A stretch of 64,000 bases of DNA. Origin: Rhizobium lentis (lineage in GTDB: Bacteria > Pseudomonadota > Alphaproteobacteria > Rhizobiales > Rhizobiaceae). The stretch covers positions 205,902-269,901 of the forward strand of contig NZ_CP071458.1 of assembly GCF_017352135.1 (NCBI RefSeq), given 5' to 3'. A program made the translations under genes and the position numbers. Position 1 is the first letter of the stretch. Each line of letters opens with the position of its first letter. The notes below the pieces were generated by a model. The model saw nothing but the letters and a program-made list of their open reading frames with translations. It ran no database searches and was not told where the DNA came from. This document shows, piece by piece, positions 1 through 64,000 of this stretch.

Positions 1-219
1 AAAGGGCTCCTGGATATCGAGGTGCCCGTGATGCTGATCTATACCGATGAAGACCTGATTTTTCCTGGAAATGCAGTGCGAGAGACAGGAACGATTATCA
101 AATCCGACGGTACGCCAGTCGAATTCGTCGAATTGGAAGGCACGCGAGGGCACATGGATGGCGTGTTGAGCATTGCTCAGGCAGGAGAGCGAATTCGAGC
201 ATTTCTTGAGGTCAAGTAG
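1..219 (+). CDS. C-terminal end of an alpha/beta hydrolase, homoserine O-acetyltransferase (MetX)-like
   Basis: The frame is open to the left edge, so only the last 72 residues are present and the true start lies outside the window. The visible part has the late strand of an alpha/beta-hydrolase fold (VPVMLIYTDEDLIFP), then a GH-containing segment (TRGHMDGVL) where MetX-type enzymes carry their catalytic histidine (usually GHDAFL). The family transfers acyl groups to homoserine or acts as a related hydrolase. The match is to the fold and the two motifs only; the exact substrate cannot be told from this fragment. A plain serine hydrolase of the same fold is the main alternative. Confidence 0.55.
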   Translation, partial: KGLLDIEVPVMLIYTDEDLIFPGNAVRETGTIIKSDGTPVEFVELEGTRGHMDGVLSIAQAGERIRAFLEVK

Positions 220-394
220 GAGCGGGCGGGCCCTCCCTTTTCCTTAAGCCGAGCCAGCAGATGCTGCCGTCGTCGTGGCTGTAGTCGGCCACACCCGCCG
301 TGCTCGGGGTCCATAAATCGGAAAATTAGTGGTCTCCGGCAAGTCCAAGACAGCCGAGGTGGTCCGCTACGCTCTCACTCGTCGCGAGGCGCCA

Positions 395-683
395 TCGAAA
401 ACGATGAACTGCGCGTTGCCGCCAAGCTCGGCGCCGCCTTTCATGATCTCGTTGGCGCCCTGGAGCATCAGGATCTTGCCGACATTGGTCGCGCCGGTGA
501 AGGTGAGCTTGCGCACCTTCTCGTTCTCCGTGAATTTCGTGCCGATAAATGGGAATCCTCGGAAAGCACGACCATGAAGACACCAGTCGACAGGCCTGCG
601 CGCTCTGCAAGCAGTGCGAGCGATGTGCCGAAAGCGGTTTCCTCGGTAGTGATCGGTGCGAGGAAGCGGATGATGTGGCCCAA
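395..683 (-). pseudogene. Relic of a succinate-semialdehyde (aldehyde) dehydrogenase
   Basis: The minus strand reads like the middle of a GabD-type aldehyde dehydrogenase, but in two frames. The first part contains ALLAERAGLSTGVFMVVL. After a frameshift near 540 the text continues with VRKLTFTGATNVGKILML and then GAELGGNAQFIVFDGA, which is the family's NAD-binding and active-site approach region. The catalytic Cys segment, the N-terminus and the C-terminus are missing. It is a fragment left in a rearranged region, not a gene. Identification of the family is fairly sure; the original substrate is not. Confidence 0.6.
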
Positions 684-947
684 CGCCGCAGGTGAGCAGG
701 ATCAGCCCTTGAAAGGCGTTTCTCGCTGACCTGACTGATAAATTCGCCAGCGTCGCTGTTGCGAGTAATCGAACACATGGCTATGAAATCCCACACTGAT
801 TTCGATCTGCCACGGGTATTTTTCTCCAAATGTGCCCGTGTCTTTCCCTTTGCGAACGCGTTTTGCAAACAATGCAGCGTTCAAGACGCTTCCTTGGATC
901 GAGCGTGCTTATAACCGGCAAAATTGCGGCTGAACGAAAGTGCCGAG

Positions 948-1364
948 ATGAACCACAAAAAGAAAATCTATCGCGTTGCGGAGGCTGCACGTCTAGCGGG
1001 GGTTTCTGCATCGACACTTCGGCTTTGGGAGAAGGAGGGTCTCATCGTACCGGATCGCTCGGAAAAGGGCCACCGGCGGTACGACGCTGACCACGTTACG
1101 CGGTTAAAGCGTATCGCATCGCTCAGAAAAGACAGACGACTCACCATCGCGGGGATCCGCGAAGATCTCAGGAAGTCTTCGCCAGAAACGGGCACGCCTC
1201 GGGACGCGAGTGATGCCATTCCGGAAATGAAGAAGCGGAAGCAGCTCGAAGACGAAAACGCCCGGTTGAAACGGATTGTCGCAGAGCAGACGCTGGAGCT
1301 CAATATGTTGCGGGAGGTCCATTCGCCGACACGTCCAAGGCCTGCTCGGAAGCGGGAGGGGTGA
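948..1364 (+). CDS. MerR-type HTH protein whose C-terminus comes from an IS3 OrfA
   Basis: This 138-residue frame starts at ATG 948. Residues about 7-75 are a MerR winged helix (YRVAEAARLAGVSASTLRLWEKEG, with the HRRY wing). MerR proteins bind promoter DNA as dimers. From about residue 93 the sequence changes to QLEDENARLKRIVAEQTLE, which reads like the leucine-zipper C-terminus of IS3-family OrfA. Degenerate OrfB text follows directly downstream, which supports an IS insertion that replaced the regulator's own C-terminus. A native coiled coil is the alternative. There is no effector domain, so if made the protein would be a dimerising DNA binder at most. No good ribosome site is visible. Confidence 0.55.
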   Translation: MNHKKKIYRVAEAARLAGVSASTLRLWEKEGLIVPDRSEKGHRRYDADHVTRLKRIASLRKDRRLTIAGIREDLRKSSPETGTPRDASDAIPEMKKRKQLEDENARLKRIVAEQTLELNMLREVHSPTRPRPARKREG

Positions 1365-1560
1365 AGGACATGTGCCGGGATTAGATGGTCTCGATCCGGC
1401 GTGTGTGGGCCGTTGAACTTCGATCGAACCACCTACCACTACACCTCTCTCCACGCCGATCAGGCCGGTCCGGAACGTCGTATTCGTGCGATCTGCGAGA
1501 CGCTTGTGCGGTAAGGCTATCGTTGCTTGCATGTGCGGTGTCGCTGGGTTCGGTCATGGC
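1215..1560 (+). mobile_element. Remnant of an IS3-family element (OrfA end and start of OrfB)
   Basis: The segment begins with OrfA-like coiled-coil coding. Around 1418-1560 a different frame reads TYHYTSLHADQAG and then RIRAICETLVR-GYRCLHV with a stop inside, which corresponds to the N-terminal part of IS3 OrfB (typically TYHYKSRR...RIREICETRVRYGYRRVH). The catalytic DDE region is absent and no terminal repeats are evident. It is a dead fragment fused to the upstream MerR frame. Confidence 0.6.
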
Positions 1561-1881
1561 TCATCCCTTTCCTGGTTGTGTGGCGACGCCGCCTGCACCT
1601 TCGGCCGCATCGCGCTGTGCCCTGAGGCGCGCAGCTCCCGCCTCAGTTCCGTGATCTGGCGCGTCAGCTCGTCGAAATCCCGCTGGCTCGGAACGCCGAA
1701 CAGCTTGGCGCTGTCGGTCATTTGCTGCTGGCGGGTGCGCAGGTCCAGCGCGGCGCGCAGCAAATCGCGCTGCGCGGCGAGGAAATCCTTAGAGCGCAGG
1801 TTGCTGATCAGTTCCTTGTTCGCAATGTCCCTCCACTTGTCGAAAGCCTTGCGCCAGCCGAAATCCTTGGCGTCTCCTTCC
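1554..1881 (-). pseudogene. Fragment of a polyhydroxyalkanoate-granule/synthase-associated protein
   Basis: Read on the minus strand, the segment encodes FGWRKAFDKWRDIANKEL, then LAAQRDLLRAALDLRTRQQQM and KLFGVPSQRDFDELTRQITELRRELR. The helical, amphipathic pattern with a late PSQRDFDEL..QI.ELRREL motif is typical of phasin or PhaE-like proteins that associate with PHA synthase. The 5' end is replaced by an IS66 transposase fragment at about 1881, so the start is missing. The reading frame is intact to its stop at 1554. Family assignment is by pattern and moderate. Confidence 0.45.
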
Positions 1882-2209
1882 TTATCAGCGTCACTATCAA
1901 GGCAGCACGATCAGCGCCGCGATCCGATCCGGCGAAGAGCCATGACTTCCTTCCAAGTGCAAAACCCCTGAGCGCGCGCTCGGCGGCATTGTTCGTGAGA
2001 CAAATCCGGCCGTCGTCGAGGAAAGACACGAAGCCGTTCCAGCGCTTCAGCATGTCATCGATCGGCTCTGCGACCGGAGAACTGCGCGACAGTTTTGCCC
2101 GCTCGGTTTGAAGCCAGCGGTGCAGTTCGCCGACAAGCGGCAGACTGTGCTTGCGACGGCGCTCCAGGCGTTCCGCTGCGGCTCCTAGTGTTTGCACTAG
2201 GACTTCCGA
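1882..2209 (-). mobile_element. C-terminal fragment of an IS66-family transposase (TnpC)
   Basis: Minus-strand translation gives the conserved IS66 C-terminal block: LPLVGELHRWL, then AEPIDDMLKRWNGFVSFLDDGRI, LTNNAAERALRGFALGRKSWLFAGSD and GADRAALIVTLI. The N-terminal zinc finger and most of the catalytic core are gone, and no IS66 inverted repeat was found. The frame runs straight into the PHA-protein fragment, marking an old deletion junction. A short perfect hairpin (CCTAGTG-tttg-CACTAGG, 2187-2204) sits at its right side. Confidence 0.8.
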
Positions 2210-2243
2210 TGTTCGTCTCAACCTCGCAAGACGGCCCTGACCG

Positions 2244-3806
2244 GCTTGCAATTACCCATAAGTAGCTGACTCGTCTACGAAAAGCTTTCGCTGAAATCTT
2301 GAATCGAAAGAATCACTTGTGATTCTGTGTCGAGCACCTGATTCTCTTAAGGTGGTGCTTTATGTCGGTTCGAGACGATGTGATGGCTGATAATGACGGC
2401 CATTGGAGCAAGCAGGAAATAGACGCGGGGTCTTTCAAGGATGCTCGCCTTGGCCGACGCTGCACAGAACTTTTACGACAGCTTGGAGAGCATATGGGCG
2501 GCTCCATTCCTTTCGCCTGCCAGGACTGGGCCAACACAAAAGCCGCGTATCGGTTTTTCTCCAACCCGAATGTTGAGGAAGGCGATATCCTTCACGGCCA
2601 TTTCGCCGCGACCGCTCAACGCTACGATGCTTCCAATGGTCCGATCTTGGTGCTGCAGGACACGACCGAGTTTACCTATCAGCGCCGTAATCCGCATGCC
2701 GTTGGCTTTACGCTCAACAGTGGCCGTGACAAACAGGAGCGGCTGCGCCACCATACGGTCTGCGGGATATTGATGCATTCGAGCCTTGCGGTGACCTTGG
2801 ATGGGCTACCCTTAGGGTTGGCAGCCGTCAAGTTCTGGAGCCGCGACAAGTTCAAGGGTACGGCTCAGCTCAAACGCAAGATCAATCCGACACGTGTTCC
2901 GATCGAAACCAAGGAAAGCATCCGTTGGCTTGAAAATCTGTGCCAATCCGTCGCGCTTCTCGGTCAGCCAGACCGATGCATTCATGTAGGCGATCGCGAA
3001 AGTGATATCTACGAACTCTACTGCCTGACCAAGGAGCTTGGCACGCACTTCGTCGTGCGCACCGTCGTCGACCGGCTGGCTGGCAACGGGGATCACACGA
3101 TATCGGCTGAAATGCGCGATGTTGAAACTGTCGGCCGGCATCTCATCGAAGTTCGCGCCGACACCGATGAGGTCACCAAAGTCCACCTGGACATCCGATT
3201 CAAACGGATCCGGGTGCTGCCGCCCATCGGCAAGAAGAAGCGATACCCTGCTTTGGACCTTACCGTCATCCACGCGGTAGAGCCCAACCCTCCGGCCGGC
3301 CGCAAGCGCATCGAGTGGAAGATATTGACGGATCTTGAGGTGCATAGCTGCGAGGAGGCAGTCGAAAAAATCAAATGGTACGCGATGCGCTGGAAGATTG
3401 AGGTCTTCCATAAGATCCTCAAGTCCGGTTGCCGGGCTGAAGATGCAAGACTACGAACGGCCGATCGACTGGCAAACCTCGTCGCCGTGTTTTGCATCAT
3501 GAGCTGGAGAGTGCTCTGGTTGACAATGCTCGCGCGCACAGCGCCCGAAACACCGCCAACCGCGGCCCTCACCGAACGGGAAATTGAAATCCTCGATCAA
3601 ATGGTCAGCAACGCAGGCAACCGGCAAGCGACGCCGGGATCGCTAAACTTCTATCTCACCAAACTCGCTCGTTTAGGTGGTTACCTTGCAAGAACATCAG
3701 ATCCGCCACCGGGAAATACGGTCGTCTGGCGCGGCCTCAGCCGGCTGACAGACGTTCGCCTCGGAACCGAAATGGCGGCCACACTCAGATGTGGGTAATT
3801 GCAAGC
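2244..3806 (+). mobile_element. Complete IS4-family (IS50/Tn5-like) insertion sequence with terminal inverted repeats
   Basis: The ends carry a perfect 15-bp inverted repeat: GCTTGCAATTACCCA at 2244-2258 and its complement at 3792-3806. Between them lies one full-length transposase. The transposase stop codon (TAA 3796-3798) falls inside the right repeat. The element is 1563 bp. No clear target duplication is visible on the flanks (left flank ends ..ctgaccg, right begins ttcaccgg), so the insertion may be old or the flank may have been rearranged. It is the only IS in the window that looks intact. Confidence 0.85.
2362..3798 (+). CDS. IS4-family transposase, Tn5-like
   Basis: This 478-residue protein has the N-terminal Tn5-type DNA-binding domain (about 13-70, with FKDARLGRR and KAAYRFFSNPNV) and an RNase H-like DDE core. 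The first Asp is D100 in LVLQDTTEF. The second lies in HVGDRESDIYE. The catalytic Glu lies in the WKIEVFHKILKSGC region, matching the Y-(2)-R-(3)-E-(6)-K signature of IS4. The length is normal for the IS50/Tn5 group and no frame is broken, so the enzyme looks functional. It would cut and join the element's terminal repeats. The short upstream leader lies between the left repeat and ATG 2362. Confidence 0.9.
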   Translation: MSVRDDVMADNDGHWSKQEIDAGSFKDARLGRRCTELLRQLGEHMGGSIPFACQDWANTKAAYRFFSNPNVEEGDILHGHFAATAQRYDASNGPILVLQDTTEFTYQRRNPHAVGFTLNSGRDKQERLRHHTVCGILMHSSLAVTLDGLPLGLAAVKFWSRDKFKGTAQLKRKINPTRVPIETKESIRWLENLCQSVALLGQPDRCIHVGDRESDIYELYCLTKELGTHFVVRTVVDRLAGNGDHTISAEMRDVETVGRHLIEVRADTDEVTKVHLDIRFKRIRVLPPIGKKKRYPALDLTVIHAVEPNPPAGRKRIEWKILTDLEVHSCEEAVEKIKWYAMRWKIEVFHKILKSGCRAEDARLRTADRLANLVAVFCIMSWRVLWLTMLARTAPETPPTAALTEREIEILDQMVSNAGNRQATPGSLNFYLTKLARLGGYLARTSDPPPGNTVVWRGLSRLTDVRLGTEMAATLRCG

Positions 3807-3814
3807 TTCACCGG

Positions 3815-4189
3815 ATGCATACCTTCGACGCTTCGAAAGCTTCGAAAGCTTCGAAAGCTTCGAAAGCTTCGAAAGCTTCGAAAGCTTCGAAAGCTTCGAA
3901 AAACATGGCCCGATTTTACGCCATGTCAATCGAGCCGACGTTGTTTGGGGAGGCCTGCTTGACGCGGCGCTGGGGGCGCATCGGCTCCGGTGGCAAGAGG
4001 GAAGTCCACCATTTCCCTCGGGAGGAAGAGGCGGTCGCACGGATACAAACCGAAACCCCAGTGCGGCCAGAAAACGATGGCCTGATTGGCGACCGGATCA
4101 GGCGGCCGACTTCACATCGAACTCGAAATGAAGCTGGTCATAGGGGTATTCGACGCCGGCGTCAGTCCGGTCCAGGACACCCGCGTTGA
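3815..4189 (+). CDS. WGR-domain protein with an Ala-Ser-Lys repeat at its N-terminus
   Basis: From ATG 3815 the frame reads through the 9-bp array as repeated ASK, then into NMARFYAMSIEPTLFGEACLTRRWGRIG, the conserved start of the WGR domain (about residues 31-75, named for its Trp-Gly-Arg). WGR domains bind nucleic acids in PARP-like proteins and occur alone in small rhizobial proteins. After about residue 76 the sequence stops looking like the family. A frame shared with 3799-4131 gives a more typical basic tail, so a frameshift near 4050 is likely. ATG 3905 is a possible shorter start that skips the repeat. Confidence is good for the domain and low for both ends. Confidence 0.55.
   Translation: MHTFDASKASKASKASKASKASKASKASKNMARFYAMSIEPTLFGEACLTRRWGRIGSGGKREVHHFPREEEAVARIQTETPVRPENDGLIGDRIRRPTSHRTRNEAGHRGIRRRRQSGPGHPR
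3831..3902. repeat. Tandem array of a 9-bp unit (CTTCGAAAG), seven full copies plus a partial
   Basis: The unit CTTCGAAAG repeats without error from 3831, ending in an eighth partial copy at about 3900. Each unit holds the palindrome TTCGAA, and each junction creates AAGCTT. Because the unit is 9 bp, gain or loss of copies keeps the frame: the array encodes (Ala-Ser-Lys)n in the frame of the following WGR protein. It starts 25 bp to the right of the IS4 element end. Confidence 0.95.
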
Positions 4190-4457
4190 CAAGCGTCGTC
4201 ACGTCCTTATGGACGGCCTGCACGTCCCGGCCGACACGTCGGGCGACTTCCCGTATCGCCAGCGGCCCCTGCCCTGCCATCGCCTTCACGATCGCAAGCC
4301 GCGGCGGCGCAAGAACCCTGTGCATGTCGTCGTAGCTTGGAAAATTCACCGACGGCGTAGCGGGAACGACGACGCCTTCCAATGCCTTCTGCCCCGCATT
4401 CACGAAGCGGGCCTTGGCATCGGCAATCGAGCTTAGTCTGATGACGAGCGTCCTCAT
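4098..4457 (-). CDS. Antitoxin-like HTH protein, partner of a TumE-type toxin
   Basis: This 119-residue protein has a winged-helix region (about 55-105: LAIVKAMAGQGPLAIREVARRVGRDVQAVHKDVTTLVNAGVL) as in the HVO_A0114/TumA group of DNA-binding antitoxins. Its ATG overlaps the stop of the upstream toxin gene by four bases (ATGA), so the two are translationally coupled in toxin-antitoxin order. It probably neutralises the toxin and represses the shared promoter by binding the palindrome at 4753-4783; that last point is inference from position. The length fits the family. Confidence 0.7.
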   Translation of the reverse strand: MRTLVIRLSSIADAKARFVNAGQKALEGVVVPATPSVNFPSYDDMHRVLAPPRLAIVKAMAGQGPLAIREVARRVGRDVQAVHKDVTTLVNAGVLDRTDAGVEYPYDQLHFEFDVKSAA

Positions 4458-4723
4458 GCGAGTATCCTTTCCATGTCCGCCTGAAACGCATCGAACAATG
4501 CTTCCAGCGTTGTGACTATCGGTTCCTCGATATAACCGAGATGGCGATGATCGCCCTTGCCGCGCTCATTGTCATAACGCATGACGCACTCGCCGTTGAC
4601 GATCAGCGCCAGACGATATTTGAAATGGTGGTTGCTGCCGGGCACGGGTATCGGCACATGCCACAGAACCGTTTCGAAAAATGCCGTATCGCTGACGACG
4701 GTTCTGGATTTTTCGATCAGCAC
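4454..4723 (-). CDS. TumE-family (DUF6516) toxin, GTG start
   Basis: The protein (89 residues) reads LIEKSRTVV, then FFETVLWHVPIPVPGSNHHFKYRLAL and MRYDNERGKGDHRHLG, the conserved core of the TumE/DUF6516 toxins, which have predicted ribonuclease-type activity. The frame could open at ATG 4756, but that codon lies between the -35 and -10 of a near-consensus promoter. GTG 4723 has AAGGAA just upstream and gives an N-terminus like the family's (xxLIxRSRTV), so I chose it. The downstream antitoxin overlaps by ATGA. Confidence 0.75.
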   Translation of the reverse strand: MLIEKSRTVVSDTAFFETVLWHVPIPVPGSNHHFKYRLALIVNGECVMRYDNERGKGDHRHLGYIEEPIVTTLEALFDAFQADMERILA

Positions 4724-4739
4724 GGCTTCCTTGTTGTTT

Positions 4740-4783
4740 TTAATAACATCACCCATCGTTGTTGTCAAGAACAACAGCGATGG
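4740..4783 (-). promoter_or_regulatory. Sigma-70 type promoter and overlapping palindromic operator of the toxin-antitoxin pair
   Basis: On the minus strand TTGACA (4768-4763) and TATTAA (4745-4740) are separated by exactly 17 bp. The -35 lies in a 31-bp imperfect palindrome at 4753-4783 (arms CATCGTTGTTGTC / AACAACAGCGATG, 12 of 13 positions paired). A palindrome over the -35 is the usual place for an autoregulatory antitoxin site. Transcription would start near 4733, only about 10 bases before the GTG start of the toxin. Confidence 0.65.
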
Positions 4784-4969
4784 GCTGTCTTGCGCAGCAA
4801 AGCCGGCGCCGGGGTTCGACGCCCCGATGCAGGCTCCAGGAGCGCGTGTTTCGGCCAAACCGTTCCTCTCGAGAAGGGCCGGTTCCGGCCTTCCTCTCCT
4901 GATCCTCGATCATCCCCGTCAATTCCCCGCGTCATCACCGGGAAGGTCGCCGTTGGTTGATCGCGGCGG

Positions 4970-5140
4970 CTAGCTTGTCGATACCCTGCGCATCGAGGGC
5001 GGCGAATTCGCCAACCCGCATGACAGATATTCCAAGTCGTTCGGGCGGGTTTCCGCATCGCGCCAGAAGATCAACGCGGCGGTAATGGTGGCCCGGTCCA
5101 CGGGGTCAAGATCGATGCGAACGTTTCGCAATGTCGGCAT
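4970..5140 (-). CDS. Small conserved-looking accessory protein, probably frameshifted at its C-terminus
   Basis: ATG 5140 follows a very strong ribosome site (TAGGAGGATCGCCC), which sets the start even though the frame is open upstream. The product begins MPTLRNVRIDLDPVDRATI and continues AALIFWRDAETRPNDLEYLSCG. After that the other frame gives a better ending (GEFAALDAQGIDKLAAAINQ, stop at 4935-4937), so a one-base shift near 5020 probably cut off the native tail. Function is unknown. It is the last of three small ORFs read on this strand. Confidence 0.5.
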   Translation of the reverse strand: MPTLRNVRIDLDPVDRATITAALIFWRDAETRPNDLEYLSCGLANSPPSMRRVSTS

Positions 5141-5455
5141 GGGCGATCCTCCTATGAGCCCTTCGAAAAGAGCCGCATGATGCGCTTGCGCGTGAGGCGG
5201 TCGCGGGTGGTCTTGAAACCGCTCGATCTCGTAGTCGGGCATCCAGCCGTCTTGCAAAGGGTGCGGCGCGTTCCGATAGCGATGCTCGATCGCGGGACCG
5301 CCGAATAGGTCGGGCTGTATCCCGGCAAGCCGTCGCTGATGTTGCGCCTTCCGATAGTCGGCACGCCATTGACCGTCCGCGCTCAAGGCGGGGCGGTCAG
5401 GTTCGTTTTCGGTTCCGTGCCGCCGATGGGAGTCCTCTACGCTCTTATCACCCAT
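5141..5455 (-). CDS. Hypothetical accessory protein, uncertain end
   Basis: The start chosen is ATG 5455, which has AGGA about 10 bases upstream. The text is polar and basic (MGDKSVEDSHRRHG, then WRADYRKAQHQRRLAGIQPDLFGGP and WMPDYEIERFQDHPR). The frame has no stop before the next gene's start at 5140, which is unusual. An alternative frame gives FKTTRDRLTRKRIMRLFSKG and a stop at 5152, so a frameshift close to 5215 is plausible. No known domain is recognised. Confidence 0.35.
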
Positions 5456-5659
5456 GATGAATGTCCTGCAGATCGAGGGATAGCTGCGCCGCGCCGGCCG
5501 CAAGGCGGCGTGCTCGCGGTCGATATGAAGCTCGGCGGCGCGATGACCGGACGGACGCTTGCACCATGTTCCCGCCTTCACATGGCATGTGGGGCAAGGG
5601 ACGCGGGTGTCGGGATGGTCGGGCCACCCCTCCCCGCAACGGGAGCAACGAAACCGCAT
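5448..5659 (-). pseudogene. Small zinc-finger protein with a late frameshift
   Basis: ATG 5659 opens MRFRCSRCGEGWPDHP, then VPCPTCHVKAGTWCKRPSGH and AELHIDREHAA. Two CxxC pairs plus a further Cys and His suggest a small zinc-binding, phage-like DNA-binding domain. After the conserved HxDRE motif the frame runs on with atypical residues, while the neighbouring frame gives LAAGAAQLSLDLQDIHHG and a stop at 5448, a more natural end. I infer a one-base shift near 5515. Confidence 0.45.
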
Positions 5660-5751
5660 GGTCAGAACGCGAAAGCAGCTTGGCCGCTCGCCTCCATGTA
5701 GGTGCGCCGGCAAATTGCGGAAAGATCGCGATTCCCGGTGGTGTCCGCGCA

Positions 5752-6954
5752 TCACCAGAGCACCGGAAACTCCTCGAACCCGCCAGTGATGATCTCCTTG
5801 CGCAACTTCAGTTCTTCGGGCGCCACGGCCAGGCGCAGCCTCGGGAAGCGCTGGAAGATCGAACCGAACACCACCTTGAGTTCCAGCCTGGCAAGCGCCT
5901 CGCCGAGGCAGTAGTGCGGCCCGTAGGAGAACGCCAAGTGCGGTTTTTCGGCGCGTCCGATGTCGAAGATTTCCGGGTCGTCGAAATGGCGTGGATCGAA
6001 CGACGTCGCCGGCAGGCCGACCAGGACCTTGCTCTCCGCGGGAATATGCACGCCCGCGATGGTCACGTCGGTCCTCGGATAGCGCATGATGCCGTCCCAG
6101 CCCGCGCCCGGCGGGTACATGCGCAGGATTTCCTCCACCGCCTTGTCCACGAGGGATGGATCGCCGACCAGGCGTTCGCGCTGTTGCGGATGGCGGAACA
6201 TGGCCAGCAGGCCGAATTCGATCTGTGCGACGGTGCTCTCGTGCCCCGCCACTAGTATGCCCGCGGCCAAGCCGATCGCCTCTTCCTCGGTCGCCTTGCC
6301 CTGGTCGACCGCCGCGAGCAGATCCGTCAGCAGGTTGTCGCCCGGATCCTGGCGCTTGCCTCGCATCTTGCCGCGAATGTAGGTGCGCAATTCTTCCCAG
6401 GCCAGGAGCGCCGCGCTACGCGGGCCGCTTTCATGCTGGTGCGTCATCACTTCGTCGGACAGCTCGGCGAAAAAGGCGTGATCCTCGTAGGGCACGCCCA
6501 TCAGCGCGCTGATGACCATGGCCGGAAGCGGAAAGGAGAGGTAGTGTCGCAGGTCGGCGGGCTGGGGCTGGGCCGCCAGCGTCTCGAACAACTGCGCGGC
6601 GATCGCCTCGATTTGCTGCGCGAGCAGCTTCACCCTGCGGTTGCTGAAGGCCGGCGCCACGATCGTGCGTAACCGGGCATGCTCGCTGCCCTCGTGCGAG
6701 CCCAGCCACCCCGGCGAACCGAGAATCACCGTAGCCGGGGTGAATGCCGCCGCCGGCATTCCCGAGGGCCGGAACGCCGCGTCGGACAATACCGCCTTAG
6801 CTTCCTCGTAGCCTGTTACCCACCAACCTTCGTGCCCGGACGGGAAGCGCACGCGGTGGATCGGACCGTTGGCGCGTAACGCCAACATCTCGGGCGAGGG
6901 CTCGATGTGATTGACGCGCCACATCGGCAGCGTCGGCAAGGATTGTCCGGACAT
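5752..6954 (-). CDS. cyp112: Cytochrome P450, CYP112-like
   Basis: This 400-residue protein is a full-length bacterial P450. It has the I-helix AGHEST (oxygen activation), the K-helix ExxR in EEILRMYPP, and the heme loop FSYGPHYCLGEALARLE with the Cys ligand. It closely resembles CYP112 of the rhizobial gibberellin operon, which in intact form continues with cyp114, ferredoxin, SDR, cyp117, GGPP synthase and the cyclases. Here none of those follow: the stop at 5752 is immediately succeeded by unrelated small ORFs. The gene may be a stranded survivor of a truncated operon. Electron-transfer partners would have to come from elsewhere. Confidence 0.8.
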   Translation of the reverse strand: MSGQSLPTLPMWRVNHIEPSPEMLALRANGPIHRVRFPSGHEGWWVTGYEEAKAVLSDAAFRPSGMPAAAFTPATVILGSPGWLGSHEGSEHARLRTIVAPAFSNRRVKLLAQQIEAIAAQLFETLAAQPQPADLRHYLSFPLPAMVISALMGVPYEDHAFFAELSDEVMTHQHESGPRSAALLAWEELRTYIRGKMRGKRQDPGDNLLTDLLAAVDQGKATEEEAIGLAAGILVAGHESTVAQIEFGLLAMFRHPQQRERLVGDPSLVDKAVEEILRMYPPGAGWDGIMRYPRTDVTIAGVHIPAESKVLVGLPATSFDPRHFDDPEIFDIGRAEKPHLAFSYGPHYCLGEALARLELKVVFGSIFQRFPRLRLAVAPEELKLRKEIITGGFEEFPVLW

Positions 6955-7133
6955 GATGGCACTTCACTCTCTATGCGATGAAAGGGCGGAAGGTGACCGG
7001 CAAGCGCTGCCGGCAGCCAATGACTTAAGGCGGCATGTAGCAGACGTCCTACGCGGCGATTGTCGGCGCCAGATATTCCACCGCACGAATAGCGGGGAAG
7101 TACCGGCATGACGCGCTGGACGTATTGCAAGTG

Positions 7134-8501
7134 TCAGCAGGAACCGCAATCGTCTTCATCGCCTTGCTCTACGATGTGTCTTCTTACGATTTCCTCATCC
7201 CTCTTGAGGAGGTTGAGCACTGCTTCAGCGTCGGCGAAGACCACCTCCACATCCTCGCGTGAGATAACGAGGCTGCCGCCTCGCGCAACGCTTCGCTGAA
7301 CGAGACGGCGCACCATCTCCTTGACATAAGCCGCGCTGCCGCCCTTTGAACGGACGACGGCCTCGGCCAAAGCTCCCGCCTGAAAGTTCAGGGCATGACC
7401 ATATTGCTTGAACAGCCGCTCGCGGCAATCGTCATCAGGGTGAGGAATCTCAAGCGCCGCATCTACACGGCCCGAACGCGAGGCGAGTGCCCCCTCGAGG
7501 GAGTTCAGCCGATTCGTGGTCAGGAGGATGAGGATGTCCGCGTCTGTGCCGAGACCGTCCATCTCGTTCAACAAGCGGTTCAGGCGGGTTTCTGCCTTTT
7601 GGCTCGAAATATCTTCGCGCGAACGGGCGACTAGATCCGCATCCTCAAACACCATGATGCATGGCTGCAGGACACGAGCCAACGCGAAGTATTCCTCCAT
7701 ATTCAGCATCTGCTCAGCCGTGACCAGAATTGTGCTGTGCTCGGGCAGGTTGGCAGCGATATAGTGGACGACATGGGTCTTGCCGGTGCCAGGATGTCCG
7801 TGGAGCAGAATACCCTTGCGTCCCGATTGGCCGAGGCGCTTCAACTCGTCCCGGTATTTAACAAAATCGAAGATGTGCGTATCGAGCTGGGTCATAGTCG
7901 CCTTGGAAAGCACGACGTCGTTCCGGCTCACCGCAGGAAGCTTGTGCACCCTCATTGTTTCGTGAGTGCCCCCGAAGTCATTGAACTCGAAAGAGACAGC
8001 CTTGTTGCGATAATATCGGGAGCTCTTGCCCTGCGCCTGGATTGTGCGCAGAAAGCCCTTGGCGAAGACATGACCCACCTCATTGGGCAGATGAGCTATT
8101 TCGACCTGGACCTTTGTACCATACTGAGTAAGGAACTTCGACAGCATGACTGCTGCAGGCATGTCGTCGTCGATCGTTATTAGCCAGAGACCGTTGTTAA
8201 GCGAAGCATATGGCTCATCTTCGCCAATGTCGATGTCCTGACTCTGCACGGGCGTCAGCCGCACGACGTGTTCTCCCTCACAAATGGTCAAGTCTGACAG
8301 CTTCATCGGGAAAATCTCGAACTTTTGTTGGAACCCCAAGAGCTCAGGGGACCAAGGTGCGACTAGGTCCTCGATAATGGTTTGAAGATCTGGCAGGAGA
8401 TGTGCGGTAAACTGCCGACGTGAGCTCACGAGAACTGCCAAATCATTGGTCTTGAAATGGCGACGAAGTTGCTGCCACACAAAGCTATCGGATTCACTCA
8501 A
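7134..8501 (-). CDS. AAA-family ATPase in a coupled operon with a RepA-derived protein
   Basis: The protein (455 residues) has an N-terminal region of about 215 residues without a recognised domain. A classical AAA module follows: Walker A GHPGTGKT, Walker B IMVFEDAD, sensor 1 LLTTNR, and RSGRVD where the arginine finger sits. It ends in CGSC. AAA ATPases remodel or unfold partners as hexamers. The start is TTG 8501, which overlaps the stop of the upstream ORF (TTGA) and has AGGA about 9 bases before it. That overlap ties its translation to the two preceding genes. The substrate is unknown. Confidence 0.8.
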   Translation of the reverse strand: MSESDSFVWQQLRRHFKTNDLAVLVSSRRQFTAHLLPDLQTIIEDLVAPWSPELLGFQQKFEIFPMKLSDLTICEGEHVVRLTPVQSQDIDIGEDEPYASLNNGLWLITIDDDMPAAVMLSKFLTQYGTKVQVEIAHLPNEVGHVFAKGFLRTIQAQGKSSRYYRNKAVSFEFNDFGGTHETMRVHKLPAVSRNDVVLSKATMTQLDTHIFDFVKYRDELKRLGQSGRKGILLHGHPGTGKTHVVHYIAANLPEHSTILVTAEQMLNMEEYFALARVLQPCIMVFEDADLVARSREDISSQKAETRLNRLLNEMDGLGTDADILILLTTNRLNSLEGALASRSGRVDAALEIPHPDDDCRERLFKQYGHALNFQAGALAEAVVRSKGGSAAYVKEMVRRLVQRSVARGGSLVISREDVEVVFADAEAVLNLLKRDEEIVRRHIVEQGDEDDCGSC

Positions 8502-8746
8502 GACGATGTTCCTTTGAAAGTGGAGTGGGGTGGAAGGCCTGGGTCTCTAAAAGCAGCATTCGCATCAGGTTTCTCTCCAAACGCTATTCGGCAGATATGG
8601 GTCTTCGGAGCTCGCCATAGGGCAACAGCCCCAGAGTGCAAGCTCGTAAAGTGTCTGCTTCTAGCCGCCGCCATGGCGTTGGCCGCCTTGAAGAGCTCGG
8701 CCGGTCCGTACAACATGAAGCGTATGCGCTGCGTGCGTGGGCTCAT
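8498..8746 (-). CDS. Hypothetical 82-residue protein between a RepA derivative and an AAA ATPase
   Basis: No family is recognised. The N-terminus is basic and then hydrophobic (MSPRTQRIRFMLYGPAELFKAANAMAAARS) and the rest is polar. Its ATG overlaps the stop of the RepA-like gene by four bases (ATGA), and its stop overlaps the start of the AAA gene (TTGA). This arrangement is the main evidence that it is a real gene. It could be an adaptor or substrate for the ATPase, but that is only an inference from the gene order. Confidence 0.45.
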   Translation of the reverse strand: MSPRTQRIRFMLYGPAELFKAANAMAAARSRHFTSLHSGAVALWRAPKTHICRIAFGEKPDANAAFRDPGLPPHSTFKGTSS

Positions 8747-9237
8747 TTGCTAAGTCCCCTGGATTGGGAGTTCGCCTTACCTGCAGTCCTGGAGCACGAA
8801 GCCTGTGACATATAGATCGGGGGACGGCCCCAAACCTTGGATACGATGTCCATTACCTCCGCATTGGTGGAAGTCAGCGATTCGATCGCTTGCTCGTACG
8901 CCGATCGGCCTACCGCTCCCCCTGACAGCTCATACAACGATCGGTTTTTGAGCCACGCTTCCCGTATCGCGTTCGATTCACCCTCGCGCCTCTGCGGGCA
9001 AAACTTCAAAGCCTCTTTCAGACGGGCCGAAGCGTGATAAGCACGGAGTTCGTTGATCTGTCGAACCGTATAGGAGCGTCTTGCTGGGATCCCTAGATCC
9101 GGTGTTGGCCCCAGCCCATCGTTTGACAATAGCCGCAGATAACTGCCCGACACGCCGAGAATCTCGGCAACCTCGCCCAAGGAGAACGAGCGCGAGGTCC
9201 TGTCGTCTGGAAATTGGAACCTGGTCGTATGCTGCAT
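8743..9237 (-). CDS. RepA-derived protein lacking the ParA ATPase core
   Basis: Residues 15-85 match the N-terminal MerR-like DNA-binding domain of repABC plasmid RepA (FSLGEVAEILGVSGSYLRLL, RRSYTVRQINELRAYHAS, LKFCPQRREGE). In a normal RepA this leads into the Walker ATPase of about 240 residues. Here it jumps directly to the RepA C-terminus (RSLYELSGGAVGRSAYEQA, TSTNAEVMDIVSKVWGRP). The fused frame of 164 residues is intact and its stop overlaps the next gene. The product should bind DNA but cannot act as a partition ATPase. No repB or repC follows. Confidence 0.7.
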   Translation of the reverse strand: MQHTTRFQFPDDRTSRSFSLGEVAEILGVSGSYLRLLSNDGLGPTPDLGIPARRSYTVRQINELRAYHASARLKEALKFCPQRREGESNAIREAWLKNRSLYELSGGAVGRSAYEQAIESLTSTNAEVMDIVSKVWGRPPIYMSQASCSRTAGKANSQSRGLSK

Positions 9238-9246
9238 AAATTGCCT

Positions 9247-9288
9247 CGTGACGGTTTACTGTCTTTATAGCGTTGTTATTCCGTCACG
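9247..9288. promoter_or_regulatory. Inverted repeat upstream of the RepA-derived gene, likely operator
   Basis: CGTGACGG (9247-9254) and CCGTCACG (9281-9288) form a perfect 8-bp inverted repeat separated by 26 bp. It lies just upstream of the ATG at 9237. RepA proteins autoregulate their operons through sites upstream of repA, so this could be the binding site of the N-terminal domain kept in the derivative. No sequence match to a characterised site is claimed. Confidence 0.45.
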
Positions 9289-9450
9289 CACTAAACCAGT
9301 TGCCTGGGCTAGTCAACTCTCAACAGCCAACAAGCACTTGCCGCGCCAACAAACTTACCGGCTCCATCGGAGCAGGCCTTTCGTCCGCCTGATCTGGCCC
9401 CTCAACCTGGACCAGTTTTAGCTAGAGTTTTCCGGTGGAAAGGAACAACG

Positions 9451-9640
9451 ATGAAGGCATCGCAATTTTCGGACGCGCAGAAGGCGTTCATTCTGAAGCA
9501 AGGTGATGAAGGTGTCTGTTGCTGCGATCTGCCGCAAAGCGGCATCAGTCAGGCGACCTACTTCAATTGGAGGAAGAAGTATGCCGGCATGTTGCCGCCG
9601 ACAGACATCGGCGATCGGACTCCCCCTCTACCAAAATTGA
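9451..9640 (+). mobile_element. Truncated IS3-family OrfA
   Basis: ATG 9451 opens MKASQFSDAQKAFILKQGDEG and then SGISQATYFNWRKKYAGM, the HTH-containing first half of an IS3-group OrfA. The sequence departs from the family at about residue 48 and no OrfB follows. Upstream GGAAAGGAACAACG gives a ribosome site, as in intact elements. The fragment ends about 110 bp before the NifA site of nifH, so it marks the left border of the nif block. Confidence 0.7.
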
Positions 9641-9752
9641 GGACAATGCGATCTCCGCTTAATTTCTTCCTGCATGGGTCGTAAGTCGCAGTTCCAGATG
9701 GCCCGATTAACCGAAATTCTCGACATCCAATTCACGACATCGTCGTCACTTT

Positions 9753-9768
9753 TGTCGGCTTCGCGACA
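9753..9768. promoter_or_regulatory. NifA upstream activator site for nifH
   Basis: TGTCGGCTTCGCGACA fits the NifA consensus TGT-N10-ACA exactly. It lies about 90-105 bp upstream of the -24 element of nifH, the usual distance for activation by looping with IHF. The flanking bases extend the dyad slightly (TTGTCG...CGACAAG). Confidence 0.8.
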
Positions 9769-9814
9769 AGCATTCTTCCTCGCCCAATCGCGTATTTTCC
9801 GTCCAGGTAGCTGA

Positions 9815-10834
<1,020 letters not shown>

Positions 10835-10859
10835 TAGCTGCCCAGTGATCACACTGACA

Positions 10860-10888
10860 CGGGCGCGCAGCGACACGCAAAGCGCCCG
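10860..10888 (+). terminator. Intercistronic hairpin between nifH and nifD
   Basis: CGGGCGC (10860-10866) pairs with GCGCCCG (10882-10888) across a 15-base loop. No T-tract follows, so it is probably not a strong terminator. It may stabilise the nifH end of the message or lower readthrough, which would fit the need for more NifH than NifDK. Role inferred. Confidence 0.4.
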
Positions 10889-10950
10889 CCATCCCGTGAA
10901 GGAGGTTTCGCCAATGAGGCTTCATCCGGATTTTCTAAGGGGTAGGGTCA

Positions 10951-12444
10951 ATGAGCCTCAAATACGACAATGACAGTGACTTCCACGCGAAGCTTATAGC
11001 AGACGTGCTGTCGCAATATCCGGGCAAAGCAGCGAAGCGCCGCAGTAAACACCTTAGCGTGGCAACGAGCGAAAAGGACGCCGGCGAGGACCCAAACACG
11101 ATTAGCGAATGCGAGGTAAAGTCGAACATCAAGTCTGTTCCTGGCGTGATGACGATCCGCGGATGCGCCTATGCCGGTTCAAAGGGCGTTGTCTGGGGAC
11201 CGATCAAGGATATGGTTCACATTTCACACGGGCCTGTGGGCTGTGGTCAATATTCCTGGTCGCAACGTCGCAACTATTACGTCGGTCTGACAGGTATCGA
11301 CACTTTCGTGACCATGCAATTTACCTCCGATTTCCAGGAGAAGGACATCGTTTTCGGCGGTGACAAGAAACTGGAAAAGGTCATTGACGAGATTGCTGAA
11401 CTTTTCCCGCTAAGCAATGGCATCAGCCTGCAGTCCGAATGTCCGATCGGTCTGATTGGCGATGACATTGAGGCCGTAGCGCGAAAAAAGGCCAAAGAAC
11501 ACACGACGACCGTCGTGCCGGTGCGCTGCGAAGGCTTCCGTGGTGTCTCACAATCACTTGGCCACCACATCGCCAACGACGCAATTCGAGATTGGGTCTT
11601 CGACAAGAAAGACTTAAAATTCGAGCCGGGTCCTTACGACGTAAATGTCATAGGCGACTATAACATTGGCGGCGATGCATGGGCGTCGCGCATCCTGCTC
11701 GAAGAGATCGGATTGCGCGTGGTCGGCAACTGGTCGGGAGATGCAACACTCGCCGAAGTGGAGCGCGCCCCGAGAGCTACGCTCAACCTCATTCACTGCT
11801 ATCGGTCGATGAATTACATCTCCAGACACATGGAGGAAAAATATGGCATTCCATGGATGGAGTATAATTTCTTTGGCCCATTCCAGATCGAAGCCTCGCT
11901 GCGCAACATAGCCAAGCATTTCGGGCCGGAGATCGAAGATAGAACGGAAAAAGTCATCGCCAAATACCGACCCTTCGTTTCGGCTGTGGTCGACAAATAT
12001 TGGCCGCGTCTTTCTGGCAAACGGGTGATGCTCTACATCGGCGGATTGCGTCCTCGTCACGTCATCACCGCCTATGAGGACCTCGGAATGGAAATCGTAG
12101 GAACCGGCTACGAATTCGGTCATGGCGACGACTATCAGCGCACCGGCCACTACGTAAAAGAAGGCACGTTGATCTACGACGACGTGACTAGCTACGAACT
12201 AGAGAAATTCATCGAGCGAATTCGGCCTGATCTGGTCGGGTCCGGCATCAAGGAAAAATACCCGGTGCAGAAAATGGGCATTCCGTTCCGTCAGATGCAC
12301 TCCTGGGATTATTCTGGTCCGTATCACGGTTATGACGGCTTCTCGATCTTCGCCCGAGACATGGATATGGCCATCAACAATCCGGTTTGGGGTCTTTACG
12401 ATGCGCCCTGGAACGACCGCGCTTCGGCGGTGGCAGTAGCATGA
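10951..12444 (+). CDS. nifD: Nitrogenase MoFe protein alpha chain
   Basis: NifD carries the FeMo cofactor and shares the P-cluster with NifK. The 497-residue sequence has the three P-cluster cysteines in [17 protein letters not shown] and SECPIGLIG. The cofactor ligands are also present: the Cys in [10 protein letters not shown] and the His in [12 protein letters not shown]. The length is normal for rhizobia. ATG 10951 follows AAGGGGTAGGGTCA. It lies 116 bp after nifH and 94 bp before nifK in the same orientation, so it is cotranscribed. No damage is visible. Confidence 0.97.
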
Positions 12445-12538
12445 GCACCTAGCATTTCTCGAAGAAAAACGCGGGAGGCCTCGCGCCGAAAGTCTCTGTC
12501 CCGCCTCCATGTCGCAGCCAACCGAAAGAGGTGACCCT

Positions 12539-14080
12539 ATGCCGCAATCAGCTGAGAAAGCTCTCGACCATGCGCCTTTGTTCTGCGAGCCGGAATATAG
12601 GCAAATGTTGGCCGAGAAAAAGCTGAACTTCGAATGCCCACACCCGGATCAGGTCGTGTCAGACCAACGCGAATTCACGAAGAGCTGGAAATATCGCGAG
12701 AAAAACCTGGCCCGCCAAGCCCTTGTCGTTAATCCAGCCAAAGCCTGCCAGCCACTCGGCGCGGTCTTCGCAGCGGCGGGATTCGAGCGAACGATGTCGT
12801 TCGTTCATGGCAGCCAAGGTTGCGTTGCCTACTACAGATCGCACCTATCACGCCATTTCAAGGAACCGTCATCGGTGGTCTCGTCATCGATGACAGAAGA
12901 CGCCGCTGTATTTGGTGGCCTGAAGAATATGGTCGACGGTCTCGCCAACACGTACAAGCTCTATAACCCGAAGATGATCGCGGTGTCGACCACATGTATG
13001 GCCGAGGTCATCGGAGATGACCTACATGGCTTTATCGAAAACGCCAAAAGTGAAGGTTCGGTCCCGCGCGATTTCGATGTCCCCTTCGCCCACACGCCTG
13101 CCTTTGTCGGCAGCCATGTCGATGGCTATGACAGCATGGTAAAAGGTGTGCTGGAGAATTTCTGGAAGGGCACCGCGCGAACTGAAGCCACCGCTACCAT
13201 CAACATCATTCCTGGATTTGATGGCTTCTGCGTTGGGAACAATCGCGAATTAAAACGCCTGCTCGACTTGATGCAAGTGAATTACATGTTCATCCAGGAC
13301 GCATCAGATCAGTTCGATACGCCTTCCGACGGCAATTTTCGGATGTATGACGGCGGGACCAGCATCAATGACGTGAAGGCGGCGTTGAACGCGGAGTGGA
13401 CATTGTCCCTGCAATATTACAACACTCGCAAGACGTTAGATTACTGCAGAGACGTTGGACAAGCGGCGACCTCCTTCCACTACCCTCTCGGCGTCGAAGC
13501 TACCGACGAACTGCTGATGGTGATATCGGAGATTTCCGGCAGAGAAATTCCCGAGGCGATCCGTCTGGAGCGCGGCCGACTCATCGATGCGATGGCGGAC
13601 AGCCAAGCTTGGCTGTATGGAAAAAAATACGCGATCTACGGCGATCCAGATTTCGTTTATGCGATGGCGCGCTTCATCATGGAGACCGGCGGCGAGCCAA
13701 CCCACTGCCTCGCCACAAATGGCACCTCAGCTTGGGAGGACGAGATGAAGGAACTCCTCGCATCCTCGCCCTTCGGGAAGAATGCACAGGTTTGGCCAGG
13801 CAAAGATCTCTGGGCACTGCGCTCGCTACTGTTCACCGAGCCGGTGGATCTCCTGATCGGAAATTCTTATGGGAAGTATCTCGAACGGGACACCGGTACC
13901 CCACTGGTTCGGCTGATGTTTCCAATTTTCGACCGGCACCATCATCATCGATTCCCCCTCATGGGCTACCAAGGCGGACTGCGTCTTTTAACGGCGATCC
14001 TCGACAAGATCTTCGACAACCTCGATCGCGAAACAATGCACGCCGGTGTGACAGATTATTCGTATGACCTCACTCGCTAA
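12539..14080 (+). CDS. nifK: Nitrogenase MoFe protein beta chain
   Basis: The 513-residue NifK forms the alpha2-beta2 MoFe protein with NifD. P-cluster cysteines are seen in NPAKACQPLGA, GSQGCVAYYRSHLSRHF and STTCMAEVIGDD. The frame extends upstream to 12509, but ATG 12539 (MPQSAEKALDHAPLF) has GAGGTGACCCT before it and fits the rhizobial N-terminus. The next gene, nifE, begins 53 bp downstream, so nifHDKEN looks like one transcription unit. Confidence 0.97.
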   Translation: MPQSAEKALDHAPLFCEPEYRQMLAEKKLNFECPHPDQVVSDQREFTKSWKYREKNLARQALVVNPAKACQPLGAVFAAAGFERTMSFVHGSQGCVAYYRSHLSRHFKEPSSVVSSSMTEDAAVFGGLKNMVDGLANTYKLYNPKMIAVSTTCMAEVIGDDLHGFIENAKSEGSVPRDFDVPFAHTPAFVGSHVDGYDSMVKGVLENFWKGTARTEATATINIIPGFDGFCVGNNRELKRLLDLMQVNYMFIQDASDQFDTPSDGNFRMYDGGTSINDVKAALNAEWTLSLQYYNTRKTLDYCRDVGQAATSFHYPLGVEATDELLMVISEISGREIPEAIRLERGRLIDAMADSQAWLYGKKYAIYGDPDFVYAMARFIMETGGEPTHCLATNGTSAWEDEMKELLASSPFGKNAQVWPGKDLWALRSLLFTEPVDLLIGNSYGKYLERDTGTPLVRLMFPIFDRHHHHRFPLMGYQGGLRLLTAILDKIFDNLDRETMHAGVTDYSYDLTR

Positions 14081-14133
14081 AAGCGGCGGCCGGCCAGGCG
14101 GCCTATCTCTCAACCAGATATGAAGGCAGACGA

Positions 14134-15531
14134 ATGTCCTCGCTCAACGCCAAAAACAAAGATGCCTTCCACGAGCTAGCGAGTGAAAAGAGCGGCAGCA
14201 AGGGTCCTAAGGCGCGCCTAAGGAATTGCGCGAGGCCAATGGCCCCGGGAACGGCCGTCGGCGGTTGCGCTTTCGACGGCGCCAAGGTCGCACTGCAGCC
14301 GATCACGGATGTCGCACATCTTATTCACGCGCCGCTCGCCTGCGAGGGAAATTCCTGGGACAACCGTGGCGCTGCCTCGTCAGGCCCAACACTTTGGCGC
14401 ACGAGCTTCACGACTGATCTTACGGAAATCGACATCGTAATGGGACACAGTGAACGGAAGCTCTTTAAAGCGATCCGGGAAATCAAGGATGGGTATGCGC
14501 CCGCAGCAATCTTCGTCTATTCAACCTGCGTTACGGCGATGATCGGTGACGACATCGACGTTGTTTGCAAGCGAGCGACGGACGAATTTGCCTTACCGGT
14601 GGTGCCGGTCAATGCGCCAGGCTTTGTCGGGTCTAAAAACCTCGGCAACAAGCTAGCGGGCGAGGCACTGCTCAAGCATGTCATAGGTACCGTGGAGCCC
14701 GATGAACCAGGCCTTTGCGACATCAACATACTCGGCGAATTTAACCTCTCGGGTGAGTTCTGGCAGGTGAAGCCGCTCTTGGATAAGCTCGGCGTCCGCG
14801 TCCGCGCCTGTATTCCCGGAGACGCGCGATATCTGCAAGTCGCCTCCGCCCACCGCTCGCGCGCAGCGATGACGGTGTGTTCGACAGCGTTCGTTGCGTT
14901 GGCACGTAAGATGCAGGAACGCTGGGACATTCCATTTTTCGAGGGCTCCTTCTATGGCATCTCCGGCACCTCGGAGGCACTCCGGCGGATCGCCGATCTG
15001 CTTGTAAAGAAGGGTGCTGACCCCTCGCTTTTGCATCGCACAGAAATCCTTGTAGCGGAAGAAGAGGAAAAGGTGTGGAAGAGGCTGGAAGCCTACCGAC
15101 CTCGCCTTGAGGGCAAGCGCGTGCTTCTAAATACAGGCGGCGTGAAATCCTGGTCGGTCGTCCATGCCTTGATGGAGATCGGCATGGAGATCGTCGGCAC
15201 ATCAGTCAAGAAATCGACGCTCGAAGATAGGGAGCGAGTGAAACAGACCCTGAAGGAGGAGAACCTCGTGTTCGAGTCGATGTCGCCGCGCGAGCTTTTC
15301 TCGCTTCTGCTCGAGAGAAAGGCTGACATCATGCTGTCGGGCGGACGCACCCAGTATATAGCGCTAAAGGCAAAACTGCCCTGGCTCGACATTAACCAGG
15401 AGCGTCATCATGCTTACGCTGGCTATGAGGGAATGGTGCAACTTGCTCGACAAATTGACCTGGCAATCCACAATCCGATGTGGCCGCAGGTGCGCGAGCC
15501 GGCGCCATGGGAGCAGGCCTTGGTCGTTTAA
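14134..15531 (+). CDS. nifE: FeMo-cofactor scaffold protein NifE
   Basis: NifE pairs with NifN to form the scaffold on which the FeMo cofactor precursor matures. The 465-residue protein is a NifD relative with conserved cysteines in VGGCAFDGAK, APLACEGNSWDNRG and STCVTAMIGDD. The FYGISGTS and GGVKSW segments are typical of NifE. The start ATG 14134 leads into MSSLNAKNKDAFHEL. It lies between nifK and nifN and is the expected length. Confidence 0.95.
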   Translation: MSSLNAKNKDAFHELASEKSGSKGPKARLRNCARPMAPGTAVGGCAFDGAKVALQPITDVAHLIHAPLACEGNSWDNRGAASSGPTLWRTSFTTDLTEIDIVMGHSERKLFKAIREIKDGYAPAAIFVYSTCVTAMIGDDIDVVCKRATDEFALPVVPVNAPGFVGSKNLGNKLAGEALLKHVIGTVEPDEPGLCDINILGEFNLSGEFWQVKPLLDKLGVRVRACIPGDARYLQVASAHRSRAAMTVCSTAFVALARKMQERWDIPFFEGSFYGISGTSEALRRIADLLVKKGADPSLLHRTEILVAEEEEKVWKRLEAYRPRLEGKRVLLNTGGVKSWSVVHALMEIGMEIVGTSVKKSTLEDRERVKQTLKEENLVFESMSPRELFSLLLERKADIMLSGGRTQYIALKAKLPWLDINQERHHAYAGYEGMVQLARQIDLAIHNPMWPQVREPAPWEQALVV

Positions 15532-15608
15532 AAACGAGCGAAAAGAGAAGCGTAAGCGCGTCGAACCAAAACCGCGAGATCACTCGCAAAAAATGTTGAG
15601 GTCGTACT

Positions 15609-16928
15609 ATGGCACGCGTCGTATCTCAAACGAAGTCGGCGGCGGTCAACCCCCTGAAGTCGTCTCAGCCGCTCGGTGCTGCCTTCGCCTTTCTGGGCGT
15701 CGACGGCGCAATACCTCTGCTCCATGGCAGCCAGGGATGTACGAGCTTCGCGCTCGCACTGCTCGTGAGGCATTTCAATGAAGCGATCCCGCTTCAAACG
15801 ACGGCGATGAACGAAGCCGCGATAATCGTCGGCGGCGCGGATCGTCTCGAAGAGGCAATTCTCAGCCTCAAAGCCCGCACAAGGCCACGACTGATCGGGA
15901 TATGCACGACCGCATCGGTAGAGGCCCGCGACGAGGATGTCGCCGGTGACGTCGAAAACATCAAACGCAAGCGGGCGATAGAACTTGTGGGCACCGAAGT
16001 GGTACTCGCCAACACGCCGGACTTTGACGGCGCGATAGAGGAAGGTTGGTCCAAAGCTGTTACCGCCGTGATCGAGGCACTAGCGCGACCTGACAAGCAG
16101 TATCGCAATCCGAGGAAGATCGCGATCTTGCCTGGCTGGAACTTGACAGTTGCCGACATAGAACATCTGCGCGAGACGGCCGTAAGCTTCGGGCTCGACC
16201 CGGTTATTCTGCCCGACGTATCCGGAGCGCTCGACGGCTCCATCCCCGAAGATTGGATGCCGACAACGTATGGCGGCACGAAATTGGAGGAGATCCGCGA
16301 TCTCGGTGCGACGATGCAGTGTATCGCAATCGGTGAGCACATGCGGCGACCGGCTGAAGCGCTGCAGAGACTGACCGGCGTGCCGTACGTGCTGTTTAGA
16401 TCGCTGACGGGCCTAGAGAACGTCGATCGCTTTATTCGCCTGCTTGCCGCTGTGTCATGCAAACAGACACCGCTCAATGTCCGCCGTAACCGAATGCAGT
16501 TGCAGGATGCCATGCTCGACGGACATTTCCATATGGCAGGCAAGAAGATCGCAATTGCCTCCGAGCCGGATCAACTCTTCCAGTTCTCCGATTTTTTTAC
16601 TGCCATGGGTGCGGAAATTGCGGCCGCGGTCACCACGACCGGCACTTCGAAGGCGCTCGAGATGGTACCGGCGAAGACCGTCAAAGTCGGCGATCTCAGT
16701 GATCTGGAAAGTCTCGCCGCAACGGCCGATCTTATCGTCACTCACTCGCACGGCCGTGAAGCTGCCAGACGTCTCGGCGTTCCGCTGATGCGGGTGGGTT
16801 TCCCCATGTTCGACCGCTTCGGCAGCCAGCACAAGCTTACAATATTATACCGGGGAACCCGCGACGTGATCTTCGACTTCGCGAACATCATTCAGGCTAA
16901 CCACCCTCCGAACCCCTGGCCCACTTGA
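15609..16928 (+). CDS. nifN: FeMo-cofactor scaffold protein NifN
   Basis: NifN is the NifK-like half of the NifEN scaffold. The 439-residue protein shows NPLKSSQPLGAAFAFLG, LLHGSQGCTSFA and the late VGFPMFDRFGSQHK block. The ACQPLG cysteine of NifK is replaced by Ser here, as is usual in NifN. The start ATG 15609 is 77 bp after nifE. The gene that should follow, nifX, is broken. Confidence 0.95.
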   Translation: MARVVSQTKSAAVNPLKSSQPLGAAFAFLGVDGAIPLLHGSQGCTSFALALLVRHFNEAIPLQTTAMNEAAIIVGGADRLEEAILSLKARTRPRLIGICTTASVEARDEDVAGDVENIKRKRAIELVGTEVVLANTPDFDGAIEEGWSKAVTAVIEALARPDKQYRNPRKIAILPGWNLTVADIEHLRETAVSFGLDPVILPDVSGALDGSIPEDWMPTTYGGTKLEEIRDLGATMQCIAIGEHMRRPAEALQRLTGVPYVLFRSLTGLENVDRFIRLLAAVSCKQTPLNVRRNRMQLQDAMLDGHFHMAGKKIAIASEPDQLFQFSDFFTAMGAEIAAAVTTTGTSKALEMVPAKTVKVGDLSDLESLAATADLIVTHSHGREAARRLGVPLMRVGFPMFDRFGSQHKLTILYRGTRDVIFDFANIIQANHPPNPWPT

Positions 16929-16954
16929 CTCAACCGACAGGCGGGAATCGCAAA

Positions 16955-17259
16955 AATGAGATCAGTTCGTCGCCTCTCGCTCTTCAATGGCGGACTTCAT
17001 CAACGCGGACGAAATGGCAGTTGGGCGCTTTGCGAATCGATCGGCCAAATGATTGGCCATCTATGACGCGACGCGCGACGCCGTGGACCTTCGTGGAAGC
17101 CGCTAGGTTCGAGATATCTCCGACGAGATCGGAAGACACCGTATCGAAGGAGGACTGCACCGGGCAAAGATAGCGGCGTTAGACAGCTGCCCGCTCGCAT
17201 TTTGTCCCGCAATCGGCGCGCCCTCGGCGGTCACATTTGTCATCGGCAGAACTCGCTAA
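16955..17259 (+). pseudogene. nifX: Degenerate nifX
   Basis: ATG 16955 opens MRSVRRLSLFNGGLHQRG, a good NifX start, but the frame ends after 36 residues at 17063. Another frame, ending with TAA 17257-17259, reads AKIAALDSCPLAFCPAIGAP, which corresponds to the NifX C-terminal KIAALEGCAAVYCQAVGA segment. The middle of the domain (about 50 residues around the HFG motif) is missing. NifX normally carries the cofactor precursor between NifB and NifEN. It is dispensable in several organisms. The remains sit exactly where nifX should be, between nifN and fdxB. Confidence 0.7.
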
Positions 17260-17272
17260 ATTGGAGGAATCT

Positions 17273-17596
17273 ATGACAAGCTCATCCGCGACTCGCGACG
17301 GGTCCCTATGGATTCCGGAATATCTGAATTCGATCAACCCTGCGATGTGCATCGGCTGCGGTCGCTGTTTCAAGGTCTGCTCACGTGAGGTCATGCATCC
17401 CTACGGCATCGATGAAGCAGGTGAAATGCTCGGTGTCTGCGATGGCGAGGACGACTTTAATGGTGAGCTCAGTCGCGTGATCATGGTCATTGACTATCCC
17501 GGCCGCTGTATCGGCTGCGGAGCGTGCGCACGCGTCTGTCCCAAGAATTGCCAGACTCATATCGCCGTTGATGATCGTGCGGTGCACGAATCTTGA
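17273..17596 (+). CDS. fdxB: Ferredoxin III, nif-specific (FdxB type)
   Basis: This 107-residue ferredoxin has two cluster motifs: CIGCGRCFKVC near the start and CIGCGACARVCPKNC near the end, with a conserved WIPEYL leader segment. It should carry two 4Fe-4S clusters and act as electron carrier in nitrogen fixation or cofactor assembly. ATG 17273 follows a strong TTGGAGGAATCT. It lies directly after the broken nifX, the usual place for fdxB in nifENX clusters. Confidence 0.9.
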   Translation: MTSSSATRDGSLWIPEYLNSINPAMCIGCGRCFKVCSREVMHPYGIDEAGEMLGVCDGEDDFNGELSRVIMVIDYPGRCIGCGACARVCPKNCQTHIAVDDRAVHES

Positions 17597-18050
17597 ATTC
17601 CGTTCGGAGCGGTAGAAGCCGCCGGCGCTATTCACAGCGCGAGACAATCGCATCGGTTCGAAGGCGTGGAGAAGGCGGCATGGCAGCTTTGCGTGAAAGC
17701 AAATCCAGCCATGCGACGCGAAGCTCTTTCTGGGCATCCAATCTGCCATTCGGAGACGATCATCACTGGAAACACCAGGTCGAAAGTCCAACGATCCGAA
17801 GAGAGGGGACATTGAACTGTGAATCAAGCCGCGACTTACCTCTCTACCATTATTCTTTGCGTCGCCGAAGCGACTGTTGCGAGTGAAACCAACGTCATGC
17901 CCAACCCGTCCGGACTCGATGTGCTCGACCTCGGAGCATGTAAACCCGCCGACGAGGTCGACAGCCTTCCGGTTACATCCTTGGGTGGCGGAAGCGAGCT
18001 TCGTAATTTGAAAGCAAGATCCAACCGTGAGCTTCTAAATGAGGATACTC
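17597..18050. other. Intergenic stretch between fdxB and asd, no gene supported
   Basis: Three short open frames occur here. One (from GTG 17819) has GAGAGGGGACATTGAACT before it but runs into asd out of frame and resembles nothing known. I see no remnant of nifQ, nifW or nifT and no -24/-12 element. It may contain the promoter of asd. Confidence 0.4.
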
Positions 18051-19088
18051 ATGAGAGCATTAGATATTTCTGTCGTTGGAGCAACCGGGGCGGTTGGAAC
18101 GGCCCTGATCAAGTTATTGGAAAAAAGCGAGATTGCGATCAATCGACTGCGGGTGTTCTCCTGTAGTTCAGGTGCGCGCCAATTCAAGTTTCGAGACCAA
18201 ACATATGTAGTTGAGGCACTCCGCGACATCGGCGATATCGCCGATACAAAAGCCGATATCGCATTCTTCTGCGCAGGCGGTGACGTAAGCGCCAAATGGG
18301 GGGCTCCGTTCGCATCCCAAGGCACCTTGGTGATTGACACCTCGAACTCCTTTCGAATGGACCCTGACGTACCTCTCATCGTACCACAAGTTAACGCCCG
18401 TTCACTTACTGTTCGCCCATCGCCTGGAATAGTAGCAAACCCAGATTGCTCCACGATACAGCTGGTTCGGGCACTGAAACCGCTGATAGCGACGTTCGAC
18501 ATTCACCAGATCATTTTGACTACCTATCAGGCAGCGTCTGGAATGGGTCTGCTCGGGTGTAAGGAGCTACTAAACGGTGCCGAAGCCGTGCTTGAGGGGA
18601 GCGCCGGCCCCCCTGCGGAGAGGTTTCCTGTCCCTCTCGCGTTCAATGTCATACCGCAGATCGGAGAGATTTCCCGCGAAGGCGTGGCTCTTGAGGAACG
18701 CAAGCTGGTTCAAGAATCACGGAAGATCTTCGGTATGCCTCATCTGCAGTTAACTGCCACCTGCGTTAGAGTGCCGGTAAAGACGGGTCATTCCGAGGCG
18801 GTATACGTCGAGTTCGACGATCATGTTCGACTAGAACAGGTCCGTGAGCTCCTGGCAAATGAACCAGGTGTTCGACTTTATGCTGATGAAATTCGCCACG
18901 GATATCCAACGCCGCGCTTTCTGGGAGATCCTGCAGATGTTCACGTCGGACGGGTCCGAGTTAATCCCGAGAATCCGCGCGGGCTGTGGATGTGGGTGGT
19001 AGCCGACAACCTTCAGGTTGGGGCCGCACTCAACGCACTCCTCATCACACAGCTTGCGATCGCTAATAACTTGATCGGTGAAACATGA
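18051..19088 (+). CDS. asd: Aspartate-semialdehyde dehydrogenase
   Basis: Asd reduces aspartyl phosphate to the semialdehyde on the way to lysine, methionine and threonine. The 345-residue protein has the Rossmann start VVGATGAVG, the catalytic Cys in ANPDCSTIQLV and the substrate-binding His in PVKTGHSEAVYVEF. ATG 18051 is preferred over ATG 18039 because GAGG sits eight bases before it. The stop overlaps the start of a broken lysC by ATGA. A biosynthetic housekeeping gene on the nif cluster is probably an additional copy; whether a chromosomal copy exists cannot be seen. Confidence 0.9.
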   Translation: MRALDISVVGATGAVGTALIKLLEKSEIAINRLRVFSCSSGARQFKFRDQTYVVEALRDIGDIADTKADIAFFCAGGDVSAKWGAPFASQGTLVIDTSNSFRMDPDVPLIVPQVNARSLTVRPSPGIVANPDCSTIQLVRALKPLIATFDIHQIILTTYQAASGMGLLGCKELLNGAEAVLEGSAGPPAERFPVPLAFNVIPQIGEISREGVALEERKLVQESRKIFGMPHLQLTATCVRVPVKTGHSEAVYVEFDDHVRLEQVRELLANEPGVRLYADEIRHGYPTPRFLGDPADVHVGRVRVNPENPRGLWMWVVADNLQVGAALNALLITQLAIANNLIGET

Positions 19089-19445
19089 AAACGACCACTG
19101 TCAATTTTGGGGCTCGAATTTTCGAGGTCCTTGTAATACGCTTGAGTTGCTCGGAATTTAGGTGAGCTGCGGTCTGTAAGCGGAAATAAGATTATTGCTG
19201 TGGTTAGCGCAATGTCTGGAATGACCGACGAGCTGAAAGCAACCATGCTTGGCGTCAACAGGGAAGCATCACCATCGAATCTTGATGCGGCGCTTGCCAC
19301 CGGCGAGATGCTAAGCGCGCCTGATGGATGCTGCAGTCAGCTGCCTTGGGACTCCCGTAACGTCGTTGAACGGCTATGTCCTAGGGATACCCACTAATTC
19401 AGACTTCGGCCGAGCGTCAGTAAAATGCGCTAAGCGCGGTGCCGG
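19085..19445 (+). pseudogene. lysC: Broken aspartate kinase
   Basis: ATG 19085 overlaps the asd stop and opens MKTTTVNFGA, like the KFGGTS start of aspartate kinase. Further pieces follow in shifting frames: SGNKIIAVVSAMSGMTDEL, then SNLDAALATGEMLSA, then LMDAAVSCLGTPVTSLNGY and LGIPTNSDFGRASVKC. They are in the family's order, with deletions between them. The C-terminal two thirds, including the ACT domains, are absent. asd-lysC was therefore once a coupled pair for aspartate-family synthesis. Confidence 0.7.
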
Positions 19446-19621
19446 CGGATGTGGTGCCAGGCACATTTCGACACAAAACATGCCCGCGCGCCCACAATAA
19501 AAATGGCAGACTTGGCCAGCGCAAGCACCGCAGGCGTGATCCAAACTCACCCAGGGCTAGCTTTCATAGAGTCGCGCCGCTTAAGGCAGGATTTTTCGGT
19601 TCAGGTCGAAGCATGACAGCG

Positions 19622-21190
19622 TCAGAAGGCAACGACCTTGGCGAGCGCCCGCTTCTCGCGGCGTCGCTGGACCGAAGAGGCGATGTTCATTGCCTCTCTA
19701 TATTTCGCAACGGTGCGGCGGGCGAGATCGACGCCGCCCTTCTTCAGCATGTCGACGATATCGTCGTCGGAAAGCACCGCCTCCGGGCTCTCCTGCAGGA
19801 TCAGCGCACGGATCTTGTGACGCACGGCCTCGGCCGAATGGCTGTCGCCGCCGGCGACGGCGCTGATCGAGACGGTGAAGAAATATTTGAGTTCAAAGAG
19901 GCCGCGCGGCGTCAGCATATATTTGTTCGAGGTGACGCGGCTGACGGTGGATTCATGCATCTTGATCGCCTCGGCGACCGTCTTCAGGTTCAGCGGGCGC
20001 AGATAGTCGACGCCGTGCAGCAGGAAGGCGTCCTGCTGGCGGACGATTTCGCTTGCCACCTTCATGATGGTGTTTGCCCGCTGATCGAGGCTGCGGGTCA
20101 GCCAGTTGGCGCTCTGCAGGCAATCGGAGAGGAAGGCCTGAACCTCTGCATCCTTGGTCTTTGTCACCCGGGAAAAATAGGACTGGTTGACCAGCACGCG
20201 CGGCAGCGTATCCGGATTGAGCTCGACCAGCCAGCCGCCATCCGAGGCGGATCTGACGACTACATCCGGCGTGATCGCTTCGGAAACACCCGCTTCGAAG
20301 CCACTGCCGGGCTTCGGATTGAGCTGACGGATCTCGCCGAGCATGTCGAGAAGATCCTCCTCGTCGACGCCGCAAAGCCGCTTCAGCGTGGCAAAATCAC
20401 GCCGGGCCAGCAGTTCGAGGTTTTCGACCAGAGCCTGCATGGCCGGGTCGTACCGGTCCTTCTGCCTGAGCTGGATCGCCAGGCATTCGGCGAGGCTGCG
20501 GGCGAAAACACCTGGCGGATCAAGGCTCTGCAGGGTGGCAAGCACGCGCTCGGCCTGTGCGAGGCTCGTGCCCAGCCTCTCGCCCGCCTCGACGATATCG
20601 GCCTGCAGATAACCGCAGTCGTCGAGCTGGTCGACGAAATTCTGCGCGATCAGCCGGTCGGCCATGTCAGGCAGGACGAAGGGGATCTGCTGGACGAGAT
20701 GATCGCGCAGCGACACCTGGCCGGCGACGAAATCGTCGAGATCGTAGTCGGCGCCCTCGCCGCTGCCCGGCATCGACTTCCACTGGCTGACGAGTTCCGG
20801 CGCATCGAGGCGCTGCGGGGGGGCACCGTCATCAGGAAAGACATTGGTGTAATTGGCGTCGAGTTCGTCGTTCAGCCGACTGGTGCTGGCGCTGCCGCCA
20901 TTGTCATACCAGTCGCTGGAGAGCGCCTCGCTGCGGTTGTCGTAGCCGTCGTCCGAGCCGGCATCCTCCGGCTGATGAGCATATTCTCCATCTTCGGCAT
21001 CGCCGCGTTCGCCGCCCGCCTCACCGTCATTCGACGGAAATTCGAGCAGCGGGTTCTTCTCCACTTCCAGGGCGATGAACTGGTTGAGTTCGAAATGCGT
21101 CATCTGCAGCAACTGGATGGATTGCATCAGTTGCGGTGTCATCACCAGGGACTGGGTCTGGCGCAGGAGGAGATTGGCGGACAGTTTCAT
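19622..21190 (-). CDS. rpoN: RNA polymerase sigma-54 factor, symbiotic-plasmid copy
   Basis: RpoN directs RNA polymerase to -24/-12 promoters and needs an activator such as NifA. The 522-residue protein starts MKLSANLLLRQTQSLVM (activator-interacting region I), then has an acidic linker (about 50-140), the core-binding domain, and the C-terminal RpoN box ARRTVAKYRE. The frame is open to 21304, but ATG 21190 gives the family N-terminus. Upstream on this strand are a NifA site and a -24/-12 element, which marks it as a NifA-controlled copy like rpoN2 of R. etli. It faces the fixS end. Confidence 0.95.
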   Translation of the reverse strand: MKLSANLLLRQTQSLVMTPQLMQSIQLLQMTHFELNQFIALEVEKNPLLEFPSNDGEAGGERGDAEDGEYAHQPEDAGSDDGYDNRSEALSSDWYDNGGSASTSRLNDELDANYTNVFPDDGAPPQRLDAPELVSQWKSMPGSGEGADYDLDDFVAGQVSLRDHLVQQIPFVLPDMADRLIAQNFVDQLDDCGYLQADIVEAGERLGTSLAQAERVLATLQSLDPPGVFARSLAECLAIQLRQKDRYDPAMQALVENLELLARRDFATLKRLCGVDEEDLLDMLGEIRQLNPKPGSGFEAGVSEAITPDVVVRSASDGGWLVELNPDTLPRVLVNQSYFSRVTKTKDAEVQAFLSDCLQSANWLTRSLDQRANTIMKVASEIVRQQDAFLLHGVDYLRPLNLKTVAEAIKMHESTVSRVTSNKYMLTPRGLFELKYFFTVSISAVAGGDSHSAEAVRHKIRALILQESPEAVLSDDDIVDMLKKGGVDLARRTVAKYREAMNIASSVQRRREKRALAKVVAF

Positions 21191-21330
21191 GATAAAGTTC
21201 CACTTAATTCTTGGGACCATGCCTGAACATGACCGCAGGGCACGGAGATCGGTGCCTTCACGTGGAATTGGCACCTGCTTGGCATCATGAACCACTTGGG
21301 GCAACTTGGGCGCCCCGGCGCGTGATAGCT

Positions 21331-21346
21331 TTCAAGAAGTGTGCCA
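21331..21346 (-). promoter_or_regulatory. Sigma-54 type promoter upstream of rpoN
   Basis: On the minus strand TGGCACA-CTTC-TTGAA fits the -24/-12 pattern with correct spacing; the -12 GC is GA, as in the nifH promoter here. It lies about 140 bases before the rpoN ATG. With the NifA site about 90 bp further upstream it implies that rpoN is expressed by NifA and sigma-54 itself. Confidence 0.65.
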
Positions 21347-21432
21347 AAACCATCGACTGGATTCCGAAAAAAGAATATGCCTAAGTTTCATTTATTTATG
21401 GCGAGCAGTGAACTTGGTTGGGAAAGGGCATT

Positions 21433-21448
21433 TGTCGCAGAGCCGACA
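21433..21448. promoter_or_regulatory. NifA upstream activator site for rpoN
   Basis: TGTCGCAGAGCCGACA is an exact TGT-N10-ACA. Its distance to the -24 element (about 88-103 bp) is almost the same as in the nifH promoter region. It lies in the narrow gap between the end of fixS (21468) and the promoter of rpoN. Confidence 0.7.
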
Positions 21449-21467
21449 AACGACGACAATGTGAGGT

Positions 21468-21626
21468 TTAGGGTTTTCGTTCATCGGTTTCGTCCTCGGC
21501 GAGGATTCGCCAGGCGGCGCCTTGAAGGTCGTCATACTGGCCGCTCTTCAGCGACCAAAGGAATGCCAGGAGTCCCATTCCTCCCATCAGCAGCGCGATC
21601 GGTATGAGATAGATCAACATGTTCAT
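21468..21626 (-). CDS. fixS: FixS, cbb3 oxidase maturation protein
   Basis: This 52-residue membrane protein reads MNMLIYLIPIALLMGGMGLL, then AFLWSLKSGQYDDLQGAAWRIL with an acidic tail. That is the CcoS/FixS pattern: one transmembrane helix followed by the WxxKSGQFDDLxGxxxRIL motif. It is needed for cofactor insertion into the cbb3 oxidase. Its ATG (21626) overlaps the stop of fixI by ATGA, so it is coupled and is the last gene of fixGHIS. Confidence 0.92.
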   Translation of the reverse strand: MNMLIYLIPIALLMGGMGLLAFLWSLKSGQYDDLQGAAWRILAEDETDERKP

Positions 21627-23908
21627 GCGGCTTTGACCTCCGCACTCCTGCCGATCCCCCCTCGAATTTTCATATCCCGACGCTTGCCGAACGCGTTCAG
21701 GCGCAAGGCGTTCGTCACGACGATGATCGACGATGTCGACATTGCCACCGCCGCTATGAGCGGTGTCGCCAATCCGGCGATGGCGATCGGCACCGCCAGA
21801 ACGTTGTAACCGATGGCGAGAGCGAAGTTCTGCCGGATGAGGCTGGCGGATCTTCGCGCAACGGCGATCGCTTCCGGAACAGCGTCAAGGCGCTCATTGA
21901 AAAAAACGAGGTCGGCGGCCTGTCTGCCGATATCGGAGGCCGTGGCCGGCGCCATCGAGACATGCGCCGCAGCAAGTGCCGGGGCGTCGTTGATACCGTC
22001 GCCAACCATCAGCACGCGACGACCTTGGCCATTCAGCCTCTGGCATTCCTCGACCTTCTGTTTCGGCGTCAGAGAGCCAAAAGCCCTGTCGATACCCAGA
22101 GCATGCGCCGTATTGTCGACGACAGTCTGCCTGTCGCCGGACACGATCAGCGTTTCAAGACCGGCTGCACCGAGCCGATCGGTGGCCTCGTACGCACCCG
22201 GACGAAGCGTGTCGTCGAAGAAGAAGCGGGCAAGATCGACGCCATTCTTCGACAAGACCACTTCCGAGTACGGACTATCGGCAGTCCGGGGTACGAAGCT
22301 GGTTCCGCCGGCAAACGCTGTGTTGCCCAATCGATAGATATCCGCTCCGTTCCTGGCCTTCAGTCCGCCACCGGGGATTTCCGTGACGCTGTCGAAGGAT
22401 ATGGGGGCGGTTTCGGTATCCCGCACCAGGGCCTGAGAAAGAGGATGCCGTGAATGCTCGGCCAATCCGCGGGCGATTGCAGTGGCGCTCTCGTCCATTG
22501 TGTCCACTCCGACAAGCCGCGGACTGCCCATCGTCAAGGTGCCTGTTTTGTCAAAGGCCACGGTGTCGGCCTCGGCCAGTCTTTCAAGTGCTGAACCGTC
22601 CTTCACCATGATGCCCTTCCGGAAAAGCTCCCCCGCAGCGACGACCTGGACCACGGGCACGGCAAGACCCAACGCACATGGGCAGGTGATGATCAGCACC
22701 GTTACGGCGACCAGCATGGCCTGTTTCCAGTCTCCGCCCAGGATGCCCCAGGCAAGAAAAGAGACCAACGCCAGCAGATGCACGACCGGGGAGTAGAGTG
22801 CGGCAGCGCGATCGGCGATTCTGCGATAGCGAGCCCTTCCGCCCTCAGCGGCTTCCATCAGGCCGATGATCTCGGAGAGAAGCGAATTCTTGGCAATTCT
22901 CGTTGCCCGCAACACCAGCGAGCCGGTCAGATTCATTGCCCCGGAACTCACTTCGCTGTTGCTGGCAACGGCGACGGGGCTGCTTTCGCCGGTGACGATG
23001 GAGAGATCCACGTCGCTTTCTCCGCTGACCACTACGCTATCGACGGGAACCCTTTCGCCTGCCGCTATCGAAATTTCATCTCCCACCGCGATCTCTTCTA
23101 CCGCAATGTAACGTCGGGACCCGTCCGGATTGATCAGCAAGGCCCCGCGCGGCGCCAGCCTTGCGAGTCCGTTGATCGCCGCCCGAGCCTTTTCCCGCAT
23201 GACATGGTCGAGGGTTCTGCCGATCAGCAGGAAGAAGAGCAGCGAAACCGAAGCATCGAACCATGCATGCTCGCCGTGATGGACGGTTTCCCATAATGAA
23301 ACGGCATAGGAGATCGTCACGGCGAGCGAGATCGGAACGTCCATGTTGGTGCGCCCGTGCCGGAGCGCATTCCAGGCCGATTTGAAGAAGAAGCGCCCCG
23401 CATAAACCAGCGCGGGCGCTGCTATCATCGCCGAGATCCAATGAAACATGTCGCGCGTCGCGGCGTCTGCGCCCGACCAGACCGATACCGAGAGCAACAT
23501 GATGTTGGCGGTCGCAAAACCGGAGACGCCGATCGCGAGAAGAAGCTGATTTCTAGTCTTGTCGTTCTCGGGCGCCGAGGGGGTAAACAGATGCGCGCGA
23601 TATCCGGCCGAGTTGATCGCTGCGAGGATCTTGGACGGATCGGTTGCACGCGTCTCGATCTCCTCCTGGTAAACGCAGGTCACCCTTCGAGCCGTGAGAT
23701 TGACGCGCGCCGTCTTGACGAAGGGAAGCGTCAACAACGCCCTTTCGATGGTCGAAATGCAGCCGCCGCAGTGAACGTCGGGAACACTCAGGTCCAGCTG
23801 ACGCAATCCCTCGCCGAGCGGCTGGCTGGCAAGGCGGACCTCTTCGGCACTGGATGATGTCGTGCTGAGGGCAAGCACGCTTTCTGCGTCCATGGTACAG
23901 CAGGTCAT
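21623..23908 (-). CDS. fixI: FixI, P-type copper ATPase for cbb3 oxidase assembly
   Basis: FixI (CcoI) moves copper for the heme-copper centre of the cbb3 oxidase. The 761-residue protein has an N-terminal metal-binding domain (VPDVHCGGCISTIE, about 45-60), membrane helices, the transport motif ITCPCALGLAVP, the phosphorylation motif DKTGT and the hinge GDGINDAPAL. The start overlaps the end of fixH (ATGA). All catalytic motifs are intact and the length is normal. Confidence 0.95.
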   Translation of the reverse strand: MTCCTMDAESVLALSTTSSSAEEVRLASQPLGEGLRQLDLSVPDVHCGGCISTIERALLTLPFVKTARVNLTARRVTCVYQEEIETRATDPSKILAAINSAGYRAHLFTPSAPENDKTRNQLLLAIGVSGFATANIMLLSVSVWSGADAATRDMFHWISAMIAAPALVYAGRFFFKSAWNALRHGRTNMDVPISLAVTISYAVSLWETVHHGEHAWFDASVSLLFFLLIGRTLDHVMREKARAAINGLARLAPRGALLINPDGSRRYIAVEEIAVGDEISIAAGERVPVDSVVVSGESDVDLSIVTGESSPVAVASNSEVSSGAMNLTGSLVLRATRIAKNSLLSEIIGLMEAAEGGRARYRRIADRAAALYSPVVHLLALVSFLAWGILGGDWKQAMLVAVTVLIITCPCALGLAVPVVQVVAAGELFRKGIMVKDGSALERLAEADTVAFDKTGTLTMGSPRLVGVDTMDESATAIARGLAEHSRHPLSQALVRDTETAPISFDSVTEIPGGGLKARNGADIYRLGNTAFAGGTSFVPRTADSPYSEVVLSKNGVDLARFFFDDTLRPGAYEATDRLGAAGLETLIVSGDRQTVVDNTAHALGIDRAFGSLTPKQKVEECQRLNGQGRRVLMVGDGINDAPALAAAHVSMAPATASDIGRQAADLVFFNERLDAVPEAIAVARRSASLIRQNFALAIGYNVLAVPIAIAGLATPLIAAVAMSTSSIIVVTNALRLNAFGKRRDMKIRGGIGRSAEVKAA

Positions 23909-24390
23909 TGGCCTAACTCCGCAGTATCGAGGCGTTTTGCCTCATGCATGACGACCACGCCGCCGTTTCGCGAGATGGCCTCGACGATCCAGTCACCTTC
24001 GGCTAGGCCATGCTCCGCTTCGAACCGCCCCGCGGCTGTCTTCCTGAGCGTAAGGTGGAAGTCCTCGTGGTCTCCGACGGGCCGTTTGAAATTCAGAACG
24101 ACGTCGTCGACGATCGCAGGCGATCCGCTCTTGTCGTGAATGTCGTAGCGGATCTCGTGCCCCTTTATGGAAAGGGTGCCCTCGATGCCGGAAGTGGCCA
24201 TTGCCTTCATCGCCGCCGCTTTGCGGTTGAACTCCTGACTGGCGACATAAGTGTTTTCCACGACCAGCCCGCTCCAGCTGGAAGAGGCATAGAAGGCCAT
24301 GGTGACGTTCACCGCGATCACCACACAAAAGAATGCCGAGGTCGAAAGCAGCATGTGCAGGCCTGTAAAACCTTGAGTGGAGGTCTTCAT
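23905..24390 (-). CDS. fixH: FixH, cbb3 oxidase assembly protein
   Basis: FixH (CcoH) is a small membrane protein that associates with the cbb3 subunits during assembly. The 161-residue sequence has one N-terminal membrane helix (about 12-34, STSAFFCVVIAVNVTMAFYA), then a periplasmic domain beginning SSSWSGLVVENTYVASQEFN, the conserved family motif. It overlaps fixG at its start and fixI at its end by four bases each. Confidence 0.92.
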   Translation of the reverse strand: MKTSTQGFTGLHMLLSTSAFFCVVIAVNVTMAFYASSSWSGLVVENTYVASQEFNRKAAAMKAMATSGIEGTLSIKGHEIRYDIHDKSGSPAIVDDVVLNFKRPVGDHEDFHLTLRKTAAGRFEAEHGLAEGDWIVEAISRNGGVVVMHEAKRLDTAELGQ

Positions 24391-25955
24391 TTGATGTCTC
24401 CCGGTGCATTGAACGCCGCGCGGTAGGTTGCCCGATCGGCATGATCGGTATCTTCGATAACGAACAGAAATTCATTGGTCGCGGCTCCGGTAGGTTTGCG
24501 CGTAACGAAGGCCTTCAGCGTCGTGGCCGCGTCGGGTTCGGCATGGACTGTAAAGCTGCGAGCGTCCTCCTTGCCGAACTCGGGAATGCGCATCGTCGCC
24601 CCCTCCAGCCCGACCAGGCTTATGTTCACATCCCTCGGCGTCGGCACCATGTTCAGGACACGAAGCGTGTAGCCATTCCGCAGAGAGCCGTCGCTTTCCA
24701 GAACATATTGGGGGTTTCGGTCGTGAACGACGTTGAGTTCAAGGCGCTCCCGAAAGGCGAGATGGACCAGCATGGCCATGCCGACCGACGCCCAGGCGAC
24801 TGCGTAAAACACGGTTCTCGGACGAAAGATGATACGCCAGTTGAAGCGTCGGATCGCTGGAACGAAGGTCCCATCCTGATTTCGAACCCTGGACGGCTGG
24901 ACGGCCGTTCGTCCTTCGTCCGTGGCGAGCGACATATTGCTCGAGTATTCGCTCAGCGTGGCGTAGGCGATCAGGCCGCGAGGCTTCCGCCGCTTTTCCA
25001 TGAGACCGTCGCAGGCGTCGATGCAGAGCGCGCATGTGATGCACTCCATCTGCTGTCCGTCGCGAATATCGATTCCCATCGGACACACCGCCACGCAGGC
25101 ATTGCAATCCACGCAATCCCCGACCAGCAGGCCCCTGGCTCGAGCTTTCTTCGGGTAACGTGACCGCTGCTCGCCCCGCCAGTCATTGTAGGTGACGACG
25201 AGAGAATTTTCGTCGAGCATCGCACCCTGGATACGTGGCCACGGGCACATGTAGGTGCACACCTGCTCTCGCATCAGACCGCCGAGCACATAGGTCGTTG
25301 CAGCAAGGATGGCGACGGTGGTGTAGGCGGCTGCAGGCGCGCGGCCGGTGAATAGTGAAACAAGCAGGCTCGGCGCGTCGGAAAAATAAGAGATCCACGC
25401 TCCGCCCGTGACGACGCCGATCAGCAGCCAGATCGAATGTTTGACCACACGCTTCCTCAGCTTGGCAAAGCTCATGGGACCAGCATCAAGCTTCATTCGC
25501 GCGTGTCGATCGCCTTCGATCGCACGTTCGACGACGAGAAAAAGATCAACCCAGACGGTCTGCGGACAAGCGTAACCGCACCATGCGCGGCCAACCGCGG
25601 AAGTGACGAGAAACAGGCCGAACCCCGCCATGACGAGCAGACCCGCCACATAATAAAATTCCTGGGGCCAGATTTCGATGAAGAAAAAGAAAAAGCGCCG
25701 TGAAGACAGGTCGATGAGGATTGCCTGGTCAGGCGCGTAAGGACCGCGATCCCAGCGAATCCATGGCGCGAGATAGTAGATGCCGAGGGTGATCAGCATC
25801 ACGATCCACTTGAACCGACGGAAACGTCCCTCTGTACGCCTGGGAAAAACCTTCTTTCGAGGTGCGTAGAGAGGCTGTCGATTGCGACGGGCATTGACCG
25901 GCTTGACACTGAGCCTTTTGATGTTTTCGGGATCTGATGCAGTGTAGAGGTTCAT
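24387..25955 (-). CDS. fixG: FixG, membrane ferredoxin-type protein for cbb3 biogenesis
   Basis: FixG (CcoG) is a membrane-bound iron-sulfur protein that acts as a cupric reductase in cbb3 assembly. The 522-residue protein has several membrane helices, the conserved WCGYACPQTVWVDLF segment, and two cluster motifs, CVDCNACVAVCP and CITCALCIDACD. A C-terminal Ig-like periplasmic region follows. It is the first gene of fixGHIS and has a FixK/FNR box 52 bp upstream. Confidence 0.95.
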   Translation of the reverse strand: MNLYTASDPENIKRLSVKPVNARRNRQPLYAPRKKVFPRRTEGRFRRFKWIVMLITLGIYYLAPWIRWDRGPYAPDQAILIDLSSRRFFFFFIEIWPQEFYYVAGLLVMAGFGLFLVTSAVGRAWCGYACPQTVWVDLFLVVERAIEGDRHARMKLDAGPMSFAKLRKRVVKHSIWLLIGVVTGGAWISYFSDAPSLLVSLFTGRAPAAAYTTVAILAATTYVLGGLMREQVCTYMCPWPRIQGAMLDENSLVVTYNDWRGEQRSRYPKKARARGLLVGDCVDCNACVAVCPMGIDIRDGQQMECITCALCIDACDGLMEKRRKPRGLIAYATLSEYSSNMSLATDEGRTAVQPSRVRNQDGTFVPAIRRFNWRIIFRPRTVFYAVAWASVGMAMLVHLAFRERLELNVVHDRNPQYVLESDGSLRNGYTLRVLNMVPTPRDVNISLVGLEGATMRIPEFGKEDARSFTVHAEPDAATTLKAFVTRKPTGAATNEFLFVIEDTDHADRATYRAAFNAPGDIK

Positions 25956-26006
25956 AGGACCTATCCGATTTCACCTGCCGTTGTCCCATCTGCCGCGCAA
26001 CCGTCC

Positions 26007-26020
26007 TTGATGCAGATCAA
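26007..26020. promoter_or_regulatory. Anaerobox (FixK/FNR site) upstream of fixG
   Basis: TTGATGCAGATCAA is a perfect TTGAT-N4-ATCAA palindrome, the consensus for FixK/FnrN. It sits 52 bp upstream of the fixG ATG. It gives fixGHIS its own low-oxygen control, separate from fixNOQP. Confidence 0.9.
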
Positions 26021-26123
26021 GAGCGAGGGCCTTCCCGCGAAGCGAAACGCCACGCCTCCGGAGAGGCGTGGCCCTGAGCTGCGGGGAACAACCACAGCTG
26101 GGACGTCCTCGACAAAATTACGG

Positions 26124-26309
26124 TTAACGGCTTGTCTGCTGGTGGTTTTTGAGGCGGGTCAAACTGACGATCGAACTGCCGATCTTTGCCGGATCGTCCT
26201 GATCGTATAATGGGGGCATCGTCCCAGCGCGTTCCGATATACGCGATCGGATGTCGGCGCGCGGCGTGCCGTAGAGGCCGAGGATTGGATTGTGGTCATG
26301 ATCTGACAT
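26124..26309 (-). CDS. Small hypothetical protein between fixP and fixG
   Basis: The 61-residue frame starts at ATG 26309, with TAAGGAGGATGCC in front; the TAA of this site is the fixP stop. Such a ribosome site argues that the gene is translated as part of fixNOQP. The sequence is MSDHDHNPILGLYGTPRADI, then RSRISERAGTMPPLYDQDDP, and a hydrophilic end. There is no membrane helix and no known motif. It could be an accessory factor of the oxidase or a relic with its translation signals still intact. Confidence 0.6.
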   Translation of the reverse strand: MSDHDHNPILGLYGTPRADIRSRISERAGTMPPLYDQDDPAKIGSSIVSLTRLKNHQQTSR

Positions 26310-26319
26310 GGCATCCTCC

Positions 26320-27183
26320 TTAGGTTCCGCCGCCGAGCGAATGGACGAAGATCGTCAGTTCCTTGACCGTCGTGTCGCCGAGACGCCCTGCCCAAGCAGG
26401 CATGACGCCGTGTTTGGGAGCGGCTACCTGGCGCATGATCGCATCCTCGCCGCGTGCCTTCAGCCAGATCGCATCGGCGAGATCCGGCGCGCCCATGTCG
26501 GCCTTTCCTTTGGCGTCGTCGCCGTGACATGCGGCACAGTTATCGACGAAGACCTGTTTTCCGGCCTCTGCGAGACCGGGGTCCGACGGTGTATTGGTCA
26601 GTCCCCAGACGTAAGCCGCGACCTGTCTTGTCTGGAGGGGATCCAGAACATCGGTAAAGGGCGGCATCTCGGAAGCATGAGTGTCCGTGTCCCCGTCGAA
26701 GCGAATCCCATGCGCGATCGTCGCCTGGATGGCATCCAGGTCTCCGCCCCACAGCCAATCGTCGTCGTTGAGGTTCGGAAATCCCGGGCCGCCGCTTGCT
26801 CCCGAGCCATGGCATGGCGCGCAGTTCACCTTGAATGCAGATGCGCCGCCGGCGATCGCGAATTCGCGAAGGGCAGAATCGGAATCGATCTCGTCCACCG
26901 TCTTGGCGGCGATCAGATCATGAAGCGCCGTCTGCGATGCTTTGGCCTGATCCAGGTTCTGCCGCAGCTCGGCGCGGCTGGAAAAGCCCAGCATACCCTT
27001 CGTGGCGTCGGTAATCATCGGGATCGCGGGATATGCGATCGCATAGCCCAACGCCCAGACAATGGTGGCGTAGAAGGTCCACACCCACCAGCGGGGCATC
27101 GGATTGTTGAGTTCGCGGATGCCGTCCCATTCATGTCCGGTCGTTTCGACGCCGCTAAATTCATCGATGTGTTTTTCCGACAT
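26320..27183 (-). CDS. fixP: FixP, diheme cytochrome c subunit of cbb3 oxidase
   Basis: FixP (CcoP) accepts electrons for the high-affinity oxidase used in bacteroids. The 287-residue protein has a membrane anchor (about 32-53, WWVWTFYATIVWALGYAIAY) and two heme c motifs, CAPCH and CAACH, with axial Met in SEMPPF and GVMPAW. ATG 27183 (MSEKHIDEFSGVETTGHEW) is preferred over ATG 27192 because AAGGA lies about nine bases before it. It starts one base after the fixQ stop. Confidence 0.95.
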   Translation of the reverse strand: MSEKHIDEFSGVETTGHEWDGIRELNNPMPRWWVWTFYATIVWALGYAIAYPAIPMITDATKGMLGFSSRAELRQNLDQAKASQTALHDLIAAKTVDEIDSDSALREFAIAGGASAFKVNCAPCHGSGASGGPGFPNLNDDDWLWGGDLDAIQATIAHGIRFDGDTDTHASEMPPFTDVLDPLQTRQVAAYVWGLTNTPSDPGLAEAGKQVFVDNCAACHGDDAKGKADMGAPDLADAIWLKARGEDAIMRQVAAPKHGVMPAWAGRLGDTTVKELTIFVHSLGGGT

Positions 27184-27184
27184 C

Positions 27185-27337
27185 TCAATCATCCTTCAAG
27201 GGAATATCGGCGGCCTCTTTCGCCGTCTGCTTGCTGCCTGGGCGAAGGGTGAACACGACCGCGCCGACGAAGAATGCCGCCATTGCCAAAAGGCCCCAGC
27301 TGTCGGCGAAGTGTCTCATTGCTGTGTAGGTTTCCAT
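27185..27337 (-). CDS. fixQ: FixQ, small subunit of cbb3 oxidase
   Basis: The 50-residue protein METYTAMRHFADSWGLLAMA has one membrane helix (about 12-33) and ends in a charged tail. This fits FixQ/CcoQ, which stabilises the oxidase complex. It lies between fixO and fixP with nearly no gaps. Confidence 0.9.
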   Translation of the reverse strand: METYTAMRHFADSWGLLAMAAFFVGAVVFTLRPGSKQTAKEAADIPLKDD

Positions 27338-27345
27338 GGATCACC

Positions 27346-28080
27346 TCATCGGTAGCCGGTTGCATCGTCGTAGGTCGAGAAATCGACCAACGTTCCGAGC
27401 ATCTGCAGGTAGGACACCAAGGCATCCATTTCGGTCAGCGCAGCAGGATCGCCGTCGAAATCGCCGGTCTTCGCCTTCGGATAGCGGGCAAGCAGGGCCG
27501 TCGTATCTGCGTTTGGATCGGCTTGAGCCTTCATGTCGGCTTCCGCATTCGCCAGCATGTCGTCGTCATAAGGCACGCCCACGTCCTCGTTGGCCTTCAG
27601 GTCCATTCCCACGTCCTTGACCGTCACCCTCTGCTCTTTGAGGAAGGCGTAACTCGGCATGATCGACTCCGGCACGACTGCCCGTGGATCGGCGAGATGC
27701 TGGACATGCCATTCATTGGAGTAGCGTGCGCCGACACGGGCCAGATCCGGCCCGGTTCGCTTGGATCCCCACTGGAAAGGATGGTCGTACATCGACTCGG
27801 CCGCGAGCGAGTAATGGCCGTAACGTTCGACCTCGTCGCGGAACGGCCTGATCATCTGGCTATGACAGAGGTAGCAGCCTTCGCGGATGTAGATGTTTCG
27901 GCCGGCCAGCTCGAGCGGCGTGTAGGGCCGCATGCCTTCCACCTTTTCAATCGTATTCTGCAGGTAAAAAAGCGGTGCGATTTCGACGATCCCGCCGATG
28001 CTCACGACGAGCAGCGAGCCGACGAGAAGAAGCGTCGCGTTCTTCTCGAGGATCTGATGTTTATCAAGTATCGATGCCAT
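27346..28080 (-). CDS. fixO: FixO, monoheme cytochrome c subunit of cbb3 oxidase
   Basis: The 244-residue FixO (CcoO) has an N-terminal membrane anchor (about 15-38), the heme motif [20 protein letters not shown] and later [11 protein letters not shown], both family signatures. The axial Met lies in ESIMPSY. It starts eight bases after fixN and is the second subunit of the core complex. Confidence 0.95.
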
Positions 28081-28088
28081 GTCTCACC

Positions 28089-29711
28089 TCATTCGGCAGG
28101 CTGTGCTTGGGGCACGAAAGTGGTTGGGATCGCAGCTTCGTCGCGCAGATGGCCGCGGATCGTCATGAACACGTTCCAGGCCATGACGAGACCGCCCGCC
28201 AGGTAAAGCGTTCCGCCCACGGCGCGTAGCACGTAGTAGGGGAACATCGCCGCGACCGTCTCTGCGAAGGAATAGACGAGAAAGCCTTGGGAATTGTACT
28301 CGCGCCACATCAGTCCCTGCTGGATGCCGGCAACCCAAAGCACGGCGGCGTAGACGACGATCCCGAGGGTTGCGAGCCAGAAGTGCCAGTTGACCATCCG
28401 CAGGCTGTAGAGACGCTCGCGTCCCCATAGTTTCGGCGTCAGGTAGTAGATCGCCCCGAAGGTGATCATTCCCACCCAGCCGAGAGCGCCGGAATGAACG
28501 TGACCGATCGTCCATTCGGTATAGTGGCTGAGCGAATTGACGGTTTTCACCGACATCATCGGGCCTTCGAAGGTCGACATCCCGTAAAAGGCGATGGCGA
28601 CGATCATCATACGGATGATCGGATCGGTGCGAATTTTGTCCCAGGCGCCCGAAAGGGTCATGAGACCGTTGATCATGCCGCCCCAGGAGGGCATCCAGAG
28701 CATAATCGAGAAAACCATGCCGAGCGTCTGGGCCCAGTCGGGCAGCGCCGTGTAATGCAGATGATGCGGACCGGCCCAGATGTACATGAAGATCAGCGCC
28801 CAGAAGTGGATGATCGAAAGGCGGTATGAATAGACAGGTCGGTTGGCCTGCTTCGGCACGAAATAGTACATCATGCCTAGGAAGCCGGCGGTGAGGAAGA
28901 AGCCCACGGCGTTGTGGCCGTACCACCATTGGGTCAGCGCGTCCTGAACGCCCGAGAAGACAGAATAGCTCTTGGAGCCAAGGAATGAGGCCGGAACCGC
29001 AAGGTTGTTGACCACGTGCAGCATGGCGATGGTGACGATGAAGGCGAGGTAAAACCAGTTTGCCACGTAGATATGCGGCTCTTTGCGCTTCAGGATCGTG
29101 CCGAGATAGACGGCGAGATAGGCGACCCAGACGACGGTCAGCCAGAGATCGACATACCACTCGGGTTCGGCATATTCACGGGCCTGGGAGATTCCGAGAA
29201 CATATCCGGTCGCAGCCAGCACGATAAAAAGCTGGTAGCCCCAGAATACGAACCAAGCCAGGTTGCCGCCGAAAAGACGCGCGCGACAGGTGCGTTGCAC
29301 CACGTAGAACGACGTCATGATTAGCGCGTTGCCGCCGAAGGCGAAGATGACCGCCGACGTGTGAACGGGCCGCAGCCTTCCGAAATTGAGATAAGGGGCG
29401 ATGTTGAGGTCAGGAAAGGCCAGTTGCAGCGCGATGATCACGCCAACCAGGAAGCCAACCACGCCCCAAAATACCGTGGCGATCAAGCCATACCGTATCA
29501 CCTCGTCGAAATAGCCGGACTTATCGACTTTGCGCTGTTGGCCTGCCGGCGAAAAATCAACGTTCCTGACCAGCAAAGCGGCCCCGACGGCGAGGCAGAA
29601 GCAAAGTATGCCCATATGGACCGCAAAGAGATGATCATGCGCGAATGCGGCTCCTAGCAGCGCTAGAAACGCCGCGGCCGCGACCACCATCGTTTCCTTT
29701 GTGTAATTCAT
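28089..29711 (-). CDS. fixN: FixN, catalytic subunit of cbb3 oxidase
   Basis: FixN (CcoN) holds the heme b / heme b3-CuB site that reduces oxygen at very low concentration. The 540-residue protein has about 12 membrane helices and histidine ligands in [23 protein letters not shown] and [11 protein letters not shown]. Intact from [10 protein letters not shown] to the end. It heads fixNOQP, with an anaerobox about 80 bp upstream. Confidence 0.96.
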
Positions 29712-29790
29712 GATGTCGTCCTCAATGCGCCGACGACCGCGTCGCGGCCGTCTTTCTCGCTAGGACTGTCACGAAGCCGCAAATTGCTCC

Positions 29791-29804
29791 TTGATCCACA
29801 TCAA
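29791..29804. promoter_or_regulatory. Anaerobox (FixK/FNR site) upstream of fixN
   Basis: TTGATCCACATCAA is a perfect TTGAT-N4-ATCAA. It is 80 bp upstream of the fixN ATG, a typical distance for a class II type activator with the start near 40 bases downstream. It drives fixNOQP under low oxygen. Confidence 0.9.
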
Positions 29805-29819
29805 CGAGAGGACAGAAAG

Positions 29820-30796
29820 ACGGGACGACGCTGCGGCTATGAATGCAAAGGCTTTTAATCCGTTGACACACGCTGACTATTCCACCGTCAAGTTCACGTC
29901 GCGTCATCCATTGTTGCCCTTGAGCTAGCTAGTCCACTCGGAGGCTCATTTACGTTTGAGTGTTCAATCCCCGGTTTTGACGGTTCATCATTTCCTTGCA
30001 ATTGAAGGAACGAGCTATGGGCCAGGTTTAGGTGTGAGCACCCAACGACTGGGGCAATCCATTTAACATATGGAATACTGAAGAGAGAGCTTCGGAGTTT
30101 TCCGATTGGCTATGGAGTCACCGGAAAACGTTGGCCAACGGAAGAAAAGTACGGTCTTGCCGAGATACGGTCGGACACGCTGAATGAAGGGACGCTGCCC
30201 ATTTGAGGTGAGAAGTCAAAAAGAGGGGCAACGAATTTTCTGCAAACATCGGCTGGGACATTTTCGAGCGGCAAACTTGTCGACGGAGTGCAGGCCCGCT
30301 GGGTAGGATCGATGAAGGACGAGCTGACTGAAACGAAAGCCCCGCGCGTCGCTCGATCGTGTCAGAAAGGTCGCTACGCGTGAGCGACAACGCCTTTCCC
30401 TTCCTGCTTATGTTGGGTGTCTGGCCGAAATGGGAGCAGTCCAGCAGTGGCTGGCCAATGGTGGTAGAAGTCGACACATTAATCATCTTCGTCAGGTTCT
30501 CGACACATCTACGGCTCGTGACTGCGTTCGGCAGCAAGCCTGCGCAGCGTTTCGGCGACGGCGCGAAAGAGATCGTGTAAACGGCATTTTTGTTCTGAAA
30601 GGCGCTTGCGGAACGCCGCGCAGTCCTGACACCGCTCGACCTGCCCGCCGAGGCGAGCGGTCCAGCCAAATGCCGCGATAGCGGCTTCGTTCAATCCTGA
30701 AGGTCGATCGGTCCTAGCTATCGTCCTAACGAGTGGCTTCTACGGCGACCTGCGGATTTCGTAGCGGATCGTCAGTCTTTTCGTCCCAACGGCCTG
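29820..30796. other. Long stretch upstream of fixN without a convincing gene
   Basis: The longest frame (30118-30669, minus) has no family features. A 61-residue minus frame at 30509-30694 (TTG start) reads MNEAAIAAFGWTARLGGQVE, then CQDCAAFRKRL and LHDLFRAVAETLRRL, which looks more protein-like, but it lacks a good ribosome site. fixK or fnrN, which might be expected here, were looked for and not seen. Confidence 0.35.
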
Positions 30797-31264
30797 CTAT
30801 TCCACCGTTATCATCCCCGCGAGTGCCTCTCGCGCGTTAGCGACATCTTCAGCTGTGAGGCAAATGGCGGCACCGCCCCAATTGCTGAGAACGTAATTTG
30901 CCAGTCGCGCGATCTCTTCATTGCTCATTTTCCACCCAAACGGCGGCATGTGAACTCCCCTCTGCCCACCGGTTGTGCCGGCAATGATCATTTCAATCAG
31001 GTGTTGAGCCTTAGGGACATCGTTCCCGGCAAGCGATGGGATCATTGACTCGATGCCTTCGCCCCGAGCGCCGTGGCAAGTCGAACAATTCACCTCGTAG
31101 CTAAGTGCTGCCTGCGCCATTGCGCAGGAAGGAATGGGCATCGGAGCGCGGGTGGAATCAACGACGAGCGATCGACTTAAAACGAAGAGATTGTCCGCCT
31201 GGTGGACTGAGCCACCGAAGGCCGCAACGACGAGCACACCAACAATGTTTTTCCACTCCGCCAT
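30797..31264 (-). CDS. Cytochrome c subunit of a membrane-bound flavin dehydrogenase
   Basis: The 155-residue protein has an N-terminal hydrophobic segment (about 5-20), one heme c motif CSTCHGARGEGIE and an axial Met in HMPPFGWKM. It ends at 30797 and begins three bases after the GMC gene. In gluconate-dehydrogenase-type complexes the cytochrome subunit takes electrons from the flavoprotein and passes them to ubiquinone or an oxidase; those have three hemes, this one has one. It is the last gene of the mos-like operon. Confidence 0.8.
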   Translation of the reverse strand: MAEWKNIVGVLVVAAFGGSVHQADNLFVLSRSLVVDSTRAPMPIPSCAMAQAALSYEVNCSTCHGARGEGIESMIPSLAGNDVPKAQHLIEMIIAGTTGGQRGVHMPPFGWKMSNEEIARLANYVLSNWGGAAICLTAEDVANAREALAGMITVE

Positions 31265-31267
31265 TGG

Positions 31268-33052
31268 TCATCCCTTCTGCAATGCGCCCGGTTTGCGAGC
31301 GTAATTTCCGCAGATCGCGCGCGCCGCGCGTAACGCCAGCGCGCCCACGGTGCCCGTCGGATTGTACCCACCGTTGTTAGGAAAGGCCGATGCACCGACG
31401 ACGAAGACGTTGTGGCAGTCCCAGCTTTGAAGGTGCGAATTTACCGCCGAACTGGTCGGGTCGGCCCCCATGACGGCGCCACCTATCGTATGGTTTGACG
31501 CGCCGATCGCCGTGGTGAATGGTTTCTCGGCGAAGTTGAAGGCGCTGATCTGCGATGCGCCCATTCGCTTGCCGATTTGTATCGCGCGATTCATGGTGAA
31601 CGTCGCCATGGCGCGGTCATTTCGGGCATAGTCGTATGTCAGACGTAACAGCGGAAGGCCGAAGGGATCCTTGTAGGTGGGATCAAGATCAAGGTACCCA
31701 CGCTTGATCGGCATCGATGTCCCTTGATTGAACAGGACTCCATAGTTCTGGTAGTAGTTCGAATAAGCTCTCTTGAAGCCCGAGCCCCAGCGTGGCGTGC
31801 CCGGTGGCAGCTTGTTGGCGTTGGCAATCGGTGTGCCGTCGCGCGAAAGAGTCAGGATGCCCGCCCCACCGATGAAATCGAGTGACGAGTGGTCGAAATT
31901 GTCGCTGTTGTAGTCGTCGATTTGAGAGCCTAGGCCACCGGCCCCGATGAATGGATTGATGTGGTCTTCCTCGAACCAGAGATCTGCCCCCGACACGGTC
32001 TGGAAGCTGAAATTGCGGCCGACGACGCCTTCGCTTGTGAGCGGGTCATACGGCTTGCTTATGCCCGACAGAAGCATCAGTCGAACGTTTTCCATTTGGA
32101 AAGCCGTTAGACAAATGATATCGGCCGGCTGCAGAACCTCGCTACCGTTCTGGTCGATATAGGTCACGCCGGTCACAGATTTTCCGTCAGCAGCTTTGTT
32201 GACGCGCGTGACACATGCGTTGGTGATGAGCCTGAAGTTGGGGTTATTATTCAACAGAGCTGGAAAGACGCACGTCTGCGGACTTGCCTTCGAATAGTTG
32301 CCGCACCCGTAGGACGAACAAAAGCCGCAATAGGTACATGGCGCCATCGTAACACCGAGCGGATTGACATAAGCCTGCGAGACATTCGCACAGGGAATAG
32401 TAAAAGGGTGAAGACCCATCTCCGATGTCGCCTTGTTGAAAATCTCCATCATGCGGAGCGTTTTCAGCTTCGGTGTCGGGTATTCCCGCGACCGCGGCCC
32501 TTCGAAGGGATTGCCCCTGCTTGTGAGCTTGCCCCTGAGGTTGCCTGCCTGACCGGCTACGCCTGCAATTTGCTCCCAACGATCATAGTCGGGTTCCAGT
32601 TCAGCGTAGGTGATGCCCCAGTCCTGCAACTGCAATTCCCCGTCTTCAGCGCGGGCCATGCCATAGCGTTGGATCGTTTCGCTACGAACCCGAAAGTCCC
32701 AGGGATTGAAGCGCCAGGCCATTCCTGCCCATTGGAACCCCTGGCCCCCGACGCCTCCGCCGAGCTCCGAAATACCGAAGTCACGCTGTGGCACGGCCGT
32801 CTGGTCCAACGTGTTGCGCATGGTGAGAGTGGTGTCGTGCGGCGGTGCGAGCAGCTCCCTGCGCGTTTTCCAGCGCAACTCGTCGGGATCAGCCGTAAGC
32901 GGCGTATCTGGAAAGGTATCTCGCCAAGGACCGCGGTCAATCGCGACGACGTTCATATTTGCGCGGGAAAGTTCCGCGGCCATGAGCGAACCTGCCCAGC
33001 CGAACCCGACGATGACAGCGTCAACCTTGGGATTGGTGCGTCTGGTGGTCAT
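31268..33052 (-). CDS. GMC-family FAD dehydrogenase, large subunit
   Basis: The 594-residue protein has the FAD-binding start VDAVIVGFGWAGSLMAAELS and the family end VFVVGASAFPNNGGYNPTGT followed by VGALALRAAR. It is of the gluconate/fructose-dehydrogenase type, which oxidises a secondary alcohol of a sugar acid or polyol in the periplasm. A Cys-rich segment (APCTYCGFCSSYGCG) may bind an Fe-S cluster, as reported for some related FAD dehydrogenases. It lies between the small subunit and the cytochrome gene. The placement behind an aminotransferase for inositol-type substrates suggests a polyol substrate such as an inositol; this is inference. Confidence 0.8.
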   Translation of the reverse strand: MTTRRTNPKVDAVIVGFGWAGSLMAAELSRANMNVVAIDRGPWRDTFPDTPLTADPDELRWKTRRELLAPPHDTTLTMRNTLDQTAVPQRDFGISELGGGVGGQGFQWAGMAWRFNPWDFRVRSETIQRYGMARAEDGELQLQDWGITYAELEPDYDRWEQIAGVAGQAGNLRGKLTSRGNPFEGPRSREYPTPKLKTLRMMEIFNKATSEMGLHPFTIPCANVSQAYVNPLGVTMAPCTYCGFCSSYGCGNYSKASPQTCVFPALLNNNPNFRLITNACVTRVNKAADGKSVTGVTYIDQNGSEVLQPADIICLTAFQMENVRLMLLSGISKPYDPLTSEGVVGRNFSFQTVSGADLWFEEDHINPFIGAGGLGSQIDDYNSDNFDHSSLDFIGGAGILTLSRDGTPIANANKLPPGTPRWGSGFKRAYSNYYQNYGVLFNQGTSMPIKRGYLDLDPTYKDPFGLPLLRLTYDYARNDRAMATFTMNRAIQIGKRMGASQISAFNFAEKPFTTAIGASNHTIGGAVMGADPTSSAVNSHLQSWDCHNVFVVGASAFPNNGGYNPTGTVGALALRAARAICGNYARKPGALQKG

Positions 33053-33096
33053 ACTTGTTGAACCTCGATAATTGCAGGAAGCAGAGAAACGCTTCC

Positions 33097-33828
33097 TCAG
33101 TTCTTCGGAACGAGACTGACGGGGACCAGATTGAGCTTCTGTCCTGTCCGGTCGGTGTAAGCTCTGTAATCGTAGCGAGCACCGGGGAAGCCGATCATCT
33201 TCCAGCCCGCCATATCTTTGTTCCCGCCATAGTACGGATCGGCGAAATAACCCTCGCGGACATTGGTCAACATAAGTTCGAAAAAAGCTCTAGCATCGAG
33301 GGCCGTTCCCAATTTGATCGTGCCCTGCTCCATACCTGCTAGAATTTCATCCTGGCGGCTCGGCGGCAGGTCGGCGAAGGACGCGCTGTCCGTTTCTAAG
33401 GTATAAGCTCGCAGCGCTTGGAGGCCGGCACGGTATCGCTCGCGCGGTGTGGCGATAAATTGGGCCTTCTGAAGCATTTGCTCTTCGTGCGGTTGCTCAG
33501 GTCCTTCTCGATAGAGCGTCGAGGCTTCCCCGTACCCGCCGGTAAGTTGTGCGTCGAGGAAATCAAGGCATCCAACTTTCGATGCTGATGGTCCAAACTG
33601 ATCTTCGGGAATCAGACGATCGAATACCGCCTTTAGGGTCCTCACGTCCTCATCATCCATGAGAGCCTTGCGAAAACCCCCGTGCTCGATCGACTTCAGG
33701 GGGGATCTTTTATTTGAGTCAGTCCCGGTGGGGTATCCACTCATTTCCTCGCCACAGGCGGGCTTGCATCCGATCGGACCGGCGGCAACGAGCGCCCCGA
33801 TGAGGGTTAGTACGTCTCTCCTTTTCAT
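33097..33828 (-). CDS. Gluconate 2-dehydrogenase subunit 3 family protein
   Basis: ATG 33828 gives MKRRDVLTLIGALVAAGPIG, a Tat-like signal with RR and a hydrophobic stretch. The 243-residue protein has the subunit-3 pattern LKAVFDRLIPEDQFGPSA and FLDAQLTGGYGE. In this family it carries the flavoprotein across the membrane by hitch-hiking on the Tat route. The frame is open upstream to 33954, but that part overlaps the MFS gene and is not typical. It precedes the GMC gene by 44 bp. Confidence 0.8.
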   Translation of the reverse strand: MKRRDVLTLIGALVAAGPIGCKPACGEEMSGYPTGTDSNKRSPLKSIEHGGFRKALMDDEDVRTLKAVFDRLIPEDQFGPSASKVGCLDFLDAQLTGGYGEASTLYREGPEQPHEEQMLQKAQFIATPRERYRAGLQALRAYTLETDSASFADLPPSRQDEILAGMEQGTIKLGTALDARAFFELMLTNVREGYFADPYYGGNKDMAGWKMIGFPGARYDYRAYTDRTGQKLNLVPVSLVPKN

Positions 33829-33880
33829 ATTGAATCTTCCCTTTTGCAACAAAAGCTTATTGCGGCTCATCCCAAGGCCA

Positions 33881-35044
33881 TCAGCGTGAAGCGGGCGGGC
33901 GTTTGCGTCCTTGAAAAAGGACCGATGCATACGCCAGCGTCGCTCCGACCGCACTGACGATCAGCAAGGCTTTGTTGAGCCCCACTGCGCCGGCCGCGCC
34001 ACCAATGATGGGTGGACCGACGAGAAATCCGGAATAGCCGCAGACCGACACAAATGCGGTCCCGAGACCGTCTGGCACCACCTCACTTGCATTTCTGAAG
34101 ATGATAGGCACTAGGTTAGCCATGCCTATGCCCAGTAAGGAAAAGCCGGCGAGCGCAGCTGCGAAAAACGGGATTGACAATGCTATTGTCATGCCCGCCG
34201 ACATGAGGCCGCCGCTAATCGCAATCATGGCGCGATCACCGATAACGCTTCCGATGCGGTCTCCTGAGATCCGGCCGACGATCATAAAGACCGCAAAGGC
34301 CAGGTAACCCAGGACGGCAGTCTGAGGCGACGTTGGCCAGTAGTCCTCTAGATAGATCGTGCTCCAATCGGCGATTGCTCCATCGCTCATCATGGTGAGG
34401 AATGACAGGAATCCGAGCAAAATGAGCCTGCCGTTGCCCAATGCCCCTAACTCCAGACTGATCCTGCTCCGATCAGCGTCCAGATCAAGGTGTGGGAAGA
34501 GTCGCCAAGAAAGCATTAGAGTGCCAACCAGCAAGGCAATGGCCTGGACCAGCGGATGATAGCCTCGACCAATCCACCAGTAGGACAGAAGTGAACCCGC
34601 AAGCGCTCCAATGCTGGAGAAACCATGCAGTAGCGATATGACGGGATCGCTTCCTCTCTTACCAAGATTGGTGCCCTGGTCGTTCATCGAAACGTCCATT
34701 GAGCCGTTCGCGGCGCCGAACAGGCCGACGCCGACCAGGAGGGCGATGTGGTTTGGAGCTACAAACACAAAACATAGCGCAGCTGGAAAGAATAGGCAGG
34801 ACAGGATCGATATCCGCCGGCTCCCGAAAATCTGCACGAGATAACCCGTGAGCGACATGATCAACACCGCTGCGGCTCCCATTGTTAGGAACACGATGCT
34901 GAGCCCGAACTCGCTCAGACCAAACGACCGTCGGATATGAAGTATGTTTGTCGCCCAGGTGCCATATACCACTCCGTTTATAAAGAACTGGAAAGCCACC
35001 GCCATGACTCGCTTTTGGGGAACAAATATGCGAGCGTTACTCAT
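33881..35044 (-). CDS. mosC: MFS transporter, MosC-like
   Basis: The 387-residue protein has about 12 membrane helices and the MFS loop YLVQIFGSRR. It resembles the bicyclomycin/fucose-type exporters next to mosB. In Sinorhizobium meliloti L5-30, mosC encodes a membrane protein thought to export the rhizopine; I assign the symbol from position behind a MosB-like gene, not from a detailed match. It follows mosB by 79 bp on the same strand. Confidence 0.6.
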   Translation of the reverse strand: MSNARIFVPQKRVMAVAFQFFINGVVYGTWATNILHIRRSFGLSEFGLSIVFLTMGAAAVLIMSLTGYLVQIFGSRRISILSCLFFPAALCFVFVAPNHIALLVGVGLFGAANGSMDVSMNDQGTNLGKRGSDPVISLLHGFSSIGALAGSLLSYWWIGRGYHPLVQAIALLVGTLMLSWRLFPHLDLDADRSRISLELGALGNGRLILLGFLSFLTMMSDGAIADWSTIYLEDYWPTSPQTAVLGYLAFAVFMIVGRISGDRIGSVIGDRAMIAISGGLMSAGMTIALSIPFFAAALAGFSLLGIGMANLVPIIFRNASEVVPDGLGTAFVSVCGYSGFLVGPPIIGGAAGAVGLNKALLIVSAVGATLAYASVLFQGRKRPPASR

Positions 35045-35123
35045 TGGAGGCTCCGCTTCCGTTGTCGAGATGATCAGGACCTGCGTAGAGCTGCCAGAAC
35101 CATCAGGCCCGTGGGTTGCTTGT

Positions 35124-36389
35124 CTATTCTAATGAGGCAAAGTAATCGCTCCAGACTTGCCTGAGCTTCGAAACGACAGCCGTCATGGTTGAGGGATCCT
35201 GGGCAATCAATGGGTACTTCTCGTCGAAAACGATGAACGAGTTTTCGATTGCAAGGTGCCCCGCAGTTTTGGTCCAGTCGATCGTGCCCGCATACGGCCT
35301 GAACACCTTCTGAAGCGGGAGTATAGGTGCTGTCCACAGCGTGCTCGGAATGCCGCTCCTAGCAAGAGTGTTGCGCAGCCCTTGTCTGATGTCCGCCATT
35401 GATCTCCCGTAGTGATCGACTGCCCCATAGTCGATACCGACGCGGATCTTGTGCCAAACATGCGTTTGGTGGGAGCCGGGCTGGGTGATTTTGAGAAAGG
35501 GAACTTGTGCCGCCTCTGCAACGAGTGGCTTCATAGCCTCCTGGAGCCATTCTATCCGTTGATCGAGATGCTCTAGCTGATCGATCACCAGAGCCGCCGA
35601 AAGCGGGTTTAACCTAAACATGCCGCCGATCTGCTCGCACTCACGAAAGACGGCATATCCTTCCCGCAGCCCCTCCTCAAAGTGATAATTATGCTTTGGC
35701 GTAGGAAGGCCGAAGTTGCAGATATCGCGTGCCTTTTGGGCAAGGGCGGCATTTCTCGTCACAAGGAAGCCACCGTCGCCGGCGGAGAAATGCTTGCTTT
35801 TCTGCATGCTGAAGCAGCCGATGTCAGAGAGAGTCCCGACATACTGTTTCTTATAGAGTGCGCCGTGGGCCTGGGCGCAGTCCTCAATGATGGGAACTCC
35901 TTTCTCCCGCGCAATGGCGGTAATCTCGTCCATTTCGCAGCTCAGGCCATGCATATGAACGACGATGATTGCCTTGACGTCCGGCGTAATCGCTTTAGCC
36001 ACTGCCTCGGTAGAGAGATTGTAGGTGTCGCTATCAATGTCGACGAAGCGGGGAATGGCGCCGATAAGAGTCGCTGCAAATGCAGTGGCGCTCCAGGTGT
36101 AGGAAGGCACAAGAACAACGTCTTCCGGCCCAACGCCGAGCGTCAGGAGGGCCACCATCAGCGCGGTAGTGCCGCTATTTGTCGAGACGACATGACCGCC
36201 GCCGATCCAATTCTCCACCGTCTTTTCAAACTCATTAATGACTTCCAGACCCGAGCCGGAAAGTTCACCAGACGAAATACACGCGATGACTTTCCGGTAG
36301 TTCGCTCCCGTTAAAATCGGCCACCGATGCAGCGTCCGGGTTCCGTTTGGCTCCGCAGAGGGAACCTGAAAATTTGGCTTTGATGGCAT
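35124..36389 (-). CDS. mosB: DegT/DnrJ/EryC1 aminotransferase, MosB-like (rhizopine synthesis)
   Basis: The 421-residue PLP enzyme has the family segments STNSGTTALMVALLTLGV, VLVPSYTWSATAFA, the acidic PLP ligand in IIEDCAQAHGA and the PLP lysine in CFSMQKSKHFSAGDGG. Enzymes of this family transfer an amino group to keto-sugars or keto-cyclitols. MosB is the rhizopine-synthesis member, taken to aminate an inosose to scyllo-inosamine. Upstream lie a sigma-54 promoter and an exact NifA site, as expected for genes made in bacteroids, which supports the assignment. A broken second copy of its 5' end lies further upstream. Confidence 0.75.
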   Translation of the reverse strand: MPSKPNFQVPSAEPNGTRTLHRWPILTGANYRKVIACISSGELSGSGLEVINEFEKTVENWIGGGHVVSTNSGTTALMVALLTLGVGPEDVVLVPSYTWSATAFAATLIGAIPRFVDIDSDTYNLSTEAVAKAITPDVKAIIVVHMHGLSCEMDEITAIAREKGVPIIEDCAQAHGALYKKQYVGTLSDIGCFSMQKSKHFSAGDGGFLVTRNAALAQKARDICNFGLPTPKHNYHFEEGLREGYAVFRECEQIGGMFRLNPLSAALVIDQLEHLDQRIEWLQEAMKPLVAEAAQVPFLKITQPGSHQTHVWHKIRVGIDYGAVDHYGRSMADIRQGLRNTLARSGIPSTLWTAPILPLQKVFRPYAGTIDWTKTAGHLAIENSFIVFDEKYPLIAQDPSTMTAVVSKLRQVWSDYFASLE

Positions 36390-36450
36390 TTAATTTACCC
36401 CCGTGTGGGTTGGTGCATCCCGGGCGTCAATGTTGCCCGCTTCCATACTG

Positions 36451-36466
36451 AGCACATCTCGTGCCA
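36451..36466 (-). promoter_or_regulatory. Sigma-54 promoter of the mosB operon (inner copy)
   Basis: On the minus strand TGGCACG-AGAT-GTGCT matches the -24/-12 consensus, including the -12 GC, with correct spacing. Transcription would start near 36440, about 50 bases before the mosB ATG. Confidence 0.75.
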
Positions 36467-36517
36467 ACCAGATTTCCATTGAAAATAAAGAGGAAATTCG
36501 AACTGAGCTGCGTCGTA

Positions 36518-36533
36518 TGTCCGACATTGGACA
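36518..36533. promoter_or_regulatory. NifA upstream activator site of the mosB operon (inner copy)
   Basis: TGTCCGACATTGGACA is an exact TGT-N10-ACA and a near-perfect dyad (TGTCC...GGACA). It lies 52-67 bp upstream of the -24 element, somewhat closer than in nifH and rpoN. Confidence 0.75.
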
Positions 36534-36539
36534 ATGATC

Positions 36540-36784
36540 GTGTAGAGCTATCATCGGCGCGGCAGTACCGCTATTTGTCGAGACGACATGCCCACTGCTG
36601 ATCCAATTCTCCACTTCTTTTCAAACTCATTAATGACTTCCCGACCCGAGCCGGATAGTTCACCAGGCGAAATACACACGATGACTTTCCGGTAGATCGC
36701 TCCCGTCAGAATCGGCCACGGATGCAGCGTCCGGGTTTCGCTTGGGTCCGCAGAGAGAACCCGAAAGTTCGGGCTTGAGGGCAT
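36540..36784 (-). pseudogene. mosB: Truncated second copy of the mosB 5' end
   Basis: ATG 36784 opens MPSSPNFRVLSADPSETRTL, then HPWPILTGAIYRKVIVCISP and GELSGSGREVINEFEK, parallel to the true mosB. After a one-base shift the other frame continues ENWISSGHVVSTNSGT, and then homology ends at the inner promoter region. The copy covers about 80 of 421 codons, so it cannot encode an enzyme. It has its own -24/-12 element, so it is transcribed ahead of the real gene. Confidence 0.85.
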
Positions 36785-36829
36785 CTCTATCTATCCTCTG
36801 TCTGGTTGGTGCATCCTCGGCCTACTCTT

Positions 36830-36845
36830 AGCACTGCTCGTGCCA
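36830..36845 (-). promoter_or_regulatory. Sigma-54 promoter, outer copy of the mos leader
   Basis: On the minus strand TGGCACG-AGCA-GTGCT has full -24/-12 spacing and sequence. It lies at the same distance from the truncated ORF as the inner element does from mosB, showing a tandem duplication of leader plus 5' coding DNA. Confidence 0.7.
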
Positions 36846-36896
36846 ACCAGACCCGCATCGGAAATGAAGGGGAGTTTCGCGCTTGGCGGTGTTGGA

Positions 36897-36912
36897 TGTC
36901 CGACATTGGACG
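36897..36912. promoter_or_regulatory. NifA-site-like sequence, outer copy with one changed base
   Basis: TGTCCGACATTGGACG corresponds to the inner NifA site but the last base of ACA is G. Binding may be weakened. The flanking 90 bp are visibly homologous to the inner copy. Confidence 0.55.
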
Positions 36913-36920
36913 TGCTCATG

Positions 36921-37401
36921 TCCAGATCGTTGTCTTCAGTTGCCCCGACACAGGTAAGTCGAAACCCATCTTGAGTTCTGCGGTTTCCATCTCTGGGAGA
37001 GGGCTTTCGCGCGCCGTTCGGCCTCATTTGTATGACGGCGGTCTTCGCGCGAGCTGTTTATTACTCTGCCGCACGCGTTCACCGTGCTCGCGAAATGCTA
37101 TCTCCGTACGCTTTTTAATCTGCCTGATGTGGCGTTTCCGCACCGATCCGCCGCCAATAATGTACGAATTACGGGCTGCCGGCTCATGCCCAGCTCGATC
37201 TCCCTCGCAAAGCTGCGTGCTGCCAGCATGCTCCACTCATCGTCAAAGGCTTTCGTTAGCTCCGATAACGCTCGCCGCCACGGGCCGGATGTGGACCTAA
37301 GAAATCGTTCAGAAACGGTTCTACTTATCGACCCAATACTGTCTAATGTTCCCAAACCCGCGACTGAATTACACTTGCGCGGAAGAACAAAGGGAACAAC
37401 A
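36921..37401. other. Intergenic region between the mos leader and the ABC transporter genes
   Basis: Minus-strand frames here give protein-like text (DDEWSMLAARSFAREIELGM, VIRTLLAADRCG) but in more than one frame and with no family I can name. It may be a decayed gene. The 3' end probably holds the promoter of the ABC operon; no -24/-12 pattern was found. Confidence 0.35.
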
Positions 37402-38416
37402 ATGCAAGCGTTAAAACCGCTACTAAACAACTGCGCAATGATGTCGGCTAGTAAAGCCCTTACAGCCACCAGCACATTGGCATGGGCGCTTATGCTCATC
37501 TGCATTTCAAATGCAGCACCTGCATCTGCCGAAGAAAATATTTCCATCTACTTCGTCGGGTGTGCGGCGCCAACCGGCTTCCACGGCTATCTTGCGCGCG
37601 GCGCTGAAGAGCGCCGGAAAAAACCTTGGAGTCAAGGTCAACTATATCTATCCCGACCAGCTGACAATTCCCAACCAGATCCAAAAGATCGAGGAAGCCA
37701 TGGCAGCGCAGGCGGACGGTATCGCGGTTTGCGCTTTCGCCGACGACGCCGCCTATGCCGATGTGGCTGCACGAGCCAAAGAAGCCGGGATCGCGTTCGG
37801 CAGCGCCGCGGCGCCTCCGCCGGGGTCGCATATCCGAAAGCCGGACGATATTTTTCTCTTCCGCGCCGGTTCTGACGAAGGCGCCGCCGGACAGCTGTCG
37901 GCCCGACGTCTGCGCGACATGGGCGTAAAAGGACGCGTGGTTGTTGCCAATCAGCAACCCGGTGACGCAACTTGCCAGCTGCGTGCAACCTCCGAAATAG
38001 ATGCCCTCAAAGCCGGTGGGATCACGGCGGACTTCCTGGAAATGTCAATGGATCCGGGCCAGCAGGCCGAAACCCTATCCAACTATCTGCGTCGCAACCC
38101 TGACACAGTCGCCGCGACGAGCACATGTGACGTGGTGGACGGCTTCCTGACGGCGAAAGCGGACAGCGGACGGAACGACCTGATCCTGACCGGCTACGAC
38201 ATCAATGCACAATCGCTCACGGCGATCAGTGATGGGCGGCAGGCTTTCACGATCGACCAGCAGCAGTTCTGGCGCGGCTACATGCCTGTTCTGCTGCTCA
38301 CTCACTACCTGAAATATGGCTTGCTCGAAGGAAACTACTTCCTGACCGGCCCGACGATCGTGGACAAGACCAACGTTGAGAAGGTTCAGGCGCTGGTGGG
38401 CAAGGGTTATCGTTGA
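37402..38416 (+). pseudogene. Sugar/inositol-type ABC transporter binding protein, frameshifted
   Basis: ATG 37402 begins a protein with a signal peptide ending ASAEENISIYFVGCAAPTG and HGYLARGAE. Close to 37610-37625, at a run of A residues, the frame changes. The rest continues in another frame (AGKNLGVKVNYIYPDQ, IQKIEEAMAAQADGIAVCAF, ... ALVGKGYR) to the stop at 38416. Joined, the two parts make a normal periplasmic binding protein of the ribose/inositol group (LacI/RbsB fold). Either the gene is dead, or the shift is a sequencing error or a programmed slip. It heads an ABC operon with the two next genes. Confidence 0.75.
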
Positions 38417-38430
38417 GCGATAGTCTGGGA

Positions 38431-38456
38431 GCGACCCGGTCATTTCGCCGGGTCGC
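38431..38456 (+). terminator. Intercistronic hairpin after the binding-protein gene
   Basis: GCGACCCGG (38431-38439) and CCGGGTCGC (38448-38456) form a perfect 9-bp stem with an 8-base loop. It is followed by AATCTTCT, not a T-run. Hairpins in this place usually protect the upstream binding-protein message and lower expression of the permease. Confidence 0.6.
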
Positions 38457-38487
38457 AATCTTCTAATCAATTTGGCGGGAGGCCAAA

Positions 38488-39576
38488 ATGTCCGACGAAA
38501 TCCACCTCGCCCACGCCCCTACACGCAGCATCGCTTGCGCTGAAGCGTTCCGTCGCTTCATGCTTCGGCCTGAAGCAACATCGGTCGCTGCCGTTGTCAT
38601 CCTTTTCATCCTGTTTTCCCTACTCGCGCCGCAGCTGTTTCCGACCAAGATTACTTATATCAGCATCATGGCGATCGCTGCTGAACTCGGGATCGTGTCT
38701 ATCGGCGCCACGCTGTTGATGATCTGCGGTCATTTCGATCTTTCGGTCGGCGCTGTACTCGGCCTCACATCTTACGTTTGTGTTGTATTGATGCGCGATA
38801 ATGGATTTGATCCAGTTTCGGCATCGGCCGTCGCGATCGCCGCCGGCGCAGCGCTGGGGGCGGTCAACGGATACATGGTTGTGCGTTTCCGCATCCACTC
38901 TTTCGTGGTGACGCTTGGCACAATGCTCATTTGGCGCGGTGTTTTGATTGCGCTTACCGGCGGATTTCCGATGACGGTGGAGATCCCTGCAAGCTTCCGG
39001 GCGACGATGGCCGGACCGTTGATCAGCGATTTTCGTATGTCGATGTTATGGTTTCTCTTGATAGGGATTTCAGGGACGCTTCTGCTCTCCCGTACGAAAC
39101 TCGGTAACTGGATCCAAGCACGGGGCCAGAACGAGAACGCGGCCAGGAATCTCGGCGTACCGGTCGATAGGGTCACCATCATCGTCTTCATGATCTGCTC
39201 CGCGCTGGCTGCCATCGCAGGAATAATTCAGGTTGCACGCTTTGGATCCGTAGATGCGCTGCGGGGCGAAGGTTTCGAACTTCAAGCGGTCGCAGTGACA
39301 GTGATCGGGGGGACACTCCTCTCCGGTGGCTATGGTAGCATTATTGGAACGATCCTGGGCGCCGTTACCTTCGGAATGATCCAGGTCGGGCTGGTTCTCG
39401 CGGGAGCCCCGGGCATCTCTTCAAGACCCTCACCGGAATGATCGTGGTTGGTGCCGTCATCCTCAATACATCGATCAGCAAGCGGATGTCAAAGTCGCGA
39501 CCTTTGTCGGGCTATCGTCGGGACAGTTCGACAGCAGACGCAGCAATCAACGCCCAGACCGCGATCAGCAAGAACA
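38488..39576 (+). pseudogene. ABC transporter permease (RbsC type) with a C-terminal frameshift
   Basis: The frame from ATG 38488 gives an RbsC-like membrane protein (LGIVSIGATLLMICGHFDLS, VGAVLGLTSY, AVTVIGGTLLSGGYGS) that runs into a short false end at 39441. In the other frame HLFKTLTGMIVVGAVILNTS continues the expected last helix to TGA near 39576. A one-base change near 39405 therefore removes the last helix. With the shift in the binding protein this makes two frameshifts in one operon. The family moves pentoses, inositols or similar substrates. Confidence 0.7.
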
Positions 39577-39593
39577 CGAACGGATGAAATGAA

Positions 39594-40457
39594 ATGAGCA
39601 AGGACGTGATCTCTAATGACAGCCAGGCAGCGGTCGCTACTCGTGCCTTACCCGCAGGCAGCGGCAGCGATGATATGAGGGGGCTCACGCGCCAGATTGA
39701 GCCAATTAAACCGGCAGACGTGCCGGTCATTGAAGCCATCGGACTATCGAAGGGCTTTGGCGCGACCACGGCGTTGGTGGATGTGTCTCTCAAAGCCTAC
39801 TCGGGTCGTATTCTTGCCCTTTTAGGCGACAATGGAGCGGGCAAGTCCACGTTGATCAAAATCCTTTCCGGAGTATTTCCAGCGGATCGCGGCGAGCTGC
39901 GCTTCAATGGGGAAGCCATTGTTTTCCGCAATCCGAAGGACGCGCGTGAACGTGGCGTCGCCACGGTGTTTCAGGATTTGGCGGTTTGCGAACTTCTCTC
40001 CGTCACCCGTAACATCGTTCTCGGACGAGAACCGCAACGAGGTTTAGGCCCGTTCAAATGGCTCGATCTAAAACGCGCAAATGAGATGGCGCAGTCGGCT
40101 CTTCATCGGTTAGGCGTGCGCTGGGAGCGCGGGTTGGACGAAAGAGGAGCAAACATATCCGGTGGCGAGCGCCAGTCGCTCGCTATCGCCAGGGCCATGT
40201 ATTTTGGATCCTCTCTCCTCATTCTCGACGAGCCGACATCGGCCTTAGCGGTGCGGCAGGCGGGCAAGGTTCTCGATCATATCGTCACTGCCCGCGACCA
40301 AGGTCAGGCCGTCATTTTCATCACCCATAACTTCCGGCACGCCCTAGCGGTCGCTGACGATCTTGTTGTCCTCTCGCAGGGAAAGGTTGTTGGCACCTTC
40401 AGGCGCGACGAAGTCAATCTCGATGACCTCACTGACCTTGTTGCCCATGTGGGCTAA
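39594..40457 (+). CDS. ABC transporter ATP-binding protein, sugar type
   Basis: The 287-residue protein has one ATP-binding domain: Walker A GDNGAGKST, Q-loop in VATVFQDLAV, signature ISGGERQ, Walker B LLILDEPT and the H-loop ITHN. Sugar-type ATPases of the RbsA class have two such domains, but the FrcA/inositol type has one, as here. ATG 39594 follows GAAATGAAATGAGC. It is intact although its partner genes upstream are frameshifted. Confidence 0.85.
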   Translation: MSKDVISNDSQAAVATRALPAGSGSDDMRGLTRQIEPIKPADVPVIEAIGLSKGFGATTALVDVSLKAYSGRILALLGDNGAGKSTLIKILSGVFPADRGELRFNGEAIVFRNPKDARERGVATVFQDLAVCELLSVTRNIVLGREPQRGLGPFKWLDLKRANEMAQSALHRLGVRWERGLDERGANISGGERQSLAIARAMYFGSSLLILDEPTSALAVRQAGKVLDHIVTARDQGQAVIFITHNFRHALAVADDLVVLSQGKVVGTFRRDEVNLDDLTDLVAHVG

Positions 40458-40619
40458 GTGCTACGTTTTAGAAAAAGTGCGCCGTCAACCTGTTTAGGCC
40501 ATGAGGTCGCGTTAGTTGATTGTGAGTTTCTCGGCGGGGAGAGGAGTGTCGACTGGGGAATGGTCTCTCCGCCCAATTGGCGACAAGATTCGGTCAGCGA
40601 CGCCGAGTCTCAGCGATCG

Positions 40620-41430
40620 CTATCTGAGTGCTGCAGGCTGGCGCTCCGAAAGCTGCGGCATGTTCGATGCCTCGCTAAAACGCGCAAGTGAATCTTCGGC
40701 ACATTTTAGAGTGTTAGCCATCAGCATGGCGATCGTCATAGGCCCGACACCTCCTGGAACGGGCGTGATCCCCGCCGCGACTTTTTCAGCCTCCTTGAAA
40801 GCAACATCTCCGACAAGCCGTGTCTTGCCCTCGCCTTATTCTGGAGCCAGCACGCGGTTTATACCGACATCGATGATTGTCGCGCCTGGCTTCAGCCAAT
40901 CACCGCGAACCAATTCGGGACGGCCGACCGATGACAAGAGCATTCAGCCGGAAAGGTTGTCTCCGTCGGCGTGCCGAATGAGCATCATAGCACCGGCCGG
41001 TGTGCAGGAGACCAGTCCAGTAACGAGATTCCCACTCGCCACTTTCCCGGCGTTTACGACGTGCAGGCCATCGACGTCCTTCTCCGGCAGAATAGACCGG
41101 ATGATCTCTTCTTGCTCTAAGTGTTTCGGCAATGGCAACTGAACGAGGATTCCGTGGATAACTTTGTCCGCATTCAGCAGCGCTATCCGATCTAGCAGCT
41201 CTTCCTGTGAGGTTTCTGCAGGAAGATTATACTGCATCGAACGGAAGCCACACCAGCTGGCCATCTCGCTTTTGGCGTTCACATAGGTACGGCTAGCTGG
41301 ATCGTCCCCAACAAATGACCACTGCGAGACCGGCTTCGAGCCCAGAGGTGTTCTGAAGCTCAGCTGCCCTTGCCTTCACTGCATCGAGGACCCGATCGAA
41401 GTTTCGTTTTCCCAGCAAAACATACGCCAT
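40620..41430 (-). pseudogene. folD: Broken folD (methylene-tetrahydrofolate dehydrogenase/cyclohydrolase)
   Basis: ATG 41430 opens [20 protein letters not shown]. After a frameshift near 41310 the text goes on as [18 protein letters not shown], then [20 protein letters not shown] and [11 protein letters not shown], the FolD signature. About 55 residues of the NADP-binding part (the GRSNIVGKP region) are missing, and the end resumes with [13 protein letters not shown] and [16 protein letters not shown]. FolD interconverts C1-folates. It lies four bases after purU, where it would have completed a C1 module. Confidence 0.8.
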
Positions 41431-41433
41431 GCC

Positions 41434-42318
41434 TCACCCCATCCTTTCCGAAGCGAAGCTGCCGGGGCTTGCCGGGAAGACCACGGTGCGATTGCCGTTG
41501 ATGAAAGTACGGTGATGGATATGGGCGTGGATGGCGCGCGCCAGCACCTGGCTTTCGACGTCGCGGCCGATCGAGACATAGTCGTCGGGCGACTGCGCAT
41601 GGGTGATGCGCGCCGTGTCCTGCTCGATGATCGGGCCTTCGTCGAGATCGGCGGTGACGTAATGCGCCGTCGCCCCGATCAGCTTTACGCCGCGTTGATA
41701 GGCCTGCTTGTAAGGATTGGCGCCCTTGAAGCTCGGCAGGAAGGAATGATGGATGTTAATGATCCGGCCGGACATTTTCTGGCACATCGCATCCGAAAGC
41801 ACCTGCATGTAACGGGCGAGCACAATCAGCTCAGTGCCGGTCTGTTCGACGATATCCATGATCTGGCCTTCGGCCTGCAGCTTGTTCTCCTTCGTCACCT
41901 TGATATGGTGGAAGGGAATGTCGTGGTTGACCACGACCTTCTGGTAATCGAAATGGTTGGAGACGACGCCGACGATATCGATCGGCAAGGCCCCGATCTT
42001 CCAGCGATAGAGCAGGTCGTTCAGACAATGGCCGAAGCGCGACACCATCAGCAACACCTTCATGCGCTTTTCGCTGTCGTGAAAATTGTAGTTCATTTCG
42101 AAGGGCGCAGCGACGGCTGCGAAACCCGCGTCGATATCCGCGCCCGAAAGGCCCTCTTCCGAGATGAAGCTGACGCGCATGAAGAACTTGCCGGTATCGA
42201 GATCGTCGAACTGCGAACTGTCGATGATGTTGCAGCCCTTGTCGGCCAGATAGCTCGAAATCGCCGCGACGATGCCGCGCGTCGACTTGCAGGATACCGT
42301 CAAAACATAATTGGTCAT
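41434..42318 (-). CDS. purU: Formyltetrahydrofolate deformylase
   Basis: PurU splits formyl-THF into formate and THF. The 294-residue protein has an N-terminal ACT domain (about 5-75) and the formyltransferase-like catalytic part with NIHHSFLPSFKGANPYKQA (active-site His) and the Asp in HYVTADLDEGPIIEQD. It follows the panB-like gene after 41 bp. Next to an O-demethylase cluster it may recycle the methyl carbon as formate; this is inference from neighbours. Confidence 0.93.
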   Translation of the reverse strand: MTNYVLTVSCKSTRGIVAAISSYLADKGCNIIDSSQFDDLDTGKFFMRVSFISEEGLSGADIDAGFAAVAAPFEMNYNFHDSEKRMKVLLMVSRFGHCLNDLLYRWKIGALPIDIVGVVSNHFDYQKVVVNHDIPFHHIKVTKENKLQAEGQIMDIVEQTGTELIVLARYMQVLSDAMCQKMSGRIINIHHSFLPSFKGANPYKQAYQRGVKLIGATAHYVTADLDEGPIIEQDTARITHAQSPDDYVSIGRDVESQVLARAIHAHIHHRTFINGNRTVVFPASPGSFASERMG

Positions 42319-42359
42319 GCTTTATCCCTAATTCGCGATCGCACGGTGCCATCACGACA

Positions 42360-43175
42360 TTATCTTGTGGTGGCGGAAAGCGGCTGTTCACTTTCGACTT
42401 TTCTCAGAAAGCCTTCGAGCTCCTCTGGCGATATGCTGACCAAGTGCCCCTTTTCTGGGTATGCACCAGATCGCACGTCTTCAGCATATTCGCGGAACGC
42501 TTCCACACGCTCCCGATGCAGCCGATCGAATTCAGAAGCAAAATCGCGGTAGACTTTAGCGTGGCGAGGATAATGACCCCGGTTCTGCCCAAGCACATCC
42601 TCGGCAAAAAGGTATTGGGCATCGCATCCTGTGCCCGCACCCATGGAAAGCATCAGGAGTGATGTGCGTTTGGAAATTGCCGCAGCGACCTCGCCAGGCA
42701 CTACCTCGATTTCAGCTGCGAAGGCGCCGGCCTCCTCGAGAGCTTTCACCTGACGCCAGACTTCAAATGCACTGGCGGCCGTTTTACCGACTGCGCGAAA
42801 GCCGCCCGTCCATGTCGCTTTAGACGGAATAAGCCCGACATGGCCACAGACCGGGATTCCTTCCTCCCGTAGGCGTCGCACGGTCGACATTCCGGCGGCG
42901 CAGTAGACAGCGTCGCCGCCGGCACGAATTGCCTCGAAGGCGGCTCGAAGGTAGTCCTCAGCAGTAATCAGATCATCCAAACCGGGAAATGCGAACACGG
43001 TTGGGGCCACCTCGCGAAAGGCGGGGCCAAGCAGTTCCGGAGGAACCGAGACGAGATCGATGCCCGCCTTCTCCGCCGCCTCAGCTTCCTCAAGCGTGAC
43101 GACCCGCAGCATGCTGAGCTGCCTGTGACCTCTGATTGACAACAGGTCGGCGACGGTCGGGCGGCGATGATTCAT
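42360..43175 (-). CDS. PanB-like ketopantoate hydroxymethyltransferase family protein
   Basis: ATG 43175 follows GGAGATTTCC and gives a 271-residue protein with the PanB pattern: VADLLSIRGHRQLSMLRVVT, GIPVCGHVGLIPSKATWTGG (with the GHxGLxPQ motif) and IEVVPGEVAAAISKRTSLLM. PanB moves a one-carbon unit from methylene-THF to a keto acid. The sequence is divergent (VCGHVGLIPS), so it could serve another acceptor. In this operon it lies between mocF and purU, consistent with a role in C1 transfer during rhizopine breakdown (inferred). Confidence 0.7.
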   Translation of the reverse strand: MNHRRPTVADLLSIRGHRQLSMLRVVTLEEAEAAEKAGIDLVSVPPELLGPAFREVAPTVFAFPGLDDLITAEDYLRAAFEAIRAGGDAVYCAAGMSTVRRLREEGIPVCGHVGLIPSKATWTGGFRAVGKTAASAFEVWRQVKALEEAGAFAAEIEVVPGEVAAAISKRTSLLMLSMGAGTGCDAQYLFAEDVLGQNRGHYPRHAKVYRDFASEFDRLHRERVEAFREYAEDVRSGAYPEKGHLVSISPEELEGFLRKVESEQPLSATTR

Positions 43176-43214
43176 GGAAATCTCCAGCACGTTTTAGAGT
43201 GAATGGTGGCAGCT

Positions 43215-44447
43215 TTACGCGGCCAATAGTTTTTTGAGGTTGGTTTTTGGGGAGGCAAGCGCTTCCGGGTCCAGCCGCCGTTTTGCAGCGATTAGCATCT
43301 CGGCAAGTCGAATATCGCGCGCGACGGCGTTTCCCGGGCCAATGCCGCTAGCGGCAATCAAGCGATCTTCGCCATCAAGATGAAAGAGGATGAACGCCCC
43401 CTGATCAAGGTCGCGTCGAACGGTTGTCGCAGCACCATCGGAAAGACCGGCGATCTGAAGCGTCAGTTCATATTGATCCGACCAAAACCAGGGCACGCTT
43501 GCGATTGCGAGGCCCCTGCCCAGCAGATTGGCCGCAACGAGCATTCCCTGATCCTGCGCGTTCCGCCAAGCTTCAAGCCGCACCCGGCGTTCGCGATAAT
43601 GCGAAAGTGGAAACGAGCAACAATCACCAGCGGCAAAGATGTCAGGGTCTGATGTCCTGAGCGTGGCATCGACGGCGATGCCGTTGTCAATCAAAAGTCC
43701 AGCAGCCTCGGCAAGTTCCACATTGGGGATGACTCCGATGCCGACGACAACAATATCGGCCAGTCTGGTGGTTCCGTTCGCAAAGAGAATTTGCACCTTA
43801 TCATTTTCAGTTGCGATGGATGTGATTTGCTCACCGCATAAAATGTTCACACCCTCCTGCCGGTGTCGCTCGGTGACGACCTTCGCGATTTCTGCCGGCA
43901 CCCCCCGCGAAAGGACGCGGGGTGAACTCTCGATCAGTAATACCTCGGCACCGAGTTTCCGGGCGGTCGCAGCAATTTCCAGGCCAATGAAGCCGCCGCC
44001 GACAACGGCAAGACTCTTGCCTGGCGCTAATGCCTCGTGGATCGCGACTGCGTCGCCATGGTTCCGCAGCATGCAGATGCGTCCCAAACCTGGATCACCG
44101 GATACTCCTGCAAAGGGGCGCGGCCGGGCACCCGTCGCAAGGAGAAGCTGATCATAAGGAAATTTTCGGCCGTCGGAGAGCCTCACCAGTTTGCTTTGCC
44201 GATCGACCGTGTCAACAGGAACGCCTGTTAGAATGGTGATCCTGGCCTCTTCGTAACGCGCCGGACCGGCCACATATTGAGGCGGTGCGGCACTGGCGAG
44301 ACCCGTTTTTGAAAGTGGTGGCCGCTCATAGGGAAGATGTGGTTCGGCGCCGATCAGGGTGATGTCGCCGTTAAAACCTTGCTCCCTTAAAGCAAACGCG
44401 GCCCTTGCTCCGCATTCTCCGCCACCGACTATAATGATCTTACTCAT
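43215..44447 (-). CDS. mocF: Ferredoxin reductase of the rhizopine demethylase system, MocF-like
   Basis: The 410-residue FAD/NAD(P)-dependent reductase begins MSKIIIVGGGECGARAAFAL (FAD GxGxxG) and has a second nucleotide motif VVGGGFIGLEIAA and the FAD contact DPDIFAAGDCCSFP. ATG 44447 is chosen because GGGGAGGAAAG precedes it; the frame opens at 44480. It follows a Rieske ferredoxin and a membrane oxygenase, the mocDEF order. It should pass electrons from NAD(P)H to the ferredoxin. Confidence 0.8.
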   Translation of the reverse strand: MSKIIIVGGGECGARAAFALREQGFNGDITLIGAEPHLPYERPPLSKTGLASAAPPQYVAGPARYEEARITILTGVPVDTVDRQSKLVRLSDGRKFPYDQLLLATGARPRPFAGVSGDPGLGRICMLRNHGDAVAIHEALAPGKSLAVVGGGFIGLEIAATARKLGAEVLLIESSPRVLSRGVPAEIAKVVTERHRQEGVNILCGEQITSIATENDKVQILFANGTTRLADIVVVGIGVIPNVELAEAAGLLIDNGIAVDATLRTSDPDIFAAGDCCSFPLSHYRERRVRLEAWRNAQDQGMLVAANLLGRGLAIASVPWFWSDQYELTLQIAGLSDGAATTVRRDLDQGAFILFHLDGEDRLIAASGIGPGNAVARDIRLAEMLIAAKRRLDPEALASPKTNLKKLLAA

Positions 44448-44484
44448 CTTTCCTCCCCGTCGCGTGAAGCGTCGCGTCATCGAA

Positions 44485-44802
44485 TTACGAAATCGCGATG
44501 AAGACGGTCCCAGCCTCCACCTTCGCCGGATAGGTTTTCAGATTGACGCAGACCGGCGCTCCCATTGCCTCGCCAGTCTTGTAGTTGAAGCGGCCATTGT
44601 GCTTTGGACATTCGATGATTTCATCCATGACAAGCCCATCAGCCAGATGTATTTGCTCATGCGTGCACAAGCCGTCCGTTGCATAATAGCCACCATCGGA
44701 ACTGCGGTAGACCGCGAACGTGCGCCCGTCATGATCGAAGCGGATGAGGTCTTCCTCATCGATATCATCGACCCCGCACACCTCAACCCAACCTTGGCTC
44801 AT
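44485..44802 (-). CDS. mocE: Rieske-type ferredoxin, MocE-like
   Basis: The 105-residue protein has the Rieske motifs CTHEQIHL and CPKHNGRF (2Cys-2His cluster). The family (small Rieske ferredoxins of oxygenase systems) carries electrons from a reductase to the oxygenase. It lies between mocD and mocF with short gaps. Confidence 0.85.
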   Translation of the reverse strand: MSQGWVEVCGVDDIDEEDLIRFDHDGRTFAVYRSSDGGYYATDGLCTHEQIHLADGLVMDEIIECPKHNGRFNYKTGEAMGAPVCVNLKTYPAKVEAGTVFIAIS

Positions 44803-44847
44803 GTTTGCTCCATCCGAATGTCTCGCTTCGATCTTGATCGTGTTCTG

Positions 44848-45933
44848 TCACTCGGCGGCGGACACGCGTTGAGCGCCGTGAAGTTCCTCATGATAAGGTT
44901 TCGCCGTCGGCGGCAACTCGCGCTTGACGTAGTAGTCCTCGTAGCGCAGCTGTCGAATAAAGGCCGGGATCATCTCGCGGTAGCCATCAATAATGGAGGT
45001 ATTGGGTGCCGGCAGGTCGTGCTTGATGAGCGCGTGCAGCTTCGGTAGTGCGTGGTAAGGCACCATTGGGAACATGTGATGCTCAACATGATAGTTCATG
45101 TTCCAATAGATGAAGCGGCTGATCGGATTCATGTAGACTGTGCGGCTGTTCAGGCGGTGGTCCGTTACGTTGTCTGCAAGGCCGCCGTGCTGGAGCAGGC
45201 CCGTCATTGCAGCATGCCACGCACCATAAAGTCGAGGTAGACCGATCAACAGGAGTGGCAGGACCGAGCCGAGCCACATCGACAGCGCGATCGTCCCTGC
45301 ATAGCTCGCGAGCCAGATCCGCGCCACGCGGACGACCTTGCGCTGTTCCGTCTCCGGAATAAACGTCTTCTCCTCTTCCGAGACATTGCCAGCGGAATTG
45401 CGCAGCGTGTCCACAACTGCGTGCCAGACATCGAGAATGCCGAAAAAGTCGAGGATTAGCCGCAACAGATCCGGCGGCCGCATGACGGCGATCTCTGGAT
45501 CGCGGCCGACGATGACCGTATCGGTGTGATGGCGCGCATGGCTCCAACGCCAGGTTACCGGATTGCGCATGATCATGAAGCAGGCGATCTGGTAGACAAT
45601 AGCGTTCATCCACCGCGTCTTGAAGGCGGTGCCGTGGCCGCATTCGTGCCAGCGGCTGTCGGAGGCCGAGCCGTAAAGCACACCGTAGGCCAGGAAGAAA
45701 GGCAGCGCGATCCACGAGCCCCAGAAGTAGATGCCGAGCCCCGCAAAAACTGCCATACTACCGAGCCAGAGGGCCGTGTCGCGGATCGCCGGCGCATCGG
45801 AGCGCTGCATCAGCGCCTTCATCTCCTTGCGCGGAACGTCGGTGTGATACCATTCCGCTGCCGCAAGTCCGCTCGCAACCGCAGCTCGCGATCCACGACC
45901 AACCAGGCTGTAATCTCTTTGCGCTAAAACCAT
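44848..45933 (-). CDS. mocD: Membrane di-iron oxygenase (fatty-acid desaturase fold), MocD-like
   Basis: ATG 45933 has GGAGGCAATCC before it; the frame is open to 45951. The 361-residue protein has membrane helices and three His boxes: HECGHGTAF, HARHH and HVEHH, which hold the di-iron site in the desaturase/hydroxylase family. MocD, with MocE and MocF, removes the methyl of 3-O-methyl-scyllo-inosamine. Here it is the first gene of mocDEF-panB-like-purU-(folD), with a GGACC box about 40 bp upstream. Confidence 0.8.
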   Translation of the reverse strand: MVLAQRDYSLVGRGSRAAVASGLAAAEWYHTDVPRKEMKALMQRSDAPAIRDTALWLGSMAVFAGLGIYFWGSWIALPFFLAYGVLYGSASDSRWHECGHGTAFKTRWMNAIVYQIACFMIMRNPVTWRWSHARHHTDTVIVGRDPEIAVMRPPDLLRLILDFFGILDVWHAVVDTLRNSAGNVSEEEKTFIPETEQRKVVRVARIWLASYAGTIALSMWLGSVLPLLLIGLPRLYGAWHAAMTGLLQHGGLADNVTDHRLNSRTVYMNPISRFIYWNMNYHVEHHMFPMVPYHALPKLHALIKHDLPAPNTSIIDGYREMIPAFIRQLRYEDYYVKRELPPTAKPYHEELHGAQRVSAAE

Positions 45934-45973
45934 GGATTGCCTCCGTCGCAATGCTGAGGCACGAGCCTAGAGG

Positions 45974-45997
45974 TTTAGTGGACCCTTCGTTAGAGCC
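45974..45997. promoter_or_regulatory. Candidate MocR box upstream of mocD
   Basis: TTAGTGGACCCTTCGTTAGAGCC matches the element before mocC (53871-53894) at 19 of 23 positions. The GTGGACC core is the type of half-site found for MocR-family regulators, which is why I link it to the mocR gene here. It is 41 bp before the mocD ATG. Confidence 0.5.
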
Positions 45998-46095
45998 GCC
46001 TTCGTCCTTTTCTCCAGAACCACTTCTTCCGCAAAAAAGTACGCAGCAATTCGTCCTGAACAACGCATATCCGGAACTCAGCACGTCTCAGATGG

Positions 46096-47595
46096 TTAAC
46101 CAGACGTCGGTTGTTTTTCAAAAGCGCCGCTATTTTCAGCATCAATGAATGCCGCTCGCAGGCAGGCAATTCCCTCCCGCATGGCCTTCAGGTCGATGCC
46201 CGCGTAACCCAGTATGGCGCCCTGTTCAGGTGGGCTGCTGAAAAACTGCCGCGAAAGCGGTGAGAAGTTCACGCCCTGTTTTTGTGCTGCGGCCCAAAGC
46301 GTCTCATCTTCGACTGCCTGCGTGAACCGACCGACAAGCTGCATACCGGCGTCACTTTCCTCGATAGAAAGCCAGCGATTGAGACTGCGGTGGCACATTG
46401 ATACAAACACCTTCTGGCGCTCAGCATAGAGGCGCCGCATCCGGCGAAGATGCGTGGCGAAGTAGCCCTCGCTGATAAAGTCGGCGAGCGCCGCCTGCAG
46501 CAGGAGAGATGGATAGTGTCCGGTGTTACTGGCGACCCGCTTAAAGCCGTCGGCGAGATGTGGGGGCACAACGACGAAACCAATCCTGAGAGACGGAAAG
46601 AGCGTCTTGGCAAACGTGCCCATGTAGATCACGCGGCCGGATTTGTCTAAGCCTTGCATCGCCGGTATCGGCCGCCCTCGAAAGCGATATTCGCTGTCGT
46701 AGTCGTCCTCAACGATCCAGGCATCATGCCTTTCGGCGATCTGGAGAAGCCGAAGCCGATCTTCCATGCGCATCACGCAACCTAGCGGCCACTGGCAAGA
46801 CGGCGTGACGAAGATCAGGCGCGGCGCTGGGCGAGCCTCATCGTCGAGCGACCAGCCATCCCGTCCGACCGGCAAGGGCACGAGCCTTGCTCCGGCGCTC
46901 AATAGCGCATTCTGAGCGCCAATGTAGCCGGGCTCTTCCATCCAGCAGACGTCTCCCTCATCGACGAGCACACGCGCGAGAATGTCCAGGGCAGCCTGGG
47001 TGCCATTGACAACGATCACCTGTTCTGGTCCGCAATCGACGCCGCGCGAAGCCTGCAAGTACTCCGCAATCGCTGTCTTCAGCCGAGGATGGCCCGTGAC
47101 CCAGTGATAGCCATAGAGGTCCTCCTGGGAGTAGCGGGTGTGCCGTTTGAGCAGTCGCGCCCACGTCGAGAAGGGAAAGCTTTTGATTTCTGGATATCCG
47201 GGATGGAATGCGATGTGACCGGGGGTCGTTCGGTCTCGAGGCTGCTTCGCCATCCTCGACCCTCGCGACGAGAGAGACGGCGCGCCGGTCTTGTCAAGAG
47301 CATTGCGCGCAGTCACAGCATCTGCAGGCAACGTCGCTACCCAGGTGCCCGATCCGGAGCGAGATTCAAGATAACCCTCAGCGAGTAGGGCATCGTAGGT
47401 ACTGATCACAGTGTTGCGGCTGACGCCGAGATCCTCAGCCATCAAACGAGTTGGGGGAAGGCGTGTGTCGGCCTTCAAACGACCGGCCAGTATTTCTGAG
47501 CGCAACTTCTCGTAAAGCTGCCGGTGCATCGGAACGCTGGCTTCTCTATCGAGAACAAGCATATCGGAGGGAAAGCGGGTGCGACATTTAGTCAA
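46096..47595 (-). CDS. mocR: MocR-type regulator (GntR HTH fused to aminotransferase-like domain)
   Basis: The 499-residue protein has an N-terminal GntR winged helix (about 15-85, MHRQLYEKLRSEILAGRL, RLMAEDLGVSRNTVISTYDA) and a C-terminal fold-type I aminotransferase domain with PLP contacts VEDDYDSEYRF and the lysine in YMGTFAKTLFPSLR. It is the family's founding arrangement. The start is TTG 47595 with GAGGGGACCAAT in front; ATG 47562 is an alternative without a ribosome site. It is divergent from mocB, a classic position for a local regulator. Confidence 0.88.
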   Translation of the reverse strand: MTKCRTRFPSDMLVLDREASVPMHRQLYEKLRSEILAGRLKADTRLPPTRLMAEDLGVSRNTVISTYDALLAEGYLESRSGSGTWVATLPADAVTARNALDKTGAPSLSSRGSRMAKQPRDRTTPGHIAFHPGYPEIKSFPFSTWARLLKRHTRYSQEDLYGYHWVTGHPRLKTAIAEYLQASRGVDCGPEQVIVVNGTQAALDILARVLVDEGDVCWMEEPGYIGAQNALLSAGARLVPLPVGRDGWSLDDEARPAPRLIFVTPSCQWPLGCVMRMEDRLRLLQIAERHDAWIVEDDYDSEYRFRGRPIPAMQGLDKSGRVIYMGTFAKTLFPSLRIGFVVVPPHLADGFKRVASNTGHYPSLLLQAALADFISEGYFATHLRRMRRLYAERQKVFVSMCHRSLNRWLSIEESDAGMQLVGRFTQAVEDETLWAAAQKQGVNFSPLSRQFFSSPPEQGAILGYAGIDLKAMREGIACLRAAFIDAENSGAFEKQPTSG

Positions 47596-47596
47596 A

Positions 47597-47622
47597 TTGG
47601 TCCCCTCAAAATCGTCTAAAGC
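47597..47622. promoter_or_regulatory. Candidate MocR box between mocR and mocB
   Basis: TTGGTCCCCTC followed by TCTAAAGC has the same layout as the boxes upstream of mocD and mocC (TGGACC core, then TTAGAGC-like). It overlaps the ribosome site of mocR, so it could mediate autoregulation as well as control of mocB. The match is weaker than between the other two. Confidence 0.35.
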
Positions 47623-47707
47623 TGCTCTTTCAGTTGAGCCAGTATCGCGTCAATCTTCGGCCTGTTCAAGTGCTGGATTTCCAGCGTCAAGAGCGGGGAG
47701 AAAAGAA

Positions 47708-48637
47708 GTGAAAAAAATTATCATAGGCGGCGCGATGGCCGTCCTCATGTCGACCTCTGCACATGCGGGGACCATCGGCGCCTCGATGGCGGTATTCGAC
47801 GACAAATTCGGGACGTTGCTGCGCAACGGCATGGAGGAGTACGCCAATACGCTTGAGAGCGTGGACCTGCAGATCGAAGACGCGCAGAATGACGTGGCTA
47901 AGCAGCAGAGCCAGGTCCAGAATTTTATTGCCGCTGGGGTGGATGCGATCATCGTGCAGCCGGTCGATACTGATGCGACAACCGTGATATCGAAGATCGC
48001 GGCCGATGCCGGCATGCCCCTGGTCTACGTCAACCGCGAACCGGTGAACGTCGACACTCTTCCGGAAACACAAGCTTTTGTGGCCTCGAACGAGGTGGAT
48101 TCCGGCACTTTACAGACCCAGGAAGTTTGCAGGCTCCTCAACGGAAAGGGAAAAGCCGTCGTGATAATCGGGGAGTTGTCGAACCAGGCGGCTCGCATGC
48201 GCACGAAAGATATTCATGACGTTCTCGCTACCGACAGGTGCAAGGGCATCGAGATCGTCGAAGAGCAGACAGCAAACTGGCAGCGCACCCAGGGCGCCGA
48301 CCTTATGACCAACTGGCTGTCTGCAGGCTTCGAATTCGATGCCGTAATTGCGAACAACGACGAGATGGCGATCGGCGCCATACAAGCCTTGAAAGCCGCA
48401 GGCCGTCCGATGGATTCAGTCGTGGTTGGCGGCATCGACGCCACCGATGATGCGCTGGCCGCAATGGCGGCCGAAGAACTGGACGTCAGCGTGTTCCAGG
48501 ACGCTATCGGTCAGGGCAAGGGTTCTATCGACGCCGCGCTCAAGCTCGCCAAGGGGGAGCCCGTAAAAAAGAAGATCTACATCCCCTTCGAGCTGGTCAC
48601 GAAGGAGAATCTAGCAAAGTTTCAGGGAAAGAATTGA
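47708..48637 (+). CDS. mocB: Rhizopine-binding periplasmic protein, MocB
   Basis: The start is GTG 47708 (GGGGAG about ten bases upstream), giving a 309-residue protein with signal peptide MKKIIIGGAMAVLMSTSAHA. The mature part is a LacI/RbsB-type binding protein (QSQVQNFIAAGVDAIIVQPV, NNDEMAIGAIQALKAAG, GGIDATDDALAAMAA). It would deliver the rhizopine to an ABC transporter. No permease or ATPase follows it. A close paralogue of the same length lies at 60599-61528. It is divergent from mocR. Confidence 0.85.
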   Translation: MKKIIIGGAMAVLMSTSAHAGTIGASMAVFDDKFGTLLRNGMEEYANTLESVDLQIEDAQNDVAKQQSQVQNFIAAGVDAIIVQPVDTDATTVISKIAADAGMPLVYVNREPVNVDTLPETQAFVASNEVDSGTLQTQEVCRLLNGKGKAVVIIGELSNQAARMRTKDIHDVLATDRCKGIEIVEEQTANWQRTQGADLMTNWLSAGFEFDAVIANNDEMAIGAIQALKAAGRPMDSVVVGGIDATDDALAAMAAEELDVSVFQDAIGQGKGSIDAALKLAKGEPVKKKIYIPFELVTKENLAKFQGKN

Positions 48638-48880
48638 CCTTGATCCGTGTGGACCTAACCGGAAATGCCGGAGCCCCAATGGCTCAGATGCTACCATCGT
48701 TAGCCGCCTGGCCGGCGGCAGATCGTGAGCCACTGATCAGGATTTCGAGGTTTGCCATGGCGACGGTGGCGACCATCGCCTGGTGATTTTGGTCCCGGAA
48801 CTGCAGTGATTCGACAACCAGCCCCCGCAACTTTCTGGATCCCTAATCCCGCGATGTTGCGTCTGCCAGGGCCAAAGACG

Positions 48881-48898
48881 GGTCCGCCGCGACGGACC
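48881..48898. promoter_or_regulatory. Palindrome upstream of mocA
   Basis: GGTCCG-CCGCGA-CGGACC is a perfect 6-bp inverted repeat with a 6-base centre, 32 bp before the mocA ATG. It again contains GGTCC/GGACC, like the candidate MocR boxes, but as an inverted pair. It could be an operator; no spacing data support a match to the other boxes. Confidence 0.4.
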
Positions 48899-48929
48899 GA
48901 TATTTAAACTCTTACCGCAGGATTAAGTT

Positions 48930-49850
48930 ATGAGGGAATTCCGTCTTGGTTTGATCGGTGCTGGCCGCATGGGTCAGGTACATTTGCGAGCGGCTTCTGA
49001 GAGTTTGCTCGTGGAAGTCACGGCTGTGGTCGAACCGGTAGCCGCTACGAGGCTTGCGTTGGAACGCAGTGGTATCAAAACTTACGAAACCGCGGATGAA
49101 ATGATTGACGCAGGCGAGATCGAGGGAGTTCTCATCGCGACTCCCAGCAAGACGCATGTGGAAAATATTAGGAACATAGCTGCACGCGGCTTGCCAATCC
49201 TCTGCGAGAAGCCCTGCGGCGTCACTGCCGAAGAAGCTCGCAAGGCAGCCGAGGCGGCCGAACAATTCAAAGTGCACTTGCAGATTGGATACTGGCGGCG
49301 GTTCGTTCCTGAACTGGAGAAACTGCGACAGAATATTCGGAGCGGCCTGCTTGGTGAGCCTTACCTCATATCTTGCTTCCAATGGGACGAAACTCCCCCT
49401 GCGGCCTCATTTCGAGCCACTGGAGGCGGGGCGCTTATCGATATGGGCGTTCATGAATTTGACCAGTTGCGCTGGCTTACGGGTCAGGAACCAAGCAATT
49501 TCCGGGTTGCCGCCTCGAAAACGACTTTCGCAGGAAAGGTGGAAGGTGATCCGGATGCTGTTCAGCTGCTTTGCGATCTTTCAGGCGGTGGCGTCGGTCT
49601 GGTTTCTCTGGGGCGGAGATTTCCACCTGGGGACGCGTGCTGGGCTCAGGTCTTCGGCACCTCAGGCTTCGAAGAAGCTCGCTTTTTCTGGCCCCCAAAT
49701 GGAGAGGCGGTATTCTTAACTGCGTTACGGAGCCAGCTTGAAGATTTCGTCCAAGCGGCACGCGGTGGAGTCTCCCAAGGTGCAACCGCACAAGACGCCG
49801 TCACCGCGCTCGCCATCGCAGAAGCAGCCACTGAAGTACTCTCGGTGTGA
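48930..49850 (+). CDS. mocA: Gfo/Idh/MocA-family dehydrogenase, MocA
   Basis: The 306-residue enzyme has the Rossmann start LGLIGAGRMGQVHLRA, the EKP motif in ILCEKPCGVTAEEA, and a catalytic-type His in DMGVHEFDQLRW. The family oxidises inositols and sugars with NAD. MocA is the rhizopine-catabolism member and would oxidise the inosamine or its product to a keto form. It lies 292 bp after mocB on the same strand, with a palindrome in the gap. Confidence 0.85.
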   Translation: MREFRLGLIGAGRMGQVHLRAASESLLVEVTAVVEPVAATRLALERSGIKTYETADEMIDAGEIEGVLIATPSKTHVENIRNIAARGLPILCEKPCGVTAEEARKAAEAAEQFKVHLQIGYWRRFVPELEKLRQNIRSGLLGEPYLISCFQWDETPPAASFRATGGGALIDMGVHEFDQLRWLTGQEPSNFRVAASKTTFAGKVEGDPDAVQLLCDLSGGGVGLVSLGRRFPPGDACWAQVFGTSGFEEARFFWPPNGEAVFLTALRSQLEDFVQAARGGVSQGATAQDAVTALAIAEAATEVLSV

Positions 49851-50027
49851 ACTAATCAGCTATAGGCAGAGATAGGCGATCAGCTATCGGTCGATGCTGT
49901 TTGCACGAGGGGGCCGCAAAGCACAGGCGATTGTCGAAAGGCAGTTAGCATCTCATGCGGCCATGGGCGAGAAAAATTCGCAACGCTGGCTGCTGTAGCC
50001 GGCTTATCTACGGGAGAGACCAAAAGA

Positions 50028-50912
50028 ATGACCAGAAGCGACGAACGAGAGACCATACCCCCCTCCGTTGTCGTCAATATCGACGACGTCGGCATGTGTC
50101 ACGGGGCCAATCAAGCCTATCTTGAACTGCGTCGGCTTGGAGCGGTGGACTCAGGTTCCGTCATGGTGCCGTGTCCATGGTTTCTGGAAATCGCCGAGGC
50201 TGGCGTCCTAGAACCAGGTTTAAATCTTGGGATCCATCTCACGCTCACATCGGAAAAGCGCCACTACCGGTGGCGGCCTCTAACGAAGGCTACGGCTGCA
50301 TCGGGTCTGACGGATCGATACGGCTTCATGTGGCAGAGTGTTGCCGAGTTGCGGCGCTACGCTCATCCGGATGCGGTCGAAGCGGAGATGCGCGCTCAAG
50401 TCGAGGCGTTTCTCGCGGCCGGCCTGACTCCTTCGCATATCGATGGCCATATGGGGGGCGTCTTTTCACCAGAGTTTGTGGACCGATATGTCGCGCTGTG
50501 CCTGGAGTTTGACCTGCCCGCGCTGTTTCCTGCAACGATCGCAGCATATGGACCAAAGCACAATCTGGGCGAGGTCGATCAGGATTCTTATACGAATGGA
50601 GCCGATCGGCTAATCGCCGCGGGCGGAATTCTCGCATGCAGAGCTCTCGAGACCCCGTGGCACAGAAGGGAACCTGCGCCCGATCGCTACCGAAACCTCT
50701 ACGAACAAATCGGACCTGGGCTTAACTTCCTTTGTCTGCATGCAAACGCGGTTGGAGAGATCGAGGCAATTGAACCCGATACCGCGCAAATCAGAATTGA
50801 AGAATTTGAGCTTTTGAAGGACCCAACGTTTCGCAGTTGGGCCGACAGCCTTCCAGTTCGGCGCGCCTCATTGCGAGAGCTTATGGCAGCCGATCGTCCG
50901 GGCTCCCAGTAG
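50028..50912 (+). CDS. ChbG/HpnK (YdjC) family carbohydrate deacetylase
   Basis: The 294-residue protein has the family metal-binding motifs: [12 protein letters not shown] at the start, [12 protein letters not shown] and [11 protein letters not shown]. These enzymes remove acetyl groups from N-acetyl sugars. It is placed between mocA and the second dehydrogenase in a rhizopine cluster, where it could deacetylate an N-acetylated inosamine; that substrate is a guess. The start ATG 50028 has GGGAGAGACC upstream. All motif residues are present. Confidence 0.8.
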
Positions 50913-51573
50913 TATAGCTATGACAGCGTGTTACGCTTGTTGTGCGAAGCCGCCAACTTCGCTAGGCGATGTTCGATTTCGAACGGACGTCGGGGCAGAA
51001 CTCGCCACTGAACATCCTTGACGCCACCACAGAATTCCAAAAGATCGTCTTCGCCGCGAGCGGTTAAATATCGCGTGGGACATCGTCAGCCGCCTCAACA
51101 GCTGGATCTCGCGACTTCGCGTCATGACGCTTTCGACGTCGAGCCGCATGGCGTTCGGCCGCCCCTTGCAGAGCCGAGTGATTTTCGCGGCTATTGACGC
51201 AATCGATCCGGATGCGGCGGCCGTCGCGTGCGGCGCCTTTGTCGGCGCCGCAGCGGGCGGTCGCCCGGACCATTCTGGCCTGACTGACCCCGTCATGGCC
51301 GAATGTTGTGTCGAAGACACTGCGCGACAAGCGGTCAATGCTGGATGTCGTGGATAAGAATCTCGGATGGGGTGCCTGAAACGAAAGCGGTGATCGACTG
51401 GCTAAACCGCGCACGGGGTCAGCTCGCATCCGTCTTCACTGACAAATCGACCAGCAGCAAGTCGCCCTCGTAGACTTGCCTCGGGAGATGGCGTTTTAGA
51501 CCGATCGTGAACGCTTGGAACGCTGCGGCAGCGGGACCCCGGCGATTGCAAGCGGAACTGCAATGCCCAACCG
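50913..51573. other. Stretch between convergent moc genes, no gene supported
   Basis: Several overlapping frames exist but none has a family resemblance. A minus-strand segment near 50940-51070 reads RYLTARGEDDLLEFCGGVKDV and LPRRPFEIEHRLAKLA, which looks like the end of a lost protein. No IS ends or strong hairpins were seen. Confidence 0.35.
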
Positions 51574-52578
51574 CTACAAGGGTTCGGCGATACCGCTTTT
51601 GACAGAACGCTGAATCGCATCAATCACCTTCATGGTTCCAAGCGACCATTCGAGTTCGATTGGCAAAGAGCGCCCGGAGCGTACCGCCGCGCTGAACCGC
51701 TCCGCTTGGAGGCGATACTGGTCGGCCGGCGCGACCAGCCTAGTCTCGGCTGCGGCCCCTGCGAGTTTGCTCCCATCGTCCAACTGGATCCTGCAAAGAT
51801 CATCTGGCGTTGGATTGAAGGGATTGCTGAGGCTGAGTGACTTACGGGTGCCAAAGATTTCGACGTGATGACGCAATGCCAGTTGTGTTGAGACCATAAG
51901 CGTTGCATGGCGCGCCCGCGGAAAACTGAGGATAGCGCTCGTCAGCCGATCAACACCGAAATCAGGGTCGAAGGCGCTAACAGCAAATACCCTTTCGGGT
52001 TCGGCGCCGAAGACCAGCCGGGCGGCAGCGATCGGATAAACACCGAGATCATACAGCGCTCCTCCGCCGATTGCGGCGTTATTGACGATGCTCTTGGGAT
52101 CGAGATTGATTTCAGTGAACACTCCCGTCACAGCGCGTACTTCACCGATTTCGCCGGAAGCGACAATGCCGAGCGTTTCGTCCCACTGCCGGTGCGCCTG
52201 GATCATAACCGCCTCCTGGATCAGCCGGCCCGTCCGATCCCGGCAGTCGATAAGGCGGTTCAGTTCCCCGACATCCAAAGCCAAGGGCTTCTCGCACAGA
52301 ACATCCTTGCCCGCCTCGGCGGCACGGATCGCCCATTCAACGTGGAGGTGGTTTGGCAGTGGGATATAAACGGCTTCAATGTCGGGGTCTGCCAGGATCG
52401 CATCGTATGACCCGTAGCTACGTTTTAAGCCCAGACGGCTCGCCGCAGCCTGCGCCTTGTCCGCATCGCGCGATGCGATCGCCACCACTTCGAGCCCCTC
52501 GGCACGTGACATCGCCGGAATGACTTTCTCAAGGGCGATTGCGGCCGTACCAATTATTCCCCAGCGTACTGGCTGCAT
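51574..52578 (-). CDS. Second Gfo/Idh/MocA-family dehydrogenase
   Basis: The 334-residue enzyme begins WGIIGTAAIALEKVIPAM (Rossmann), has EKP in VLCEKPLALDVGEL and the catalytic-type region GGALYDLGVYPIAAARLV. The middle Tyr/His pattern is closest to the glucose-fructose oxidoreductase / deoxyfluoro-inositol type. It probably oxidises another polyol step in the same pathway as mocA. It lies on the minus strand, in the direction opposite to mocB-mocA, next to mocC. An inverted repeat sits just upstream. Confidence 0.75.
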   Translation of the reverse strand: MQPVRWGIIGTAAIALEKVIPAMSRAEGLEVVAIASRDADKAQAAASRLGLKRSYGSYDAILADPDIEAVYIPLPNHLHVEWAIRAAEAGKDVLCEKPLALDVGELNRLIDCRDRTGRLIQEAVMIQAHRQWDETLGIVASGEIGEVRAVTGVFTEINLDPKSIVNNAAIGGGALYDLGVYPIAAARLVFGAEPERVFAVSAFDPDFGVDRLTSAILSFPRARHATLMVSTQLALRHHVEIFGTRKSLSLSNPFNPTPDDLCRIQLDDGSKLAGAAAETRLVAPADQYRLQAERFSAAVRSGRSLPIELEWSLGTMKVIDAIQRSVKSGIAEPL

Positions 52579-52595
52579 AGCTTCCTCATCCTATT

Positions 52596-52638
52596 CGAGC
52601 AACGTGGTTCCGCCAAGGGCGACTATGCGCGTTGCTCG
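52596..52638. promoter_or_regulatory. Inverted repeat upstream of the second dehydrogenase
   Basis: CGAGCAACG (52596-52604) and CGTTGCTCG (52630-52638) are perfect 9-bp arms spaced by 25 bp. The near arm is 18 bp from the ATG at 52578. It could be an operator or form a leader hairpin. Confidence 0.4.
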
Positions 52639-52913
52639 TTTCATAGACATCCCGGCTGCTGGCGGATCAACGTCAAGAGCCTCGGTAGGACGTTTACTGC
52701 GACGCCCCGTTCTCATCCGAGCCAACCATCAGTCATTGCCGTAGGGCGTCGGCCCTTCCACGTCTGAATCTTCCGATCTCGAAGATAGGAATTTTACGGG
52801 GCGACACGCCTTGCAACGTATCGCCCCGAGCCGCGGGCCCCGGAGGATTCAGTCGCCCGCGGGTTAAATGTTGCCCGATGCGCGTTAGGTCGACATCCTT
52901 GTGCCGATGCTGG

Positions 52914-53801
52914 TCACAAGCCGGCCGTTGCAATCATTCTGGCCAAGTTTTCGTGGCCCATTGTAGCGTAAGTTAACGGATTGGCCTTTTTCGGATCCTG
53001 CTCTGCTTCAACAACGAGCCAGCCGCTATAGTTCGTTTTAGCCAGCGCTTTTAAGATAGCGGGAAAATCAACGCTGCCATCGCCAGGAACGGTAAAGATC
53101 CCCTCCAAAACGGCGTCCATGAAACTGAGGTCCTCCTCCCGCGCTTTTCGAAGAACATCAACACGAACGTCCTTGCAATGCACATGGACGATACGCTCCG
53201 CATGGCGACCGCAAAGACCGACAGGATCGCCGCCACTGAAGGCACTGTGTCCGCTGTCGAATAGAAGGCCAACGGAATCTCCCGTGACGGACATAAGCCG
53301 GTCAACCTCGCCGTCGGTCTCGACAATGGTCCCCATATGATGGTGATAAGCTAGACCAACGCCGAATTCCGCCATCCGTTCTGCGAGTTCCGTGAGCTTC
53401 CGGCCATAGCCCTTCCATTCTTCATCCCTAAGTCGCGGGCGTTTCGAAATTGGCTGCCAGATGCCGTCGTGCCGACCCATAGACGTGTCAGCGTAGACAG
53501 CGTACTTCGCCCCAAGATCCCTGAGCAGCGTCAGATGCCCCAGGATGGCGTCGAACTCCGCCTCGACATCGCGCTCGTACAGGCGGCCGTCCCACCAACC
53601 GCCGGCGAGTTGAAGCTGATGAGCGGCGAGTACACCTTTCAAAACTCCGCTCTCGCGGGGGTATTTGCCGCCCAACTCGGTCCCTGCATAACCCGCCTGC
53701 CTCATTTCGGAAAGGCACTGCTCCAACGGGGTGTCGCCGCCGAGATCGGGAACGTCATCGTTCGTCCAAGTGATAGGGTTGATGGCAATCTTGACAAACA
53801 T
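52914..53801 (-). CDS. mocC: Inosose dehydratase/isomerase family protein, MocC (IolE-like)
   Basis: ATG 53801 follows AAGGAAACGACAA and gives a 295-residue TIM-barrel protein, MFVKIAINPITWTNDDVPDL, with LGGKYPRESG, GLAYHHHMGTIVET (metal ligands), LFDSGHSAFSGGDP and VHCKDVR. It is the AP endonuclease/IolE fold and acts on inosose in inositol breakdown; MocC is the rhizopine member. The frame opens at 53846. A GGACC box lies 70 bp upstream, nearly identical to that before mocD. Confidence 0.85.
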   Translation of the reverse strand: MFVKIAINPITWTNDDVPDLGGDTPLEQCLSEMRQAGYAGTELGGKYPRESGVLKGVLAAHQLQLAGGWWDGRLYERDVEAEFDAILGHLTLLRDLGAKYAVYADTSMGRHDGIWQPISKRPRLRDEEWKGYGRKLTELAERMAEFGVGLAYHHHMGTIVETDGEVDRLMSVTGDSVGLLFDSGHSAFSGGDPVGLCGRHAERIVHVHCKDVRVDVLRKAREEDLSFMDAVLEGIFTVPGDGSVDFPAILKALAKTNYSGWLVVEAEQDPKKANPLTYATMGHENLARMIATAGL

Positions 53802-53870
53802 TTGTCGTTTCCTTCGTGCCGTTTTCACAGCGGGTTCCTCCCGCAATACTTATGGCTGATTTCCTAGATC

Positions 53871-53894
53871 ATTATTGGACCTTTAGTTAGAGCC
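53871..53894. promoter_or_regulatory. Candidate MocR box upstream of mocC
   Basis: ATTATTGGACCTTTAG is followed by TTAGAGCC. It agrees with the element upstream of mocD (45974-45997) at 19 of 23 positions. Two genes of one pathway 8 kb apart share it, which argues for common control. Confidence 0.5.
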
Positions 53895-54039
53895 AATTCT
53901 TCGCGTTTGGACAGGTCCGCCCTCCGATACTGCACGATCGGGCGAAGGTCTGTGCCACCCGATGGCTTTGGTTCTGGCTGTCATGGCCGCGGGCGCTTCG
54001 GTTTTGGCGCTCGAGCGTAGTCAGATCCTCTGACGCCTG

Positions 54040-54450
54040 GCGCGATTTAATCGGGCGGCATCGAGCAGCCGAGCCGCTTGTGGAAATCCGGGTACTTGCG
54101 GGCGAACTTTGAAAGAAACGCTGGGGAAGCACGCCGGTAGTTGCCGGAGAGTCGGCGCCGATCCTGATCTGCCAGATGGTCTTGCCGGCCACCGCCGTGG
54201 TGATCTCAGTGGAAAGTTTAACCTCGCTCAAAATCCCAACGCAGTGCTAGCAGAAGGTCTTCCCTGCCCTTGTCAGTTCACCCGCCCGGTTGAGCGGATG
54301 AAGAGCGGGCAGCGGAGTTTGCGCTTCAGCGCCTGCACATGTTGGAGGGCACCGCCTGGCGATGTGCACCTTGGCTGCATTTCCGTTTGGGTCCGCAACC
54401 TCCGCCGAAGACCTTAGATGCCTCCTCAGAGGCTCAGGGGGTTGCCATCT
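54040..54450 (-). pseudogene. Relic of a LysR-family regulator
   Basis: Three minus-strand pieces in changing frames fit a LysR protein. One near 54300-54340 reads LKRKLRCPLFIRSTGRV, the end of the HTH domain (usually LERxLGxPLFxRxxRxVxLTxAG). Another, near 54150-54190, reads QIRIGADSPATTGVLP, the start of the effector-binding domain. A third reads KFARKYPDFHKRLG. At least three frameshifts separate them, so the gene is dead. Confidence 0.5.
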
Positions 54451-54605
54451 AAGGCGTGAACCCTCGGTTAAACAATGTCGAACAATAGGTGTTGTAAGTA
54501 AAATGAGATGGTAGCGCACACGAAGTTTCTCGATGATTGCCGTTTGATCCGACAAATCACCCGGGCCACGGTGGCCCGATTAACGGGCCGCAAATTGTGA
54601 CAGCT

Positions 54606-55166
54606 TCAACGTTCGAACCGTTCCAGCATCCTCTTCAGTTGTGCATTTTGCTTTTGGAGCTTGCGCGCCAGTTGGTCTCGGAGCAGCCTGATCTCTTCAT
54701 CAAGGCTGATTGCATCGGCAGAACCGGCGGGAACACGTGGAGAAGGTGGGAGAGCGACTGCAATCGTTTCTGCTCTCTTGTCCCGTCTGCTGCGCTTTCG
54801 AGTTGCACCTTCGCCAGTCTGCGAGGGCTTTGGTGTGTCGTACGAGGCTGTACCGGCGTCATCGGATAAGACCGGATTAGCCGCCTCCACGGGACTAGCG
54901 CTTTCGACATCTGTCGTGTCATCAACAACGCTTGCCGTTTCCTCGGAATGATCCGGGTCCGCCGGAACCGCCGGGGAATGACCGTGAAGAACTGGCTTTT
55001 CGTCCGCCGGACGGTCTGCGCCGTCCAACTCGTTGTTGTCTGCTGTTTCAGTCGGCTTGGCGATGGCCAATACGTCCGGCTTCACGTCATCGGTCGAGCC
55101 GTGTTCTTGCCTCTGCTGCCGTCGCGGGGACACCAGCCGGGCAAGAAGTTTCCAAGGAGACGCCAT
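54606..55166 (-). CDS. Hypothetical protein with C-terminal coiled coil, SyrB neighbour
   Basis: The 186-residue protein starts MASPWKLLARLVSPRRQQRQ, has a long polar and acidic middle, then a basic patch RKRSRRDKR and ends in a heptad-like coiled coil (EEIRLLRDQLARKLQKQNAQLK). It is related in layout to the SyrB-like protein upstream (basic linker, coiled coil with QL-AEKL). No catalytic motif is seen. It lies 132 bp after the SyrB-like gene on the same strand. Confidence 0.6.
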   Translation of the reverse strand: MASPWKLLARLVSPRRQQRQEHGSTDDVKPDVLAIAKPTETADNNELDGADRPADEKPVLHGHSPAVPADPDHSEETASVVDDTTDVESASPVEAANPVLSDDAGTASYDTPKPSQTGEGATRKRSRRDKRAETIAVALPPSPRVPAGSADAISLDEEIRLLRDQLARKLQKQNAQLKRMLERFER

Positions 55167-55298
55167 TTTATTCGACCTCGAATTCTACTCCGGTATGCAT
55201 ACCGCGAGCAAAAGCGTTGGCGGCAGAACGAACCGCCGCCAAAAAGTACACTTCAATAAGCATGAGAATGCGGCCAGCACTTGGCCGTCTGCTGCCAA

Positions 55299-55700
55299 TC
55301 AACCGAGGTTGAGTCGCTTTCGAAGATCGGCATTTTCAGCACGGAGCTTCTCCGCCAGCAGCTTGCGCAGCCTCTGGTTTTCCTCTTCGAGCTGCAGAAG
55401 ATCCGCGATCTCATCAACTGCCGCCACCGGCGGTGCAGCCGCTATTTGGATAGCCTTCGGAGCGCGTTTGACGGGCGCACGCTTGGCACTCACCGTACCT
55501 TCGTCAGACTTTGGCCTGCGTCCTCTCTTCTGCTTGACAGCTGCGGCACTCGCAGTCGCTGCCGGTTGCACGGAAACGACGGCTGCGGCCGTTTCAGGCA
55601 CCGCTTTCTTGGCGCGAGGTTTGCGCACCTTCTTCGGTGCATCGGGCGCCACGGCGGCCGGCGTTTCAGCATTGGTCATCGTATCGTTTTCGTCGGCCAT
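55299..55700 (-). CDS. syrB: SyrB-like regulatory protein
   Basis: ATG 55700 has AGGAGACCATA upstream and gives MADENDTMTNAETPAAV, then a Lys/Arg/Pro-rich middle and a C-terminal coiled coil LLQLEEENQRLRKLLAEKLR ending RKRLNLG, as in SyrB, which in S. meliloti represses syrM. The frame continues upstream without stop to 56078, adding 126 residues (KSGRRKLNSKPNSIWGDTDL and more) that look protein-like. Either a longer fusion is made, or two genes are fused in frame. I chose the short form because of its ribosome site. Confidence 0.65.
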   Translation of the reverse strand: MADENDTMTNAETPAAVAPDAPKKVRKPRAKKAVPETAAAVVSVQPAATASAAAVKQKRGRRPKSDEGTVSAKRAPVKRAPKAIQIAAAPPVAAVDEIADLLQLEEENQRLRKLLAEKLRAENADLRKRLNLG

Positions 55701-56078
55701 TATGGTCTCCTGTAAAGCCGATGCATTTGTCTCCTGCTCGATCGGCAGTGTCAATAACGACCCGGCCTGTTCTTCTCCGGATACAAGCATCTCGCTGCTT
55801 CTTGCCTGAGGAGTTAATGACATAAATGGCATTGCCTCGTCCTGCAGATCTTGAGCAACGGACTTGAGATCGGTGTCTCCCCAAATCGAATTCGGTTTAG
55901 AATTGAGTTTTCGCCGACCTGATTTGTACTCGACGGCAAAGCTGCGCTGCACTTTTTTCACTTTAGGAAGCCTCGGGTGTCTGTGGCAATTTTTCAGCGA
56001 TGTCTTCAGTTTCGCAACAAGCCTTTCAGATAACGACTGCAGTCCATTCGGTCTATCCTTTTTAAGTATTCGGCTCAA

Positions 56079-56483
56079 ACGCGGCTCCAGTCGCAGAGAA
56101 CCACTTATGGACGCAACTGTGACAAAACGATAGAATCGCAGCCGTCGGGATATAGTTCCGTTGGCGCCGCTTCATTGTGGCTGATTCTTGTTGACTACAT
56201 CGCGTTCTGAGCGGAGGAAATCGATGCGGCAGTCCGGGCCACCCCCTGCAGCATCTTGATCGTTTGTCTGTTTATCAAGAGGCGCACCGCCGAGCGCTGA
56301 CTTTCGGTGCGACCGCCCGCGGATTATCGCGGCATTCGGCCACAATGTTCACTTAATACCGCGCAATATTTAAAGCTATTCGGTAACCTCGGTAAGACCG
56401 ATGCTGGCCGCGAGGAACCCGGCAAACACCCCGGCCTTCTGGCGAACATTGACAGGTCCTACCCATCGGCAAACCATCTGCAA
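56079..56483. other. Intergenic region, nothing recognised
   Basis: No frame with family features. It lies between divergent genes (syrB-like on minus, 103-residue ORF on plus) and so probably contains both promoters. No NifA, FixK or nod-box type element was found. Confidence 0.35.
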
Positions 56484-56795
56484 ATGTCCTACACTGCCGC
56501 CTTTATCTCTGAACTCACCCGGGCGGCCAACGAGGTCGACAAACTGAGCACTGGCGAATACCGCCGCTTAGTCGAACGCGCGGTAAGAATGGTGCGGGAG
56601 ATGCGCCTGGAAACCGGCACTCGCCCCAGCCGCGGAATTTATGTTGCGATGGGGGACCTTGAGATCGGTGCGTTGATGACAGAGGCTGCTGCGAATAACG
56701 ACGAAGTCGAGGGTGTTTTGCTGAACCTCGCCGGCATGATCCGAGCGCTGAAGATCATGGTGGATGGGAAGATTGACGTGCGGAAGAGCGATTAA
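56484..56795 (+). CDS. Conserved-type hypothetical protein, 103 residues
   Basis: From ATG 56484 the product reads MSYTAAFISELTRAANEVDK, RRLVERAVRMVREMRLETGT, then DLEIGALMTEAAANNDEVEG and VLLNLAGMIRALKIM. It is helical throughout, with even hydrophobic spacing. No domain is known to me. The ribosome site is weak. The frame opens at 56307 but the added part is unlike a protein. Confidence 0.5.
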   Translation: MSYTAAFISELTRAANEVDKLSTGEYRRLVERAVRMVREMRLETGTRPSRGIYVAMGDLEIGALMTEAAANNDEVEGVLLNLAGMIRALKIMVDGKIDVRKSD

Positions 56796-57171
56796 GCGAG
56801 TTGGTGTTGGGATGCCCAAACTCCCGCTTTGTAGAGAACCTGAGTAGATATCATTGATCCGCGTGACCTCAATCAGTTGGCATCCGCAAATTTGATCGCA
56901 CATCTCTACATTAACCGTATTCCAAAGATCGTGGAGTGCCCTAACTCGACCGACTCCATTGTCATGCTCCCTTTAAAAACTCGATGTGTTGCCCGCGTCA
57001 GGCTTTGCGAACGGTTTTCGCCAAAACAATGATCGCCCGTATCGACGATCTTCGCAGCTTCTCGGTTGATCGCGATGGCGCCTCGGCGAGGAACGCCCAG
57101 GTCTGCTCGTGCTGCCGCTTGCCCGCGAAGTCAGTAAAGCTTCGCCGGCTATGTGCGGGGAATACTGTTCG
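56796..57171. other. Intergenic region, nothing recognised
   Basis: Only short frames without family features occur. It separates two convergent genes. No T-rich hairpin was found. Confidence 0.3.
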
Positions 57172-57597
57172 TCAACATTTGCGCATCGCCCGCGCGGATT
57201 CGCGTTGCAGCGTTTCCAGCAGATGCAATGCTCGATCAGCTAGGCCCGCCGGAACAAAGATGTGGTCGTGGTGATATGCTGCCACCATGTTGCACGGTAT
57301 GCCAGCTTCTGCGAGAGAGGCAGCAACGCCCGCCGTAAGGCCGACGCCATCGAGCGCAGAATTCACATTGAGCGTGATCTGGCGCATCGCAAGTGAAGTT
57401 TCGAACCCCGCTTCGTGCGCCTCTCCTTTCGCAAGGATGACCGTCAAACCTTCTCTTTCGTGAAATGTCCCAATCGGATTCAGATTGTGGACTTTGCTCC
57501 CTTCACTGGGTATCGAGCAGAACACATACTCGCCGTCTTCGAGCGAGGGCGTCATGTTCGACAGCATTTCGAACTTGTCTCGCGACACAATAGTCAT
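57172..57597 (-). CDS. ACT-domain protein
   Basis: The 141-residue protein has two ACT-like halves: EDGEYVFCSIPSEGSKVHNL with EGLTVILAKGEAHEAGF, then MRQITLNVNSALDGVGLTAG and ASLAEAGIPCNMVAAYHHDH with IFVP. Such double-ACT proteins (ACT_3 type, CASTOR-like) bind amino acids or similar ligands. It has no catalytic part. It is monocistronic on the minus strand. Confidence 0.75.
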   Translation of the reverse strand: MTIVSRDKFEMLSNMTPSLEDGEYVFCSIPSEGSKVHNLNPIGTFHEREGLTVILAKGEAHEAGFETSLAMRQITLNVNSALDGVGLTAGVAASLAEAGIPCNMVAAYHHDHIFVPAGLADRALHLLETLQRESARAMRKC

Positions 57598-58143
57598 TTT
57601 AGAGGTCTCCTTTGCCTATCATCATGATGTCTTAGGTGTTCATTGTCTAAGACGGGGCGCGAACAAATGAGATTTCCTTAACTGGCATAAGGCAGATTGA
57701 CGATGTTGGATCGATGAGCGGGCGGCCAAAGTACTTCGGATTACTCCTTCGGCGGTCCCGTAACATATTAGAGCGCTTGAGGAAAAGGCCGGCGGTCTTG
57801 ATCATCCGCGGTCATCCGTGCCGGCCTACCCCAATTGGAGAGTGGATATCCCGTCACGCCCACGACATTCGCACGACAACGCTGACTCCTTCTTAGAGGC
57901 ACGGCTACGTATGAAGCAACGGTTCTGCTCACGTTACTCGCTCTTCCCGCAATTGGCGTCATCCGGACATCTTTCGCGATGCGCCCCTATAAATCCAACG
58001 GTTCGCTACCTCACGACAGCGCCGGCATCCCTTAGTGTCGCGGTAACGCACAGGGTGGCTCCTGCGTCGGGGTCGAAGTAAAGCGACAACGTTAGGCCGT
58101 AAGCCGTCGTCAGGGCCGCAGACTATGCCGCCTAAGAGTTCAA
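57598..58143. other. Decayed stretch, no gene recognised
   Basis: Short overlapping frames occur on both strands, one reading VGVTGYPLSNWGRPARMTAD on minus, but none belongs to a recognised family. It borders an IS66 fragment, so it is likely transposon debris. Confidence 0.3.
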
Positions 58144-58270
58144 TCAGTCGATTACCAGTTAGACCGAAGCAGCTGATCAGCCTTCTGATGGACACATCGG
58201 CAACGCAGGCAAGAAGGTGGGCAAGCCAGGCTTGGGCTTCGACGCCGTTTAGATTGGCGATCATCGTGGA
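58144..58270 (-). mobile_element. Fragment of an IS66-family transposase C-terminus
   Basis: The minus strand reads STMIANLNGVEAQAWLAHLL and ACVADVSIRRL, matching the last residues of IS66 TnpC (LNGVDPQAWLADVLARIADHKI). The PWNW ending is lost. No repeats or other element parts remain. Confidence 0.6.
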
Positions 58271-58459
58271 CGGAATGTGAGATTTGCTCATGGGCACGAT
58301 CATGAACCTTCCCTGCCCCGTTGACAGGATGCTCCAAAAAACTGCGTCACCGATACAACGAGGGGCGCGTTTGCCTAGGGGCCGGGGCCAACCGTTGTGT
58401 CGCGCAGGTTCCAATTCAACCGAAGGTCCAGCGTCGTCCCGGCCGTCGCTCGACCGTTG

Positions 58460-59410
58460 TCAGGCATCTGCAAAAAGCTTCCCGTTCATGTACTTTAGAC
58501 CGGTGTCGCTCGCGACCGTGACGACCGTCTTACCCTGCCCCAACTCCTTGGCCAAACGAATCGCCGCAGTGACATTGAGGCCCGTGGACGTACCGACCTG
58601 CAATCCTTCCTCCCGTGCCAATCGGTGACACATAGCGCGTGCTTCCTCTTCCGGAATGCTGCGCGCTTCGTCATAGAGATCTTGATTGAGCAAAGGCGGA
58701 ACGAAGCCTACCCCTATGCCCTCGACGTGGTGGGTTCCGGCCCAACCTTTAGATATGACAGGTGAGGAGGCCGGCTCCAGAACCACAATGCGAACCGACG
58801 CTGAGCGCGACTTCAGAATCCTTGCCACACCCATTGTCATCCCTGCCACACCAACTGCGCCACAGAAGGCGTCGATACCGTCTGGAAATTGTTTGACCAA
58901 CTCATGGCCGATTTCCTCGTAGCCAATCAAGGCGTCGAGGTTGTTAAACTGGTCCGAATAATAGCAGTCTGATCGGATGGAGACCTCCTGGGCTTGACGG
59001 ATCATAGACGGAATCAGATCGGCCGAGATTTCGCCGGACGGGCTGTGGATCAGATCAATGGTTGCGCCAAAGCTGCGCATCGTACGCAACTTCTCCATGG
59101 CAAAGGCGTTGGAAGAAGCCACAATGAAATGATAGCCTTTCACTGCGCAAACGAAGGCGAGCGAGGACCCCGTGCTTCCCCCACTCGCCTCGACTACTGT
59201 CATTCCTGGCTTCAAATCTCCGCGGCGCTCAGCCTCTTCTATGATGGATTTTGCCATGCGGTCTTTATACGAGCCTGTCGGGTTGAAATACTCGAGCTTC
59301 ACAAAGACTTGAGCGCTCCCGTCCGGTACGACGCGACGCAGGCGTATGACCGGTGTATTGCCAATAGCGTTTAGCGCTGACTCGACGGGGGGCGGGGGGC
59401 TCAGTTGCAT
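58460..59410 (-). CDS. Cysteine synthase family PLP enzyme
   Basis: The 316-residue protein has the fold-type II pattern: the PLP lysine in NPTGSYKDRMA, the substrate loop EASGGSTGSSLAFVCAVKGY, and the C-terminal SDTGLKYMNGKLF. The usual ASGGNTG is replaced by ASGGSTG, a difference from housekeeping CysK. It makes cysteine or a related beta-substituted alanine from O-acetylserine. It lies alone on the minus strand. A plasmid-borne specialised enzyme is likely, but its product is not evident. Confidence 0.8.
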   Translation of the reverse strand: MQLSPPPPVESALNAIGNTPVIRLRRVVPDGSAQVFVKLEYFNPTGSYKDRMAKSIIEEAERRGDLKPGMTVVEASGGSTGSSLAFVCAVKGYHFIVASSNAFAMEKLRTMRSFGATIDLIHSPSGEISADLIPSMIRQAQEVSIRSDCYYSDQFNNLDALIGYEEIGHELVKQFPDGIDAFCGAVGVAGMTMGVARILKSRSASVRIVVLEPASSPVISKGWAGTHHVEGIGVGFVPPLLNQDLYDEARSIPEEEARAMCHRLAREEGLQVGTSTGLNVTAAIRLAKELGQGKTVVTVASDTGLKYMNGKLFADA

Positions 59411-59799
59411 GTTTTATTTGTCCTTCCGGTTGATCGTCTAGCGTCTATTGGGCAAGCCACCCAAGTGAACCGCGTGTTGAGTTTTCGATGGGCGTCAAAC
59501 CGATGCAAAACACCCAAGGAGATCATACAGCGGATTCCCACGAAGTTTCCCAAGAGACTGCTGAACCTTGGAATCGAGCTGCACGCGATGATGCCGAACT
59601 TGCGAGCGGAAGAACTGCGCCAGCCGCGCCATTCCCCTTGAAGAGTCAGCTGGTTGTCGAACATCACAGCCGAGGTTCCCTGCCCTACCCTTGAAAACTG
59701 TGCCCGAGTTGAACAGCATCCCATTGAAGCGCGACCCGTGAGTTGCTGCACCCACCTTCCTTGAGGAGGTAGAGCCGTGGAAAAAGCTGTTCAACGATG
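59411..59799. other. Intergenic region upstream of the cysteine-synthase-like gene
   Basis: No frame with family features was found in six frames. It should hold the promoter for the minus-strand gene ending at 58460; no -24/-12 pattern was found. Confidence 0.3.
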
Positions 59800-60033
59800 T
59801 CAGCGCGGCGCATCGCATATCTTTTCTAGAATCCCTAGAACGGATGCAGTCCTTCGGATCCTCGACGCGTCGAAATCCGCGTCATTCTCCAGAGCTGTCA
59901 CCTCTGCCACAGTCAGACCAGTGGTTTCTGCGACGTCGTCCAGCGAATAGCCGCGAGCCAGGCGAGCTTCTGCAAGCAGGGCGCCAACGGACGGGGCAAC
60001 TGGGGGTTTCGCAATCTTCGAGACCATGTTCAT
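59800..60033 (-). CDS. Small HTH (XRE-type) regulator
   Basis: ATG 60033 gives a 77-residue protein MNMVSKIAKPPVAPSVGALL, then AEARLARGYSLDDVAETTGL and TVAEVTALENDAD, a single XRE helix-turn-helix. It lacks an effector domain. The frame is open upstream to 60327, but that part is not protein-like. GGAG lies about 12 bases before the start. Confidence 0.6.
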   Translation of the reverse strand: MNMVSKIAKPPVAPSVGALLAEARLARGYSLDDVAETTGLTVAEVTALENDADFDASRIRRTASVLGILEKICDAPR

Positions 60034-60554
60034 GTCGATTAAGGCTCCTTTTGGCAGCCGGAAAACGTGCATCCGTTTTCTAGTTCCACCGCTGCCGACC
60101 GCGTCCGGCAACGGACAGTTTCTTCGAATTCCGCGGGCGCACTTTCTATCAGTTTGTGCAGCGGAGTACAGGTCTGACGCGATGAAGGGCGGACAACCCT
60201 TGCGTAGCAGCCGACGAGAGGTAACCCAAGCTCCCAACTGCGGCGCACACTCACGACGGCCGACAAGTAGCTTCCGATCTGGCAGGAGCGTTCGCCCCGG
60301 TAGGGAAGCTCGTAGGGAGTGATGCACTGATCATTCCCAAGCGGAGAACGATGGACAAACAACTCGAGAGTTGCCTCGGCGCGATACGCTCATGGCCCGC
60401 AGATTCGGCCAGAGCCTGTGAGAAACCTGCCGGGCGCTGTTGATCGGCCGTCGTCTTGAAGAGATCGCCTGAGAACGGCGCTTGGGGATCAAGCGCAGCA
60501 GCCTGAGCTCAAGGGTCCGTCATCTTTAAGGATTTGAGGAACTTCGAGCGCCCG
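60034..60554. other. Intergenic region, nothing recognised
   Basis: No family features in any frame. It lies between an HTH gene and the terminator of the MocB-like gene, both reading leftwards. Confidence 0.3.
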
Positions 60555-60584
60555 AAAAAAGGATGCGGACAAAGCCCGCATCCT
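60555..60584 (-). terminator. Rho-independent terminator of the MocB paralogue
   Basis: On the minus strand AGGATGCGG-gctttgt-CCGCATCCT is a perfect 9-bp stem followed by TTTTTT. It starts 15 bases after the stop of the binding-protein gene. It is the clearest terminator in the window and indicates a single-gene transcript end. Confidence 0.9.
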
Positions 60585-60598
60585 GTGTGGCGTTCGCC

Positions 60599-61528
60599 TC
60601 AGTTCTTCGTGACGAAGTCCTTGACGTTGGCAGGCGTCACGAGCTGGAAGGGAATGTAGACCTTCTTGTCGATCTTTTCGCCCTTGGCGAGCTTGAGCGC
60701 TGCATCGAGCGAGCCCTTGCCCTGGCCGGCGGCATCCTGGAACACGGTGACGTCAAGATCACCTGCCTGCATGGCGGCAAGCGCGTCCTGCGTGGCGTCG
60801 ACGCCACCGACGACGACCTTGCTCATATCCTTGCCGGCTGCCTTCAGCGCCTGGATGGCGCCGATCGCCATTTCGTCGTTGTTGGAGATCACGGCGTCGA
60901 ATTCGATGCCGCTGGAGAGCCAGTTGGTCATCAGGTCGGCGCCCTGGGTGCGGTCCCAGTTCGCCGTCTGCTCTTCGACGATCTCCAGGCCCTTGCATTC
61001 ATCCGTCTTGATGACGTCATGAACGTCCTGGGTCCGCATGCGCGCAGCCTGGTTGGAGAGCTCGCCCATGATGACGACGGCCTTGCCTTTGCCGCCGAGA
61101 ATGCGGCAGATTTCCTTGGTTTCCAGCGTGCCGGATTCCTGCTCGTTGGAAGCGACGAAGGCCTGCTTCTCCGGCAGCGTGTCGACGTTGACCGGCTGAC
61201 GGTTGACGTAAACCAGCGGAATGCCGGCATCAGCCGCGAGCTTCGACATTGCCGTGGTCGCATCGGTATCGACAGGGTTGACGATGATCGCATCGACCTT
61301 GGATGCGATGAAATTCTGGATCTGGCTCTGCTGCTTGGAAACGTCGTTCTGTGCGTCTTCGACCTGCAGCGTCACGCCGCTCAGTGTCTTTGCATAATCG
61401 GTCATGCCGTTGCGCAGAACGGTCAGGAAATTGTCGTCGAATTTCGCCATCGAGACGCCGACCGTTTCTGCGTGAGCGGCCGTCGACAGGGCGAGCGCCA
61501 TCGCGGTGCCCAGGATAAACTTTTTCAT
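60599..61528 (-). CDS. Periplasmic sugar/inositol-binding protein, MocB paralogue
   Basis: ATG 61528 gives a 309-residue protein with signal peptide MKKFILGTAMALALSTAAHA and a LacI/RbsB-type mature part. It is very close to MocB at 47708 in length and text (QSQIQNFIASKVDAIIVNPV, NNDEMAIGAIQALKAAG, FQDAAGQGKGSLDAALKLAK). It ends in a strong terminator. No permease or ATPase gene is adjacent. A related inositol or rhizopine ligand is likely. Confidence 0.85.
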   Translation of the reverse strand: MKKFILGTAMALALSTAAHAETVGVSMAKFDDNFLTVLRNGMTDYAKTLSGVTLQVEDAQNDVSKQQSQIQNFIASKVDAIIVNPVDTDATTAMSKLAADAGIPLVYVNRQPVNVDTLPEKQAFVASNEQESGTLETKEICRILGGKGKAVVIMGELSNQAARMRTQDVHDVIKTDECKGLEIVEEQTANWDRTQGADLMTNWLSSGIEFDAVISNNDEMAIGAIQALKAAGKDMSKVVVGGVDATQDALAAMQAGDLDVTVFQDAAGQGKGSLDAALKLAKGEKIDKKVYIPFQLVTPANVKDFVTKN

Positions 61529-62493
61529 TTTCACTTCCTCCACAAAGCGGTGCCCGGCTGCACCCTCCTCACGCCGGGTTTCCAGCACACTGGCCGAAAA
61601 CATTTATCAGGGCTGCCAGAAAAAAAGGCCGAACATCACCATAAGATATCAAGACAATCTCGATGCTCGCGACTAGCCCCTCTTTCGCCGCTACTTGACT
61701 CGCGCGAGCCCCAAATTTTTTGTGCCTAATTTGATGATTTAAGTCCGCAGACTTCAACAGCGCCAATGCCGAGCGTCTTTCACCGAAGACACCACAATGA
61801 TGCAAAGCTGACACATGCAATATTGTCCAATCTCTCCGTCAGCTTTCGCGTGATCGCGAGGCAACGTGACGAAGTTTGGCAAGCTTCTATCTATTTCGTT
61901 TTGCGGTCCATTCATCGTCGTTTGTAAAACCTCTCATTCTTGAAAGAATCGTCGCCGTGAATGAGAGAACCCCATCAGTCCCCGGATATTTTCAGGAATA
62001 TCGAATGCGATGGCAGGAGGGATTAAAAAGAGCGGCGCCGCGCAATGGACCGGGCGGTCGCTGAATTGGGCCGGTCGAGGCGGCAAGTCTACACTCTTGC
62101 AGAGCTCCTGGCTCCGGCGCAGACCTCTCTGGATATGTCGTTGGCATCGACATGTCATCTGCACTTTTCGATGCGATCTCATTTCCTGACCATGTCCAAT
62201 CGCTGGCAATAGATTGTGCAAATACACGAGGGGTAAAAACAATCATGCCCGAATTCTCAACCGAAAGCTGATGGCCGTACCCCTGCCATGGCGACTCTCT
62301 CAGCGTCAGCTTCGGACTGCTTGAATCGACGGTCGAAATCCGCGCGTTCCTCTCCGCGGCCGCGTTAAGTTCCGAGAAGGAGTGATGCATTGAGACGGCA
62401 AACTCCTCAAATGCGACCGGCGACAACCGCATTCAGAACCGTGCCGGGCGTTGATGCACGGATCTGGAATTGAACGGATGGGGATCTTTGAAA
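61529..62493. other. Long stretch without a recognised gene
   Basis: Open frames (for example 61934-62432) do not belong to a family I can name. It should contain the promoter of the MocB paralogue. The right part may be debris of the IS5 element. Confidence 0.3.
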
Positions 62494-62701
62494 CGGCTGA
62501 TCCGTGGTGCCTTGCAGCGGACGGATTTCGGCGTGCGCAGTCAAGCATGCGATTGAGAACAGCGCAGCCGATGACGCCTTCGGTCTCCTGACCAGGCCGC
62601 GACCTCACCCGCAGACGCCGCCCGATGATGGACTTGTATCGCCCGATTGCCGTTTCGACCAGCGAGCGTTTGCCGTAGCCGTTAGAGAGCTGCCATTTCA
62701 T
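62494..62701 (-). mobile_element. C-terminal fragment of an IS5-family transposase
   Basis: The minus strand reads MKWQLSNGYGKRSLVETAIG, RYKSIIGRRLRVRSRPGQET and EGVIGCAVLNRML, the conserved end of IS5-group transposases (RSLVETAMFRYKTIIGxRLRAR...ACxVLNRM) with the catalytic Glu in VETAI. The N-terminal catalytic part is missing. No terminal repeats were found. Confidence 0.75.
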
Positions 62702-62978
62702 GCGGCCGCCAAAGACAGGAAGTGCGATATATATAGAAGTATATACAATAATATATTCCATAACTCTCGGGTTTTTTGCAATAGAGAGTAAGATCTGCCA
62801 AATTAAAAACGATATACTTTGAAATATATCCGACACATCTATTGCGTTGCTTGTCGTTTTCATCAAGTGTCCTGTTATGATGAGTTACGACAGTGCAACA
62901 GGAAGATTCTTTCCCATGACAGCTGAAATCTTGCCGGCGACGTCATCGTCGGGAGGCTTGCACAAGGAGCACGACGAC

Positions 62979-63227
62979 ATGGAGCACCAAAAGAAATCAG
63001 ACAAGCGCCTTGGCTACTCGCATCTGCGGTTGGCAACCATCGACGGCGTGTCGCTGCCTGGTCTACAATTGTCACTCGACCGGCAGGAGGGCTCTGTGTC
63101 GGCGAAGAAGACCTTTTTCGAACAAATGCTCCTGGATTTTGCTTTCGGTTGCTACCTATTTTATCCGATCCAGCTATATGAACATCCCGCAACGAGCGAG
63201 AGGACGACAAAGGCGCTAAACCGTTAA
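62979..63227 (+). CDS. Hypothetical protein, 82 residues
   Basis: ATG 62979 follows AAGGAGCACGACGAC, which decides the start over 62847. The product MEHQKKSDKRLGYSHLRLAT, IDGVSLPGLQLSLDRQEGSV ... has no recognised family. It might be part of a larger gene whose frame has shifted. Confidence 0.4.
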   Translation: MEHQKKSDKRLGYSHLRLATIDGVSLPGLQLSLDRQEGSVSAKKTFFEQMLLDFAFGCYLFYPIQLYEHPATSERTTKALNR

Positions 63228-63543
63228 GTGAATTGGGAGAGTTTGGACCGGCCGCCACGTTCCTCCTTTGAAATCCACGTCTATCGGGTTTCCATATTTC
63301 AGGATGGAAGCGTCGGCTCGGGCACACAGGCTTCAACAGGTACGAAGCAGCACCGCAGGAACATCGGAAGATGGCAAGAAAGTCTATCGGGAACCCGACC
63401 GTTAAACGGTACCTGCAAGGCGCAGTTCAAATCTTGCTGCCGGTATCAAATACGCTGACAACGCGCGCTCGCCTGCCAATATCAAGGAAATTTGACGCGC
63501 AGGGTTCGCCCAACAAATTTACTGCAGAAAGGATTCGTTCTCC
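63228..63543. other. Intergenic region before the exported protein gene
   Basis: No gene recognised. It contains the ribosome site AGAAAGGATTCGTTC just before 63544. Confidence 0.35.
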
Positions 63544-64000
63544 GTGTCATTTTGTTCTTCGAAACGCATTCGCATCGCCGCACTTGCAGCGACTGCCATC
63601 GTGCTGGGCACCCAGATCGCAATTGCGCAAGAACCGTCTATGGGGTCTCAGTGGCTGAACTCGCCGACATCTCGAGTAGAAGCGCTTGCGGTCCTTCAGA
63701 CCTTGAATGCCAATCTCCTGAGTAACGCCAGTGCTACGTTGACCCTTGATCGCTGGTGCGCCGCGCACAAGCTCGCACCGGAAGGTTCTAAGATTGTAGC
63801 TCAGCGTGTGGGCGGGCAAGACAAGCCGGCCGATGAGCACATCCGTGAACTTCTGACCGTCGGACCCGGTGAGCTGATCGCTTATCGCCGCGTCCGCCTG
63901 GTCTGCGGCGACCGCGTCTTATCCGAAGCCGACAATTGGTATGTACCTGCAAAATTAACTGCAGAGATGAATCAGGCGTTGAAGACCAGCGATATCGCGT
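63544..64000 (+). CDS. Exported protein resembling chorismate-lyase family, partial
   Basis: The start is GTG 63544, with AAAGGA about 12 bases upstream. A signal peptide (MSFCSSKRIRIAALAATAIV, ending QIAIAQEP) leads into LQTLNANLLSNASATLTLDR and then LIAYRRVRLVCGDRVLSEAD with NWYVPAKLTAEM. The late YRxVxLxCGDxVLSEADNWYVP pattern matches proteins of the chorismate pyruvate-lyase/UbiC-like group. A secreted form is unusual, since UbiC is cytoplasmic. The C-terminus is cut by the window edge, so the catalytic set cannot be checked. Confidence 0.5.
   Translation, partial: MSFCSSKRIRIAALAATAIVLGTQIAIAQEPSMGSQWLNSPTSRVEALAVLQTLNANLLSNASATLTLDRWCAAHKLAPEGSKIVAQRVGGQDKPADEHIRELLTVGPGELIAYRRVRLVCGDRVLSEADNWYVPAKLTAEMNQALKTSDIA

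Follow-up and report, generated by a model that had tools for sequence, protein, structure and literature searches.

A mosBCDEF rhizopine-synthesis locus on a Rhizobium symbiotic plasmid, whose cytochrome MosF seems to have lost two of three haems

The closest described system is mosBCDEF, the gene set for synthesis of the nodule compound rhizopine in Sinorhizobium meliloti and some other root-nodule bacteria, named in 2019 in a study that placed mosDEF behind mosC (PMC6668481). There, a mosE mutant makes no rhizopine, Rm1021 nodules with mosDEF contain 3-O-methyl-scyllo-inosose, and ononitol accumulates in both mosE and mosB mutants. MosB was assayed with glutamate, and an assay linked to the inositol dehydrogenase IolG gave scyllo-inosamine as its product (PMC6668481). 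MosDEF failed in plant leaves, for which a need for a bacterial membrane or electron transport chain was proposed, and 3-O-methyl-scyllo-inosamine formation in nodules is also described for other rhizobia (PMC6668481).

The window, by which we mean the whole 64,000-nucleotide stretch of DNA analysed, lies on a symbiotic plasmid of the pea/vetch (Rhizobium leguminosarum bv. viciae) type and carries five contiguous minus-strand genes in the order mosB-C-D-E-F (36389-30797). These specify a 421-aa DegT/DnrJ/EryC1/StrS aminotransferase (mosB, 35124..36389, from ORF, Pfam and homology), a 387-aa MFS transporter (mosC, 33881..35044, from ORF and Pfam), a 243-aa protein of the gluconate 2-dehydrogenase subunit 3 family (Gluconate_2-dh3) with a twin-arginine start (mosD, 33097..33828), a 594-aa GMC flavoprotein with a Cys-rich motif from residue 239 onward (mosE, 31268..33052), and a 155-aa one-haem cytochrome c with CxxCH at residue 60 and an MPPF Met at 106 (mosF, 30797..31264). 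All five products reach their Pfam gathering scores. The ORF calls agree exactly with the original prediction of five same-strand genes with gaps of 79, 52, 44 and 3 bp, and a simple scan found no terminator-like site in the four gaps, although the scan is uninformative (8 sites against 11.1 in shuffles over 10 kb scanned). The MosB-type aminotransferase of that prediction is borne out by its Pfam scores and by 72-75% identity to the copies in S. meliloti and R. bangladeshense, and its membrane flavin dehydrogenase with cytochrome c by the GMC, Gluconate_2-dh3 and cytochrome c assignments. Its view that the locus extends the known mos set does not stand, since mosDEF have already been named and tested (PMC6668481). 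Judged by their sequences, the five genes are the published rhizopine-synthesis set; the gene set itself is not new, and the operon by itself adds little.

At E 1e-80, MosB was found in 1 of 394 sampled family genomes, which is the genome under study, and in 12 of 72,556 plasmid records; at E 1e-60 it occurs in 4 of 148 genus genomes and in nine protein clusters, one of which, at 60% identity, is named Palleronia caenipelagi. As for the same genes in other mos loci, MosE is present at 60% identity or above in all 12 MosB-bearing plasmid records, and mosC, mosD and an open frame with CxxCH directly behind mosE in all 14 MosB-bearing loci examined. Beside distant MosB relatives (L011-L028, 26-37% identity), mosC-F were found in none of 18 cases within flanking DNA that was partly short. 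A protein-database search with MosF returned a single cluster, its word-based sensitivity being too low for relatives at 36%. Three pairs of contigs with equal lengths were treated as identical (L009 and L043 of G422; L010 and L041 of G400; L042 and NZ_CP054024). We also considered cbb3 oxidase genes as a fixed mos partner and rejected this; mos has them as neighbours in three cases (the window, L087 and L042), but they are absent from the fetched stretches of L010, L041, L030 and L044.

The single -24/-12 promoter of NifA/sigma-54 type expected upstream of mosB has its elements in place, and a second copy had gone unreported. The proximal minus-strand elements are a putative -24/-12 site, TGGCACGAGATGTGC (36452..36466), from a consensus scan, and a TGT-N10-ACA site of NifA type (36518..36533) from a motif scan; the same scans gave a distal -24/-12 site, TGGCACGAGCAGTGC (36831..36845), followed by a diverged mosB 5' fragment, and a distal NifA-type TGT-N10-ACA site (36890..36905), also on the minus strand. 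All four were recovered by a combined pattern. The promoter and the mosB 5' end form a tandem duplication, the fragment being 78% identical over residues 1-62. By itself the -24/-12 consensus is unspecific (93 matches with up to two mismatches, against 67.6 expected). The combined pattern, with GTGC at -12 and the upstream site 35-65 bp off, was shaped on these very sites and matches twice in the window, the second match being the duplicated promoter, against none in 100 shuffles; genome-wide (6.42 Mb) it gives four matches and its reversed control none, and its TTGC form has no match.

The feature that sets this complex apart lies in its cytochrome. The locus has the GMC flavoprotein and Gluconate_2-dh3 protein of fructose/gluconate 2-dehydrogenase-type enzymes, but MosF is not the three-haem cytochrome of that type. 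It has a single CxxCH in 14 of 14 MosB-bearing loci, which represent three lineages rather than 14 independent events and leave L029 (CP050564), L033-L035, L041 and L043 outside the count, whereas an intact three-haem subunit adjoins MosE in 39 of 43 MosB-less loci. The latter comprise all 35 MosB-free places of one search, all five non-own places of another, and three plasmid records hand-picked among 107 below 60% identity. A first count had 7 of 38 MosB-less loci without a cytochrome, either missed by the ORF filter or truly absent, and gave L073 an unrelated one-haem cytochrome; on re-checking, five of the seven were three-haem, one was a split gene (L091) and one had none (L079). In L095 no cytochrome lies within 1.5 kb. 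A three-haem mosF cut by sequencing error was rejected, as all 14 mos loci agree. When MosF is compared with the L044 subunit, its match to haem domain 3 has a value of 1e-29 and that to domain 2 one of 0.28, with no match to domain 1; in the cytochrome subunit of fructose dehydrogenase it aligns with residues 334-439. MosF corresponds to the third haem domain of the three-haem subunit, and in two of three lineages it also retains the N-terminal anchor. The N-terminal match is clear for the window protein against L044 and L045 and for that of S. meliloti; for the window protein against L089 and L090 it is not significant (p 0.17 and 0.21), and the R. bangladeshense protein gives no significant N-terminal match to any of the four (p 0.16 to 0.5). 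The loss of two of three haems, as read from these sequences, seems to be a new point.

In the MosE tree the 14 mos-locus proteins form one clade (support 100/100), whose sister, again at 100/100, is L044, a MosB-less Rhizobium locus of genome G460, in which no MosB beyond a 40% partial match was found. L044 resembles the mos locus in its mosD and mosE homologues (63% and 72%), a MocB-like substrate-binding protein of an importer (75%), mocDEF (mocD and mocF shared), and panB-like and purU genes, and differs in its 436-aa three-haem cytochrome and in lacking mosC within the 18 kb retrieved. The haem label changes once on the tree, and the deeper branches are three-haem except for L073, L079, L091 and L095. 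A single MosE clade with a MosB-less, three-haem sister surrounded by moc-type genes points to recruitment: the rhizopine dehydrogenase was probably taken from methyl-inositol catabolism and then lost two haems. The cytochrome and the sister locus together suggest a likely evolutionary origin of the rhizopine pathway in the catabolism of methyl-inositols.

Haem domains might instead have been lost repeatedly, in Sinorhizobium and Rhizobium separately, as could be read from the retained N-terminal part, which is about 39 residues long in the window, about 50 in S. meliloti and not recognisable in R. bangladeshense. We regard this as unlikely, as the one-haem loci all fall in one clade with one label change, and further trimming after one deletion would explain the differing ends.

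The original prediction had MosDEF convert myo-inositol to scyllo-inosose, which MosB would turn into scyllo-inosamine. Its broader link between cyclitol oxidation and rhizopine synthesis is consistent with the published mosDEF data, and the IolG-linked assay indicates that MosB accepts the unmethylated ketone (PMC6668481); in its accessible text that study describes no in vitro assay of MosDEF with myo-inositol. The methylated ketone in mosDEF nodules and the ononitol piled up in mosE and mosB mutants (PMC6668481) nevertheless favour D-ononitol and its conversion to 3-O-methyl-scyllo-inosose, and mocD/E/F-type genes occur both in the window and in L044, so that the myo-inositol route is quite improbable. 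The mocDEF-type catabolic genes of the window fit an O-methylated product. The window also encodes MocR (NCBIfam equivalog NF052281, 761.9 bits against a cut-off of 650). The moc genes, the duplicated promoter and the one-haem versus three-haem contrast were absent from the original prediction. D-ononitol is therefore the favoured MosDEF substrate, and the homology of MosE (77% to that of S. meliloti RCAM1115), together with PMC6668481, leads us to infer its oxidation here.

MosF could also be a decaying remnant, with the complex working without it or passing electrons to another cytochrome. It ranges from 128 to 181 aa across the 14 loci, and its gene evolves faster than the other four (36% identical across lineages, dN/dS 0.42-0.61, against 0.12-0.35 for mosB to mosE in comparisons with R. 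bangladeshense and S. meliloti), which could reflect weak constraint. The CxxCH frame kept behind mosE in every MosB-bearing locus and the MPxF-type Met retained in all five checked argue against decay, which we consider rather doubtful. That the one-haem form is ancestral and L044 regained its three-haem subunit is very improbable, for although no locus is closer to the mos clade than L044 (72% to window MosE), L044 branches outside every one of the 14 mos loci, and deeper in the tree the branches are three-haem apart from the four exceptions above.

Taken together, a recruited, one-haem MosDEF acting on D-ononitol and feeding MosB is quite probably the correct reading of this locus. NifA and sigma-54 would switch mosBCDEF on in nodules; MosD, with its Tat-like start, may bring the flavoprotein MosE to the periplasmic side of the membrane. 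There MosDEF would oxidise D-ononitol, a methyl-inositol from the plant, to 3-O-methyl-scyllo-inosose and pass electrons via MosF to the respiratory chain. MosB, with glutamate, would then convert the ketone to 3-O-methyl-scyllo-inosamine. As the ketone would be made outside and MosB is cytoplasmic, MosC is a possible importer of it, or may export the rhizopine; the accessible main text of PMC6668481 does not use the words periplasm or export on topology. The dehydrogenase itself would derive from a catabolic methyl-inositol dehydrogenase whose cytochrome lost haem domains 1 and 2 and kept domain 3. This reading joins what is seen here (gene set, promoter elements, one-haem MosF, domain 3 match, MosE tree) to the mosE requirement, MosDEF product and MosB reaction established by others in S. 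meliloti (PMC6668481). What we infer is that this strain carries out these reactions too, that NifA controls the genes here, that the oxidation is periplasmic, that the dehydrogenase was recruited and lost its haems in one event, and that MosC has one of the two roles above. More tentatively, at somewhat less than even confidence, MosDEF may be a naturally downsized membrane dehydrogenase, in which deletion of haem domains 1 and 2 at the takeover for nodule rhizopine synthesis left one haem behind a membrane anchor and rerouted electrons off the usual quinone path, for instance to a bacteroid cytochrome c/cbb3 oxidase chain, suiting low-oxygen, low-flux biosynthesis over growth on a sugar alcohol. 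A one-haem subunit narrows the possible electron acceptor and offers a testable reason for the failure of MosDEF in plant leaves (PMC6668481).

Among known systems, the mos locus of S. meliloti RCAM1115 has the same five genes in identical order (MosB 72%, MosC 52%, MosD 72%, MosE 77%, MosF 32%), strain L5-30, one source of the published mosBCDEF locus, lying outside the records compared. The S. meliloti MosF has 181 aa against 155 in the window, and the S. meliloti record (L030) is without a comparable promoter within 0.9 kb of mosB, whereas the window mosB has its own NifA-type promoter and a tandem copy. MosB shares its PLP family with the 2-deoxy-scyllo-inosose aminotransferases (2c7t and 5w71, which we take to be enzymes of antibiotic pathways; E 3.5e-46) and, like them, acts on a keto-cyclitol; a higher score goes to 8gyh, an unnamed entry of the DegT family (1.1e-54). 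By name, 2c7t and 5w71 use glutamine, whereas MosB was assayed with glutamate (PMC6668481). MosE aligns over nearly its full length with the large subunit of fructose dehydrogenase and FAD-glucose dehydrogenase complexes (7w2j, 8hdd, 6a2u; E 9.9e-29), with the active-site NH in the same register; no solved MosD relative was found by sequence. The cytochrome subunit of fructose dehydrogenase-type complexes has three haems against one in MosF. In fructose dehydrogenase haem 3 may be the entry haem, a point to which we gave no weight in this analysis. In their accessible parts, PMC5937911, PMC8348568, PMC7349488 and PMC7506675 do not settle by domain number which haem is nearest the flavoprotein. 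A shortened fructose dehydrogenase complex in the PDB has a 320-residue cytochrome chain, 9jqa_C, that aligns only to the last two haem domains, and the one-haem MosF can be viewed as a natural counterpart to this complex.

The five genes of the mos operon on the minus strand of the window (36389-30797), together with all four gaps proposed between them, are borne out by the ORFs. Their products pass the Pfam gathering scores, namely as a DegT/DnrJ/EryC1/StrS aminotransferase (MosB), MFS_1 (MosC), Gluconate_2-dh3 (MosD), GMC oxidoreductase (MosE) and Cytochrome_CBB3/Cytochrom_C (MosF), and none of the five reaches an NCBIfam cut-off. MosF of the window has a single CxxCH. Counting haems as CxxCH motifs in the cytochrome adjoining mosE, we find one in all 14 MosB-bearing loci examined (proteins of 128-181 aa), the weight of which is that of three lineages rather than of 14 cases. 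Among the 43 MosB-less loci with MosE relatives, 39 have an intact three-haem gene (35/38 in the first set and 4/5 in the second). The remaining four comprise L091, where the three-haem gene is split by a frame change, L073 with an unrelated one-haem cytochrome, and L079 and L095, with no cytochrome beside mosE.

The window MosF matches haem domain 3 of the three-haem cytochrome from L044, a MosB-less locus of genome G460, at 1.0e-29, as against 0.28 for domain 2 and no match for domain 1; the S. meliloti MosF likewise matches domain 3 (1e-24; 1e-4 and 0.65 for the others). In the cytochrome subunit of fructose dehydrogenase, MosF aligns to residues 334-439. Its N-terminus, 39 residues in the window and about 50 in S. 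meliloti, matches the L044 N-terminus, with 0 of 2000 shuffles as good in each case. The window N-terminus is also significant against L045 (genome G493), with no significant match to the Pantoea (L089) or Thioclava (L090) locus, and that of R. bangladeshense matches none of these four. The simplest reading of these alignments is that MosF arose by an internal deletion of ~250-270 residues, which would account for the loss of haem domains 1 and 2, and that it was trimmed further in Rhizobium. The CxxCH and an MPxF-type methionine are kept in all five MosB-bearing rows checked. MosF is the fastest-diverging product, its dN/dS relative to R. bangladeshense and S. meliloti being 0.42-0.61 versus 0.12-0.35 for MosB to MosE (Nei-Gojobori with Jukes-Cantor; rough values, as dS is near 1); against the close Vaf-46 copy, MosF (0.34) is level with MosC (0.34). 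Judging from the main text of PMC6668481, which nowhere uses cytochrome, heme, haem or mosF, and from open-access searches, few of them on the exact point, the one-haem MosF seems not to be in print.

In a maximum-likelihood tree of 52 MosE rows (46 different; midpoint-rooted, with some long outer rows), the 14 mos loci group together in a single clade (100/100) with L044 as its sister (100/100), followed outward by the three-haem loci of G493, Pantoea and Thioclava (99/99). L044 combines homologs of mosD (63%) and mosE (72%) and the three-haem cytochrome of 436 aa with a LacI-type regulator, a solute-binding protein 75% identical to the window MocB with its ABC genes, mocD/E/F-like and panB-like genes and the start of purU. 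The 18 kb of this locus covered contain no mosC, and the best match to MosB in G460 is 40%, over a part only. In the Thioclava locus, iolE adjoins. We infer that MosDEF probably descended from a catabolic complex for methyl-inositols.

MosB is found in 1 of 394 sampled family genomes and 4 of 148 genus genomes, and MosE at E 1e-60 in 33 of the latter: the dehydrogenase family is common and its rhizopine version rare. MocR above its cut-off occurs in five of the 148, including all four with MosB. mosC is present in 14/14 MosB-bearing loci and MosE in all 12 plasmid records with MosB, which are the same 12 accessions that carry MosE at an identity of at least 60%. The window is part of contig C5 in a genome of 6.42 Mb. 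Plasmid p_4 of R. leguminosarum bv. viciae RCAM2802 shares 99.8% identity with the operon stretch, and plasmids of R. leguminosarum A1 and R. indicum share 98.4%. On the RCAM2802 plasmid, cco (fixNOQP-type) and nif/fix genes lie beyond the mosF end of the operon and moc-type genes beyond the mosB end. In this plasmid lineage, cbb3 oxidase genes start ~1.1 kb behind mosF; they were not seen in the fetched stretches of the other mos lineages. Several Sinorhizobium plasmids (H27-H31, H44-H49) match mosB at the DNA level over no more than ~290-580 bp (73-74% identity); these segments could be remnants of mosB or belong to a related gene. Beyond the rhizobial set, P0006, P0007 and P0008 are MosB relatives of 53-60% identity, one named Palleronia caenipelagi.

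The predicted -24/-12 promoter ahead of mosB lies at 36466-36452, preceded by a TGT-N10-ACA site at 36518-36533. Further upstream is a diverged tandem copy of the promoter and the mosB 5' end (79% identity), with its own -24/-12 (36845-36831) and TGT-N10-ACA (36890-36905) sites. The upstream site consists of two overlapping members 7 bp apart. Both fit TGT-N10-ACA in R. bangladeshense; in the proximal copy of the window the first is a full fit and the second deviates at one position, and the reverse holds in the distal copy. In Vaf-46, the distal promoter copy has diverged on the -12 side. The joint pattern has four matches in the genome, two being the mos sites, with none in the reversed control; since it was fitted to the mos sites themselves and its TTGC form has no matches, this count measures rarity and is not an independent test. 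The other two matches lie at 2529-2623 and 4456-4549 of L040 (171528-171622 and 173455-173548 of contig C5, genome G000). One points to peroxiredoxin-like and ETF-domain (FixA-like) genes, which we take to be NifA targets, and the other to genes with PHA-synthase-type domains. In the S. meliloti record (L030), no promoter of this kind occurs within 0.9 kb of mosB; by reading of the DNA, a NifH-like protein starts about 0.85 kb upstream, and hence the two lineages seem to differ in the NifA-type promoter region.

The moc genes of the window fit the published rhizopine picture: MocR scores 761.9 bits against a cut-off of 650, mocD, mocE, mocF and mocB are named here from gene order and their match to S. 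meliloti RCAM1115, and MocA-like and iolE-type genes are also present. Adjoining the mocF/E/D-type genes, at 40944-43190 on the minus strand, are a folD fragment (112 aa), purU (294 aa, above cut-off) and a panB-like gene, arranged as if handling a one-carbon unit freed by demethylation. The purU and panB-like genes occupy the same place in R. bangladeshense (L010), S. meliloti and L044, and open-access literature yielded no paper joining rhizopine with formyltetrahydrofolate deformylase. Between mosB and the moc genes lies an ABC sugar transporter set of solute-binding protein, permease and ATPase (37402-40457, plus strand); its binding-protein gene falls in two different frames in the window (ORFs 37084-37875 and 37511-38416) and is annotated as a single 1014-nt gene on related plasmids. 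Another Rhizobium locus (L046, contig C137 of G397) has two MocR-type regulators above the cut-off, 57% and 47% identical to the window MocR, next to an iolE-type gene and an aminotransferase resembling MosB at 35%; its genome has no MosB or MosE match at the limits used.

PMC6668481 already gives mosBCDEF as found in all rhizobia making 3-O-methyl-scyllo-inosamine, so the claim that the operon extends the known mos set is unsupported. It also reports that mosE disruption leaves a strain without this compound, that mosDEF in Rm1021 nodules leads to accumulation of 3-O-methyl-scyllo-inosose, and that purified MosB aminates this ketone with glutamate. PMC10107442 gives the same account of a NifA-controlled ononitol dehydrogenase and aminotransferase, making the myo-inositol of the original prediction the second-best substrate. 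The following mechanism draws on sequence and on this published work in other rhizobia. A twin-arginine motif stands at the start of MosD in 7/7 loci inspected, and MosE lacks a signal of its own; hence, MosDE is expected to work on the periplasmic face, with MosF anchored by its N-terminal segment. MosB, lacking a signal and using PLP and glutamate, should be cytoplasmic, in which case the ketone has to pass through the inner membrane. MosC may be the ketone importer, or may instead export rhizopine. In the absence of haems 1 and 2, electrons would have to exit through the sole haem of MosF; in fructose dehydrogenase, two of the three haems of the cytochrome reportedly participate in electron transfer (PMC5937911).
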